From the NCBI GenBank assembly GCA_021372475.1, contig JAJFUJ010000068.1:1-43284 (forward strand): 43,284 nucleotides of DNA, in the 5' to 3' direction. Shown here in pieces: positions 1 through 43,284 of the stretch. The DNA is from Chloroflexota bacterium. Its GTDB lineage: Bacteria > Chloroflexota > Anaerolineae > UBA1429. The position numbers and the translations under genes are program-made. Under the pieces are notes generated by a model. The model was not told the DNA's origin. It worked only from the letters and a program-made list of their open reading frames with translations, and ran no database searches. How positions within the stretch are numbered: the stretch's first letter is position 1; every line of letters begins with the position of its first letter.

Positions 1-59
1 TGCATGGGTCACGCACGCCGCTAGCGTTCATCCTGAGCCAGGATCAAACCCTCCGTTAA
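1..59 (-). rRNA. rrs: 16S rRNA gene, 5' end only (runs off left edge)
   Basis: On the minus strand positions 48-29 read TTTGATCCTGGCTCAGGATG, the universally conserved start of bacterial 16S rRNA (27F primer site), followed by an ACGCTAGCGGCG block. By alignment from memory with E. coli, the mature 5' end falls near position 59. Only about 59 nt of the gene are in the window, so this is a fragment at the sequence edge; breaks at rRNA operons are common assembly limits. The CTAGCGG form is compatible with Chloroflexota but also with other phyla, so it is weak taxonomic evidence. Confidence 0.95.
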
Positions 60-164
60 TTGCTCCAAGCTTCCGCTTGTCTTTCTTTGGTTTACCCTCT
101 GCTCTTCTTTCTTCTGCCACTCTTCAGTTGTTAAGGTGCCCCGCGCTTAGAAGCGCGAGTTTTG

Positions 165-192
165 ATTCTAGTCCTTATTGGCCGGCTGTCAA
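165..192 (-). promoter_or_regulatory. rRNA operon promoter P2 (proximal)
   Basis: On the minus strand TTGACA (187-192), a 16-nt spacer and TAGAAT (165-170) form a strong sigma70-type promoter pointing at the 16S gene. Immediately downstream, at 131-157, lies a CGCGCTT/AAGCGCG inverted repeat that would form a GC-rich hairpin at the very start of the P2 transcript. A second small hairpin, CAAGC-GGAA-GCTTG, is at 66-79, just before the mature 16S end. Confidence 0.75.
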
Positions 193-250
193 ATCGCTAC
201 AATATCCCTCTCGAGTCACTACAGCCATTTATTTAGCCGACAACCCAGAC

Positions 251-278
251 ATTATACTCTCGTGTAATTTAGTGTCAA
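251..278 (-). promoter_or_regulatory. rRNA operon promoter P1 (distal)
   Basis: On the minus strand TTGACA (273-278), a 16-nt spacer and TATAAT (251-256) match both sigma70 consensus hexamers perfectly. It lies about 86 bp upstream of P2 and has the same 16-nt spacing, giving the tandem P1-P2 arrangement typical of rRNA operons. Confidence 0.8.
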
Positions 279-437
279 ATTTACCAATTTTATCTGGTAA
301 ACTCTTGTATTCCAGAAGCAGCAAGATCGAGATATCCTATCCAAGCGCAACGGGAAACTATTCTAGGCTCACTATAAAATTCTGTCAAAACTCACTTAGC
401 CTACATGCATGGCAGATTCCCATTGAATAGTATCCGC

Positions 438-466
438 TTGCCTTTTTACAATCTACAATCTATAAT
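438..466 (+). promoter_or_regulatory. rpsA promoter
   Basis: TTGCCT (438-443), a 17-nt spacer and TATAAT (461-466). Transcription would begin near 473, leaving a leader of about 27 nt before the ATG at 500. A second overlapping candidate, TTGAAT (423-428) with an 18-nt spacer to TACAAT (447-452), is weaker. The interval 193-437 between the divergent promoters holds no convincing gene. Confidence 0.6.
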
Positions 467-499
467 ACCAAAACCTAATTGGGCAAGGAGAAGGATTGC

Positions 500-1723
500 A
501 TGGAGGAGCAGGGAACCATTAGTATGCTCGATGAAGGAGGCAACCAGGCTCAAGAATACGAACACTCAATGGCAGAGTTGTTGGCTGAAGATTCATCAAG
601 CCTTTCACCCCGTCGAGGTGATGTTCTTGAGGGAACAATTGTCGGGATTTCTCCCACCGAAATCCTGATTGATATTGGCGCCAAATGTGAGGGCGTTGTT
701 GGGGAGCGCGACCTGGAGCAACTCGATGCAGACTATCGCAAATCGCTCAAAGTGGGCGCCAAAGCTTTTGTCTATGTGATTCGCCCCGAAGATGGCGATG
801 GTAATGTGTTGCTTTCCCTCAGTCGTGCTCGTGTTGAGAGCGATTGGCAAGAAGCAGCAAAATTATATGAATCTGGTGATGTATTTGAGGAAACAGTCGC
901 GGGTTATAACCGCGGCGGCCTGATTGTCAACATCGGCAGAGCGCGTGGATTTGTGCCCGCTTCGCAAATCTACAGCATTCGCGTGCCCCGCGAAGGTACC
1001 GATGAAGATCGGGAACAGCTACTCGAGCAGATAGTCGGCAAAAAAATCCAGGTTAAGGTAATCGAACTAGATCGGCGACGCAACCGTTTGATCTTATCCG
1101 AGCGCGCTGCCATTCGCGAATGGCGTCAAGATCAAAAAGATCGCCTGCTTGATGAGTTACAAGAGGGAGCTGTACGTCATGGTGTCGTCAGCAGCCTATG
1201 TGATTTTGGTGCTTTTGTTGACTTGGGTGGCGCAGACGGGCTTATCCACCTCTCTGAGCTTTCATGGAGGCGAGTCGGGCATGCCAAGCAAGTGCTCGAG
1301 ATTGGCCAAGAAGTCGATGTCTTAATCCTTAGCATCGACCGTGAAAAGCGACGAATCGCTTTGAGCCTTAAACGCTTGCAAAAAGAACCCTGGGCTGCGG
1401 TTGAAGACCAATACCAGGTGGGCCAATTAGTGCCCTGCACTATCACCAAGTTGACGAATTTTGGCGCCTTTGCTCGCCTCGACGATGCGATTGAAGGGCT
1501 GATCCATATCTCGGAGCTTTCCGAAGATCATATCAATCATCCGAGCGAGGTGGTTTCAGAAGGCCAGCAGATTACCTTGAGGATAATCCGCATAGATTCC
1601 AGCCGGCAACGCGTCGGCCTGAGCTTGCGCAGAGTGAGTGAGGATCAGTATTCGGATGACTTTGATTGGACAACCGAACAGTTGCCTGCGGAGGATGGCT
1701 CCATCGATCCGGACTTGACATAG
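500..1723 (+). CDS. rpsA: 30S ribosomal protein S1
   Basis: RNA-binding ribosomal protein that helps load mRNA on the 30S subunit. The 407-residue product has four S1 (OB-fold) domains, roughly at residues 38-105, 123-198, 219-288 and 304-373. The last two carry the typical [18 protein letters not shown] and [18 protein letters not shown] strands. Four domains instead of the six of E. coli S1 is normal for many non-proteobacterial lineages. The N-terminal 35 residues and the C-terminus are acidic. The frame is open upstream to a TTG at 479, but the ATG at 500 is preferred: AAGGAG at 485-490 sits 9 nt before it and overlaps the alternative start. It is transcribed away from the 16S gene and followed by clpC. 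Confidence 0.93.
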
Positions 1724-1842
1724 TGCTGCGTGGCGCAAAATACGTTGTGCCTAGATGTGCCACTAGTAAATACAGTAATTTCCTATAGTTCATTCAGAAA
1801 GCTGGATGTAAATAGCCCACTCTGAATATGAGAAATGCAATG

Positions 1843-1870
1843 TTGGATAAACCAGGGGAACTGGTATACT
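1843..1870 (+). promoter_or_regulatory. candidate clpC promoter inside an inverted repeat
   Basis: TTGGAT (1843-1848), a 16-nt spacer and TATACT (1865-1870). The left arm of the inverted repeat at 1850-1889 lies in the spacer. The -10 lies in the loop, and the right arm falls just after the predicted start site (about 1877). No better promoter is visible between 1890 and clpC. Confidence 0.4.
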
Positions 1871-1889
1871 ATATAGTAGTCCCCTGGTT
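1850..1889 (+). terminator. 10-bp inverted repeat: rpsA terminator or clpC operator
   Basis: AACCAGGGGA (1850-1859) and TCCCCTGGTT (1880-1889) are perfect reverse complements around a 20-nt centre. The centre itself contains the 12-bp palindrome TACTATATAGTA (1867-1878). The right arm is followed by ATTTTTAT, so an intrinsic terminator for rpsA, whose stop is 127 nt upstream, is a straightforward reading. The same arms flank the best clpC -10 element, so an operator role is equally possible. It does not match the CIRCE/HrcA sequence. Confidence 0.5.
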
Positions 1890-1936
1890 ATTTTTATCCT
1901 GGGCACAGGATATCTAGTTGGGAAGAATATTGTACT

Positions 1937-4426
1937 ATGGCCGACATCATGGATCGCTTCACTAACCGAGCAAAACAAGCCCTTGGCATGGCTCAGGAAG
2001 AGGCACGTCGTCTTAACCATAATTATATTGGGACAGAGCACCTGCTCCTAGGACTAATGCGCGAGGAAGAGGGCATTGCTTCCCGCGTCCTGGTAGATTT
2101 GGGGTTATCGATCAGCCAAGTCAGGCGCGCTGTGGAACGTGTTGTCGGACGTAATGAACAACCTTCCAGCACTATGGAGTTGACCGAACATAGTAAGCAG
2201 GTAATCGAGATTGCTTTTGAAGAAGCGCGCAATTTTGGGCACCGTTACGTAAATACCGAGCACTTGCTGCTCGCGCTTATTCGAGATCAAGATAATATGG
2301 CCGTGGCCGTCCTGCAGAGCTTGAATATCAACCGCGAGATAGTGCGTCGACGTGTTTTGAATATGATGCGCCAGGAAATGACCACGAATGACTCGGCTGA
2401 GCAGCGCCAACCAGCAGCTACCTCCCCTTCTTCATCTGCCGTTAGCAAAGAGCAGTCGGTGCTCGAACAACTAGGTGTTGACCTAACCGACCTAGCGCGC
2501 CAGGGCAAGCTGGATCCTGTCATCGGCCGTCAGAAGGAAATCGAAAGGGTCGTGCAGATTTTAGCCCGACGTAGCAAAAATAACCCGGCGCTGATAGGCG
2601 AGCCTGGAGTAGGTAAGACTGCTATCGTTGAGGGGCTAGCCCAGAGAATTGTAAATAAACAAGTTCCTCACGATTTGCAAGATAAAAGGCTGGTCCGGCT
2701 CGATGTCGGCTCGTTGGTTGCTGGAACAATGTACCGCGGGCAGTTCGAAGAACGCCTCAAAAAGGTCATCGATGAAATTAAATCCACCGAGACAATCCTC
2801 TTTATTGACGAATTGCACATGCTGGTTGGTGCCGGCGCTGCGGGCAGCTCAGTAGATGCTGCAAATATCCTCAAGCCCGCCCTCTCGCGTGGAGAACTGC
2901 AGTGTATTGGCGCGACCACTTTGAACGAGTATCGCAAGCATATAGAGAGCGATGCGGCATTAGAGCGCCGTTTTCAGCCGGTATATGTTGATGAGCCCAG
3001 CCCTGAAGAAACCATCAAGATACTGCGCGGCATCCGCGAGCGATACGAAGCGCATCACGGTTTGAAAATAACCGACGAGGCAATCGAGGCGGCTGCTCGC
3101 CTAGCAGTGCGCTATGTACCGGACCGTTTTCTCCCCGATAAGGCCATCGACCTGATCGATGAAGCGGCGTCGCGTGTAAGAGTATTTAAGGCATCTACCG
3201 CAATCATTGCCGCACCCAAAGATAACTTTGAGTTGCTGCCAGTCAATGAGACCACCAGGCTGCATTCAGCTAATATAGGTAATCAAGGAGAATTAGGACT
3301 CTGGGGTGAGAAGTTAGGTATCAATATAGAGCCGCCTGAAGAGACCAACGGGCTGCGCGTTACGGCTGATGATATTGCCGAAATCGTTTCCATGTGGACA
3401 GGAGTCCCGGTTGCTGCCATCGCCGAAGAAGAATCGCAGCGCTTGCTGCACATGGAAGAAAGCTTGCAGAAGCGTATTGTTGGGCAAGACGATGCGATTG
3501 GCATGTTGGCTAAAGCTGTGCGCAGGGCTCGGGCTGGGCTCAAAGACCCGCGCCGTCCGATAGGTTCGTTTATTTTCCTCGGCCCAACCGGTGTAGGCAA
3601 AACGGAGCTGTGCAAGGTATTAGCCGAGTTCATGTTCGGCAGCGATGACGCATTATTGCAGTTCGATATGTCAGAGTTTATGGAACGCCACACCGTCTCA
3701 CGGTTGGTAGGAGCACCGCCAGGATATGTCGGATACGACGAGGCAGGGCAACTTACCGAAGCCATTCGGCGCCGCCCTTATTCGGTAGTGTGCTTCGATG
3801 AGATCGAAAAAGCTCATCCCGAAGCTTTTAATATGCTGCTGCAGATTATGGAGGACGGCCATCTGACAGATGCCAAAGGGCATAAAGTGGACTTCCGCAA
3901 CGCCATCATCATCATGACTTCGAATGTCGGCAGCAGTGAGATTATGCGCGATTCGACACTCGGTTTCTCTACCCAGAAGGGGATTGAGGAGGAAAATTCT
4001 CAATATCGTGAAATACGCTCGAAGCTGATGAAAGAGCTCAAACGGCTCTTTAAACCCGAGTTCCTCAACCGCGTTGATGAGGTGATTGTCTTTCACCCGC
4101 TCAACCGCGCAAATATCGAGCAAATTGTTGATATCCAGCTCGGCCTAGTCACTGAGCGTTTGGCTGACCACAAGATAACGATAACCCTAACGCCAGCAGG
4201 TCGTGAATTACTCGTGCGCGAAGGTTACGACCCCCAGTTCGGTGCACGCCCGCTCAAGCGAGCTATTCAGCGCTACATCGAGGATAACCTGGCGGACAAG
4301 CTTCTCGACGGAGCTATCAGTGATGGCAACCAGGTTGTTGTCGATGCTCACGAGGATGAACTCACCATCCGCAAACTCGAGCCTCAGGAACACCCCGTCT
4401 CTCCTGGAGCAGGGGGAAACTCCTGA
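1937..4426 (+). CDS. clpC: ClpC-type AAA+ unfoldase of the Clp protease, UVR motif missing
   Basis: Cytoplasmic Hsp100 ATPase that unfolds proteins and feeds them to ClpP. The 829 residues comprise a double Clp_N repeat (about 4-145), AAA+ domain D1 with Walker A GEPGVGKT (about 221) and Walker B LFIDELH, D2 with Walker A GPTGVGKT (about 549) and Walker [14 protein letters not shown], and a ClpB_D2-small-like C-terminus. A TLGF tripeptide loop near residue 675 is the expected ClpP-docking loop. Between D1 and D2 (about 418-472), where ClpC normally has a coiled coil with a UVR motif, there is a shorter segment without coiled-coil heptads or UVR residues. The start at 1937 has GGAAG 11 nt upstream; an ATG at 1949 is an alternative. 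The radA gene follows after 2 nt. The usual ctsR-mcsA-mcsB partners are not upstream. Confidence 0.93.
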
Positions 4427-4428
4427 TA

Positions 4429-5787
4429 ATGCCCAAGGCCAGTGTTCGGTTTTTTTGCCAGAACTGTGGGAACAGCCAGGCCAAATGGATGGGACGCTGT
4501 CCAGAGTGCGGCGAGTGGAACTCACTAGTTGAGGTTGCTTTCGCTGCTGCCTCAAATGGTGTGGCAAGCAACGCCAATCCTGCTAGGCCAATCGCCGAAA
4601 TTGACAGCGGCTCACAACAGCGTATCGCTATTCCTATTGGTGAATTCAACCGGGTATTGGGCGGTGGTCTCGTTCCTGGTTCTGTCGTGCTGGTAGCCGG
4701 CGATCCTGGTATTGGGAAATCCACCCTGCTGCTGCAGGTAGCTGGGCTTCTCGGAAACGGCGAACGGCCGGTGCTGTATGTATCGGGTGAAGAGTCCGAG
4801 CAGCAGGTCAAGATGCGCGCCGAACGGCTCGGGATCTCTGCCCCGCAGCTTTACCTACTTGCTGACACGGATTTGGAGCGCATCAATCAGCAGATCCAAA
4901 CCCTACATCCTCTCCTGGCCGTAGTGGATTCAATCCAGTCCGTGCGTATGGAAGGGATTGAATCGTCCTCAGGCAGCATCACCCAGGTGCGCGAGTGCGC
5001 CAACGCGCTGCTGCATCTAGCAAAATCACTCGGTGTCCCTATTTTCATCGTCGGCCATGTCACCAAAAGCGGCGCAATTGCCGGCCCGCGCGTGTTGGAA
5101 CATATTGTCGACACCGTTCTTTACCTGGAAGGCGAACGTTTTCATACTTACCGCTTGCTGCGTAGCGTCAAGAACCGCTTCGGCTCTACGGATGAGGTGG
5201 GCGTTTTCGAAATGCGCGATTCCGGCTTGCGCGAGGTCGATAATCCTTCCCAGGTTTTCCTGGAGGAGCGTCCCAGCCACGCGCCCGGCTCTACCATCGC
5301 CGTTACCATGGAGGGTACCCGCCCACTGATGGTCGAAGTCCAGGCGCTTGCCAGCCATTCGGCCTTACAATATCCCCGTTATACCTGCAATGGGATCGAT
5401 TTGAACCGCTTGTGGCTTTTGACTGCCGTATTGGCCAAACGCGTCGGACTGCACTTGCAAGATCAGGATATTTTTGTGAATGTCGTCGGTGGATTGCGCT
5501 TGCATGAGCCCGCAGCCGACCTGGCAATTGCTCTGGCAATTGCCTCAAGCCTACAGAATCATCCGGTTTTGGCAGACCTGGCGGTATTCGGCGAAATAGG
5601 TCTGGCGGGTGAACTGCGTAGCGTGGGGCATATCGAGCGCCGTTTACGTGAGGCATCAAAACTGGGATTCAGCCGTGCCATCATCCCGGTCATCCGCGGG
5701 GGTTCTGTGGTAAGCATCGATCATTTTCAAGTCAAGATGGTTCGCACCGCAGCCGAAGCGATCTCTGTAGCTCTTGAGAGTACATGA
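4429..5787 (+). CDS. radA: DNA repair protein RadA (Sms), RecA-like branch-migration ATPase
   Basis: RadA extends heteroduplex during homologous recombination. The 452-residue length is typical. The N-terminus carries a C4 zinc finger with cysteines 10, 13, 24 and 27. A RecA-like core follows with Walker A GDPGIGKST near residue 91. The RadA-specific KNRFG motif is present in the middle (VKNRFGSTDEVG). The C-terminus is the Lon-like, inactive-protease domain (VNVVGGLRLHEPAADLA, GEIGLAGELR). The start is 2 nt after the clpC stop, with the G-rich end of clpC serving as ribosome-binding site, so the two genes are co-transcribed. A clpC-radA pair is a conserved arrangement in Firmicutes and related groups. 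Confidence 0.95.
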   Translation: MPKASVRFFCQNCGNSQAKWMGRCPECGEWNSLVEVAFAAASNGVASNANPARPIAEIDSGSQQRIAIPIGEFNRVLGGGLVPGSVVLVAGDPGIGKSTLLLQVAGLLGNGERPVLYVSGEESEQQVKMRAERLGISAPQLYLLADTDLERINQQIQTLHPLLAVVDSIQSVRMEGIESSSGSITQVRECANALLHLAKSLGVPIFIVGHVTKSGAIAGPRVLEHIVDTVLYLEGERFHTYRLLRSVKNRFGSTDEVGVFEMRDSGLREVDNPSQVFLEERPSHAPGSTIAVTMEGTRPLMVEVQALASHSALQYPRYTCNGIDLNRLWLLTAVLAKRVGLHLQDQDIFVNVVGGLRLHEPAADLAIALAIASSLQNHPVLADLAVFGEIGLAGELRSVGHIERRLREASKLGFSRAIIPVIRGGSVVSIDHFQVKMVRTAAEAISVALEST

Positions 5788-5842
5788 ATCCGCCAGGCAT
5801 AGCCGGATAATCCCTGTAGCCGTTCTCCCTGCCCGGGGGAAA

Positions 5843-5870
5843 TTGCCCCTTTACCAGCCAAGTGTATAAT
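5843..5870 (+). promoter_or_regulatory. candidate cysS promoter
   Basis: TTGCCC (5843-5848), a 16-nt spacer and a perfect TATAAT (5865-5870). Transcription from about 5877 would give cysS an unusually long leader of about 190 nt. The rest of the 279-nt gap between radA and cysS shows only a weak GGGG/CCCC dyad (5836-5849) and the hairpin described next. Confidence 0.5.
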
Positions 5871-5991
5871 TCGCTGGAGGGAAGTTCACCCGATAGTGGC
5901 CGTGATTTTACTCCAGGGACGCGTGTTTAGCCTGTCGCATGGATATAAACGAGCAAGTTGACGCTATACTAAACAACCACTGCATCTGTTC

Positions 5992-6022
5992 AAAGGGACG
6001 CAGATGCTCTTTGCGTCCCTTT
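5992..6022 (+). promoter_or_regulatory. strong leader hairpin upstream of cysS
   Basis: AAAGGGACGCA (5992-6002) and TGCGTCCCTTT (6012-6022) form an 11-bp perfect stem with a 9-nt loop, 44 nt before the cysS start. Only three U residues follow, so as a terminator it would be weak; an attenuator or processing site is possible. The stem resembles the terminator arm of T-box leaders, but no canonical T-box sequence precedes it. Confidence 0.5.
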
Positions 6023-6066
6023 GGGTTGGTAACAGCTTTATATTGGTTTTCAAAGAGGTCATCCAA

Positions 6067-7509
6067 ATGGCATTAACTATATACAACAGCCTTACTCGTC
6101 AAAAGGAACTATTCACCCCGATTCACCCGGGACGAGTGACTATGTATGTGTGCGGCCCTACCGTTTACAACGATTCGCATCTTGGGCATGGGAAGACTTA
6201 TGTTAATTTCGACACGATGGTACGGTACATGCGCTACCTTGGATATCAGGTGCTCTATGTCCAAAATATCACCGATGTCGGCCATATGCTCGATACGGGC
6301 GAAGACCGCATGCTCAAAGGTTCCCAGCGCGAACATATGCAGCCGATGCAATTGGCCGAACTGTACACCAGGCATTACCTCCGCGATATGGACCGTCTGA
6401 ATGTCAGCAGGCCGGATATTCAGCCGCACGCCAGCGGCCACATCCCCGAGATGATTACCTGGATTCAAAAACTCTTGGATGCCGGGATTGCGTATGAGGT
6501 AAATGGTTCGGTGTATTTCTCCGTGCCGCAATATAAGCCATATGGCAAGCTCGCCGGGCGGCGCATCTCGGAAGCGCAGAGCGGGACGCGCATCGATGTG
6601 CTCGAGGAGAAACGCGACCCTGCCGACTTTGCGCTTTGGAAAAAGGCTTCGCCAGAGCACATTTTACGCTGGCCGAGCCCGTGGGGTGAAGGTTTCCCGG
6701 GTTGGCACATCGAGTGCACCGTGATGTCAATCAAGTACCTGGGGCAGCCTTTTGATATCCACGGCGGCGGAGTCGAGAACAAATTCCCGCATCACGAATG
6801 CGAGATCGCCCAGGCCGAGGCAGCCACCGGCATCCCGTTCGCCAATTATTGGATCCACAATGGCATGTTGATGATCCGCGGCGAGGAGATGCACAAGTCG
6901 TTAGGAAACTATGTCACTCTAGCGCAGGCTTTCGAACACTGGGATCCGATGGTGATCCGCTTTTTTATCCTGCTCAGTCACTATCGCGGCCCGATCGATT
7001 TCACCGAGGAAGCCATTGAGGCCGCCACGAAAGGTTTGCAACGGCTGACTAATTTATGGCAAGAGCTCAATCGACGTGCTTCCAACGCAGCGGAAGGCGA
7101 GTTATCCAGCCAGGTGAAGGGACTCGTTGACCATACCTCGCGTTCGGTGAACGAGAGCATGGATGACGACTTTAACACCCCTGAGGCAATCGCGGCGCTC
7201 TTTGATATGACCCGCGAGATGAACGGGATCCTGGCAGGTGAATCCCTCTCGCGCGCTTCGCTGGTGTATGCACGCGATTTTTTGGTGCGCTTTGTCGGCG
7301 ACGTGCTGGGCATTACTCCGCCGCAGGAAACCAAGCAGGGCGACTCTGATAACACCGCCGGACTGGTGGAGCTGTTAATAGAGTCGCGCAACAAACTACG
7401 CCAGGCCAAGCAGTGGGCTTTAGCCGATAATATCAGAGACGGCCTGCTGGCGCTGGGTATTGAGCTGCGCGACGGCTCAGACGGCACCAGTTGGAAGTGC
7501 CTTCATTAA
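6067..7509 (+). CDS. cysS: cysteinyl-tRNA synthetase
   Basis: Class I aminoacyl-tRNA synthetase that charges tRNA-Cys with cysteine. The 480-residue length is normal for bacterial CysRS. The first zinc ligand is in YVCGPTVYN (Cys29). The HIGH signature appears as HLGH (38-41), and the KMSKS loop as EMHKS followed by LGN (274 onward). GWHIECTVM and HHECEIAQ carry the other conserved zinc-ligand residues of this family. The frame is open further upstream (6004), but that region is inside the leader hairpin. The ATG at 6067 is preferred because AAAGAGGT sits about 8 nt before it and the protein then begins as CysRS family members do. The rlmB gene starts 1 nt after the stop. Confidence 0.95.
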
Positions 7510-7510
7510 A

Positions 7511-8263
7511 ATGCCTGAACAGAGCGAGTTCTTGGCTGGCCGGAATGCTGTCCATGAGGCATTGTTAGCCGGGCGGCGCAGGTTTATACGAGTGATTATC
7601 TCTGAGGGCGTCGTAGCGCGTGACATCCTCTATGAGATAACCAAGTTGTGTCAGGAACGACGCATTGCACTGCAACAGCTCCCGCGCGAAACACTGGACC
7701 GCCTCAGCCCCGAGATCAGGCATCAGGGTGTGCTGGCCGAGGTATCTTCCTATCCTTATGTGGAGCCAGAAGACCTCCTGAATGCTGCCAAAACCAGCGG
7801 TCGGGCGCCTTTCATGCTGGTGCTGGACAACCTGCAGGATCCACAAAATGTAGGCTCATTGCTGCGCACGGCCGAGGCGGTAGGGGTACATGGTGTTTTT
7901 ATCCACGCCCAGCATGCGGTTGGGATTACGCCGGCTGTCAGCCGGGCTTCCGCCGGTGCGGTAGAGCATCTGGCCGTTGCAGAGCAGACTAATCTAGCGT
8001 CGACCCTGCGTTGGCTCAAGCAAAAGGGCATCTGGATTATCGGCGTGGAAGAGCATCCGCAGGCTCAGGATTACCGCGCACTAAAGTATGATATGCCTCT
8101 GGCTCTGGTCGTGGGCAGCGAAGGCAGCGGTTTGCGGCGCCTTACGATCGAGGAATGCGATTTTATCGCATCAATCCCAATGGTTGGCAAAATCCACTCG
8201 CTAAACGCGGCTGTCGCCGGCTCACTACTTTTATATCAGGTCTTCAACAGCCACTCTGCTTAA
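7511..8263 (+). CDS. rlmB: TrmH/SpoU-family 2'-O-ribose methyltransferase, RlmB type
   Basis: SAM-dependent RNA methyltransferase with the SPOUT trefoil-knot fold. RlmB modifies G2251 of 23S rRNA, but other TrmH-family targets cannot be excluded from sequence. The 250 residues comprise an N-terminal L30e-like substrate-binding domain (starting FLAGRNAVHEALLAG) and a C-terminal SpoU domain with motif 1 NLQDPQNVGSLLRTAEA, motif 2 VVGSEGSGL and motif 3 IPMVGKIHSLNAAVA. The ATG at 7511 follows the cysS stop by 1 nt; the cysS-rlmB order is common. It converges on recR with only 7 nt between the stop codons and no visible terminator. Confidence 0.9.
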   Translation: MPEQSEFLAGRNAVHEALLAGRRRFIRVIISEGVVARDILYEITKLCQERRIALQQLPRETLDRLSPEIRHQGVLAEVSSYPYVEPEDLLNAAKTSGRAPFMLVLDNLQDPQNVGSLLRTAEAVGVHGVFIHAQHAVGITPAVSRASAGAVEHLAVAEQTNLASTLRWLKQKGIWIIGVEEHPQAQDYRALKYDMPLALVVGSEGSGLRRLTIEECDFIASIPMVGKIHSLNAAVAGSLLLYQVFNSHSA

Positions 8264-8270
8264 GCCGGCT

Positions 8271-8870
8271 CTACATTTTATGCCGACCGAGGATTGCCTC
8301 AGCCAGCGTCACGCGGTCAGCATATTCGAGATCTCCGCCGCGCGGCAGCCCCAGCGCCAGCCTGCTGACCAAGATGCCACTGGGATTCACCAGACGCGCC
8401 ACATAGAGGGCCGTCGCGTCCCCCTCGAGGGTTGGGTTAGTGGCCACTATCACTTCGCGAACCGTTCCACCTTGCAGCCGCTGCGCCAGTTCCTGCAAGC
8501 GAAGCTGATCCGGGCCTATACGGTCCATCGGGGAAATATGCCCATGCAATACGTGGTATAACCCCTTGTAACGACCCGTATTTTCGATTGCCAGCACGTC
8601 CAGCGGCTCCTCCACCACGCAGATGAGGCCGCTATCCCGCGAGGCATCCGTGCATAGGGCGCACGGGTCGCTTTCGCTAATATTGAAACAGACCGAACAA
8701 AAAGTAATCCCACTATACAGGTCACCAAGGGCAGCTTGCAGCGTTTGAGCATCCTCTTTGCCGTTACGCAATAAGTAATAGGTCAGGCGCGAAGCTGTCT
8801 TGGGGCCTATACCCGGCAGTCGACTGAAAGCATCGATCAGGCGGCTAACAGGTTTGGGAGTTGTCGGCAT
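8271..8870 (-). CDS. recR: recombination mediator RecR
   Basis: RecR works with RecO/RecF to load RecA on single-stranded DNA gaps. The 199-residue length is exact for the family. Domains in order are a helix-hairpin-helix (LPGIGPKTASRLTYYLL), a C4 zinc finger (CSVC...CALC), a Toprim domain (ICVVEEPLDVLAIE) and the C-terminal ATNPTLEGDATALYVARL motif. Its start overlaps the ybaB stop in a TAATG arrangement, indicating translational coupling. It is the last gene of the conserved dnaX-ybaB-recR cluster. Confidence 0.96.
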   Translation of the reverse strand: MPTTPKPVSRLIDAFSRLPGIGPKTASRLTYYLLRNGKEDAQTLQAALGDLYSGITFCSVCFNISESDPCALCTDASRDSGLICVVEEPLDVLAIENTGRYKGLYHVLHGHISPMDRIGPDQLRLQELAQRLQGGTVREVIVATNPTLEGDATALYVARLVNPSGILVSRLALGLPRGGDLEYADRVTLAEAILGRHKM

Positions 8871-9217
8871 TACATCAAACCGCCCAGGTCCAGCCCGCCG
8901 GCCAGCGGGCCAAGCATCTCGCTCATTAAGGCGGTTACCTTGTCTGTTGCTTCTTGGAAGGCTGCCATAATCAGGTCCTCGAGCATTTCAACGTCCTCGG
9001 GATCCACTACTTCGGGCTTAATTTTGATTGATTTTAGATGCTGATCGCCGGTCATCTCGATGGTTACCGCACCACCGCCTGCAGTGCCAGTTACCACTTG
9101 AGCGGCAAGCGCCGCCTGCATCTGTTCCATCTGGCTTTGCATCTGCTCGACCTGCGGCTGCGAATGGCCAGTTGGCCCCGAGGGCATCTTGAAACGCCGC
9201 TTACCTTTGCTTCCCAT
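8870..9217 (-). CDS. ybaB: YbaB/EbfC family nucleoid-associated protein
   Basis: Small DNA-binding protein found between dnaX and recR in most bacteria; it forms dimers with a tweezer-like shape. The 115 residues have a Met/Gln-rich helical segment (VEQMQSQMEQMQAALA) and the family core GGGAVTIEMTGDQHLKSIKI. A longer frame begins at 9244 inside dnaX. The ATG at 9217 is favoured because it lies 1 nt after the dnaX stop and is preceded by AAGAAGGGAAAG. The N-terminal stretch before the core is longer than usual and rich in Lys, Gly and Pro. Confidence 0.9.
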   Translation of the reverse strand: MGSKGKRRFKMPSGPTGHSQPQVEQMQSQMEQMQAALAAQVVTGTAGGGAVTIEMTGDQHLKSIKIKPEVVDPEDVEMLEDLIMAAFQEATDKVTALMSEMLGPLAGGLDLGGLM

Positions 9218-9218
9218 A

Positions 9219-10952
9219 CTAGTCTTTCCCTTCTTTATCATCATTTAGGCGGATGTCGGTCACCTTACCGCCGCGCTTAATCAGTTCTTGCACTGCGGGA
9301 TGGTTCCGCAGGCGCTGCCGTTCTGCTTCTCGCGGATCCGGCGTTCTAGCTTCAGAAACGGATGTTTGAGGCCGCGAAGCAGTATTCTCGGCTTGTCCGA
9401 GTTCGCACCGCAGCGTCAGTGACTGCCCCAGCGTTTCGCAGAGAACCTGCTCGACAACATCACGTTTGCCCGCTTCCATCAGCTTGTCGCGATGAAACAC
9501 CGCCTGGCAGCCTAACACCACCGTATTTTGCTGGACAGCCACAGGTCGGGCCGAGGAAAGCAACGCCCGCACCTGAGGATTGAGCTCGCGCACGCGCACT
9601 AAAATCTGGCTCCACTTTTGCTGAATCAGCTCCAAGGATACTGTCCCAATGGCATCACCGGGCTTGGCTGTTGGTGCAGCAGCAGTATCGTGTTTCTCTG
9701 CAGATACAGCGACAGATTGGGGAGGCACTATATCCGTATGGAGACCTGTCTCCAGCACGGGCGTGGCCTTCTCCTCCTTAACCTGTAGAATGGGTGCAGG
9801 CGCGGCAAAAGTATGCTGTGCCGGTGCAATCGCGGCTGCGGGCTGCTCCCGTGCTTTGGGCTCGGATTCACCCAGGCAGGTCTCGATAAAGGCCAGTTCC
9901 AGCGGAATATGCGGACGCGCTGCACCTTTGATCCCTGCCGCTGCTTCATTAAACAGGCGGATGGCATTGACCGCCACACGCAGTGCAGACGGTGTATGGC
10001 GTATTATCTCGCGCAGTTCCTGGATGTCCTCCTGCGCCAAAGACAGGTCATCCTCGGTGCCGGCTACCAGAAACGCTACGGCGCGCAATTGGTCGATGAC
10101 CGCTGTGGTTATCTCACGCGGGTCAGCCCCCTGGTCAAGCATTTGATTAATGGTGCGCAAGCCCGCCGCGAGGTCGCGCCCGATAATAGCGCCCACCAGG
10201 GAGTGTATTTGTTGCGTCGGGGCAGAGCCCAGCATAGCCTTAATTTGCGGCAGCGTGATTTCCTGGTCGCCAAATGCAGCCAGTTGATCCAGCAGGCTTT
10301 CAGCATCGCGGTAGCTGCCCGTTGCCCGGCGGGCTATGTAGTCAAGCGCATCAGGGGTGATGCGGATTCCTTCCTGGTCGCAAATCATCTGCAGCTTTTG
10401 GGTGATTGTGTCCAGAGAGCCACGACGAAAATCGAAACGCTGGCAGCGCGAGAGCACCGTTGCCGGCAAACTCTGAACCTCAGTTGTGCATAGGATAAAA
10501 ATCACGCGCGGCGGAGGCTCCTCCAGCGTTTTCAGGAGCGCGTTGAAAGCCTCCTTGGTAAGCATATGCACTTCATCAATCACATATACTTTGTAACGGC
10601 ATTCACTGGGCAGAAATGCCACACCCTCGCGCAAGTCGCGGATTTCATCGATCCCGCGGTTAGAGGCTGCGTCGATCTCAATCAAGTCCGTGGAACGGCC
10701 TTCCGTCAGGCTGAGGCAGATATGGCACTTGTTGCATGGGGGATCGTCGGTCTGGCCTACGCAGTTGACGGCTTTGGCAAGTATACGCGCCGTTGAGGTT
10801 TTCCCCGTACCGCGCAGGCCAACGAACAAATAGGCATGCCCAACGCGCCCCATCCTAACCTGGTTGCGTAGGGTGGTCGTGATATGTTCCTGACCGAGGA
10901 TATCCGCAAAGGACTGCCCGCGCCATTTATTATAGAGAGCCTGAGTAGTCAT
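9219..10952 (-). CDS. dnaX: DNA polymerase III subunit gamma/tau
   Basis: Clamp-loader ATPase of the replisome. The 577 residues begin with the usual ALYNKWRGQSFADILGQEH and Walker A GLRGTGKTSTAR. The zinc module is CVGQTDDPPCNKCHIC, followed by Walker B VYVIDEVHML and the SRC box (TVLSRCQRF). The clamp-loader collar follows, then a Pro/Ala/Glu-rich linker (about residues 370-440) and a C-terminal tau-like domain. The ATG at 10952 is chosen because the family starts there; the upstream TTG at 10991 has no ribosome-binding site. No A-rich slippery heptamer or long A-run was seen for gamma/tau frameshifting. Confidence 0.95.
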   Translation of the reverse strand: MTTQALYNKWRGQSFADILGQEHITTTLRNQVRMGRVGHAYLFVGLRGTGKTSTARILAKAVNCVGQTDDPPCNKCHICLSLTEGRSTDLIEIDAASNRGIDEIRDLREGVAFLPSECRYKVYVIDEVHMLTKEAFNALLKTLEEPPPRVIFILCTTEVQSLPATVLSRCQRFDFRRGSLDTITQKLQMICDQEGIRITPDALDYIARRATGSYRDAESLLDQLAAFGDQEITLPQIKAMLGSAPTQQIHSLVGAIIGRDLAAGLRTINQMLDQGADPREITTAVIDQLRAVAFLVAGTEDDLSLAQEDIQELREIIRHTPSALRVAVNAIRLFNEAAAGIKGAARPHIPLELAFIETCLGESEPKAREQPAAAIAPAQHTFAAPAPILQVKEEKATPVLETGLHTDIVPPQSVAVSAEKHDTAAAPTAKPGDAIGTVSLELIQQKWSQILVRVRELNPQVRALLSSARPVAVQQNTVVLGCQAVFHRDKLMEAGKRDVVEQVLCETLGQSLTLRCELGQAENTASRPQTSVSEARTPDPREAERQRLRNHPAVQELIKRGGKVTDIRLNDDKEGKD

Positions 10953-10981
10953 ATTACGCTCTAGAATGATCCTGTCGCTAT

Positions 10982-11010
10982 AGTGTAGCAAAAGCAGCAG
11001 AGGCAGGCAA
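10982..11010 (-). promoter_or_regulatory. weak candidate promoter upstream of dnaX
   Basis: On the minus strand TTGCCT (11005-11010), a 17-nt spacer and TACACT (10982-10987), in the 67-nt gap between tsaC and dnaX, the largest break in the minus-strand gene run. Each hexamer matches consensus at only 4 of 6 positions. Confidence 0.3.
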
Positions 11011-11019
11011 ACGTACAGC

Positions 11020-11673
11020 CTAGTTGATTACAATGCTCGGGATTACCGTGCGCAACAAATCCAAGCTCAGATTACCTTGGCGCAGCAGCCGAGGTGGTTC
11101 GGATACACAATCTATTATCGTTGAGGCCACTCCTCCAGTGCAGCGACCGCCATCCAGGATAAGAGGAACACGCCCTCCTAGGTCATGAAACACCTCTTCT
11201 GCGGTAGCGCAGGCTGGCGCGCCCGAGATATTGGCACTCGTCACCGCCAGCGCCCCGCCAAGCTCGCGGCATAGATGCAGCACCGTTGGATGATTGGGCA
11301 CCCGCAGGGCGACCGTATCGCCGCCGGCAGTGACGATATCCGGTACTGTGCTCTGGCGATAAACAACCAGCGTTAGCTCCCCAGGCCAAAAGCGCTCCGC
11401 CAGGAGATAAAAGGTGCAGCTCAGGCCGCGGGCAACCTGTTCCGCCGCTTTTAGGTCCGCTACCAGCAACGGGATAGCCATATTGAGCGAGCGCTGTTTG
11501 ACGCGATAGAGGCGTTCTACAGCTTCAATCTGCCGCGGGTCACATCCCACGCCATATACCGTATCGGTTGGGAAGGCGATTACTTCCCCCCGACGCAGCA
11601 GCGCAACGGCAGAAGCGATTGCTTGCGCATCATCTATTTCTAAAATGTCTGTCCTGTATTGGGTCACGGTCAT
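11020..11673 (-). CDS. tsaC: threonylcarbamoyl-AMP synthase (Sua5/YciO/YrdC)
   Basis: Makes threonylcarbamoyl-AMP from threonine, bicarbonate and ATP for the universal t6A37 modification of ANN-decoding tRNAs. The 217-residue product is the stand-alone YrdC domain without the Sua5 C-terminal extension. Visible landmarks are GEVIAFPTDTVYGVGCD, VKQRSLNMAIPLLVADL, VALRVPNHP and AVTSANISGAPACATAEEV. The ATG at 11673 starts 1 nt after the stop of the upstream HAD gene; the frame extends to 11727, but that part lies inside the HAD gene. A position after prfA-prmC is a common context for this gene. Confidence 0.92.
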   Translation of the reverse strand: MTVTQYRTDILEIDDAQAIASAVALLRRGEVIAFPTDTVYGVGCDPRQIEAVERLYRVKQRSLNMAIPLLVADLKAAEQVARGLSCTFYLLAERFWPGELTLVVYRQSTVPDIVTAGGDTVALRVPNHPTVLHLCRELGGALAVTSANISGAPACATAEEVFHDLGGRVPLILDGGRCTGGVASTIIDCVSEPPRLLRQGNLSLDLLRTVIPSIVIN

Positions 11674-11674
11674 A

Positions 11675-12478
11675 TCAATGTACCTGCAGAACGAGCCGCT
11701 CCAACGCGACGGCAACGCCGTCCTCATCGACCGAAGGCACTACCAGGTCGGCAGCCCGAAGCGCTTCAGGCGAAGCATTGCCCATCGCCACACCGATCCC
11801 GGCCCAGGCGAGCATCTCGACATCATTGCCAGAGTCGCCAAAGGCAATTGTGTCGGATTGGGCAATCCATAAATGGCGTGCCACCCAGGCCAACGCGGTG
11901 CCCTTGGTTACGCCCAGGGCTAATCCTTCTAGAAATAGCGGATGCGAGCGCACGATCTGCATACTCCGGCCAAAGCGGGCAACCACTTCGGGTTGTAATA
12001 TATCCAGTTCATCCGCTGTAGCGGTAATCAGGAATTTAATAGGGTCTGCCGGCAAAGCTGTACGCAAGTCAGCGACCACATGAATAGGCAGACCAAACCA
12101 TTTGTCATAGAAAGCATCCGAATGACGTTTGCGCTCCACATAAATCTCATCATCAGCATAGACTGTCAACGAAAGATCGCACTCGCGCGCGTATTCGACC
12201 AGCTCGTCGAGCAGTTCGCGTGGAAATGGATACTCACAGATAACGCGCTCAGTCAATGGGTCGGTAATACTCGCTCCCTGGTAGCCAATCACTGGCGCTG
12301 TTATGTGAAGTTGTGCAGCCCAGGGTTTCAAGGCCGGGAATCCGCGCCCCGAGGCGAGGGTGATGAGCACTCCGGCGCGCTGAACTTGCGCAAGAGCTTG
12401 CGCCACACGCGGCGATAAGGATAAATCATCGCGCAACAGAGTTCCGTCAAGATCAAAAGCTATTAGCTTTGGCGGCAT
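11675..12478 (-). CDS. Cof-type HAD-superfamily hydrolase
   Basis: Cytoplasmic phosphatase of the HAD IIB (Cof) subfamily; substrates are usually sugar phosphates, flavin mononucleotide or similar small phosphates and cannot be told from sequence. The 267-residue length is typical. Motif I is FDLDGTLLRDD at the N-terminus, with nucleophile and acid-base aspartates. Motif II is ITLASGRG, and motif III/IV is IAFGDSGNDVEMLAWAGIGVAMGNA. It lies between prmC and tsaC with gaps of 15 and 1 nt, so it shares their transcript. Confidence 0.88.
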   Translation of the reverse strand: MPPKLIAFDLDGTLLRDDLSLSPRVAQALAQVQRAGVLITLASGRGFPALKPWAAQLHITAPVIGYQGASITDPLTERVICEYPFPRELLDELVEYARECDLSLTVYADDEIYVERKRHSDAFYDKWFGLPIHVVADLRTALPADPIKFLITATADELDILQPEVVARFGRSMQIVRSHPLFLEGLALGVTKGTALAWVARHLWIAQSDTIAFGDSGNDVEMLAWAGIGVAMGNASPEALRAADLVVPSVDEDGVAVALERLVLQVH

Positions 12479-12493
12479 AAGTCGAATCCAATC

Positions 12494-13378
12494 TCAAGGT
12501 ATTAACTCGGCTCGTACAATACGTTCTAGCCCGGCATAATCCGGCAGCACGCTAACGGAAGCATCCGGCAGCGCAGCTCCGAGCATCTGACTCACACGGC
12601 TGCCTTGGCCTTCATCAATCTCCAACAACACCAGAGCTGACGGGTTGAGATGAGAAGGCAGCAGCACACACAGGCGGGCAATCACATCTATACCCAACTC
12701 CCCGCCATCCAGGGCCAGACGAGGCTCATACTGTGCGACTTCAGGCTGCAGGTCGACTAGGCGTTCGCTGGGCAGATAAGGCAAATTGGCCATAACCAAG
12801 TCAAAGTGCGCCGTGGTAGCGCTCAACAAATCACTGCAGGCCAGGTTGACGCGCTCTTCCAGATGATAGCGCTGTACATTGCGCCGGGCAAGGGCCAGAG
12901 CTGCCAATGACCGATCTGCTGCCCAGACGTGTAAATTGGTGAATCTGTGTGCCAGCGTTATGGCGATTGCCCCGCTGCCGGTGCCGATATCGGCTGCCCA
13001 AACCGCACAAGCAGTCCTGTCAGTGAGCCAGGCGAGCGCCTGTTCAACCAGCAGTTCGGTCTCCGGCCGAGGGATCAACACAGCGGGGTTTACCTCCAGC
13101 TCTATATCATAGAAAGCGCGCCGCCCGAGGATATAGGCCAGGGGCTCCCGCCGGCAACGCCGCTGCACCAGGGCAGCGAACTTTTGCCTGATATCCGCAG
13201 GCAATGCATCATTCCAGTGCAGATGCAACTGACTGCGTGTCATCCCGCTTGTGGCCGCCAGGAGCAGTTCAGCATCCAGAATAGGATCTTCTACCCCGCA
13301 GCGGGTTAATTCATCGGCAGCCCAGCGGATCCCCCCTCCGAAGCTGATCAACGGCTCTTCCATCAGTGGGTTCGTCAT
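12494..13378 (-). CDS. prmC: release-factor glutamine methyltransferase PrmC (HemK)
   Basis: Methylates the glutamine of the GGQ motif in release factors RF1 and RF2, using SAM. The 294 residues comprise an N-terminal helical domain (LLLAATSGMTRSQL, REPLAYILGRRAFY) and a Rossmann methyltransferase with VNPAVLIPRPETELLVE and motif I ADIGTGSGAIAITLA. The catalytic motif, normally NPPY, reads NLPY here (VMANLPYLPSE), a variant I believe occurs in some lineages. It sits directly downstream of its substrate's gene, prfA. The ATG at 13378 is used; an upstream TTG at 13396, directly after the prfA stop, is also possible and neither has a good ribosome-binding site. Confidence 0.9.
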   Translation of the reverse strand: MTNPLMEEPLISFGGGIRWAADELTRCGVEDPILDAELLLAATSGMTRSQLHLHWNDALPADIRQKFAALVQRRCRREPLAYILGRRAFYDIELEVNPAVLIPRPETELLVEQALAWLTDRTACAVWAADIGTGSGAIAITLAHRFTNLHVWAADRSLAALALARRNVQRYHLEERVNLACSDLLSATTAHFDLVMANLPYLPSERLVDLQPEVAQYEPRLALDGGELGIDVIARLCVLLPSHLNPSALVLLEIDEGQGSRVSQMLGAALPDASVSVLPDYAGLERIVRAELIP

Positions 13379-13396
13379 GGAGATAAGGGCGGCCAA

Positions 13397-14467
13397 CTAG
13401 GCAGGAACCGTCTGCAAACGCTTTGCCTGCTCAACCTCAGCCAACTGATCAATGAACTGGTCAAGGTTGCCTGCTAGAACATCTTCCAAGCGGTGTATGC
13501 TCATGTTGATACGGTGGTCAGTAACCCGGTTTTGGGGGAAATTATACGTCCTAATTTTTTCGGCGCGTTCAGAGCTGCCGACTTGAGAGTGCCGCATCGA
13601 CTCCAACTCACTCACTTTGCGCTGATACTCCAAGTCATAGATGCGTGCGCGCAAAATAGAGAGAGCACGCGCCTTGTTCTGTAGTTGAGACCTTTCATCC
13701 TGGCACTGCACTACGATACCTGTCGGCAGGTGGGTAATCCGCACGGCTGAGTCGGTTGTATTGACGCCCTGCCCGCCGTGACCGGCCGCCCGATATACAT
13801 CGATCCGCAGGTCGCTGTCCTTGATGTCCACCTCCACCTCATCAACTTCGGGCATCACCACCACGCTGGCGGTAGAGGTGTGGATTCTACCTGATGTTTC
13901 GGTCGATGGAACGCGTTGAACACGGTGAACGCCACTCTCATACTTGAGCTTGGAAAAGGCACCTTTGCCTTTCACCTCAAATATGATCTCTTTATACCCG
14001 CCGATGCCGGTCTCGTTGCTGCTCATTACCTCACAGCGCCAATTGTGATTCGAAGCATACTGCAGGTACATGTGATAAAGGTCAGCAGCGAAGAGCGCAG
14101 CCTCTTCCCCCCCAGTTCCAGCGCGGATTTCGACGATCACATTGCGCTTATCGCGCGGGTCTTGCGGAGCCAGCATCTCGGTAAGTTTGTTGGCATATTG
14201 GGTTATGTTTTCCTCAAGCTGACGTCGTTCTTCTTCGACCAATTGACGTAGCTCAGGATCCTGCTCCTCTACCAGCATCTCTGTAACACTTGCCAATTCT
14301 TTTCGCGCGGATAAATAATCGCGATAAGTCAAGGCGAGTTCCTCGATATCGGCCTGTTCACGACTATATTTGCGGATCAAGCCAGGGTCAGACGTAACTT
14401 TGGATGTGCCTAAAAGCAAGGCCAGCTCTTCATAACGACGCAATACATCGGCAACATTCTCAAACAT
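13397..14467 (-). CDS. prfA: peptide chain release factor 1
   Basis: Terminates translation at UAA and UAG. The 356-residue length is typical. The stop-codon-recognition tripeptide appears as P-S-T in RVPSTETSGRIHTS, the PxT form that marks RF1 rather than RF2 (SPF). The peptidyl-hydrolysis GGQ motif is in GHGGQGVNTTDSAVR. GGAG lies 12 nt before the ATG. The prmC gene, encoding the enzyme that methylates this GGQ, follows immediately. Confidence 0.96.
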   Translation of the reverse strand: MFENVADVLRRYEELALLLGTSKVTSDPGLIRKYSREQADIEELALTYRDYLSARKELASVTEMLVEEQDPELRQLVEEERRQLEENITQYANKLTEMLAPQDPRDKRNVIVEIRAGTGGEEAALFAADLYHMYLQYASNHNWRCEVMSSNETGIGGYKEIIFEVKGKGAFSKLKYESGVHRVQRVPSTETSGRIHTSTASVVVMPEVDEVEVDIKDSDLRIDVYRAAGHGGQGVNTTDSAVRITHLPTGIVVQCQDERSQLQNKARALSILRARIYDLEYQRKVSELESMRHSQVGSSERAEKIRTYNFPQNRVTDHRINMSIHRLEDVLAGNLDQFIDQLAEVEQAKRLQTVPA

Positions 14468-14499
14468 ATTATCTTATCACTCCACAAACAGCCCGACCT

Positions 14500-15366
14500 T
14501 TAGTTCGTTGCGCCAACCAGTCGGCCGTATATAGTATCTAGTTCTTCGTCGGAATAGTAGTCAATGACCACTTTGCCGCCTTTGCGGCTGCGGTACAACT
14601 CGACTTTGGTACCCAGGGCTTCACGAATCGCCTGTTCGAGTGCCTCAATCTCGGGCGAACGCACACGGCTCGCTTTTTGCGGTTCCGATGCAGTATGCAG
14701 TCTGCGCACCAATTCCTCTGTCTGACGCACAGAAAGCTGCTTCTTTATCACCGCGTGGAACGCCAGGATCTGCTCTTCAGGCGTCTCGAGCATCAATAAC
14801 ACGAGCGCATGCCCTTCCTGAATCTTGCCTGAGAGCAAGCCATCCTTGATCTCATCCGGCAGACGCAGCAACCGCAGCGCATTGGTAACGCTTACCCTAG
14901 ATCGTCCGACTCGCTCAGCAATGCGCTCCTGGGTCAAACCAAATTCATCTGCCAACTGCTTGTAGGCTTGCGCCTCTTCCAAAGGGTTGAGGTCAGCCCG
15001 CTGGATATTCTCCACTAGGGCGAGCTCGAGCATCTCCTGCGGAGTTGCCTCTTTGACGATGACGTCCACTTCCGTTAACCCCGCCAAGCTGGCTGCGCGC
15101 CAGCGCCGCTCGCCAGTAATCAACTGGTACTGCGCTTCCCCAATCTGGTTTTCAATCGGGATCCGCTGCACAATCAGCGGTTGAATTAGACCCAATTCGC
15201 GGATGGAATTAGCTAGTTCTTCGAGAGCAGCCTGGTCAAAATAGGTACGCGGTTGATGCGGATTAGGTTGGATAGCCTGCACGGGTACCCTGACCAGGTC
15301 CGATTCCCCACTTTCCTGGGGAATTAGCGCGGCAAGTCCTTTACCCAGGCCACCTCGACCCTTCAT
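14500..15366 (-). CDS. parB: ParB/Spo0J chromosome-partitioning protein
   Basis: CTP-dependent DNA clamp that loads at parS and spreads along DNA. The 288 residues start GRGGLGKGLAALIP, the normal ParA-stimulating N-terminus. The ParB/Srx CTPase domain follows (PNPHQPRTYFD, LITGERRWRAA), then the KorB-like helix-turn-helix (LTQERIAERVGRSRVSVTNAL) and a C-terminal dimerisation region. The frame is open upstream to 15483, but the ATG at 15366 has a GGGAGGGAG ribosome-binding site and fits the family N-terminus. I saw no close match to the parS consensus in the window. Confidence 0.95.
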   Translation of the reverse strand: MKGRGGLGKGLAALIPQESGESDLVRVPVQAIQPNPHQPRTYFDQAALEELANSIRELGLIQPLIVQRIPIENQIGEAQYQLITGERRWRAASLAGLTEVDVIVKEATPQEMLELALVENIQRADLNPLEEAQAYKQLADEFGLTQERIAERVGRSRVSVTNALRLLRLPDEIKDGLLSGKIQEGHALVLLMLETPEEQILAFHAVIKKQLSVRQTEELVRRLHTASEPQKASRVRSPEIEALEQAIREALGTKVELYRSRKGGKVVIDYYSDEELDTIYGRLVGATN

Positions 15367-15409
15367 GCTGCTCCCTCCCATTAACCAGGTCGCCAACCCG
15401 ACCTTCGCT

Positions 15410-16177
15410 CTACTGCCATTCAGTCGCCAGGAATTCTTGCCCGAAGGCATCGTAAGCTTGAGCGCCAGAAGAGTCTGGCGCATAACTACCTATAGGCTCC
15501 CCATAACTCGGTGCCTCACTCAACTTGACGCTGCGCGGGATAATCGTCCGAAAAGTGTTTCTAGGAAACTGCCGTCTGACATCCTGAACAACCTCACGTG
15601 CAATGCGCGTTCGAGGATCATACATAGTCATCAACACGCCGCGAATCCTGAGCTGCGGATTCAGGCTGCGGTGTACCATTTCGATGGTTTGTAGTAACTG
15701 AGCCAGCCCTTCCAATGGCAGATATTCACACTGTACAGGGATGACTACACCGTCAGAAGCAACCAGGGCGTTAATCGTAAGCAATCCCAAGCTAGGAGGA
15801 GTATCGATCACAATAAAATCATATTGGGCATGTAGCGGCCGGAGCGCATTCGCGAGTTTGTTCTCACGTCCAGTAAGCTCAATCAATTCTATATCTGCCC
15901 CTGCCAAAGCAGGTGCAGAAGGAAGCAAATCGAGCCCTCGCTGACTTGTCACCACGAGAACGGCATCCACTGTCGAGGATGATATTAGTACATCATATAC
16001 TGAGTTCTCCAACTCGTTTTTATCTATACCTAGGCTGCTGGTAGCGTTAGCCTGCGGGTCCATATCGACAAGTAGAACACGTTTGCCTCTAGCTGCCAGG
16101 TAAGCGCAAAGGCTGACCGCTGTGGTAGTCTTGCCTACCCCGCCTTTTTGATTCGCCAGAGCGTATATCCTTGCCAT
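15410..16177 (-). CDS. parA: ParA/Soj chromosome-partitioning ATPase
   Basis: Deviant Walker-A ATPase that binds nucleoid DNA and moves or organises ParB-parS complexes. The 255 residues carry the deviant Walker A KGGVGKTT (11-18) with the signature lysine, Walker A' LLVDMDPQANATSSLG, and Walker B FIVIDTPPSLGLLT. Length and N-terminus fit the chromosomal (type Ib-like) Soj group without an N-terminal helix-turn-helix domain. It lies 43 nt upstream of parB and downstream of the PfkB-kinase gene in the same direction. Confidence 0.95.
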   Translation of the reverse strand: MARIYALANQKGGVGKTTTAVSLCAYLAARGKRVLLVDMDPQANATSSLGIDKNELENSVYDVLISSSTVDAVLVVTSQRGLDLLPSAPALAGADIELIELTGRENKLANALRPLHAQYDFIVIDTPPSLGLLTINALVASDGVVIPVQCEYLPLEGLAQLLQTIEMVHRSLNPQLRIRGVLMTMYDPRTRIAREVVQDVRRQFPRNTFRTIIPRSVKLSEAPSYGEPIGSYAPDSSGAQAYDAFGQEFLATEWQ

Positions 16178-16224
16178 CGCAACCTCGTGGCCAATCCAGG
16201 TAACATCTTATACTCTATCGCAAC

Positions 16225-17079
16225 CTAATCCGCTTTACGCAGCTTGCCTTTGCGTAGCCGCTGCTCTACCTGGTCTCTATCGGGTATAGTGCTGGTTCCA
16301 GGCCCCTCCACTACAAATGATGCGACACAGTTGGCAAAATCTGCGGCAATCTCTGGATCTTGAGTCTCATGATACCTGATAAAGAAGGCCGTGGCGAATA
16401 CATCCCCTGCACCCGTCGGATCAACCTCATGCGCCTCGTAGGCCGGTATCACATGCTGCGAGCCCCGATTATAGACGATGGCCCCATTGACACCGCGCGT
16501 TTGCACGAGCAGAGGTGACATTGCGGCATAGGCATCGAGTAGGCGTTGGTCTCCTCCCAAGTCCTCGAGGCTTAGGACGACACAGGACGCTCCGGCTAGG
16601 ATTTTCTCTGCCTCGGACAGCGCTTGAGGCGTTACTCGCCCCAGTTCATCCCAACGGCGCAGCCATCCCTGTGGGGTGACTCCCACAACAGCACAGTCAA
16701 ACTGATCCAGGAACAACGGACTAACCTCCTGAGCAACGGGGCCGAGGTGTGCAATAGTCGAATGCTTCCACATCTCCGGCAGCTCGCTAGGAGTAAGGTA
16801 ATTAGCTACCGAACGTAAATACTGAATCCGTCCGGTTGAAGTATAAACGTTTTCGAATACCGTATCGTTTTCTGCGGGGATATTCCGTACATCTACCTGC
16901 GGCAACCGTTCAAGCTCACTAGGGGTACTGGAGCTGGTTAGAACGGCTACGTAAATCCCAAGTTTGTGCGCCGTCAAAGCACTAAAGGTGACGGTTCCGC
17001 CAAAACGCCAGCCATTGCCAGGGATTAAATCCCGTGTCACATGGCCAATAACGAGGTATTCTGGAACTAACTGGCCCAC
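16225..17079 (-). CDS. PfkB-family carbohydrate kinase
   Basis: Ribokinase-like small-molecule kinase; the substrate is unknown. The 284-residue product has a glycine-rich N-terminal region (YLVIGHVTRDL, GWRFGGTVTFSALTAHKLG). It ends with the PfkB signature 2, here DPTGAGDVFATAFFIRYHE, with catalytic Asp in GAGD. The lid region of sugar kinases looks short. GTG at 17079 is the start, preceded by GAGGGG at 5 nt spacing. It is inserted between jag and parA in an otherwise purely informational gene run, with an 11-nt gap to jag. I infer co-transcription, not a functional link. Confidence 0.82.
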   Translation of the reverse strand: MGQLVPEYLVIGHVTRDLIPGNGWRFGGTVTFSALTAHKLGIYVAVLTSSSTPSELERLPQVDVRNIPAENDTVFENVYTSTGRIQYLRSVANYLTPSELPEMWKHSTIAHLGPVAQEVSPLFLDQFDCAVVGVTPQGWLRRWDELGRVTPQALSEAEKILAGASCVVLSLEDLGGDQRLLDAYAAMSPLLVQTRGVNGAIVYNRGSQHVIPAYEAHEVDPTGAGDVFATAFFIRYHETQDPEIAADFANCVASFVVEGPGTSTIPDRDQVEQRLRKGKLRKAD

Positions 17080-17090
17080 AGCACCCCTCG

Positions 17091-17864
17091 TCAGCGCGGC
17101 AGTATCTGTACTTTACGCTCTTCACCTTCACCTGTGCTCTCGGTATATACGCCTGAATCATCGCGCAACGCCAGATGGATGATTCGGCGTTCGTGAGCGG
17201 GCATCGGTTCCAGGGTAACCGCATTGCCAGTACGTTTCACTTGGCCAGCCATACGAGCCGCCAGCGACTTTAACGACTCTTCACGACGACTCTTGTAACC
17301 TTCAACATCAAGCAGCAGGTTTGGCCAGGCGCCAATCCTTCGGCTAACCATCAGGCGGACAATAAACTGCAGATCGCGAAGAGTCTCCCCCCTTCGCCCG
17401 ATCAGCATACCGAGTTCATCGCCAACGATGTTTAGCACCAAAGGTGTAACCTCGCCGTTTTCGTCGAGTTTACCACCCCGATCGCTAACCTCTACAGCAG
17501 CTAGCAAGCCCATCTTGTCGAGAAGCTCAGTCACGATATCGCGTGTTACTTGCTCCAAGTTGGAAGGGTTACCCTGCATAGTAGTGACTGGCAGCTCTGC
17601 TTCAGGAGCCTCGGGCATGTTGCTGGGCGCTGGTTCGGATGGTTCTAGGTCCGCATCAATCGCTGAGACGGGCAGCCATACACGAACCACAGCTTCTCCG
17701 GTCCTTACCAAACCAAAGACGGAGCGGCTGGTTTCCTTAATGACTTGATAGTCAAGTTCCTCCAAGGTTAACCCCAGCTCCAACGAAGCTCTTTTGAGGG
17801 CTTCGTCAACGGTTTTTCCTGTATAATCAGCGCTTGGCTTTGCGTCTCTGCTTTTTCCGTCCAT
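17091..17864 (-). CDS. jag: RNA-binding protein KhpB (Jag/EloR)
   Basis: Cytoplasmic RNA-binding protein linked to cell elongation and membrane-protein biogenesis in Gram-positives. The 257 residues have an N-terminal Jag_N domain (GKTVDEALKRASLELGL...), an acidic/Pro linker, a KH domain with the GxxG loop in GMLIGRRGETLRDLQF, and a C-terminal R3H-type segment (MPAHERRIIHLALRDDSG). The ATG at 17864 lies inside the end of yidC, a 38-nt overlap in a different frame. It is supported by a GAGGT ribosome-binding site. The order yidC-jag is conserved in many phyla. Confidence 0.92.
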   Translation of the reverse strand: MDGKSRDAKPSADYTGKTVDEALKRASLELGLTLEELDYQVIKETSRSVFGLVRTGEAVVRVWLPVSAIDADLEPSEPAPSNMPEAPEAELPVTTMQGNPSNLEQVTRDIVTELLDKMGLLAAVEVSDRGGKLDENGEVTPLVLNIVGDELGMLIGRRGETLRDLQFIVRLMVSRRIGAWPNLLLDVEGYKSRREESLKSLAARMAGQVKRTGNAVTLEPMPAHERRIIHLALRDDSGVYTESTGEGEERKVQILPR

Positions 17865-18744
17865 GTGTTACCTCGTTTTTCACCGTATTTGCAGGCGCAG
17901 TTACGGCAGCGGGCAGTGGCTTGACTGGGCCATCGATACGATCAACGATAAGCTGAGTTACTATACCGATAACGTTCGAGATTAAAAAGTATAATGCCAG
18001 ACCAGATGCAAATTGAGTAGTAAAATAACCAAACATCAGGGGCATCATAATCTGCATGGTCTGGTTCATCGAAGCTGTTTGTGGGTCTGAAGAAGGCTGC
18101 GTCATCATCTTTTGCTGCAACCACATCGTCCCACCTACGAGAATCGGCATAATGATAGGTGATGGATCGGGCTGCGCCAGGTTCATCCACAAAAATCTAC
18201 TTTGGATTGGAATGAGATTGACGAAACCGGGGAGGCTCTGATAAACGTTCAGGCCCAGGTTCATCAGCTCAATCGGTGAATCAGCCAACATGGCATTGAT
18301 GGCTTGATAGAGCGCGATCCATATTGGGAACTGAATAAAGGAGGTCAAGCAACCGCTGAGCGGATTGACTCCGGCTTCTTTATACAGTTTCTGCTGTTCC
18401 AACGCCATGCGCTGTTGGTCACCGCCGTACTTGGTTTGCAGCTCCTTGAGCCGAGGCTGCATAGCTGTCATACGACGGGTTGCCCTGTTTTGCTGCAACT
18501 GCAGCGGTAAGGTGAGCAGGCGCACCACCAACGTAAAAACAGCAATGGCAATGACAAAGCTGTGGCCGAGATAAGTGTACAGGAAAAGCAAAAAGTTAAG
18601 GAACGGCCTGATAAAGCCCTCACGCCAAATCGTACCCCATCCGACTTGAGAACCGATTATCAGCACAGCAATTACCGCTCCCCATATAAGGAGGGATTTG
18701 CGAAGCTGTTTTGGATCTTTACGCGGCCTAATGGCGCTTGTCAC
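17827..18744 (-). CDS. yidC: membrane protein insertase YidC (short, Oxa1-like form)
   Basis: Inserts and folds inner-membrane proteins alone or with SecYEG. The 305 residues have a first membrane segment at about 18-35, no large extracytoplasmic domain, and then the five-helix Oxa1 core. The core includes the conserved groove arginine (Arg75 in FTLVVRLLTLPL) and the cytoplasmic hairpin MTAMQPRLKELQTKYG. The Lys/Arg-rich C-terminal tail (KKQRRKAKR) is typical for ribosome contact. The short form fits a monoderm-like envelope. No lipobox is seen, unlike Firmicutes SpoIIIJ. Its 3' end overlaps jag by 38 nt. Confidence 0.95.
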   Translation of the reverse strand: MTSAIRPRKDPKQLRKSLLIWGAVIAVLIIGSQVGWGTIWREGFIRPFLNFLLFLYTYLGHSFVIAIAVFTLVVRLLTLPLQLQQNRATRRMTAMQPRLKELQTKYGGDQQRMALEQQKLYKEAGVNPLSGCLTSFIQFPIWIALYQAINAMLADSPIELMNLGLNVYQSLPGFVNLIPIQSRFLWMNLAQPDPSPIIMPILVGGTMWLQQKMMTQPSSDPQTASMNQTMQIMMPLMFGYFTTQFASGLALYFLISNVIGIVTQLIVDRIDGPVKPLPAAVTAPANTVKNEVTHGRKKQRRKAKR

Positions 18745-18770
18745 TCTGTATCAACCTCCAGACACGGCTA

Positions 18771-19913
18771 TTACTTGGTTGCGGTAGGATAGGTCCACAA
18801 GGGAGTCCCCCCTATCTTGGTAACATCAAGGGCAACAATGGTGCCTGATGTAGTTCCCGCAAAAACCTGGTTATCAAGGACTGCAATTTTAGAAAGGATG
18901 CTTGCCTTATCTATAACGTACAATAGCTCAGCTCGGCCGTCAGCGAGTCCGATTCGGTAAATCTTGCCATCATTAGTGCCAATCACAAGGTAATCACCCG
19001 CTAATGACGGCCCGGCACGTGTCGCTCCATCTAGCTTTGCATCCCAGATAAGCGTGCCATCTTGAGGATTCAGCGCATGCACCTGGCCATCCAAACTACT
19101 TGCGTAAAGAACACCTTTGTCTAGAAGCACCTCACCCCAAACCCATTGGTCGAACTGTCGTTCCCAAACCAGCTCGCCAGTCGCGGCGCTCAAGGCATTC
19201 AGCTTGTTGGAGACCCCACCGACCAGAACCATATCACCGGCAAGGTATACGCCGCCGGGCGCGGCTGCTCCGAGGTCATACTTCCAAGCCAGTTCACCCG
19301 TCTGCCGCTCCAGAGCATAGATAAAATGATCCAGCGAAGCGACGTATACATGTTTTTCATCAACAACCGGAGCGCCCCAAATACCATGGGTGGTTACCAG
19401 CGGATTCCAGAGCAGCTCAGCGGATGTAGCAGTCGCTTTGACGGCATACACGCGTGAATCAGACGCACCAAAGTAGATAGTGCCATCGTATTCTGCTGGC
19501 CCGCCCACAATCGCGCCTTGAGCAATGTATTCCCAAGCTTTTTGGCCTGAGGTACGGTTAAACGCATACAGTTTATTGTCAAACGTCCCGACAACGACAA
19601 AATCATCGGTAAAAACGGGCAAACCGTAAACTGCATTCAATGCGGTATCCTGGCTAGTTTGCTTGGGTGCAAAGAGCGAACCCAAACCGCCGCTCGCGGC
19701 CTGTGCAACCGGGTATTTCCAAAGCTCGGTGCCGGAATCCGCTTTTAGCGCCAACACTGTGCCCGAAGCCAGCACGGTATAAACATTATCTCCGTTTACT
19801 GCAACAACAGTCCAGCCAGGATTTACAGTCCCCTGGCTAGTGCAGCCGGTTACTACCAGAACTGATAAAACAACGAGGACGAGTAACCGCCCTCCGGTAA
19901 TCATTCTTCTCAA
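18771..19913 (-). CDS. PQQ-repeat beta-propeller lipoprotein (BamB-like fold)
   Basis: Predicted surface lipoprotein of 380 residues. A twin-arginine-charged n-region and hydrophobic helix end in a lipobox VVTGC (Cys24). They are followed by about seven PQQ-type blades with repeats such as GTVLALKADSGTELWKYP, NKLYAFNRTSGQKAWEY and HFIYALERQTGELAWKY. The TTG at 19913 is chosen because AGGAGG sits exactly 7 nt upstream; the ATG at 19904 would be 16 nt away. It lies between yidD and yidC, where most genomes have no such gene. Helping envelope-protein assembly is a guess from context and from the BamB-like fold; no assay-level function can be named. Confidence 0.85.
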   Translation of the reverse strand: MRRMITGGRLLVLVVLSVLVVTGCTSQGTVNPGWTVVAVNGDNVYTVLASGTVLALKADSGTELWKYPVAQAASGGLGSLFAPKQTSQDTALNAVYGLPVFTDDFVVVGTFDNKLYAFNRTSGQKAWEYIAQGAIVGGPAEYDGTIYFGASDSRVYAVKATATSAELLWNPLVTTHGIWGAPVVDEKHVYVASLDHFIYALERQTGELAWKYDLGAAAPGGVYLAGDMVLVGGVSNKLNALSAATGELVWERQFDQWVWGEVLLDKGVLYASSLDGQVHALNPQDGTLIWDAKLDGATRAGPSLAGDYLVIGTNDGKIYRIGLADGRAELLYVIDKASILSKIAVLDNQVFAGTTSGTIVALDVTKIGGTPLWTYPTATK

Positions 19914-19954
19914 GCCCAAACCTCCTGGCAAGCTGGTAAATAAAGTAAACCCGA

Positions 19955-20167
19955 TTAGGGAACAGGATCGTATCCACCTGGGCAGAATGGATTACAACGC
20001 ACAAGCCGTTTGATCCCCATCCAAAATCCGCTCAACGCACCGTATTTACTCACCGCCTGGTACATGTATTCAGAACACGTGGGAGTAAAACGACAAGACG
20101 GAGGCATCACAGGTGAGATGGCTCGTTGATAAAAGTGAATCAGGGCAAGTAATATGCGTTTGATCAA
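19955..20167 (-). CDS. yidD: membrane protein insertion efficiency factor YidD
   Basis: Small peripheral membrane protein of 70 residues assisting YidC-dependent insertion. All family marks are present: an amphipathic N-terminus ([14 protein letters not shown]), [15 protein letters not shown] with two cysteines, [18 protein letters not shown] with two more, and the terminal DPVP. It is 14 nt downstream of rnpA in the canonical rpmH-rnpA-yidD order. Confidence 0.96.
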
Positions 20168-20181
20168 TTGTATCGCAACTA

Positions 20182-20523
20182 TTATATGCTTAGCGCTTCG
20201 GCTAAACTCAATAACTCTACAACCGCCCGTTCAGTGCTCTGAAATGTGGCAGTCAACATTCCCCTGCGAGCGATGAACATAAAGTCGAATCCGGGCTTGA
20301 TATCCGCTAGATGGAGACGCACTACTTCACGCAGCAGCCTTTTACATCGATTACGCGTTACCGCATTGCCTATTTTTCGGCTCACCGAAAACCCAAACCG
20401 ACTGTAATCCAACCCGTTAGTGACCTTAAAAAGAACAACTCGGTTGTTTGCCCAAGAGTGCCCCTCTGTATATAAACGAGCGAAATCTTGCGCTCTGGTT
20501 AAACGGTATTGTTTAGCTAGCAC
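20182..20523 (-). CDS. rnpA: ribonuclease P protein component
   Basis: Protein subunit that helps RNase P RNA cleave the 5' leader of pre-tRNAs. The 113 residues are basic, begin with [16 protein letters not shown] and carry the RNR motif region [15 protein letters not shown]. The start is GTG at 20523, 16 nt after the rpmH stop, with only a weak AGG-containing ribosome-binding site. Translation is probably coupled to rpmH. Confidence 0.95.
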
Positions 20524-20539
20524 CTTAACCTAGCAAGTA

Positions 20540-20704
20540 TCAACGAGGCACCTTATAATTCTTTTGCACGGTTAATTCATGGCGGCCTTTGAGCCTGCGC
20601 GCTTTGAGCACATTTCTTCCATCGGCGGTTGCCATACGCTTGCGAAAGCCGTGCACGCGGATGCGGTGCAGTTTTTTGGGTTGCCACGTTCTTTTGGTCG
20701 ACAT
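20540..20704 (-). CDS. rpmH: 50S ribosomal protein L34
   Basis: A 54-residue basic ribosomal protein, found by translating the minus strand directly. It begins [11 protein letters not shown] and contains [18 protein letters not shown] and [13 protein letters not shown], all invariant L34 blocks. The tail has a few extra residues beyond the usual end of about 44-50. GGAG is 8 nt before the ATG. It is the first gene of the rpmH-rnpA-yidD-yidC-jag cluster and is preceded by a consensus promoter. Confidence 0.96.
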
Positions 20705-20753
20705 TATCGTACTCCGCCTAGGTTATTCACGCTTCTTCTCTGTAAGCTTGTAG

Positions 20754-20783
20754 ATTATACCCCGCCAGGGCACGAGCTGTCAA
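20754..20783 (-). promoter_or_regulatory. rpmH superoperon promoter, perfect consensus hexamers
   Basis: On the minus strand TTGACA (20778-20783), an 18-nt spacer and TATAAT (20754-20759). Both hexamers match sigma70 consensus perfectly. The predicted start near 20747 gives a leader of about 43 nt. It begins 16 nt after the stop of the upstream GHMP-kinase gene and is the clearest promoter of the 12-kb minus-strand run. Confidence 0.8.
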
Positions 20784-20798
20784 CTTATATCGTTTCAG

Positions 20799-21788
20799 CT
20801 ATATAATTTCATCGATTCGCACACCCAAACTAGGCTTAGGAGCAAAAATAAGGTCGCTTCCGGCGGTTCGTAATGCGTCAATTACTGGCGAGGGATGAGG
20901 ACATAACGCTATGATTGTCCCACCGTTGCCAGCCCCAGCCAGTTTGGCGCCTAAAGCGCCGTTTTCAAGAGCAATTCGGATTAAACGTTCGTTCGCATCG
21001 CCAGACCCGCCCAAATCGCGTTGTATAGCATGATTTTCATTCATCAAGTACCCCAAGCCAGGCCAATCGCCAGCTAGCAACGCCTTTTTGCCCTCGCGCG
21101 CCAATTTAGCGATCTCCTCATATGCGCTGCGAACCTGTGGGTCGCCTTCCAGCCAGCGCTCGCGCAAAGGTTTATGCACCGCCCCGGATGAATGTGCGAT
21201 GCCCGTATGCGCCAAAATCATCGGCAGTTCCGGCACATATTGCTGCAACGGCTCGATCGTCGCATATATTTCCTCGGATGGCTCACGGTAAAACTCTTTA
21301 CCGCGGAAATCCATGTAATTTAAACCGCCGAAGGTGCACATATAGGCATCCTGGTAGCCACACACGACGCGCAGGTGGTTAAGCTCGATGTATCGCGCAA
21401 GTTCAGCGACCCGATAAAGGTGATAGTGCTGTCCAGTAAAGCGAAGTAAACCGTAGAGCAGAGCAACAGTTAACGCTGTCGAACCGGAAACACCGGCCTT
21501 GATAGGTATCTCTGTTTCATACGTGATACGGCACTTTAAGTTTTCGCCGCCAAGGTAATCCAACACAGCTCTGGCGACGTCGAATAAATCATCTCTGAGC
21601 AGTAAATCATCGCTGTTCAGGATCGTCAATGACTGACCACAAGTATGCAGCTCTAGCGCCTCAGCCGGTTCGACCGTAACCAGCGCGCGCTGTTCGATAG
21701 AACATGAAATGACACTCCCGCCGTACATATCCGTTGGATTGCCGATAATCCCACAGCGCCCCGGCGCGGAACAACGCACTACTTGCAT
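20799..21788 (-). CDS. GHMP kinase resembling glucuronokinase
   Basis: Sugar 1-kinase of the GHMP superfamily, 329 residues. The N-terminal motif APGRCGIIGNPTDMYGG, the phosphate-binding loop IPIKAGVSGSTALTVALL, the central CGYQDAYMCTFGGLNYMDF and the C-terminal GALGAKLAGAGNGGTII define the fold. As I recall plant glucuronokinase, the blocks GNPTDMYGG, GVSGS and KPLRERWLEGD line up with its GNPSDVYYG, GLSGS and RQRWLDGD. This suggests ATP-dependent formation of glucuronate-1-phosphate, though other sugar or heptose kinases remain possible. It follows galU by 2 nt, so its sugar-1-phosphate product could be handed to a nucleotidyltransferase. Confidence 0.75.
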   Translation of the reverse strand: MQVVRCSAPGRCGIIGNPTDMYGGSVISCSIEQRALVTVEPAEALELHTCGQSLTILNSDDLLLRDDLFDVARAVLDYLGGENLKCRITYETEIPIKAGVSGSTALTVALLYGLLRFTGQHYHLYRVAELARYIELNHLRVVCGYQDAYMCTFGGLNYMDFRGKEFYREPSEEIYATIEPLQQYVPELPMILAHTGIAHSSGAVHKPLRERWLEGDPQVRSAYEEIAKLAREGKKALLAGDWPGLGYLMNENHAIQRDLGGSGDANERLIRIALENGALGAKLAGAGNGGTIIALCPHPSPVIDALRTAGSDLIFAPKPSLGVRIDEII

Positions 21789-21790
21789 CG

Positions 21791-22696
21791 TCAGAATTCT
21801 CTCACTTTGCGCTTGAGGTATTGTCGAATCAAATAACCATACTTTTCATCGGCGATGCTAAAATCGATGAATGCCTTGAAATAGCTTTCAAAGTTGCCGA
21901 TGTCATACCGTTTTTCTCCAGGCCGCAAGCGGATTGCTCTCACAGGGTGTCCTAATTGGATTAGTAGGCGAATAGAATCAGTCAACTGCAGCTCGCCATT
22001 TCGGTCAGGGGCAGTACGGTGAATAGCATCAAAGACCACCGGATCAAACACATAACGAGCCGCAATAGCCAAATTACTGGGAGCATTTTCTGGCTTGGGC
22101 TTCTCCACCAAATCTTCTACGTCAAAATCACTTGTTAAGTCCGTACCGCTGGCCGGCTTAACGACGCCATACCGATATACCTCTTCACTATCTACTTCCT
22201 CTACCGCTATCGTGCAGGCTGCTCCGCTGTGCAGATGAGAAGCGATCATCTCCTGGATAAAACTGGAACCGGCATGGTCCTTGATAATCGTATCGCCCAG
22301 GGCTACCACGAATGGATCGCTGGCGACAAACTTTTCCGCATGGCCCACCGCATCGGCTAGGCCATGCGGAACACTTTGCCTGGTATAGTAGAAACGCGTT
22401 TCGGTCTCGGTGTAAGCCAGCTCTTCAAGCATGGCATATCCACCGCCAGAGGAGAGGATTCTAACCAATTCCGGATCAGTATCGAAGTGGTCTTCGATAA
22501 CCGCCTTTTTATGCCCGGTGATAAACAGAATCTGTTCTACTCCCGCAGCCTGCAACTCCTCCACGACATATTGCACAACAGGTTTGCGCCCGACAGGAAG
22601 CATCTCTTTGGGTTGAGCCTTAGTCGCCGGAAGCAACCTCGTTCCCATTCCCGCCACCGGAACAACTGCTTTAAGGATTTCAGTGTGCGCAGGCAT
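21791..22696 (-). CDS. galU: UTP-glucose-1-phosphate uridylyltransferase
   Basis: Makes UDP-glucose from UTP and glucose-1-phosphate. The 301 residues carry the nucleotide-binding VVPVAGMGTRLLPATKAQPKEM loop (written here by its key residues G-x-G-T-R and K-P/Q-K-E), plus GHKKAVIEDHFD, FVVALGDTI and DVEDLVEKPKPENAPSNLA. The ATG at 22696 is preferred: AAAGGGG lies 6 nt upstream and the protein then starts at the normal place. The upstream extension to 22744 runs into the isomerase gene. It forms an operon with the isomerase (10-nt gap) and the GHMP kinase (2-nt gap). Activity on other sugar-1-phosphates cannot be excluded. Confidence 0.92.
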   Translation of the reverse strand: MPAHTEILKAVVPVAGMGTRLLPATKAQPKEMLPVGRKPVVQYVVEELQAAGVEQILFITGHKKAVIEDHFDTDPELVRILSSGGGYAMLEELAYTETETRFYYTRQSVPHGLADAVGHAEKFVASDPFVVALGDTIIKDHAGSSFIQEMIASHLHSGAACTIAVEEVDSEEVYRYGVVKPASGTDLTSDFDVEDLVEKPKPENAPSNLAIAARYVFDPVVFDAIHRTAPDRNGELQLTDSIRLLIQLGHPVRAIRLRPGEKRYDIGNFESYFKAFIDFSIADEKYGYLIRQYLKRKVREF

Positions 22697-22706
22697 ATTA
22701 CCCCTT

Positions 22707-23522
22707 TCACGCTCCTGTAGATTGTAGTACAGAGCGAAAAGCATTTACCGCAATGGCGAACAGGTCAGGGCCAGAAAATCCGCTGAGTGCTCCTGCGTTC
22801 GCCAAGTGAGGCTCTAGTGAAGCAAAGCCACTGTATCCGCGAGCATTCAGGGCGCGCACAATTTCTGGGATTTGCCCGTCACCCTGTCCCGCCGGCACTA
22901 CACGATGTTCGCCCATAATGCCGTCTTTGATGTGCAGATAGGCGATCCACTCCTCCAAGAGCGGGTAGGCCTCTGTAAACGGGTAGATATCATTCATCAC
23001 GAAATTGGCGGGATCAAATGTCGCACGCAACTGAGGAGAATTCAGGGTCTCGTGAATGTCACGGCATCGCTGCGGTATATCCCCATAAATACGGCTCTCG
23101 TTTTCATGCAGCAACGTGACAGGATAATCCTTGGCCATATCGAGCAGAGCTGACAATCTGGCCATCACCTCGCTGCGATAGCGCGCAGCTTCACCAGACG
23201 GCACATAAAAAGAAAAGATGCGGATATACGGCGCTTGAAGTAACTGGGCAAGTTTGAGCGCGCGTTCAAAACTCTGCAGGTGAGGCTCCATTGGATCTGT
23301 AATATCAATTTTGCCGATAGGCGAGCCGATTGCGGATATCTGGATTGCATTTTGCGCCAAGTTAAACTTGAGCTGCTCAACTTCCTCGTCGCGCAAAGTA
23401 AGGACATTCTTACCCCACACTCCCCTGAGTTCCAGGAAGCGGATATCCAGGCTCTTGAGGACCGTTACCTGTTCCTGGAGATCAGGAGATATCTCATCCG
23501 CAAACCCTGATAGTGTAAACAT
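22707..23522 (-). CDS. TIM-barrel sugar phosphate isomerase/epimerase (AP-endonuclease 2 family)
   Basis: Xylose-isomerase-like TIM barrel of 271 residues, the group that includes IolE, hydroxypyruvate isomerase and sugar 3-epimerases; the exact substrate is unknown. It begins FTLSGFADEISPDLQEQVTVL. Candidate metal-ligand residues are the Glu in LLHENESRIYGD, the Asp in ATFDPANFVMND, the His in YLHIKDG and the Glu in FASLEPHL. The ATG at 23522 is preferred over upstream starts because GGGAGG is 7 nt before it. First gene of the isomerase-galU-kinase operon. Confidence 0.85.
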   Translation of the reverse strand: MFTLSGFADEISPDLQEQVTVLKSLDIRFLELRGVWGKNVLTLRDEEVEQLKFNLAQNAIQISAIGSPIGKIDITDPMEPHLQSFERALKLAQLLQAPYIRIFSFYVPSGEAARYRSEVMARLSALLDMAKDYPVTLLHENESRIYGDIPQRCRDIHETLNSPQLRATFDPANFVMNDIYPFTEAYPLLEEWIAYLHIKDGIMGEHRVVPAGQGDGQIPEIVRALNARGYSGFASLEPHLANAGALSGFSGPDLFAIAVNAFRSVLQSTGA

Positions 23523-23844
23523 CACGCTGCCTCCCGAGATAAATATCAAACCGGCAGATGCGATACTTGATCGTACTGCCGGCCTAATAATCATAGAAAC
23601 ACTATCACAAGACGCACTCATAACGAAAATGGGCTTACTTATGATGGCAACGTTGTTAAGACTTGTGCTTTACCTGCCACTTTCAGGTAAAGCACCTTGC
23701 GTATAACCTTCGAGCTCTAGTAGCCCAACTTAACTCAATACTGAGTCAAATCCTGTTTGCGATATAACAACATACACTATGAAACTAGCGTCCTGACCAT
23801 AAACATCAAACCAGTGCGCTGCACTGCCTATCCGATAGCTAGGC
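23523..23844. other. non-coding gap of 322 nt rich in inverted repeats
   Basis: No supported gene. It contains a hairpin CCGGCAG/CTGCCGG with an inner CGAT/ATCG pair (23551-23582) close upstream of the isomerase start. A 12-bp perfect stem lies at 23665-23695. Two further small dyads are ACTCA-4-TGAGT (23733-23746) and GCCTA-9-TAGGC (23826-23844). The last abuts the tatA stop and may take part in ending its transcript. The first could be an operator or leader structure of the isomerase operon. Confidence 0.5.
23665..23695 (-). terminator. 12-bp perfect inverted repeat between tatA and the sugar operon
   Basis: GTGCTTTACCTG (23665-23676) and CAGGTAAAGCAC (23684-23695) with a 7-nt loop. Position between two minus-strand transcription units suggests a terminator for tatA, but there is no T-run on either side, so a protein-binding site or RNA structure is equally possible. 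Confidence 0.35.
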
Positions 23845-24090
23845 TTACCCAACCTTGGTGGTAGTCGAGCTCGAGTCCGATGTATTGGTGGTGGTGGGCG
23901 GCGGTACAACGGGCGTCGTGCTCGCTTCTTGCTTGTTTTCATCCTTCTCGGGTTCCTTAACAGCAGTCCGGAAATCCTTCACTGCTTTGCCAATGGACCC
24001 GCCAACGCTTGCCAACTTGCCGGCGCCAAAAATCGCGATCACAATCAGCAGGATGATAACCAGTTCCAAAGGGCCAATCTTGAATGGCAT
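23845..24090 (-). CDS. tatA: twin-arginine translocase subunit TatA/TatE
   Basis: Pore-forming subunit of the Tat pathway for folded proteins. The 81 residues show the classic layout: a short N-terminus, one membrane helix (LELVIILLIVIAIFGAGKL), a glycine hinge, an amphipathic helix (VGGSIGKAVKDFRTAVKE) and a polar Thr/Ser/Pro-rich tail. AAGGAG sits 8 nt before the ATG. No tatC or tatB is nearby, so partners must be elsewhere. Confidence 0.93.
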   Translation of the reverse strand: MPFKIGPLELVIILLIVIAIFGAGKLASVGGSIGKAVKDFRTAVKEPEKDENKQEASTTPVVPPPTTTNTSDSSSTTTKVG

Positions 24091-24121
24091 GAATTACTCC
24101 TTATGTTTCCTTGGTATAAAT

Positions 24122-24149
24122 ATTTTACCCCGTGTTATTCAAGCGTCAA
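24122..24149 (-). promoter_or_regulatory. tatA promoter
   Basis: On the minus strand TTGACG (24144-24149), a 16-nt spacer and TAAAAT (24122-24127); each hexamer matches consensus at 5 of 6 positions. Transcription would start about 25 nt before the tatA start. Confidence 0.6.
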
Positions 24150-24278
24150 ATCTGCAATCCAGCGATACAGCACGCAACACCCTAATCTTAAGCAAATTCA
24201 GTCTGAGAGCAAACCGCCACTTTTAAATAGCTGCCCTTTGATTACAATAGGAATGCGTCGAATTTATAGATAGCAGGT

Positions 24279-25793
24279 ATGAACGTGCTCAAGCTTGTTC
24301 GGGGAAATCGTTACGCTACCCTTAGCCTGACATTGCTTATCATAGCCATTTTAGGGCCTCTATTCCATTGGGCCGGATTATGGCTGAGAGGCCTGTCATT
24401 TTTTTATATCGATTTCCAAAAGCTTGTCGCAGCTTATATTTTTCTGGCAATCAGCGCTGGCTGTTCCTCATGGTTGATCCTAAATCCACCCAATCAATTG
24501 GCGCGTATTCTTGCTATTGCAGGTCTATTATTGAACATCACTTCCGTTGCCTATGCTGGTCGTCTATGGCGAACCGATTCACAACTCCTTACAAACGACA
24601 CGATATGGACCCCCTTTGGCGCTAATAAAATAGGTATCCTCATCGCGCCTGCCAATGATGGGGGGCAAGCCATCGCGGAGGCTCGTACTATTGAGGAGAC
24701 CATCACCGCGCTGAGCGAATCAACCGAGTTAGCTGCTCTTGTGGAAACCCGCCAGATTCCTCCTGTAAGCACGGTTGAAAACGCCAAGTATATAGCTCAG
24801 CGTATGCGGGCGCATATTATCGTGTGGGGTACTGCTGAGGGATCCGAGTTGGTCCATACTGAACACTATGTAACGATGATGGGGGCTGGTTCGGCTGCTG
24901 GCAGCTTGGATACAAGCGGCTTAATGCTACTATTATCTAGTATTTGTACATTAAATACTGCGGATAATCGATTGGCCAGCGAGAATCTTGTCCCACCGAC
25001 AGCCCGCGCGTTGCTGGCCCCTGTAAGCCTGGGATTTGCATCCTTAGCCGCGGATAAACCGGAGCTTGCGGCCGCATTTTTTAAGACCGCCCTCTCTGCG
25101 CCAAACCTTACGGATGCTACAACGCAGGCCATTCTGGTGCAGTATGGCCTTGCCTTGCTTCTCGCTGATAGACCGGATCTTGCTGAGGAGATAATTGCTC
25201 AGGCTCAATTATCCTCCCCTAGCGCATTAAGCCAGGTTGCGGAAGGCAATTTAGCCCTTTATCAAGGCAACCTAGATCGCGCAAATAGCGCATACCTACA
25301 GGCACGCGCACTTGACCCTCGCATAGCGCAAGCATACTGCGGTTTGGGCATTGTAGCGAGCGAACAAGCCAATTTAGGGCGAGCATCTTCTCTTTTTAGC
25401 CAGGCGCTCGCACTGGAGCCAGATTGCGGTTTGATTAAGCTATTGCAAGCTCATCTATCTGAATTACAAGGTGATAGCAATGCTGCTCAGGCAGCCTATG
25501 AGCAAGCTACAGAAAAGCTTTATCCCTTTGATTACCTGAAAAATGTTATCGCTCAACGACGTCAGGAACTTGCCGTATCAGCGCCTACACCTGTACCAAC
25601 GGCTACATTTGCACCGACACCATCTCCAATGCCAATCCCAGGTCAACGCTACCACACTGTGGCAAAAAATGAGACGCTGCGTCAGATTGCTGAGCTTTAT
25701 AACGTTTCGGAAGATGATATCATCAAGCTTAATCGGTTGGAAGATAGGAATGTGCTTTATATCGGTCAAGTCCTCATAATCCCTGAGGAATAG
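24279..25793 (+). CDS. membrane-anchored TPR protein with C-terminal LysM domain
   Basis: A 504-residue envelope protein of unknown function. Three predicted membrane helices lie at about 13-33, 47-68 and 73-93. Next is a soluble module (about 110-230) with an AKYIAQRMRAHIIVWG-type segment. TPR repeats span about 245-430 (PELAAAFFKTAL, DRANSAYLQARALDPRIAQAY, GRASSLFSQALALEPD). A Pro/Thr-rich linker and one LysM domain (about 458-504: YHTVAKNETLRQIAELYNV, IGQVLIIPEE) end the protein. With the N-terminus inside, the LysM would face outside and could bind peptidoglycan or another N-acetyl-sugar polymer. The ribosome-binding site is poor. The large repeat-protein gene starts 30 nt downstream, suggesting one transcript. 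Confidence 0.82.
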   Translation: MNVLKLVRGNRYATLSLTLLIIAILGPLFHWAGLWLRGLSFFYIDFQKLVAAYIFLAISAGCSSWLILNPPNQLARILAIAGLLLNITSVAYAGRLWRTDSQLLTNDTIWTPFGANKIGILIAPANDGGQAIAEARTIEETITALSESTELAALVETRQIPPVSTVENAKYIAQRMRAHIIVWGTAEGSELVHTEHYVTMMGAGSAAGSLDTSGLMLLLSSICTLNTADNRLASENLVPPTARALLAPVSLGFASLAADKPELAAAFFKTALSAPNLTDATTQAILVQYGLALLLADRPDLAEEIIAQAQLSSPSALSQVAEGNLALYQGNLDRANSAYLQARALDPRIAQAYCGLGIVASEQANLGRASSLFSQALALEPDCGLIKLLQAHLSELQGDSNAAQAAYEQATEKLYPFDYLKNVIAQRRQELAVSAPTPVPTATFAPTPSPMPIPGQRYHTVAKNETLRQIAELYNVSEDDIIKLNRLEDRNVLYIGQVLIIPEE

Positions 25794-25823
25794 GCGCTTC
25801 ATAAAGCGGCCCCCAACATTACA

Positions 25824-28800
25824 GTGAATAAGACATTTATCTTCGGTACCTTTATGCGCCAAGCCCTGGTCGCTGGATGCGTTATTTTTGCGTTTCTTTT
25901 GCTTGGAACGACCATTGATGCCGCCGCTCCCAGTGTGAGCACTGCCCCCCTCCTCATCACCAATACCGCCAATCCCTTAGTTGCACCGGGGCTATCTCTC
26001 ACATCCGCCGACCAAGTGCGGATAAGCTGGATTGAAGATGGCTCTATCAAGGTTATCTCCCCCGGCGTGCGCTGGAACACCTCAGTAGCTCCAGATCAGG
26101 CAGCAAAATTGGAGAATACGTCGCTGGCATTTACGGCAGGTGATTACTTGGCCTGGAGTGCATCATCTCCGGGTACTCGCCTGATATATGCGCAACGGCT
26201 GGAGGAGCTCAATCCTTCCGCGCGCCTTTCCGCTCCAGCCGATGCTGTTTTCACAGTTGACCATTTTGGCACCATACACGCAGCCTGGGCTGAAGCAACC
26301 AAACTCTATTATGCCAACAGCCGTTCTGTAACTAGGACGTATGAGCTATCCGCGCCAGCCTCGGACTTGATAATAAGCGTAGATATCAGCGGGACTGCTT
26401 TTCTGGCATGGGGACAAGTTAACGTCACTCCGGAAAACAATGGTATCTATCTGCTGCAGGTTAAAGAGCTGGCAGCACCGACTCGCATCGCGGCTTCCGG
26501 AGTACATCCCCAGATACAGACAGGTGCGAAAATACATGCCGCCTTTGCCGTCAGTGACACCCTGCTCTATGTAAACAGCGACGATTGGCAACACACGTAC
26601 ACCGTTACCACTGGTATTGAGCAGGATGCACCGTTTTGTCTGGCGCTCGGAGAGGATGATACCGCTCATTTGGCCTGGTACCAGAATGACACTATCCAGG
26701 CTGCCTTCTCTACAGATTGGTCATTGACCAGGCAAAAGCTGGTTTCTGCTGAACATGTCAATCATTTGAAACTGGCTATAGATGGACGCGGTGAAGCTCA
26801 CTTTGCATATAGCATGTTGAATGCTAGCGGACAGGCCGATATCTATTACTTTTCTCCGCCAAGTACAATTCTCCAAGTTGCCCTCTCGCCAGAATTGGCG
26901 GGGGAATATATCACTGCTTCTACCCAGCTACATGCCGTGACCAATCTGGCAGACTCCGATGTGCTAAAGATGAGCTTTTACCTGACCATTGACACACCAG
27001 AGAGCACGAACACATATGTTCCCCTAGGAATAGATTCGGACGGCGGTGACGGCTGGAATGCTACTCTGCGCACACCAGGTATCACGCCCCAGCAGGTTCG
27101 CGCCTGCGTCTTGGCAACCGCAACTAGCGGAGCACAAGCAAGAGCCTGCAGCGGTGTGTTTACTCTGGTACCCCAGGATTGGCCCGATGTCTGGCTGGAT
27201 AGTTCTATAAACTTCGACGGAGAGCCGATTGTCTTTGCCTACATCACACCAAATGCAGCACAGTCGCAGATAGACGTTTACGCCCAGCCGGCAACTTGCC
27301 TGACGCCGGAATCATTATGCCCCGCCAACTCGCAGGTCAAGTACCTTGGTCGTTATACGCTTGCCCAGTCTGGCGGAGGACGTGTTACCAGGCAGCGTCT
27401 GGTTCTAAACACCAACATGCTTTCAGACGGGCTTTACTACCTCAGCGCAGCATTGGTCTCTGAGCAGGCAGTAACGAGCACGTTCGATACCCCAATTCGC
27501 GTGCACCACCTGAATCCGCCTAAGGTTGAGGTGTTGCCAACATCGTCGACTTACGCAGTCGGCGAAATGCTTAAAGTGCAGGCGAGGGTTAAAGAGGGAC
27601 AATCTTCTGTAACACACATTGACTATTACCTGGTTCATACTTATGAGCCAACTAATATCGATGACCTGGATACCCTCTCGCGAGGTGATATCTGGTTGGG
27701 AACCGCCAGACCACTCGACAACTGGAGCATTCGGGTGCCGGTGAACAGCAGTTGGCTCGGTGATTCGTGGCAGATCAAGGCAATCGCGTATGATGAAATG
27801 AGCCTTTATACAATCGCATATAGTGAGCATTCGCTGTCTATCGTGAATTCTGGCTACCCTCATCTTACTTTTATACAGCTCGAAGCCGATCAGACTTTGC
27901 GAGGGCAGGTAACGACCAGAGTAACGCCCAGCCTGGCTCTTTCTGACCAGGATTATATCAATCTATACATCTCCAAGGATTCGTCTAGCTGGACTGTATT
28001 GGGAGCCTTTACACAGAGCGGCGATGAGTGGACCTGCAAATGGAATACCCGTGCGTGGCCTAATGGTCACTATACCCTCATGGCTACTGTACATTTGGCG
28101 GATGCGTCATTCGGCAAGCCATCCCTGGTTGATATATATATCGACAATACTCCCCTTGGCTACACGTTCACATCACCGCTTGCCGGTGCAACTGTACATG
28201 GCGAAGTAACCCTGGACATTTCCTCGTCGCAATCCATATCGATGCCTTCAAACGTCCACTTTATTCTACAGGACAGTCAACGCGGCTATTATGATCTAGG
28301 AGAAGCCCCTAATCGCGATGGGCATTACAGCATTGTCTGGAATAGCCGCCTGGTGCTCGATGGTATATACACCATTACAGCTTCCATCACAGAAGCCGGT
28401 GGACGATATATCCAGCTAGAAAAGATGGTTCGCGTCAGCAACACGGCTCCCACAATTCATTTTATAGGCAATGATTTCACACGGCTTCACAATGGTTCCA
28501 TTCAAGTATGCTGGCAGGCATCGGGAACGGCCCAAACTACAGTCCGCCTGGAATACAGCCCGGATAATGGCGTCCGCTGGCTGCAATTAGCCGCTAATCT
28601 CCCGGCTTCCGGCTGTTATGACTGGGATTCTTCCACCACGCCAGACTCCAGCCAGGGACGTTTGCGGGCTATTGCTGCAAGCGGTGTCCTTGAGACCAAG
28701 GTCACTAGCAACGTGCTGCTTGTGAACAATGTGGCAGAGGCTCCGGTATTGACAGTGCTCGCTCCTGCGAATGAGACGATTCACGGACAAACAGTCCGGG

Positions 28801-31124
28801 TTGCGTGGCAAAGCTGGAATCCTGACGCTGAGAACCTAAAGATCGATATTGCCTATCGCGTACCGAACGGAGTATGGATCTCTTTGGGCAGCAATCTTGA
28901 GGCCAATGGCGAGTTTATCTGGGATGTTTCCGAGTTATCCAGGATGTCCTGCGAGCTCCGAATCACCGCCCGTGCAGCTTCGGGGCTGTCATCGACTAGC
29001 TATCGGGATATAGAGCTTATCCCTAGTGAGCCGCTTACAATTCGCTTATTTTCGCCAAACGGCGGTGAACAGCTAAGTGATGAGGCATTGATACTTTGGA
29101 ATATTCCTGCGGCCAAAGAAAAGCAGGCCCTTGTCGATGTATACGTTAGCGACAACGCAGGGCAGTCCTGGCTGCCTTTGGCAGAAGGGCTGCAGGATAC
29201 CAGTTACTATCAGTGGCAGCTTTCGTTTCTCCCTCCTGGAGACCAATACCGAGTCAAGGTTGTAGCGCGAACACTGTCGGCTCAAGCTGAAGCCGTCAGT
29301 GCCGCGACATTTACCATCGGGAATCCTCCTAAGCCTACATTAAGGCTTGTCAGGCCCAATTCTGGTAATGCCCTGTTTGGGTTGCAACGCGTCGAGTGGC
29401 TGGTGACATCCGGATCGGGGTGCGCTCGCACAGCCAGCCTAGAAATTCGCCCCCTTGGGCAGACTATCTGGGATCCGCTGGTGCAGGGGATCCCAGATGA
29501 TGGATTTTACATATGGAATACCAGCCTTTTACCTGACGGGTTATACGAGCTGCGACTTGTTATTACGGATAATACGGATGCGAATCTGGAGGCTCTAGTT
29601 AAGGTTGAACTCCTGAACCACGACAATCATCCTCCACAAGTGCGCTTGCTCTCCACAGGTCTAGTAGCTGGATCTAGTTTGCTGCCGATTCGCTGGGAAG
29701 CGCTAGATATAGACAATGACGCGTTAACTGCTACTATCGAGATATCCAGTGCGTTAACGAACGAGTGGACGGAAATTGCAAAAGTTGATGCGGCGAGGGG
29801 TGTATATTGGTGGCGGCCGGATTCGACCGCCCTTGATGGGCGCCTGCGCCTTGTTATCGCTGATGGGACGTCAGAAACATCCTCCGAAGTTGCCCTATCC
29901 GCCTATCAGTACGAGCCAACCCTTGCTTGGACGGATGAGGATGCTGCTCGCGAAACTGGACAGCTCAAGTGGGCCGCTCAAAACACCTTGGGTCAAAATC
30001 GAGCGGTTGACATCTACCTGAACAGCACAAACAACCTAAGCAGACGCAGTCTGGTGCAAGAGACAATGGGAACGTCCTATACTATCGATATGAAGACGCT
30101 CGAACCAGGTGTTCTCTACCTTGCACAGCTAGAAACAGTTACCGCACGAGCGCGAGAGATGCTGCCCGCGATAAGCTTGCTGGTCCCTCCGTTGCCATTC
30201 CAGGAACCCAAGCTACAGGTGCAGTTGCCTCAGACTCCCGTCACCTGGACGCAATCGCACGAGATCACCTGGGAGACCGATGACCCTCTCGGGCGCACGT
30301 TGTCTATTCAGATTTACTTGAGTGATAATGGTGGATCGAGCTGGGAAACCCTGTCAAGAGATGCCGCGACTGCCGGCTCCTATAGTCTGGATACCACCCA
30401 ATTCGCAAATGGGCTCTACCTTGTCAAGATAACAGCAGATAATAAGCAGGTAAGTACCAGCCGCATCAGCGCACCAATCTATATAAATAATCCTGGCAAT
30501 AACCGCCCGATAGTCTCGCTACTGATGCCATATGATTCGGTTTGGTCCGGGACTAAAACGCTGCGTTGGATAACCGCCCATAACGATAAGGACACTACGT
30601 TGGCCTCGCTGTCATACAGCACCGATGATGGTCGCTCATGGCAACCGATCGCGGTGGCGCTTCCCGACTCTGGCAGCTATGTGCTCAATACCAATATGCT
30701 GCCAAACGCAGCGCGGGTATGGTTGCGGGTACTAGTTACCGATGGGGAATATACCAACCAGGATGTAATTGATACGCCGATTCGTATCGCCAACTATGCA
30801 AATCCTGTAATACACCTCACGATACCCTCGCAGGATATAAATGATACGGAAGACCTTATTTTATCTTGGCAAGCAGTATCCGCACTTGCGCGACCCCTAG
30901 AAGTTACGCTCGATTATTCCACCAACGACGGCGCTAGCTGGACAGAGCTGGCAGGAGGATTATCTGCCAGCGGGACCTACCCGCTGAATAGCCAACTAAC
31001 GTCATCAAGCTCCCAGGTGCTTGTACGTGCGACTGCATCCACCAAGTGGGGCAAAGGCATCGATACACTAATGGTCGCGGTACCTTCTAGCTTGGATGCC
31101 GCTTTTACGCCGTTTGAACCATAA
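25824..31124 (+). CDS. giant secreted repeat protein (beta-propeller-like N-terminus plus Ig/FnIII-like repeats)
   Basis: A product of about 1766 residues with an N-terminal signal peptide (hydrophobic VAGCVIFAFLLLGTTIDAAA). GTG at 25824 or ATG at 25854 may be the start; neither has a good ribosome-binding site. Residues about 45-340 contain repeated G-x-x-H-x-A-W strands, as in GTIHAAWAE, DTAHLAWYQ and GEAHFAY, suggesting a beta-propeller. From about residue 710 the protein is a train of 100-residue modules, each with a core like Y-S-x-D-x-G-x-S-W-x-x-L and S-G-x-Y-x-W-N. There is no C-terminal membrane helix, sorting motif or dockerin visible. Likely an extracellular or cell-surface protein in adhesion, matrix or glycan binding; a specific function cannot be assigned. 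Confidence 0.85.
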   Translation: MNKTFIFGTFMRQALVAGCVIFAFLLLGTTIDAAAPSVSTAPLLITNTANPLVAPGLSLTSADQVRISWIEDGSIKVISPGVRWNTSVAPDQAAKLENTSLAFTAGDYLAWSASSPGTRLIYAQRLEELNPSARLSAPADAVFTVDHFGTIHAAWAEATKLYYANSRSVTRTYELSAPASDLIISVDISGTAFLAWGQVNVTPENNGIYLLQVKELAAPTRIAASGVHPQIQTGAKIHAAFAVSDTLLYVNSDDWQHTYTVTTGIEQDAPFCLALGEDDTAHLAWYQNDTIQAAFSTDWSLTRQKLVSAEHVNHLKLAIDGRGEAHFAYSMLNASGQADIYYFSPPSTILQVALSPELAGEYITASTQLHAVTNLADSDVLKMSFYLTIDTPESTNTYVPLGIDSDGGDGWNATLRTPGITPQQVRACVLATATSGAQARACSGVFTLVPQDWPDVWLDSSINFDGEPIVFAYITPNAAQSQIDVYAQPATCLTPESLCPANSQVKYLGRYTLAQSGGGRVTRQRLVLNTNMLSDGLYYLSAALVSEQAVTSTFDTPIRVHHLNPPKVEVLPTSSTYAVGEMLKVQARVKEGQSSVTHIDYYLVHTYEPTNIDDLDTLSRGDIWLGTARPLDNWSIRVPVNSSWLGDSWQIKAIAYDEMSLYTIAYSEHSLSIVNSGYPHLTFIQLEADQTLRGQVTTRVTPSLALSDQDYINLYISKDSSSWTVLGAFTQSGDEWTCKWNTRAWPNGHYTLMATVHLADASFGKPSLVDIYIDNTPLGYTFTSPLAGATVHGEVTLDISSSQSISMPSNVHFILQDSQRGYYDLGEAPNRDGHYSIVWNSRLVLDGIYTITASITEAGGRYIQLEKMVRVSNTAPTIHFIGNDFTRLHNGSIQVCWQASGTAQTTVRLEYSPDNGVRWLQLAANLPASGCYDWDSSTTPDSSQGRLRAIAASGVLETKVTSNVLLVNNVAEAPVLTVLAPANETIHGQTVRVAWQSWNPDAENLKIDIAYRVPNGVWISLGSNLEANGEFIWDVSELSRMSCELRITARAASGLSSTSYRDIELIPSEPLTIRLFSPNGGEQLSDEALILWNIPAAKEKQALVDVYVSDNAGQSWLPLAEGLQDTSYYQWQLSFLPPGDQYRVKVVARTLSAQAEAVSAATFTIGNPPKPTLRLVRPNSGNALFGLQRVEWLVTSGSGCARTASLEIRPLGQTIWDPLVQGIPDDGFYIWNTSLLPDGLYELRLVITDNTDANLEALVKVELLNHDNHPPQVRLLSTGLVAGSSLLPIRWEALDIDNDALTATIEISSALTNEWTEIAKVDAARGVYWWRPDSTALDGRLRLVIADGTSETSSEVALSAYQYEPTLAWTDEDAARETGQLKWAAQNTLGQNRAVDIYLNSTNNLSRRSLVQETMGTSYTIDMKTLEPGVLYLAQLETVTARAREMLPAISLLVPPLPFQEPKLQVQLPQTPVTWTQSHEITWETDDPLGRTLSIQIYLSDNGGSSWETLSRDAATAGSYSLDTTQFANGLYLVKITADNKQVSTSRISAPIYINNPGNNRPIVSLLMPYDSVWSGTKTLRWITAHNDKDTTLASLSYSTDDGRSWQPIAVALPDSGSYVLNTNMLPNAARVWLRVLVTDGEYTNQDVIDTPIRIANYANPVIHLTIPSQDINDTEDLILSWQAVSALARPLEVTLDYSTNDGASWTELAGGLSASGTYPLNSQLTSSSSQVLVRATASTKWGKGIDTLMVAVPSSLDAAFTPFEP
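27950..31070 (+). repeat. tandem protein repeats with a ~300-bp period
   Basis: The conserved core recurs at about 28541, 28849, 29131, 29440, 29737, 30007, 30307, 30610 and 30910, spacings of 270-309 bp. Two more divergent copies are at about 27958 and 28253. The best copies read LDYSTNDGASWTELAGGL, LSYSTDDGRSWQPIAVAL and IYLSDNGGSSWETLS. DNA identity between copies is low by eye, so this is an old protein repeat and not a recent DNA duplication. Confidence 0.8.
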
Positions 31125-31128
31125 ATCA

Positions 31129-31160
31129 AAGAAGGAGCGTCTAGTAAACCACTCCTTCTT
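31129..31160. terminator. candidate bidirectional terminator
   Basis: AAGAAGGAG (31129-31137) and CTCCTTCTT (31152-31160) form a 9-bp stem with a 14-nt loop, between the convergent giant-protein and phosphofructokinase genes. T-tracts are short. Confidence 0.45.
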
Positions 31161-31172
31161 GCAGCTCGCTGC

Positions 31173-32381
31173 TCAACTACGCTTGGCAACCAGATGCTTG
31201 GATAATCTGGCATAACGCTTGAGCGGACCACCGATGAGCGGCCGTGCATAACGTATAAACTCTTCCGTCACACCGTTGCCGTGTGAGTTGATATACTCCA
31301 TCGGAACGACATGTTCTTTATTGGCCACCTGGGCTAACGGCGCCAGGCCGTATTCGATATGGTATACTTCGCTAGGTTGGCGAAGAATCGTAACCATCTG
31401 CCCCGTTTTGCCCTCCGCTGCAGCGCGAACTGCCAATCTGCCAACCTGATATGCCTCTTCCCGGTCGATTGGCGATTGCAGGGAAGCGAATGAGCGCTGA
31501 AGATAACCGGGTTTATCGTAACGCGTGCGCAGCTTGAGGCGGTCTTTGATCGTCTGGTCGAGAAATTCTACCACGCCGCCCTTTAGGATGTGCCCGAAGG
31601 CATCCACATCCCCGCGGCCGGAGCCTAAATCCTCGCCACTTTCGTCCTTCGCACCTTCTGAGACGGCTACTACACAGTAGCCTAAACGATGATAGACTTC
31701 CTCGACATCGCTGACGATCTGCTCGATTGAAATGCCCCTTTCCGGAAGGTAAATGAGGTGAGGAGGATCATCCGGCGTTTCCTTGGCCAACGCTGTGGAT
31801 GCAGTGAGCCAACCAGCATTGCGGCCCATTATCTCCATAAACTTCACCGGGCTGCTATCGCCCATCGCCAAGGTATCATAACCGGTATCGCGAATTGCGG
31901 TGGCAACAAAACGCGCGGCGCTGCCAAAGCCTGGACAGTGATCCGTCTCTGCCAAATCGTTATCGACTGTCTTGGGTACACCAATCGCATGCATCTCGTA
32001 GCCTTTGGAAAGGGCCAACTGAGCGATTTTATTGGTGGTATCCATCGAATCATTGCCACCAATGTAGAAAAAGTAACGCACGTTGTAGGCAATGAACACC
32101 TCAAGCAAGCGCTCATAATCCGTATCTTTTACCTTGTAGCGCACGGTCCCCAGCGCAGAGGCCGGCGTGTCACGCAGCGTTTCGAGGGTAGCGGGCGTTT
32201 CCTGGCGCAAATCCATCATCTCTTCATGTAGCAAGCCCTGAATCCCATGCACCATCCCATAAATGCCTTCGATCTGCGGATGAGCCATAGCCTCTTGGAT
32301 AACGCCGACCAAACTGTTATTGATTACCGCGGTGGGGCCGCCTGATTGCCCAACCACCAAGTTGCCACGAGTAATAGCCAT
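31173..32381 (-). CDS. pfp: 6-phosphofructokinase, pyrophosphate-dependent type
   Basis: Phosphorylates fructose-6-phosphate in glycolysis, and reversibly if PPi-dependent. The 402 residues start with the phosphate-binding loop NLVVGQSGGPTAVINNS and include PKTVDNDLAETDH (catalytic TVDND), FMEIMGRNAGWLTA and YLPERG. Where ATP enzymes have GGDGS and a PxTIDND with Gly, this protein has GGNDS and PK before TVDND. That Asp-plus-Lys pair is the established mark of PPi-dependent PFKs. GGGAGGG lies about 5 nt before the ATG. It is separated from the upstream glycosyltransferase by 62 nt. Assignment as a PFK is firm; the phosphoryl donor is inferred from motifs. Confidence 0.9.
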   Translation of the reverse strand: MAITRGNLVVGQSGGPTAVINNSLVGVIQEAMAHPQIEGIYGMVHGIQGLLHEEMMDLRQETPATLETLRDTPASALGTVRYKVKDTDYERLLEVFIAYNVRYFFYIGGNDSMDTTNKIAQLALSKGYEMHAIGVPKTVDNDLAETDHCPGFGSAARFVATAIRDTGYDTLAMGDSSPVKFMEIMGRNAGWLTASTALAKETPDDPPHLIYLPERGISIEQIVSDVEEVYHRLGYCVVAVSEGAKDESGEDLGSGRGDVDAFGHILKGGVVEFLDQTIKDRLKLRTRYDKPGYLQRSFASLQSPIDREEAYQVGRLAVRAAAEGKTGQMVTILRQPSEVYHIEYGLAPLAQVANKEHVVPMEYINSHGNGVTEEFIRYARPLIGGPLKRYARLSKHLVAKRS

Positions 32382-32443
32382 GCATCCCTCCCAAAATAAG
32401 ATTCAGTTTTTGATAATACAATGGTAAGGTTGATTTTGTAAAA

Positions 32444-34060
32444 TCACCCCGGCTGGCGTTTGAGTATCTGATAGTACGGTCCAAAGATCCGGTCAACTTT
32501 ATAATTCTGGTTTAGATAGATATCCACAATCTTGATCCCGGACGATTTACCAGAGTCATTGGGCTCGACAACGTCTTCAAACATCGAAAAACGCACAATT
32601 ACCGGAGTTTGCAGGCGTTCCAGGTCGCTAACGATTTCTTCCTGTACTAATTGGGTTGTTGCGACACCCGGATGCAGCTCGTTATAGCGTGTGGCGCACT
32701 TACGTCCGGCTAAAAAGTAGAACAAGGCATCGTTGACGAAAATACGGTCATGGCGTGAGGTAGCCTCATAGATGGGTGTATCTGCAGGAACAATCTCACG
32801 GATATACTTGATCGCTGCGGCCTGGTTGGGTTCAACAGGCATACCCCATGCAGCCGGTATTTGATGGCCAGTGTTGGGTGTATTAGCCCAGATACCGCGT
32901 TCAAGGAGAGTTACCCGTTCATCGATTATCTGCTGACCAAACGGCGCCAATAGCAATAGTGCAACGCATAGAGTAAGTATGCCCTTTACTTTCCCGCTCT
33001 TCCAGGCCAACCCAAGCAGAGCCATACACAGGATGAAGCTAATCACCAACAGCCCTACAAGATGAATGAGGTCAGCGCGGATGCGCGACTGGTTAAGCGA
33101 TACAGCCGCAAAGAGCAGCAAGTAAGCAAAACCACTTAAACGGATAGCTTCGGACGGAGAAAGCTTGCGCCAGCGCAAACGGACGAGGCGTATGATGAGA
33201 TATAATGCTGTAAGCCCTAGAATCAGGTAGGGGAAATAATAAGGCCAGTTTTCTACGACTTGTGGCAGCAGTTTAGGATACGGCAGTGTCCGCACGAGGG
33301 GAAAGGTTGTGATGGGGAATACGATCAGATCTTCCCGTAGCGTTGTCGCTGGCACAGCAGCCAGCAGCAGCGCTGCTGCCGGGGCAACTACAATAGACGC
33401 GCCCAGTAGAAAGGGGGTTCCCAGTCGCAGCATCGCATGGCGACTGCGCTCTCCTCTGAGTGAAATACAGCCGGTAAGTGCCAACGGCAAAAAGGCCACA
33501 ACCTCGGCTACCAAAGCATAGGCCCCAAAATCATGTCTGAATAGGGTGGCCGTTCCTAACGCTAAACCGGCAAGAAACGTCATCCTGCGAGGATGGTTGG
33601 AATCAGCGAGATGTAGCAGGGCCAGAAAGCTGGATAATACCAGGAGCATTGCGATATAAACTGGGTAACCGTAAAACTCATAGAATCCGAGCCAAAGGGT
33701 AACGAGCAGCCACGTAATCACACCCATACCGCGCGAACCAAGCCGCTGCACCAGCGCCATACTGACTACGGCAACCGCCGCGCGGAAAAGAGTATCCCAT
33801 ACGCGCTCAACTAAAATCGTTGAGCCAAAAATCTTGAATAAGCCTGCCAGCGCATAGTACTGCCCGGGGCTGTAAACCGTCCAGAAATCGCGATACGGTA
33901 CATCGCCCCACAAGACGCGCTGGGCGCCGTAAACAATGAGGCCTTCATCATAAACATTAAGAGCTCGCGTGATCCCCAGGCCGATGTAGATCACTGAAAG
34001 ACCATAGAGGAGTATGTAGAGGCCAGTATTTGCCCAAGGTGCCCGCTTGGAGGTGTTCAT
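32444..34060 (-). CDS. GT39/ArnT-like membrane glycosyltransferase
   Basis: Polytopic membrane protein of 538 residues in the dolichyl/undecaprenyl-phosphate-sugar-dependent GT-C superfamily. After the first membrane helix (GLYILLYGLSVIYIGLGI) comes the acidic loop motif NVYDEGLIVYGAQ and then DVPYRDFWTVYSPGQYYALA. The Asp-Glu pair is the usual catalytic site of the GT39/GT83 group. About ten more hydrophobic segments follow, then a soluble C-terminal region of about 130 residues. ATG at 34060 has TAGGAG 5 nt upstream. Acceptor and sugar are unknown; protein or lipid glycosylation at the outer face of the membrane is the family role. Confidence 0.8.
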   Translation of the reverse strand: MNTSKRAPWANTGLYILLYGLSVIYIGLGITRALNVYDEGLIVYGAQRVLWGDVPYRDFWTVYSPGQYYALAGLFKIFGSTILVERVWDTLFRAAVAVVSMALVQRLGSRGMGVITWLLVTLWLGFYEFYGYPVYIAMLLVLSSFLALLHLADSNHPRRMTFLAGLALGTATLFRHDFGAYALVAEVVAFLPLALTGCISLRGERSRHAMLRLGTPFLLGASIVVAPAAALLLAAVPATTLREDLIVFPITTFPLVRTLPYPKLLPQVVENWPYYFPYLILGLTALYLIIRLVRLRWRKLSPSEAIRLSGFAYLLLFAAVSLNQSRIRADLIHLVGLLVISFILCMALLGLAWKSGKVKGILTLCVALLLLAPFGQQIIDERVTLLERGIWANTPNTGHQIPAAWGMPVEPNQAAAIKYIREIVPADTPIYEATSRHDRIFVNDALFYFLAGRKCATRYNELHPGVATTQLVQEEIVSDLERLQTPVIVRFSMFEDVVEPNDSGKSSGIKIVDIYLNQNYKVDRIFGPYYQILKRQPG

Positions 34061-34079
34061 ATTAGCTCCTACCGGGGAT

Positions 34080-34127
34080 AAAAAAGGCTCTCTCACAAGA
34101 CACCGCTGCGGCGTCGTGATAGAGAGC
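34080..34127 (-). terminator. intrinsic terminator of tRNA-Gly
   Basis: On the minus strand GCTCTCT...AGAGAGC arms (34121-34127 and 34087-34093) enclose a longer imperfect stem with an apex CGCCGC/GCGGTG. The stem is followed directly by six T residues (34085-34080). It ends the tRNA transcript before the glycosyltransferase start, which must therefore use read-through or another promoter. Confidence 0.85.
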
Positions 34128-34141
34128 TATTGCTACGCCAG

Positions 34142-34214
34142 AGCGGGTGGTGGGATTCGAACCCATGACATTCTGCTTGGGAAGCAGACGCTCTGCCAAC
34201 TGAGCTACACCCGC
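34142..34214 (-). tRNA. glyT: tRNA-Gly (anticodon CCC)
   Basis: Minus-strand cloverleaf of 73 nt. The acceptor stem is GCGGGTG/CACCCGC, the D-arm is GCTC...GAGC, and the anticodon stem TCTGC/GCAGA has loop TTCCCAA, giving anticodon CCC (reads GGG). The T-arm is ATGGG-TTCGAAT-CCCAC with one A-C mismatch. The 3' CCA is not encoded. A consensus promoter lies directly upstream and a terminator directly downstream, so it is a single-gene unit. Confidence 0.95.
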
Positions 34215-34222
34215 GCTACCGT

Positions 34223-34250
34223 AGTATAAACAAGATGGACGGGTTGTCAA
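34223..34250 (-). promoter_or_regulatory. tRNA-Gly promoter
   Basis: On the minus strand TTGACA (34245-34250), a 16-nt spacer and TATACT (34223-34228). Transcription would begin about 3 nt before the mature tRNA 5' end, leaving almost no leader for RNase P. Confidence 0.75.
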
Positions 34251-34256
34251 ACTATT

Positions 34257-34283
34257 TTGACCTGTTTTAGCTTAGCTTATAAT
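34257..34283 (+). promoter_or_regulatory. candidate promoter of the mazG-ECF operon
   Basis: TTGACC (34257-34262), a short 15-nt spacer and a perfect TATAAT (34278-34283). Its -35 is back to back with the tRNA -35, 6 nt apart. The start site near 34290 would leave a leader of only about 10 nt that clips the ribosome-binding site AAAGGAG (34289-34295). The true start of transcription may therefore differ. Confidence 0.4.
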
Positions 34284-34299
34284 GAAACAAAGGAGCATA

Positions 34300-35754
34300 A
34301 TGACTGCAGGAATAACTATCGTCGGCCTGGGACCTGGCGATCCAACTTGGATTACACGCCAAGCTTGGCAAATACTTGGCAGCGCATCGGAAGTCTACCT
34401 CCGCACTGCCAGGCATGAGGCTGCTAGCTCTCTGCCCGTCGGGCCGCATTATACGAGCTTCGATGAGCTGTATGAGCACAACGAATCGCTGACTGACGTC
34501 TATGCGTTGATTGCCGAGCGTATTGTGCATCTCGGGCAGCGCGAACAAGGGGTTATATACGCTGTCCCAGGGCACCCGCTGGCTGCTGAAACCAGTGTGC
34601 AGCTTATCCGCAAAATGGCTTCCGCTGTACCGCTGCAGGTACACATTATTGGCGGGCTTTCTCTTATGGATGCGGCCGTTCAGTTGCTCGAAATCGATCC
34701 TTACGCAGGGCTGCAAATAGCGGAATGCGCTAATGTAGCCAGGCTCAATCATCCCAACCTAGATCCGGACGTACCGGCACTCATCATGCAGGTTGGCAAC
34801 CGCCACCTGGCCGGCCAGCTTAAACTCACTCTGATGAATCTCTATCCTGATGAACAGCCGATACAGGTTATCACCGCTCTGGGCACACGTTCTGCCCAGG
34901 TAAAACAACTGCAGCTTTATGAACTCGACCGCCTGGAGGCTGTTGACCATCTGACCGCCGTATATATCCCCGCATTGGCGCAGCAAGGTTCCCTTGCCAG
35001 CCATCAGAATGTTGTTGCGCGGCTGCGAGCGCCGGACGGCTGCCCCTGGGACCGCGAGCAAACCCATCAGAGTCTGCGCACTCACCTGCTGGAGGAGACA
35101 TACGAGGTGCTCGATGCCCTCGATGCGGATGATATGACGCGTTTGCGCGAGGAACTAGGCGACCTGTTGCTGCAGATAATGCTGCATGCCCAGATTGCCA
35201 CCGAGGACGGGGATTTCAAGCTGGTAGAGACGGTTCAAGCCAACATCAGTAAACTGGTCAGGCGCCATCCGCACGTTTTCGGCGATACGGTCGTCAGCGG
35301 CTCAGAGGACGTCCTGCGCAACTGGGAACAAATCAAGCGCCAGGAGCGCAATGACCAGACCAAATCGCTGCTTGATGGCATATCGCGAGCCCTGCCATCC
35401 CTGTCGCAGGCGATGGAAATCCAGCGCCGCGTCGCAAGGGTGGGATTTGATTGGCCGAACGCTGAACAGGTTATGGCTAAAGTGCGCGAGGAACTGCAGG
35501 AATGGCAAGCGGCGGAATCACCCGAGCACCACGCCAGCGAACTCGGCGACCTGCTCTTTAGCGTGGTGAACCTCGCACGCTGGTTTGAGCTGGATGCTGA
35601 ATCGGCATTACGTGAGACGAATAAGCGCTTTGCGCAACGCTTCAGTTATCTGGAGCAGCACGCCGCTCAGATGGGGAAAGCCGTCGAAGAGCTGGATGCA
35701 GTAGAGATGGATAACCTTTGGGAACAAGCAAAGTCAGTTGAGGAGCAGGAATGA
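34300..35754 (+). CDS. mazG: tetrapyrrole methylase-MazG fusion (YabN-like nucleotide pyrophosphohydrolase)
   Basis: House-cleaning NTP pyrophosphohydrolase fused to a methylase-like domain, 484 residues. The N-terminal SAM-dependent tetrapyrrole methylase fold has GITIVGLGPGDPTWITRQA and VIYAVPGHPLAAETSV. Two MazG domains follow: one with RLRAPDGCPWDREQTHQSL, EETYEVLDALD and EELGDLLLQIMLHA, the other with GFDWPNAEQVMAKVREELQE and ELGDLLFSVVNLAR. The EExxE-12-28-ExxD metal sites are present. ATG at 34300 is chosen over 34282 because the AAAGGAG ribosome-binding site lies inside the longer version. It overlaps the ECF S-component gene by 4 nt (ATGA), so they are translationally coupled. Confidence 0.92.
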   Translation: MTAGITIVGLGPGDPTWITRQAWQILGSASEVYLRTARHEAASSLPVGPHYTSFDELYEHNESLTDVYALIAERIVHLGQREQGVIYAVPGHPLAAETSVQLIRKMASAVPLQVHIIGGLSLMDAAVQLLEIDPYAGLQIAECANVARLNHPNLDPDVPALIMQVGNRHLAGQLKLTLMNLYPDEQPIQVITALGTRSAQVKQLQLYELDRLEAVDHLTAVYIPALAQQGSLASHQNVVARLRAPDGCPWDREQTHQSLRTHLLEETYEVLDALDADDMTRLREELGDLLLQIMLHAQIATEDGDFKLVETVQANISKLVRRHPHVFGDTVVSGSEDVLRNWEQIKRQERNDQTKSLLDGISRALPSLSQAMEIQRRVARVGFDWPNAEQVMAKVREELQEWQAAESPEHHASELGDLLFSVVNLARWFELDAESALRETNKRFAQRFSYLEQHAAQMGKAVEELDAVEMDNLWEQAKSVEEQE

Positions 35755-36341
35755 GTTTTACAGCTCAGAATGGCAGCGGGCGAAAAATCGATGGCAAGAG
35801 GAAGACCAAAAGCGCTGCGGTGAACCCTCTTTACTATGCCTTGATTGCCATGCTGACCGCCGTCACCACCGTATTCACTCTGCTGATTCGTGTCCCAATT
35901 CCGGCTACCCAGGGCTATATCAACTTTTCGGATGTTGCCACTTATTTCTCTGGATTCTCTTTTGGCGCCGTGACCGGTGGAATCGCCGGTGGAATCGGCG
36001 CCGCTATAGCGGATTTGCTTGGCGGCTATGCCCAATTCGCTCCGTTAACCCTTCTGGCGCATGGGGCACAAGGCCTCTTGGCAGGATTAATTGGACGAAA
36101 AGGCACACTCCCAATGCTGATTTTGGGATGGGCTGCCGGTACCATCGCGATGGTTGGGTTGTACTTTCTGGGCGAGGGGCTTGTATATACCACGTTTGCG
36201 AACGCTCTGGTTGAGGTTCCTTTCAACCTGCTCCAGAATATAGCCGGGGGCGTCATCGGCATACCACTTTACTATGCTGTTCGGAAAGCTTACCCAGCTA
36301 TCACTCAATTCAGCGTCAATAAACGCTCCGGCCAAAGATAA
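35751..36341 (+). CDS. ECF transporter substrate-binding (S) component
   Basis: Integral membrane vitamin-binding subunit of an energy-coupling-factor importer, 196 residues. A basic N-terminus is followed by about six hydrophobic segments. The family-type block GYINFSDVATYFSGFSFGAV and glycine-rich GGIAGGIGAAIADLLGG resemble the ECF-ribofla_trS group (PF07155). Two Ala-rich patches could pack against EcfT. The substrate cannot be named; a vitamin or its precursor is the family norm. The start overlaps the mazG stop by 4 nt; ecfA1 follows after 14 nt. Confidence 0.85.
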   Translation: MSFTAQNGSGRKIDGKRKTKSAAVNPLYYALIAMLTAVTTVFTLLIRVPIPATQGYINFSDVATYFSGFSFGAVTGGIAGGIGAAIADLLGGYAQFAPLTLLAHGAQGLLAGLIGRKGTLPMLILGWAAGTIAMVGLYFLGEGLVYTTFANALVEVPFNLLQNIAGGVIGIPLYYAVRKAYPAITQFSVNKRSGQR

Positions 36342-36355
36342 AGCGCTCATAGGCA

Positions 36356-37222
36356 ATGGCAATCATCCAGGTTGAGCATCTCTCCTTTGCATACACCACC
36401 GATCTAGAGCCTGTCAAGGTTCTGGATGACATCAACCTGGAAATCGATAAAGGCGAGGCTTTTGCGTTGATGGGTCCAACTGGCGCAGGCAAGTCCACGC
36501 TCTGCCTTGCGCTTAACGGCATAATCCCGCATCTTGTTAATGGTACAATGGATGGGCGAGTGTTGGTAGATGGTATTGATACGCGCGATACCTATCCTGC
36601 GGCACTTTCGCAGACTGTCGGGATTATCCACCAGGATCCGGATAGCCAGTTGTTTTGCCCATCGGTCGAAGAGGAGGTAGCCTTTGGATTGGAAAACGCC
36701 GGTCTGGCGCGCCAGGAGATAACCGAGCGTATCGATTGGGCGCTGCGCGTGGTGCGTATGGACGCCTATCGCAAATCGTCTCCGGCGCGTCTCTCCGGCG
36801 GGCAAAAACAACGGGTAGCTATTGCCTGTAGCCTGGCCTTGCTCCCAAAAGTCCTCGTCCTGGATGAGCCTACCAGTAGCCTCGATCCTGCCGGACAGGC
36901 TGAAGTATATGAGGCTGTAGAACGGCTGAGGCGCGAACGCCAGGTGACTTTGGTGCTGGTAGGAACCGATGCTGAACACAGCGCTGCCTACACGGCTCAC
37001 ATGGCGTTCCTGATAGCGGGGAAAATCATCGCCCTGGGTGAACCACAGAAATTACTGGCAGATAAGCAGCTTGTTACTCTAGCGGGCGTCTATCCCCCCC
37101 AGATGATGGAGCTTGCCTGGGAGCTTAATTCGCGCTGCCAAACCAGTTACAACTGGCTGCATATGGGCCAGGCCGAATCTGATCTACGGGCACGTTTACA
37201 GGATCCTCGTTCCCATGGCTGA
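36356..37222 (+). CDS. ecfA1: ECF transporter ATPase 1, H-switch histidine replaced
   Basis: ABC-type ATPase of the ECF energizing module, 288 residues. Walker A GPTGAGKS (40-47), Q-loop Gln93 in IIHQDPDSQLF, signature LSGGQ (146-150) and Walker B VLVLDEPTSSLD with Glu171 are all canonical. The H-switch, expected as VTHD, reads VGTD, with Thr204 in the histidine position. Its stop overlaps the ecfA2 start by 8 nt. Together with ecfA2 it should form the heterodimeric motor that drives the S component through EcfT. Confidence 0.92.
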   Translation: MAIIQVEHLSFAYTTDLEPVKVLDDINLEIDKGEAFALMGPTGAGKSTLCLALNGIIPHLVNGTMDGRVLVDGIDTRDTYPAALSQTVGIIHQDPDSQLFCPSVEEEVAFGLENAGLARQEITERIDWALRVVRMDAYRKSSPARLSGGQKQRVAIACSLALLPKVLVLDEPTSSLDPAGQAEVYEAVERLRRERQVTLVLVGTDAEHSAAYTAHMAFLIAGKIIALGEPQKLLADKQLVTLAGVYPPQMMELAWELNSRCQTSYNWLHMGQAESDLRARLQDPRSHG

Positions 37223-38048
37223 GCCGATTATTCGGATAAACCGCCTGAGCCATGCGTATGAAGAGGGAACGCCCGCAATCCACGATATTACCCTTGACAT
37301 CCCGGATAATGCATTTCTGGCGATTATAGGGCATAACGGCGCAGGCAAAACCACCCTGGTGAAGCATTTTAACGGGCTGCTAAAACCATCGCGCGGGCAG
37401 GTTTTGGTGACGGGGATAGACGTTGCATCGACCTCAACCGCTGCCCTGGCCCATTTGGTCGGCTTTGTGTTTCAGAATCCTGATCACCAGATATTCAGCG
37501 GCACCGTACAGGAGGAAGTCGCTTTCGGACTAAAGAATCTGGGTATTGCATCGCACGAGGTTGAGAGGCGCGTTGGCCAGATCCTTGATGAGTTGGAGAT
37601 CGGGGCGTTTAGAGACACTCCGCCAGCGATGCTGGGGTATGGATTGCGCCGCAAGATAACACTGGCAGCCGTTTTGGCGATGGATCCCCGAATATTGGTG
37701 CTGGACGAACCCACCGTAGGGCTGGACGCTCACAGCACGAATGAGTTCTTCAACCACATTAATAGAATGCATCAGCAAGGACACTCGATCATCCTAGTAA
37801 CCCATGATATGCGCCTGGCCGCGCGTTACAGCAGCTCATGCCTGGTTATGCGCCAGGGCTGCACCATTGGCTACGACACCACTCGCAACATTTTCAGCAA
37901 TTCCAATTTGTTAGCGTGCGCCGGCTTGGCACAGCCGGCTGTTACCAGGCTTGGCAGTGCGCTGCAGGATGCCGGCATGCCCGCCAACCTGCTCAGTGTT
38001 GAGGAATTCGCTGATGCCTATTTAGGCTTAAGTGAGCACACATTATGA
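37215..38048 (+). CDS. ecfA2: ECF transporter ATPase 2, degenerate ABC signature
   Basis: Second ABC ATPase of the ECF module, 277 residues. Walker A GHNGAGKT (39-46), Q-loop Gln87 in FVFQNPDHQIF, Walker B ILVLDEPTVGLD with Glu165, and H-switch VTHD with His197 are canonical. The ABC signature LSGGQ is replaced by LGYGL (140-144), losing the Ser and Gln. The frame extends upstream to 37113, but ATG 37215 matches the family N-terminus. Its stop overlaps the ecfT start by 4 nt. Confidence 0.92.
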   Translation: MAEPIIRINRLSHAYEEGTPAIHDITLDIPDNAFLAIIGHNGAGKTTLVKHFNGLLKPSRGQVLVTGIDVASTSTAALAHLVGFVFQNPDHQIFSGTVQEEVAFGLKNLGIASHEVERRVGQILDELEIGAFRDTPPAMLGYGLRRKITLAAVLAMDPRILVLDEPTVGLDAHSTNEFFNHINRMHQQGHSIILVTHDMRLAARYSSSCLVMRQGCTIGYDTTRNIFSNSNLLACAGLAQPAVTRLGSALQDAGMPANLLSVEEFADAYLGLSEHTL

Positions 38049-38854
38049 GCTTTGCGTACGACCTATTCCAGAACGGGGATTCTTGGTTATACCGCCTGGA
38101 TCCGCGGGTTAAGCTGCTGGCTTCAATCTGCGGTTCTGCGCTGCTCCTTTCGTGCCGCAATTTCTGGTTGGTGTTAGTTGCTTTGCTGCTCATCCTGGCA
38201 ATTCTTTTAAGCGCCGGAATAAGTCGGGCCACTCTAGGTTCCACGTTGCGCATCCTGGTGCCAGTGATGGTTATGATTGTGCTCTTTACGGCCTTGTTTA
38301 CCCCTGTCGAGGGCACTCGATTATTCCAATTCTGGATTGTTACATGCACCACTGGAAGTTTACTATTAGGTATAACTCTGGGGCTGCGTATTGCAGCACT
38401 GGCTTATGTGATCCTTGCCTGGCTGTATACAACTGACCAATCTGCCCTTACGCGCAGCCTCGTTGCGCTTGGGCTGCCGCATCCCTGGGGGCTGACACTA
38501 GCTATTGCTCTGCGACATATTCCATTATTGGCGGCCACGTTCCGCCAAATCAGCGATGCACAGCAAGCGCGCGCCTTGGAGCTCAGCAGGGGCAGCCTGC
38601 TGCACAAGGCGCGCGCATTTATCCCGATAACTGTCGCGATGATTATCAATTCGCTGCGAACCGCGGAAGCACTCAGCCGAGCCCTCGTTTCGCGCGGATT
38701 TGGGGCGCCGATCCAGCGCACCATCTGGCGGCCGCTCAAAATGCGGGCAGCGGACTGGGTCTGGTTAGCAATGATCCTAGTTAGCACTGTGGTAGGGCTC
38801 ATCGCGCGTTACGCATTCGGTTTTGGGATAGATAACTGGTTTTTATTTAGTTAA
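38045..38854 (+). CDS. ecfT: ECF transporter transmembrane coupling protein EcfT
   Basis: Scaffold membrane subunit linking the ATPases to the S component, 269 residues. It begins RLDPRVKLLASI, the classic EcfT start (LDPRxKL), and has five or more membrane helices. The two cytoplasmic coupling helices carry AQQARALELSRG and ALVSRGFGAP. These are slightly off the usual Ala-Arg-Gly motifs, reading A-R-A and S-R-G. The 3' end overlaps the convergent thuA-like gene by 12 nt, leaving no room for a separate terminator. Confidence 0.92.
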   Translation: MSFAYDLFQNGDSWLYRLDPRVKLLASICGSALLLSCRNFWLVLVALLLILAILLSAGISRATLGSTLRILVPVMVMIVLFTALFTPVEGTRLFQFWIVTCTTGSLLLGITLGLRIAALAYVILAWLYTTDQSALTRSLVALGLPHPWGLTLAIALRHIPLLAATFRQISDAQQARALELSRGSLLHKARAFIPITVAMIINSLRTAEALSRALVSRGFGAPIQRTIWRPLKMRAADWVWLAMILVSTVVGLIARYAFGFGIDNWFLFS

Positions 38855-39487
38855 GGCTTTCCCTTCCGCAGCCCAAATCATGCCACGCGTGACCAGCGGC
38901 AGGATCTGCGGATCCTGTGAGAACACCTGGGCGACATGTCCTAGCGAGCAATAAAATACCCGGCCAAGCCCGTACATCTTTTTCCATACAACCGGCACGG
39001 CCGTATCGCCGAAAAGGGTAGTCGCTAAAACCTCGTTCCCTGGGTCCACGTGCATATAGTATTGCTCCGAACTCACCTCAAAATCCTTTACGCCTGCCAC
39101 AATCGGATCGGTCGGCTTGGTGATATGCACCATATACTTGACGCCATCTCCACCGGGATGGGCAACCCACTGTCCGCCGACCATAAATTGAAACTCGGTC
39201 TCATTACGAAAAGCATCGCCCATCCCGCCGTGTACACCAGCGATACCTACACCGCTCCTGACAGCCTCAAGAAGCGGATTCAGTTGTTCGGGCTTGATGG
39301 TGCCCATCGTCCATTCGGGTATAATTAAATCGAGCATTTTGAGCGCCTTAACATCCAGAAACGCGTCCAGTGTGTCTGAAATTTGAACGGTAAATCCGTT
39401 CGCGCGCAGCGCAGCAGCCAAGATATCAGAAACCTGCTTAGGTTCGTGTCCCTGCCAACCACCTTGAACAATCAACGCTTTTTTCAT
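38843..39487 (-). CDS. ThuA-like (glutamine-amidotransferase-fold) protein
   Basis: A 214-residue cytoplasmic protein of the ThuA family, associated in other bacteria with trehalose or other sugar use; no enzymatic activity is firmly established. Family blocks are KALIVQGGWQGHEPKQV, IIPEWTMGTI, GVGIAGVHGGMGDAF, WVAHPGGDGVKYMV and GRVFYCSLGHVAQVF. AAGGGAG is 6 nt before the ATG. It converges on ecfT and is divergent from the substrate-binding-protein gene, with a 120-nt gap that may carry promoters for both; a TATAAA at 39573-39578 is the only -10-like element noted there. Confidence 0.85.
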   Translation of the reverse strand: MKKALIVQGGWQGHEPKQVSDILAAALRANGFTVQISDTLDAFLDVKALKMLDLIIPEWTMGTIKPEQLNPLLEAVRSGVGIAGVHGGMGDAFRNETEFQFMVGGQWVAHPGGDGVKYMVHITKPTDPIVAGVKDFEVSSEQYYMHVDPGNEVLATTLFGDTAVPVVWKKMYGLGRVFYCSLGHVAQVFSQDPQILPLVTRGMIWAAEGKALTK

Positions 39488-39607
39488 AAGGCTCCCTTGG
39501 GAAATTAAGGATATATATTTCTTGTACCATCAGCAGCAGGCATCGTCAACTTAGCCTTTTGAGGCAAAGTGCTATAAACTGGTGCAAATATATAGGTCAG
39601 TCACTCT

Positions 39608-41014
39608 GTGAAATACTTAACGCGCCGAGCATTACTCAAAAAAGCTTGCCTGGTCATGATGGGATTGAATGCGGCCTGCCATCCCTCGGAACTGACCGCC
39701 CCATCACCGGCAACAAGTACACCCCGACCATCCCCAAGTAATACGCCTGAAACAGTCAAGCCACAGCCTTCAGCGACCGTCAAAGCCACGCCAGCACCGT
39801 CGATCCCAATCACAATGACGGTAGATGCGGTTGAAAGCGGCTTTACTCAATTCTCGCGAAAGCTAGCGCCAGAGTTCACGGAGGTTACTGGAACTCAAGT
39901 AGAGTTTCGCCTGGTATCGTCGCGGGATGAATATTTAAAGTCAATTTCTGAGCGATCGGCAGCCGGCGACCTGGATATCGTCGAGTCCCCGGTCGGCTTG
40001 ATGGTGAAAGCCTGGGCGCGCTTTGGGTATATCCGGCCGCTCGATACTTACCTTAACCCCCTCGCCGATACAACCAAGGGCATTTTCCCGGGAGCGCTTG
40101 CAGCGTGCACGATCTCAGGGTTGTTATACGGGCTGCCGTATGCAGCCAGCCCCGGGGAAAGTTTGCTTCTATATAACCGTAGGCATTTTGATGCCCGCCA
40201 ACTTGCCTATCCGCAGAATGACTGGACGCTAGAAGACATGGCGAATGCTGCGGATAGACTAAATGTGATAGACGACTCTGGGCATTTTAAGTTGTATGGC
40301 TATATTCCCCAATATGTAATGCCCGGGCAGTTGTCGATGCTGCGTTTATTTGCATCCGATTTATTTAGTGCTGAAGGGAATCGGGCTATCCAGCCAGAAA
40401 CCTTGCTCTCTATGCTGAACTGGTACCAACTACAATTAGGTGAGCGCCTAGTATTTCCCAGACCATTCGAACTACCAGCAGGGCCATTCACTCTATTCTC
40501 TCAAAGCAAGGCCGCTATGCTCAGACATTCTTTTGGAACTTACATCACGCTCGCTAACGAGGCTGAATGGCTGGGAGCAGCCTTGCTGCCATCTCTGGAA
40601 ACCGATGGCGCTCATGGCAGCTATATATCCGGGCTGGCATTCTGTATGGCCAAGAGCTGTCCAAGGCCGGCCATCAGCATCGAATGGTGCAAGTTCGTCT
40701 CCAGTGAAGCCAACGGCATTCGTATGCTGCAGCAGGGATGCGGAGCGCCGGGTTGCCGAATAGGCGCGTGGCAGGCACCTGCTGTCGTACAAAAATACCC
40801 AATCAGCCCGCATTGCGCTATACTCGCGAACAGTGCGCAGCCTGAGCCGATACCTCAGAACCTGCGTCAAAGGCAAGTTTATAACACCTGGCTCACAGCA
40901 AGCGAGCCGTTTTGGCAGGCACAAATTAGCGCTGCAGAGTGCGCAGAAACACTCTCAAGGAGCATCCAGCAAATTCTAGATGCCCCTTCATTGACCAATC
41001 AGGATCCAATTTAG
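39608..41014 (+). CDS. orphan extracellular substrate-binding lipoprotein (family 1-like)
   Basis: A 468-residue lipoprotein with a charged n-region (LTRRALLKKACLV, resembling a Tat signal), lipobox LNAAC (Cys24) and a Ser/Thr/Pro linker to about residue 65. A periplasmic-binding fold like sugar-ABC SBPs follows: KLAPEFTEVTGTQVEFRLV, AAGDLDIVESPVGL, GLLYGLPYAASPGESLLLYN and FTLFSQSKAAML. The start is GTG at 39608 with AGGT 11 nt upstream. No permease or ATPase gene adjoins it; the next gene, a UroD-like enzyme, starts 9 nt later, with its ribosome-binding site just overlapping this stop codon. The ligand is unknown. Confidence 0.85.
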   Translation: MKYLTRRALLKKACLVMMGLNAACHPSELTAPSPATSTPRPSPSNTPETVKPQPSATVKATPAPSIPITMTVDAVESGFTQFSRKLAPEFTEVTGTQVEFRLVSSRDEYLKSISERSAAGDLDIVESPVGLMVKAWARFGYIRPLDTYLNPLADTTKGIFPGALAACTISGLLYGLPYAASPGESLLLYNRRHFDARQLAYPQNDWTLEDMANAADRLNVIDDSGHFKLYGYIPQYVMPGQLSMLRLFASDLFSAEGNRAIQPETLLSMLNWYQLQLGERLVFPRPFELPAGPFTLFSQSKAAMLRHSFGTYITLANEAEWLGAALLPSLETDGAHGSYISGLAFCMAKSCPRPAISIEWCKFVSSEANGIRMLQQGCGAPGCRIGAWQAPAVVQKYPISPHCAILANSAQPEPIPQNLRQRQVYNTWLTASEPFWQAQISAAECAETLSRSIQQILDAPSLTNQDPI

Positions 41015-41023
41015 GAGGATAAA

Positions 41024-42166
41024 TTGGCTAGGCTAACATCCCGTGAACGTTTTCGCATCGCGATGACTAATGGTAAACCCGATCGTGTCCCATGCGCGCC
41101 GGATATCTCGAATATGGTGCCTGCCAGGCTGACGGGGCGGCCGTTTTGGGATATCTACTTTTACCAGGCCCCACCGTTATGGAGAGCTTACCTGAATGCT
41201 GTAAAAACAATCGGCATCGATGCATGGTTCTTTTATGGCGATCCTGGTTTTACTTTTGCCGATCCCCTCGATGTGAGCCAAACCAGCTTTAGCTGGTCAA
41301 CCGAACGCCTGGTGGTCGATTACCGCATCACGACGCCGGCCGGCGATTTAACCCAGCAGATGACTTACTATATCGCCGATTCACCCACGATGACCGTAAA
41401 GCCGATCAAGGATTTTAAAGCAGATTGGCAAAAGCTGCGTCACTTGCTGCAAACCCCAACTAACTGTAATCCGCAGCTTGCTGAGATTCAACGGCGTGAG
41501 GTAGGGGAATCGGGCGTCTTTGGCATGTGTGTCGGCATGCCTGGATTCCAGAGCTGGTTTGGCCTGGTAGAGGGCACCGAGATTGCCTTGAGCTATCTGT
41601 ATTATGATGAGCCGGAGATGATCGAAGAGCTGCGCCTGCTGGAGGAACAGCGCCAACTCAAAATGATGGAGATGGAACTGGATATGCATCCCGATTTTAT
41701 CCTGATTGGGGCTTCCGGCACCATCACCCTACAATCACCTAGGATTGCGCGGGAGCTCTCCCTGCCGACTCTAAAGAAGCTCACCCACATGGCCAGACAA
41801 GCGGGCGTGCCGACGATGCTGCACAGTTGCGGCCTCGAACGCGAACTGGTCAAGATGTGCGTCGAGGAAACAGAATTGGATTGCATCAATCCCCTCGAAG
41901 TGCCGCCGATGGGCGATTGCAACCTGGCGGAGATCAAGCAGAGTTTTGGCTCGCGTATCGCATTGATGGGCAACCTGCATACCACGGATGTCATGCTACG
42001 CGGTACGGTCCAGGAAGTGGAGCAAGCTGCCAGGAAAGCAGTCGATGACGCCGGTGCTAATGGAGGATTTATCTTGTCAACAGGCGACCAGTGCGGGCGC
42101 GATACTCCACTGGAAAACCTGCGTAAACTAGTTGAGGTGTGCGAAACATATGGTCGGTACGACTGA
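41024..42166 (+). CDS. UroD/MtaA-family protein (uroporphyrinogen decarboxylase-like or corrinoid methyltransferase-like)
   Basis: TIM-barrel protein of 380 residues. It begins LTSRERFRIAMTNGKPDRVP, the common opening of this family. It carries zinc-site motifs of methylcobamide:CoM-type methyltransferases, TMLHSCGLE (His-x-Cys) and STGDQCGRDTPLENLRKLVE. True HemE lacks this Cys pattern, so methyl transfer is more likely than heme synthesis, but no corrinoid protein gene is nearby and the substrate is unknown. The start is TTG at 41024 with a perfect AGGAGG (41013-41018) 5 nt upstream that overlaps the previous stop. Co-transcribed with the substrate-binding protein. Confidence 0.82.
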   Translation: MARLTSRERFRIAMTNGKPDRVPCAPDISNMVPARLTGRPFWDIYFYQAPPLWRAYLNAVKTIGIDAWFFYGDPGFTFADPLDVSQTSFSWSTERLVVDYRITTPAGDLTQQMTYYIADSPTMTVKPIKDFKADWQKLRHLLQTPTNCNPQLAEIQRREVGESGVFGMCVGMPGFQSWFGLVEGTEIALSYLYYDEPEMIEELRLLEEQRQLKMMEMELDMHPDFILIGASGTITLQSPRIARELSLPTLKKLTHMARQAGVPTMLHSCGLERELVKMCVEETELDCINPLEVPPMGDCNLAEIKQSFGSRIALMGNLHTTDVMLRGTVQEVEQAARKAVDDAGANGGFILSTGDQCGRDTPLENLRKLVEVCETYGRYD

Positions 42167-42172
42167 TTAGTG

Positions 42173-42201
42173 GGGGGATGGCAGTTGAGTCACCATCCCC
42201 C
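42173..42201. terminator. candidate bidirectional terminator
   Basis: GGGGGATGG (42173-42181) and CCATCCCCC (42193-42201) form a 9-bp GC-rich stem with an 11-nt loop between the convergent UroD-like and pyrG genes. No T-run follows on either strand. Confidence 0.5.
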
Positions 42202-42209
42202 GGACCGCT

Positions 42210-43284
42210 TTAGAACAGTCGACCACTCTGATTATAGGCGATTGCAGCGGCCATCAACCCCTGGAAAAGAGGATGAGGGGCGTCTGGCCGTGACTTAAAT
42301 TCGGGATGAAATTGGCTGCCAATCATGTACGGATGGTCGCGCAACTCGCCAATCTCTACCAATTGCCCGTCGGGCGATAATCCGCTCCATACCATGCCAG
42401 CCTGCGCAAGCTCATCGCGATAGGCATTGTTAATCTCATAACGGTGGCGATGGCGCTCAAAGATTTCAGGCGTGTTATAGGCTGCGCGCGCCTTGGTTCC
42501 CTCGACCAACTCACAGGGGTAAATGCCAAGGCGCATCGTACCGCCTTTATCCTGGATACCCCGTTGCTCCAGCATCATATCGACCACCGGCATAGGCGTA
42601 AGCGGATCAAACTCGGCGCTATTAATCCTTTTATTTCCCATCACATGGCGTGCGAATTCGATGACCATCACCTGCAAACCGAGGCACAAGCCGAGATAGG
42701 GAACTTTGTTTTCCCTGGCATAACGGGCTGCAGCAATCTTGCCCTCTATGCCGCGTTCGCCAAAGCCGCCAGGCACAACGATGCCATCCGCTTTCGATAG
42801 ATACTCACGCCCGTTGTCGCAATTCAACAATTCCGCATCCACCCAATCGATGACCAGCTTACGGTTGTAATAGCTGGCCGCGTGAAGCAATGATTCGCAT
42901 ACGCTCAAATAAGCATCATGCAGGCCGACGTATTTGCCTACCAGCGCAATCCGTACCTCAGGTCCAGGCTCCAGGATACGCTTTACCATATCGCGCCAAT
43001 CATCTAGATACGGCTCCCCGGCAGGTAGTTTAAGGCGCTGCACGAGGTAATCGCCCAGGCCGTACTGCTCAAGCTCCAGCGGGACCTGATAGATTGTGGG
43101 CGCTGTTACCAACGGAATAACTGCCTTGCGGTCAACATCACCGAAAAGCGCGATTTTATCCAGGTTGCTGGAAGAGATAGGGTAATCTGCCCGGCATACG
43201 AGCACATCAGGCATAATGCCGATACTGCGCAGCTCGCGTACCGAGTGCTGCGTTGGTTTTGTCTTTAATTCGTTCGTAGAAGCG
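42210..43284 (-). CDS. pyrG: CTP synthase, N-terminus beyond the right edge
   Basis: Converts UTP to CTP using glutamine. The visible part is the end of the synthase domain plus the whole glutaminase domain. The frame continues without stop to the window edge, where it encodes NELKTKPTQHSVRELRSIGI just before the internal Met at 43214, so the gene is 5'-truncated by the window and not naturally short. The class I amidotransferase triad is visible: Cys in PYLGLCLGLQVMV, and His/Glu in SQFHPEFKSRP. The oxyanion strand IVVPGGFGERG is intact. About 357 of an expected 535-550 residues are present. Confidence 0.96.
   Translation of the reverse strand, partial: ASTNELKTKPTQHSVRELRSIGIMPDVLVCRADYPISSSNLDKIALFGDVDRKAVIPLVTAPTIYQVPLELEQYGLGDYLVQRLKLPAGEPYLDDWRDMVKRILEPGPEVRIALVGKYVGLHDAYLSVCESLLHAASYYNRKLVIDWVDAELLNCDNGREYLSKADGIVVPGGFGERGIEGKIAAARYARENKVPYLGLCLGLQVMVIEFARHVMGNKRINSAEFDPLTPMPVVDMMLEQRGIQDKGGTMRLGIYPCELVEGTKARAAYNTPEIFERHRHRYEINNAYRDELAQAGMVWSGLSPDGQLVEIGELRDHPYMIGSQFHPEFKSRPDAPHPLFQGLMAAAIAYNQSGRLF

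Follow-up and report, generated by a model that had tools for sequence, protein, structure and literature searches.

A family-wide giant protein of Anaerolineae with a predicted N-terminal propeller and fourteen Ig-like domains, and its TPR-LysM partner

A 43,284-nucleotide stretch of DNA from a Chloroflexota bacterium of the class Anaerolineae (this whole stretch is called the window below) encodes a giant secreted protein, in which a signal peptide is followed by a predicted seven-bladed beta-propeller and by an array of 14 contiguous Ig-like domains of about 100 residues each (residues 346-1756). The gene is found throughout the family of the bacterium, together with a partner gene for a protein with TPR and LysM regions. 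We hypothesize that the giant protein is a cell-envelope rod of fixed length that displays the propeller and probably relies on the partner to stay at the wall, a reading to which we give about an even chance. The two genes, their parts, and the gene that follows are:

24279..25793, + strand: upstream partner gene, 504 residues (Pfam and orthologues; transmembrane segments by eye)
25236..25523, + strand: TPR region of the partner, residues 320-415, PF07719 (Pfam)
25653..25784, + strand: LysM of the partner, residues 459-502, 48.6 bits (Pfam)
25824..31124, + strand: giant secreted protein, 1766 residues, GTG start, 30 bp past the stop of the partner
25824..25922, + strand: signal peptide, about residues 1-33, with an A-x-A-type end (by eye, hydropathy, orthologue alignment)
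25950..26852, + strand: predicted seven-bladed beta-propeller, about residues 43-343 (structure model and structural matches)
26859..28442, + strand: Ig-like domains 1-5, residues 346-873, Big_7-like, without Asp-box in 11 of 11 orthologues (profiles, motif scan)
28443..31091, + strand: Ig-like domains 6-14, residues 874-1756, Asp-box type, Kre9_KNH-related (profiles, motif scan, model)
31092..31121, + strand: short C-terminal tail, residues 1757-1766, without hydrophobic stretch and, by eye, without sorting motif
31173..32381, - strand: phosphofructokinase gene, convergent with the giant gene (Pfam, locus comparison)

A secreted protein with a regular array of domains

The open reading frame has the length given in the earlier note, and the secretion claimed there agrees with a signal peptide recognized by eye and by hydropathy; a hydropathy scan of the whole protein gave this signal peptide as its single hydrophobic stretch. 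Orthologues were compared in an alignment from 11 of the 15 family genomes, G003, G007, G008, and G014 being left out as fragmentary or split, and alignments of five of these 11 orthologues were used for the structure models. An N-terminal hydrophobic stretch above threshold is present in nine of the 11 (the exceptions are L024, of which the start is missing, and L026), and the A-x-A-type ends are similar in most; L022 has a marginal internal stretch. Starts were assigned mechanically, as the first start after a stop, and the frames of L023, L024, and L025 run off the end of a contig. All 11 proteins are acidic (pI 4.6-5.2).

The regular repeat of about 100 residues that had been noticed is real. 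Its boundaries stay in a self dot plot, in which 317 windows of 25 residues reached a score of 35 (BLOSUM62), as compared with 0-7 in 10 shuffled copies, and the strongest diagonals lie near multiples of 98-100 residues. A profile of domains 6-14 that was built without the window protein, from the ten remaining orthologues, recovered eight of the nine domains 6-14 of the window protein with i-E values from 4e-14 to 1e-27. Domain 11 was weak (0.021), domain 4 was matched at 4.5e-07 and domain 5 at just 0.53, while the best value on 20 shuffled copies was 0.14. The domain starts found by profile are residues 347, 452, 563, 676, 776, 875, 973, 1070, 1170, 1270, 1364, 1461, 1561, and 1660, with one spurious 3-bit match inside the propeller. 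The eleven cores that the earlier note had placed at 27950-31070 correspond to domains 4-14, with a spacing of 282-300 bp. These eleven were right; three preceding repeats and the conserved partner gene had been missed, the array beginning three domains before the reported stretch, at residue 346 (nucleotide 26859).

Distribution and conservation of the array

The giant protein was found in 14 of the 15 family genomes by BLAST and in all 15 by profile (the order-level and family-level samples consist of the same 15 genomes). The additional genome, G003, has only a frame of 667 residues, cut short by the end of the contig. In G007, G008, G011, and G014, the copy is divided between contigs or open reading frames. 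To the extent that the fragmented assemblies allow one to tell, there is one gene per genome; G002 contains an extra short match (9.8e-05). In G014 (L032:6704-12096), the gene consists of two open reading frames with a 4-base overlap, covering query residues 54-713 and 770-1746, which is either genuine or the result of a frameshift in the assembly.

Outside the family, where two candidate stretches per genome were scored, 26 of the 283 other genomes of the class gave matches at E<=1e-20, all of them partial, with no more than 326 of the 1808 model positions covered; G131 had the best value (1.1e-44). In a phylum sample of 301 genomes, there were two matches at E<=1e-30, both inside the family. 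A profile search of contigs in named records yielded five loci among the matches listed (at least 593 pattern matches), and four relatives in named records, again among the matches listed, come from Chloroflexi or Anaerolineae metagenome genomes. One of the five loci, L039, is from Bacteroidia and matched just query residues 893-1521 (E 2e-14); the alignments made afterwards do not include it. The same contigs searched with the single window protein gave 11 pattern matches, none of which was confirmed.

The aligned orthologues are 1706-1854 residues long and share 24-34% identity, and the number, order, and individuality of the domains are kept. Nine of them have 14 domains and two have 13, namely L022, in which domain 11 is reduced, and L025, which is cut by the contig end. 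Individuality was assessed with domain slices taken from one global alignment, the best-match test being free to pick another domain; pairs that lacked a domain longer than 70 residues were not counted. In 1115 of 1500 comparisons between species, a domain was matched best by the domain of the same number, against a chance expectation of about 1 in 14. The weakest were domains 11 (33/90), 14 (43/90), 10 (57/110), and 2 (64/110). Orthologous domain pairs had a mean score of 137, as compared with 56 for domains within one protein (highest, 235). From these same-number best matches and the higher scores of orthologous pairs, the 14-domain array looks old and not recently expanded, as judged by sequence comparison.

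Two kinds of domain and the Asp-box

Profiles made separately from domains 1-5 and from domains 6-14 each scored best on their own kind, with partial cross-matching: window domains 8, 9, and 12 matched the 1-5 profile (3.9e-07 to 7.5e-05) and domain 4 matched the 6-14 profile (1.4e-07). The two kinds are related, because the best stretch of L026 for Big_7, the Pfam family that the first five domains resemble, falls in its Asp-box part.

The resemblance to Asp-box repeats of sialidases that had been remarked upon holds for most domains, though not for all, as seen in a scan for the Asp-box-like motif S/T-x-D/N-x-G-x-x-W/F/Y. This motif occurs five times in the window protein, in five of its nine domains of the Asp-box type (6-14), and three to seven times per protein in the 11 orthologues; shuffled proteins contained 0.15 on average and 3 at most. 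It was not found in domains 1-5 of the 11 orthologues, nor in domains 7 and 9 of any of them. It is present in domain 6 in 10/11, domain 8 in 11/11, domain 10 in 8/11, domain 11 in 4/11, domain 12 in 10/11, domain 13 in 6/11, and domain 14 in 8/10. The position-specific pattern of Asp-boxes along the array is therefore itself conserved.

The repeats belong to known Ig-like families

It had been suggested that the repeat might define a new family. This was not borne out, because Pfam Big_7 and Kre9_KNH are matched well above their cut-offs in orthologues. Big_7 (PF17957) was matched by 10 of the 11 orthologues (best 1.7e-32; 112.3 bits in L023), and the window protein reached 27.2 bits for a cut-off of 24.1, with its best stretch in domain 5. 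Kre9_KNH (PF10342) was matched by six of the 11, with a best value of 2e-14. Among five orthologues scored in bits, all exceeded the Big_7 cut-off and three that of Kre9_KNH (53.2, 41.2, and 47.4 bits; cut-off 24.6). The window protein itself gave no Kre9_KNH match at E<=10 in Pfam; its scores narrowly exceed the curated cut-offs of Big_13, Big_3_3, and Big_7. A Pfam search with single repeats, the check that had been proposed for classifying them, did reveal a family, since Kre9_KNH was the commonest match (7 of 45 repeats at E<=0.01), but the first member matched nothing. For fn3 (PF00041; cut-off 25), the window protein scored 10.1 bits and a single orthologue, L023, was just above (25.6). 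NCBIfam gave only matches below cut-off for the giant protein. On these profile matches, the repeats are best described as diverged representatives of Ig-like domain families that are already known, and many of the repeats have an Asp-box hairpin.

Reelin_subrepeat-B scored 41.7 bits in the window protein (cut-off 27) through short local matches, the best one covering 31 of 127 positions around an Asp-box. A reelin repeat was rejected, as the full-length succession of subrepeat A, EGF, and subrepeat B is not found and no EGF family is listed. Also rejected was an Asp-box beta-propeller of the sialidase or Vps10 type, the repeats being sandwiches of about 100 residues. The window protein remained below cut-off for Sortilin-Vps10 (20.3; cut-off 33) and for BNR (17.5; cut-off 27), and two orthologues were over the BNR cut-off (35.4 and 37.1).

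A sequence search of solved structures with the whole window protein gave no match at E<=1. Repeat profiles gave local Asp-box matches to reelin (E 3.6e-06) and to sialidases, as well as a match to Clostridium thermocellum CbhA in the region of domains 2-3 (E 1.8e-04).

Predicted fold of the repeats

An AlphaFold2 model of domains 12-13, based on an alignment of 40 adjacent pairs from five orthologues, had a mean pLDDT of 95.4 and a pTM of 0.76 and was all beta except for short turns. Its top VIA row was the FnIII-like tandem of CbhA (3pdd; Z 9.8, rmsd 10.9, 173 residues aligned), and Ig and FnIII tandems are among the best rows; 54 of 996 chains reached Z 8, and rows above Z 8.8 are tied. Each domain is thus predicted to be a beta-sandwich, as the earlier note had supposed in comparing the repeats with Ig-like or FnIII rods; this applies to the fold and not to family membership. 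The 3pdd match likewise speaks for the modelled fold of each domain and not for the inter-domain angle. Foldseek TM-scores of the two-domain model were 0.27-0.50 among the best 50 rows listed, low values being expected if this angle differs. Given these scores and the pTM, the inter-domain geometry of the model is tentative, and the rod shape of the array is inferred.

The N-terminal propeller

The N-terminal part was modelled as residues 34-458 with an alignment of five sequences (mean pLDDT 79.7, a moderate value). The 28 strands ahead of the first Ig sandwich can be read as seven 4-stranded blades, the first two of which are partly below pLDDT 60, and propeller-type structural rows span model residues 5-317. 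The model thus supports the propeller-like N-terminus that had been proposed. The best structural row was CylK (7ron; Z 24.2, rmsd 3.4, 305 residues aligned). The Photorhabdus lectins PLL, PLL2, and PHL and Chromobacterium CV39L were matched at Z 20.4-21.4, and WD40 and other non-lectin propellers, tied with these lectins, at Z 19.8-21.0. Since lectins, WD40, and other propellers score alike, the fold is on firmer ground than the function.

A TPR-LysM partner and the question of attachment

The partner consists of three N-terminal hydrophobic, transmembrane-like segments, a soluble domain, the TPR region, a proline-rich linker, and a C-terminal LysM. By the positive-inside rule, what follows the transmembrane-like segments is placed outside the membrane. 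The partner was found full-length in 13 of the 15 family genomes, with one partial match at E<=1e-30 among the 283 other genomes of the class; G001 and G007 contain no full-length partner but LysM-like partial matches, and the contig of G001 begins within the giant gene. In eight of the 13 (the window, G002, G003, G004, G005, G010, G012, and G013), the partner immediately precedes the giant gene; in five (G006, G008, G009, G011, and G014), it is on another contig and is followed by other genes. The nearest genes with a family match on either side of the pair are on the opposite strand, so that the two probably form a unit of their own. Being family-wide, and not found full-length elsewhere in the sampled class, the pair is a promising candidate for an envelope part peculiar to this lineage.

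No C-terminal hydrophobic stretch was found in the 11 orthologues (L025 is cut at a contig end). Sortase anchoring was rejected, as neither such a stretch nor, by eye, a sorting motif in the last 25 residues is present; a sortase is encoded in 11 of the 15 family genomes. An SLH-anchored S-layer protein was also rejected, since SLH (PF00395) was found neither in the giant protein nor in any of the 15 family genomes, the control being positive in 4 of 14. Because of the gene linkage and the shared distribution, we infer that the protein is attached through the LysM partner.

A possible envelope rod and its alternatives

If the giant protein is indeed a wall-held rod, Sec export and cleavage of the signal peptide would leave the propeller at the N-terminal end of a stalk of 14 Ig-like domains. 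An Ig-like domain is about 4 nm long, and the extended stalk would measure roughly 55-60 nm. The propeller would be the likely binding or contact head, and the TPR-LysM membrane protein would probably hold or place the giant protein at the peptidoglycan. The Asp-box hairpins in most of the last nine domains may stiffen the rod, because in other Ig-like or jelly-roll domains the Asp-box often supports contacts between domains. Such hairpins are documented in Ig-like domains, and those of reelin may support its rod-like form, according to an excerpt of PMC2716378. The large surface fibre imagined in the earlier note is a plausible but conjectural reading.

We considered the possibility that the protein is instead a secreted carbohydrate-binding adhesin or scavenger, released or loosely held, with a lectin propeller, an Ig spacer, and no particular link to the TPR-LysM protein. 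This is unlikely but deserves real weight. It would account for the resemblance of the propeller model to the four bacterial lectins, and it agrees with the lack of an anchor in the giant protein itself and with the five genomes in which the partner is unlinked. Yet the non-lectin propellers score as well, Pfam gave no lectin match for the N-terminal part of the five sequences, and the partner has the same family-only distribution as the giant protein. Adhesins with a variable number of repeats are known, and the fixed number and order of the domains are unlike theirs.

More speculatively, and with a rather low probability in our judgment, the 14-domain rod and its partner would act not as an adhesin but as a ruler or strut that sets the distance or contact from the wall to an outer layer or to a neighboring cell. 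If true, this would make the pair a family-defining envelope machine; the number of beads being fixed, the hypothesis is directly testable.

It is improbable that the protein serves as the chief building block of an S-layer-like coat made from linear Ig-like domains. Its presence in all 15 family genomes, as one gene each within the limits of the assemblies, its acidity, length, and divergence, and the lack of SLH domains in these genomes, hence of a competing SLH-type coat, would all be compatible with this role, and the S-layer protein 8cka is at rank 45 among the structural matches of the repeats (Z 8.1), but Z values near 8 are common. Furthermore, codon adaptation to 22 ribosomal-protein genes ranked the giant gene at percentile 10 and its partner at percentile 2 among 107 open reading frames (from nine of twelve fetched stretches plus the window, three short ones being left out, with the ribosomal stretch outside the 107). 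Like the lack of SLH domains in the family, such low adaptation is an argument against a highly abundant S-layer protein, which would be expected near the top, though it is not decisive, the codon bias being weak (0.61-0.76 for the ribosomal genes themselves, as compared with a mean of 0.63) and the frame set mechanical.

A secreted enzyme, whose catalytic propeller (a lyase or glycosidase) would be positioned on its substrate by the Ig domains, is very improbable: the top row of CylK, the matches to rhamnose-glucuronate lyase 7esk (Z 21.1) and glycoside hydrolases 5mum and 5mvh (Z 20.3), and the sugar-kinase and nucleotidyl-transferase genes that the window and G002 have upstream would fit, but the lone enzyme-family match in Pfam and NCBIfam is a NAD-binding one (0.038) in one of five N-terminal sequences, the residues that never vary in the propeller are chiefly W, G, A, L, and P and include a single S and a single D, and the sugar genes are not seen at the other 15 loci, many of which are short.

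Relation to known systems

Analogies to a wall-held rod are offered by giant single-chain filaments of tandem Ig-like beads. GhlA of Litorilinea aerophila, also from Chloroflexota, is a polar grappling-hook filament of 6596 residues with 49 Ig-like DUF11 domains, and both it and GhpA of Aureispira share this construction with the giant protein (PMC13319060, excerpt). GhlA differs by its DUF11 domains, its larger size, and the lack of a signal peptide, and the excerpt mentions no propeller (PMC13319060). A DUF11 grappling-hook protein was rejected for the giant protein, which gave no DUF11 match at E<=10 (GhlA being compared by its description). By analogy, the giant protein may work on the same bead-string principle.

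The individual modules have other relatives. Big_7 is a single domain type and says nothing of a 14-domain array with a propeller. Kre9_KNH is shared by the six orthologues mentioned above, but most of the repeats here carry an Asp-box, unlike Kre9_KNH. The Asp-box Ig-like or jelly-roll domains of reelin subrepeats, chitobiase, and sulfite oxidase contain the same Asp-box hairpin in a beta-sandwich (PMC2716378, excerpt); the matches to reelin are local around the hairpin, and no EGF modules are listed for the giant protein. The FnIII-like modules of CbhA come from a cellulase of GH family 9 and have 11% identity in the structural alignment to two repeats. In the integrin alpha headpiece, too, Ig-like domains come after a propeller (6om1_G; Z 20.2, 392 residues, rmsd 7.7), a likeness of architecture only, with 6% identity and no evidence of common origin.

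Among the papers listed on the surface, envelope, S-layer, or LysM/TPR proteins of Anaerolineae and Chloroflexota, none deals with the pair in its title and the start of its abstract; for bacterial Kre9 Ig-like domains, titles and abstract beginnings pointed only to a fungal study. On these listings, neither the giant protein nor the partner that probably binds the wall seems to have been described before. The giant protein is apparently a new, lineage-specific example of the multi-Ig surface proteins of bacteria. It consists of domain types that are already known, and its fixed design and its partner add to its interest. The nature of the Chloroflexota envelope has long been debated (PMC7332563, excerpt).

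Gene neighborhood

The phosphofructokinase gene adjoins the giant gene, in convergent orientation, in G001 and G002 as well, and is one open reading frame away in G007; all are different genera. An open reading frame of 550 residues at 32444-34096 of the window has no Pfam match at E<=0.01, and related pieces occupy the same place in L022 (G002). In two genomes (L026:8416-9801 and L030:12647-13870), an MFS transporter gene follows the giant gene on the same strand. The unlinked partners of G008 and G011 are both followed by one kind of aldo/keto reductase with a 4Fe-4S domain (L109:5770-6885 and L111:3366-4469). A promoter and terminator scan was uninformative (11 and 6 sites, as compared with 9.2 and 6.1 expected). 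Farther upstream, at 18771-19931, the window encodes a separate PQQ/BamB-like propeller protein (PQQ_2, 164 bits) near GHMP kinase and nucleotidyl transferase genes.
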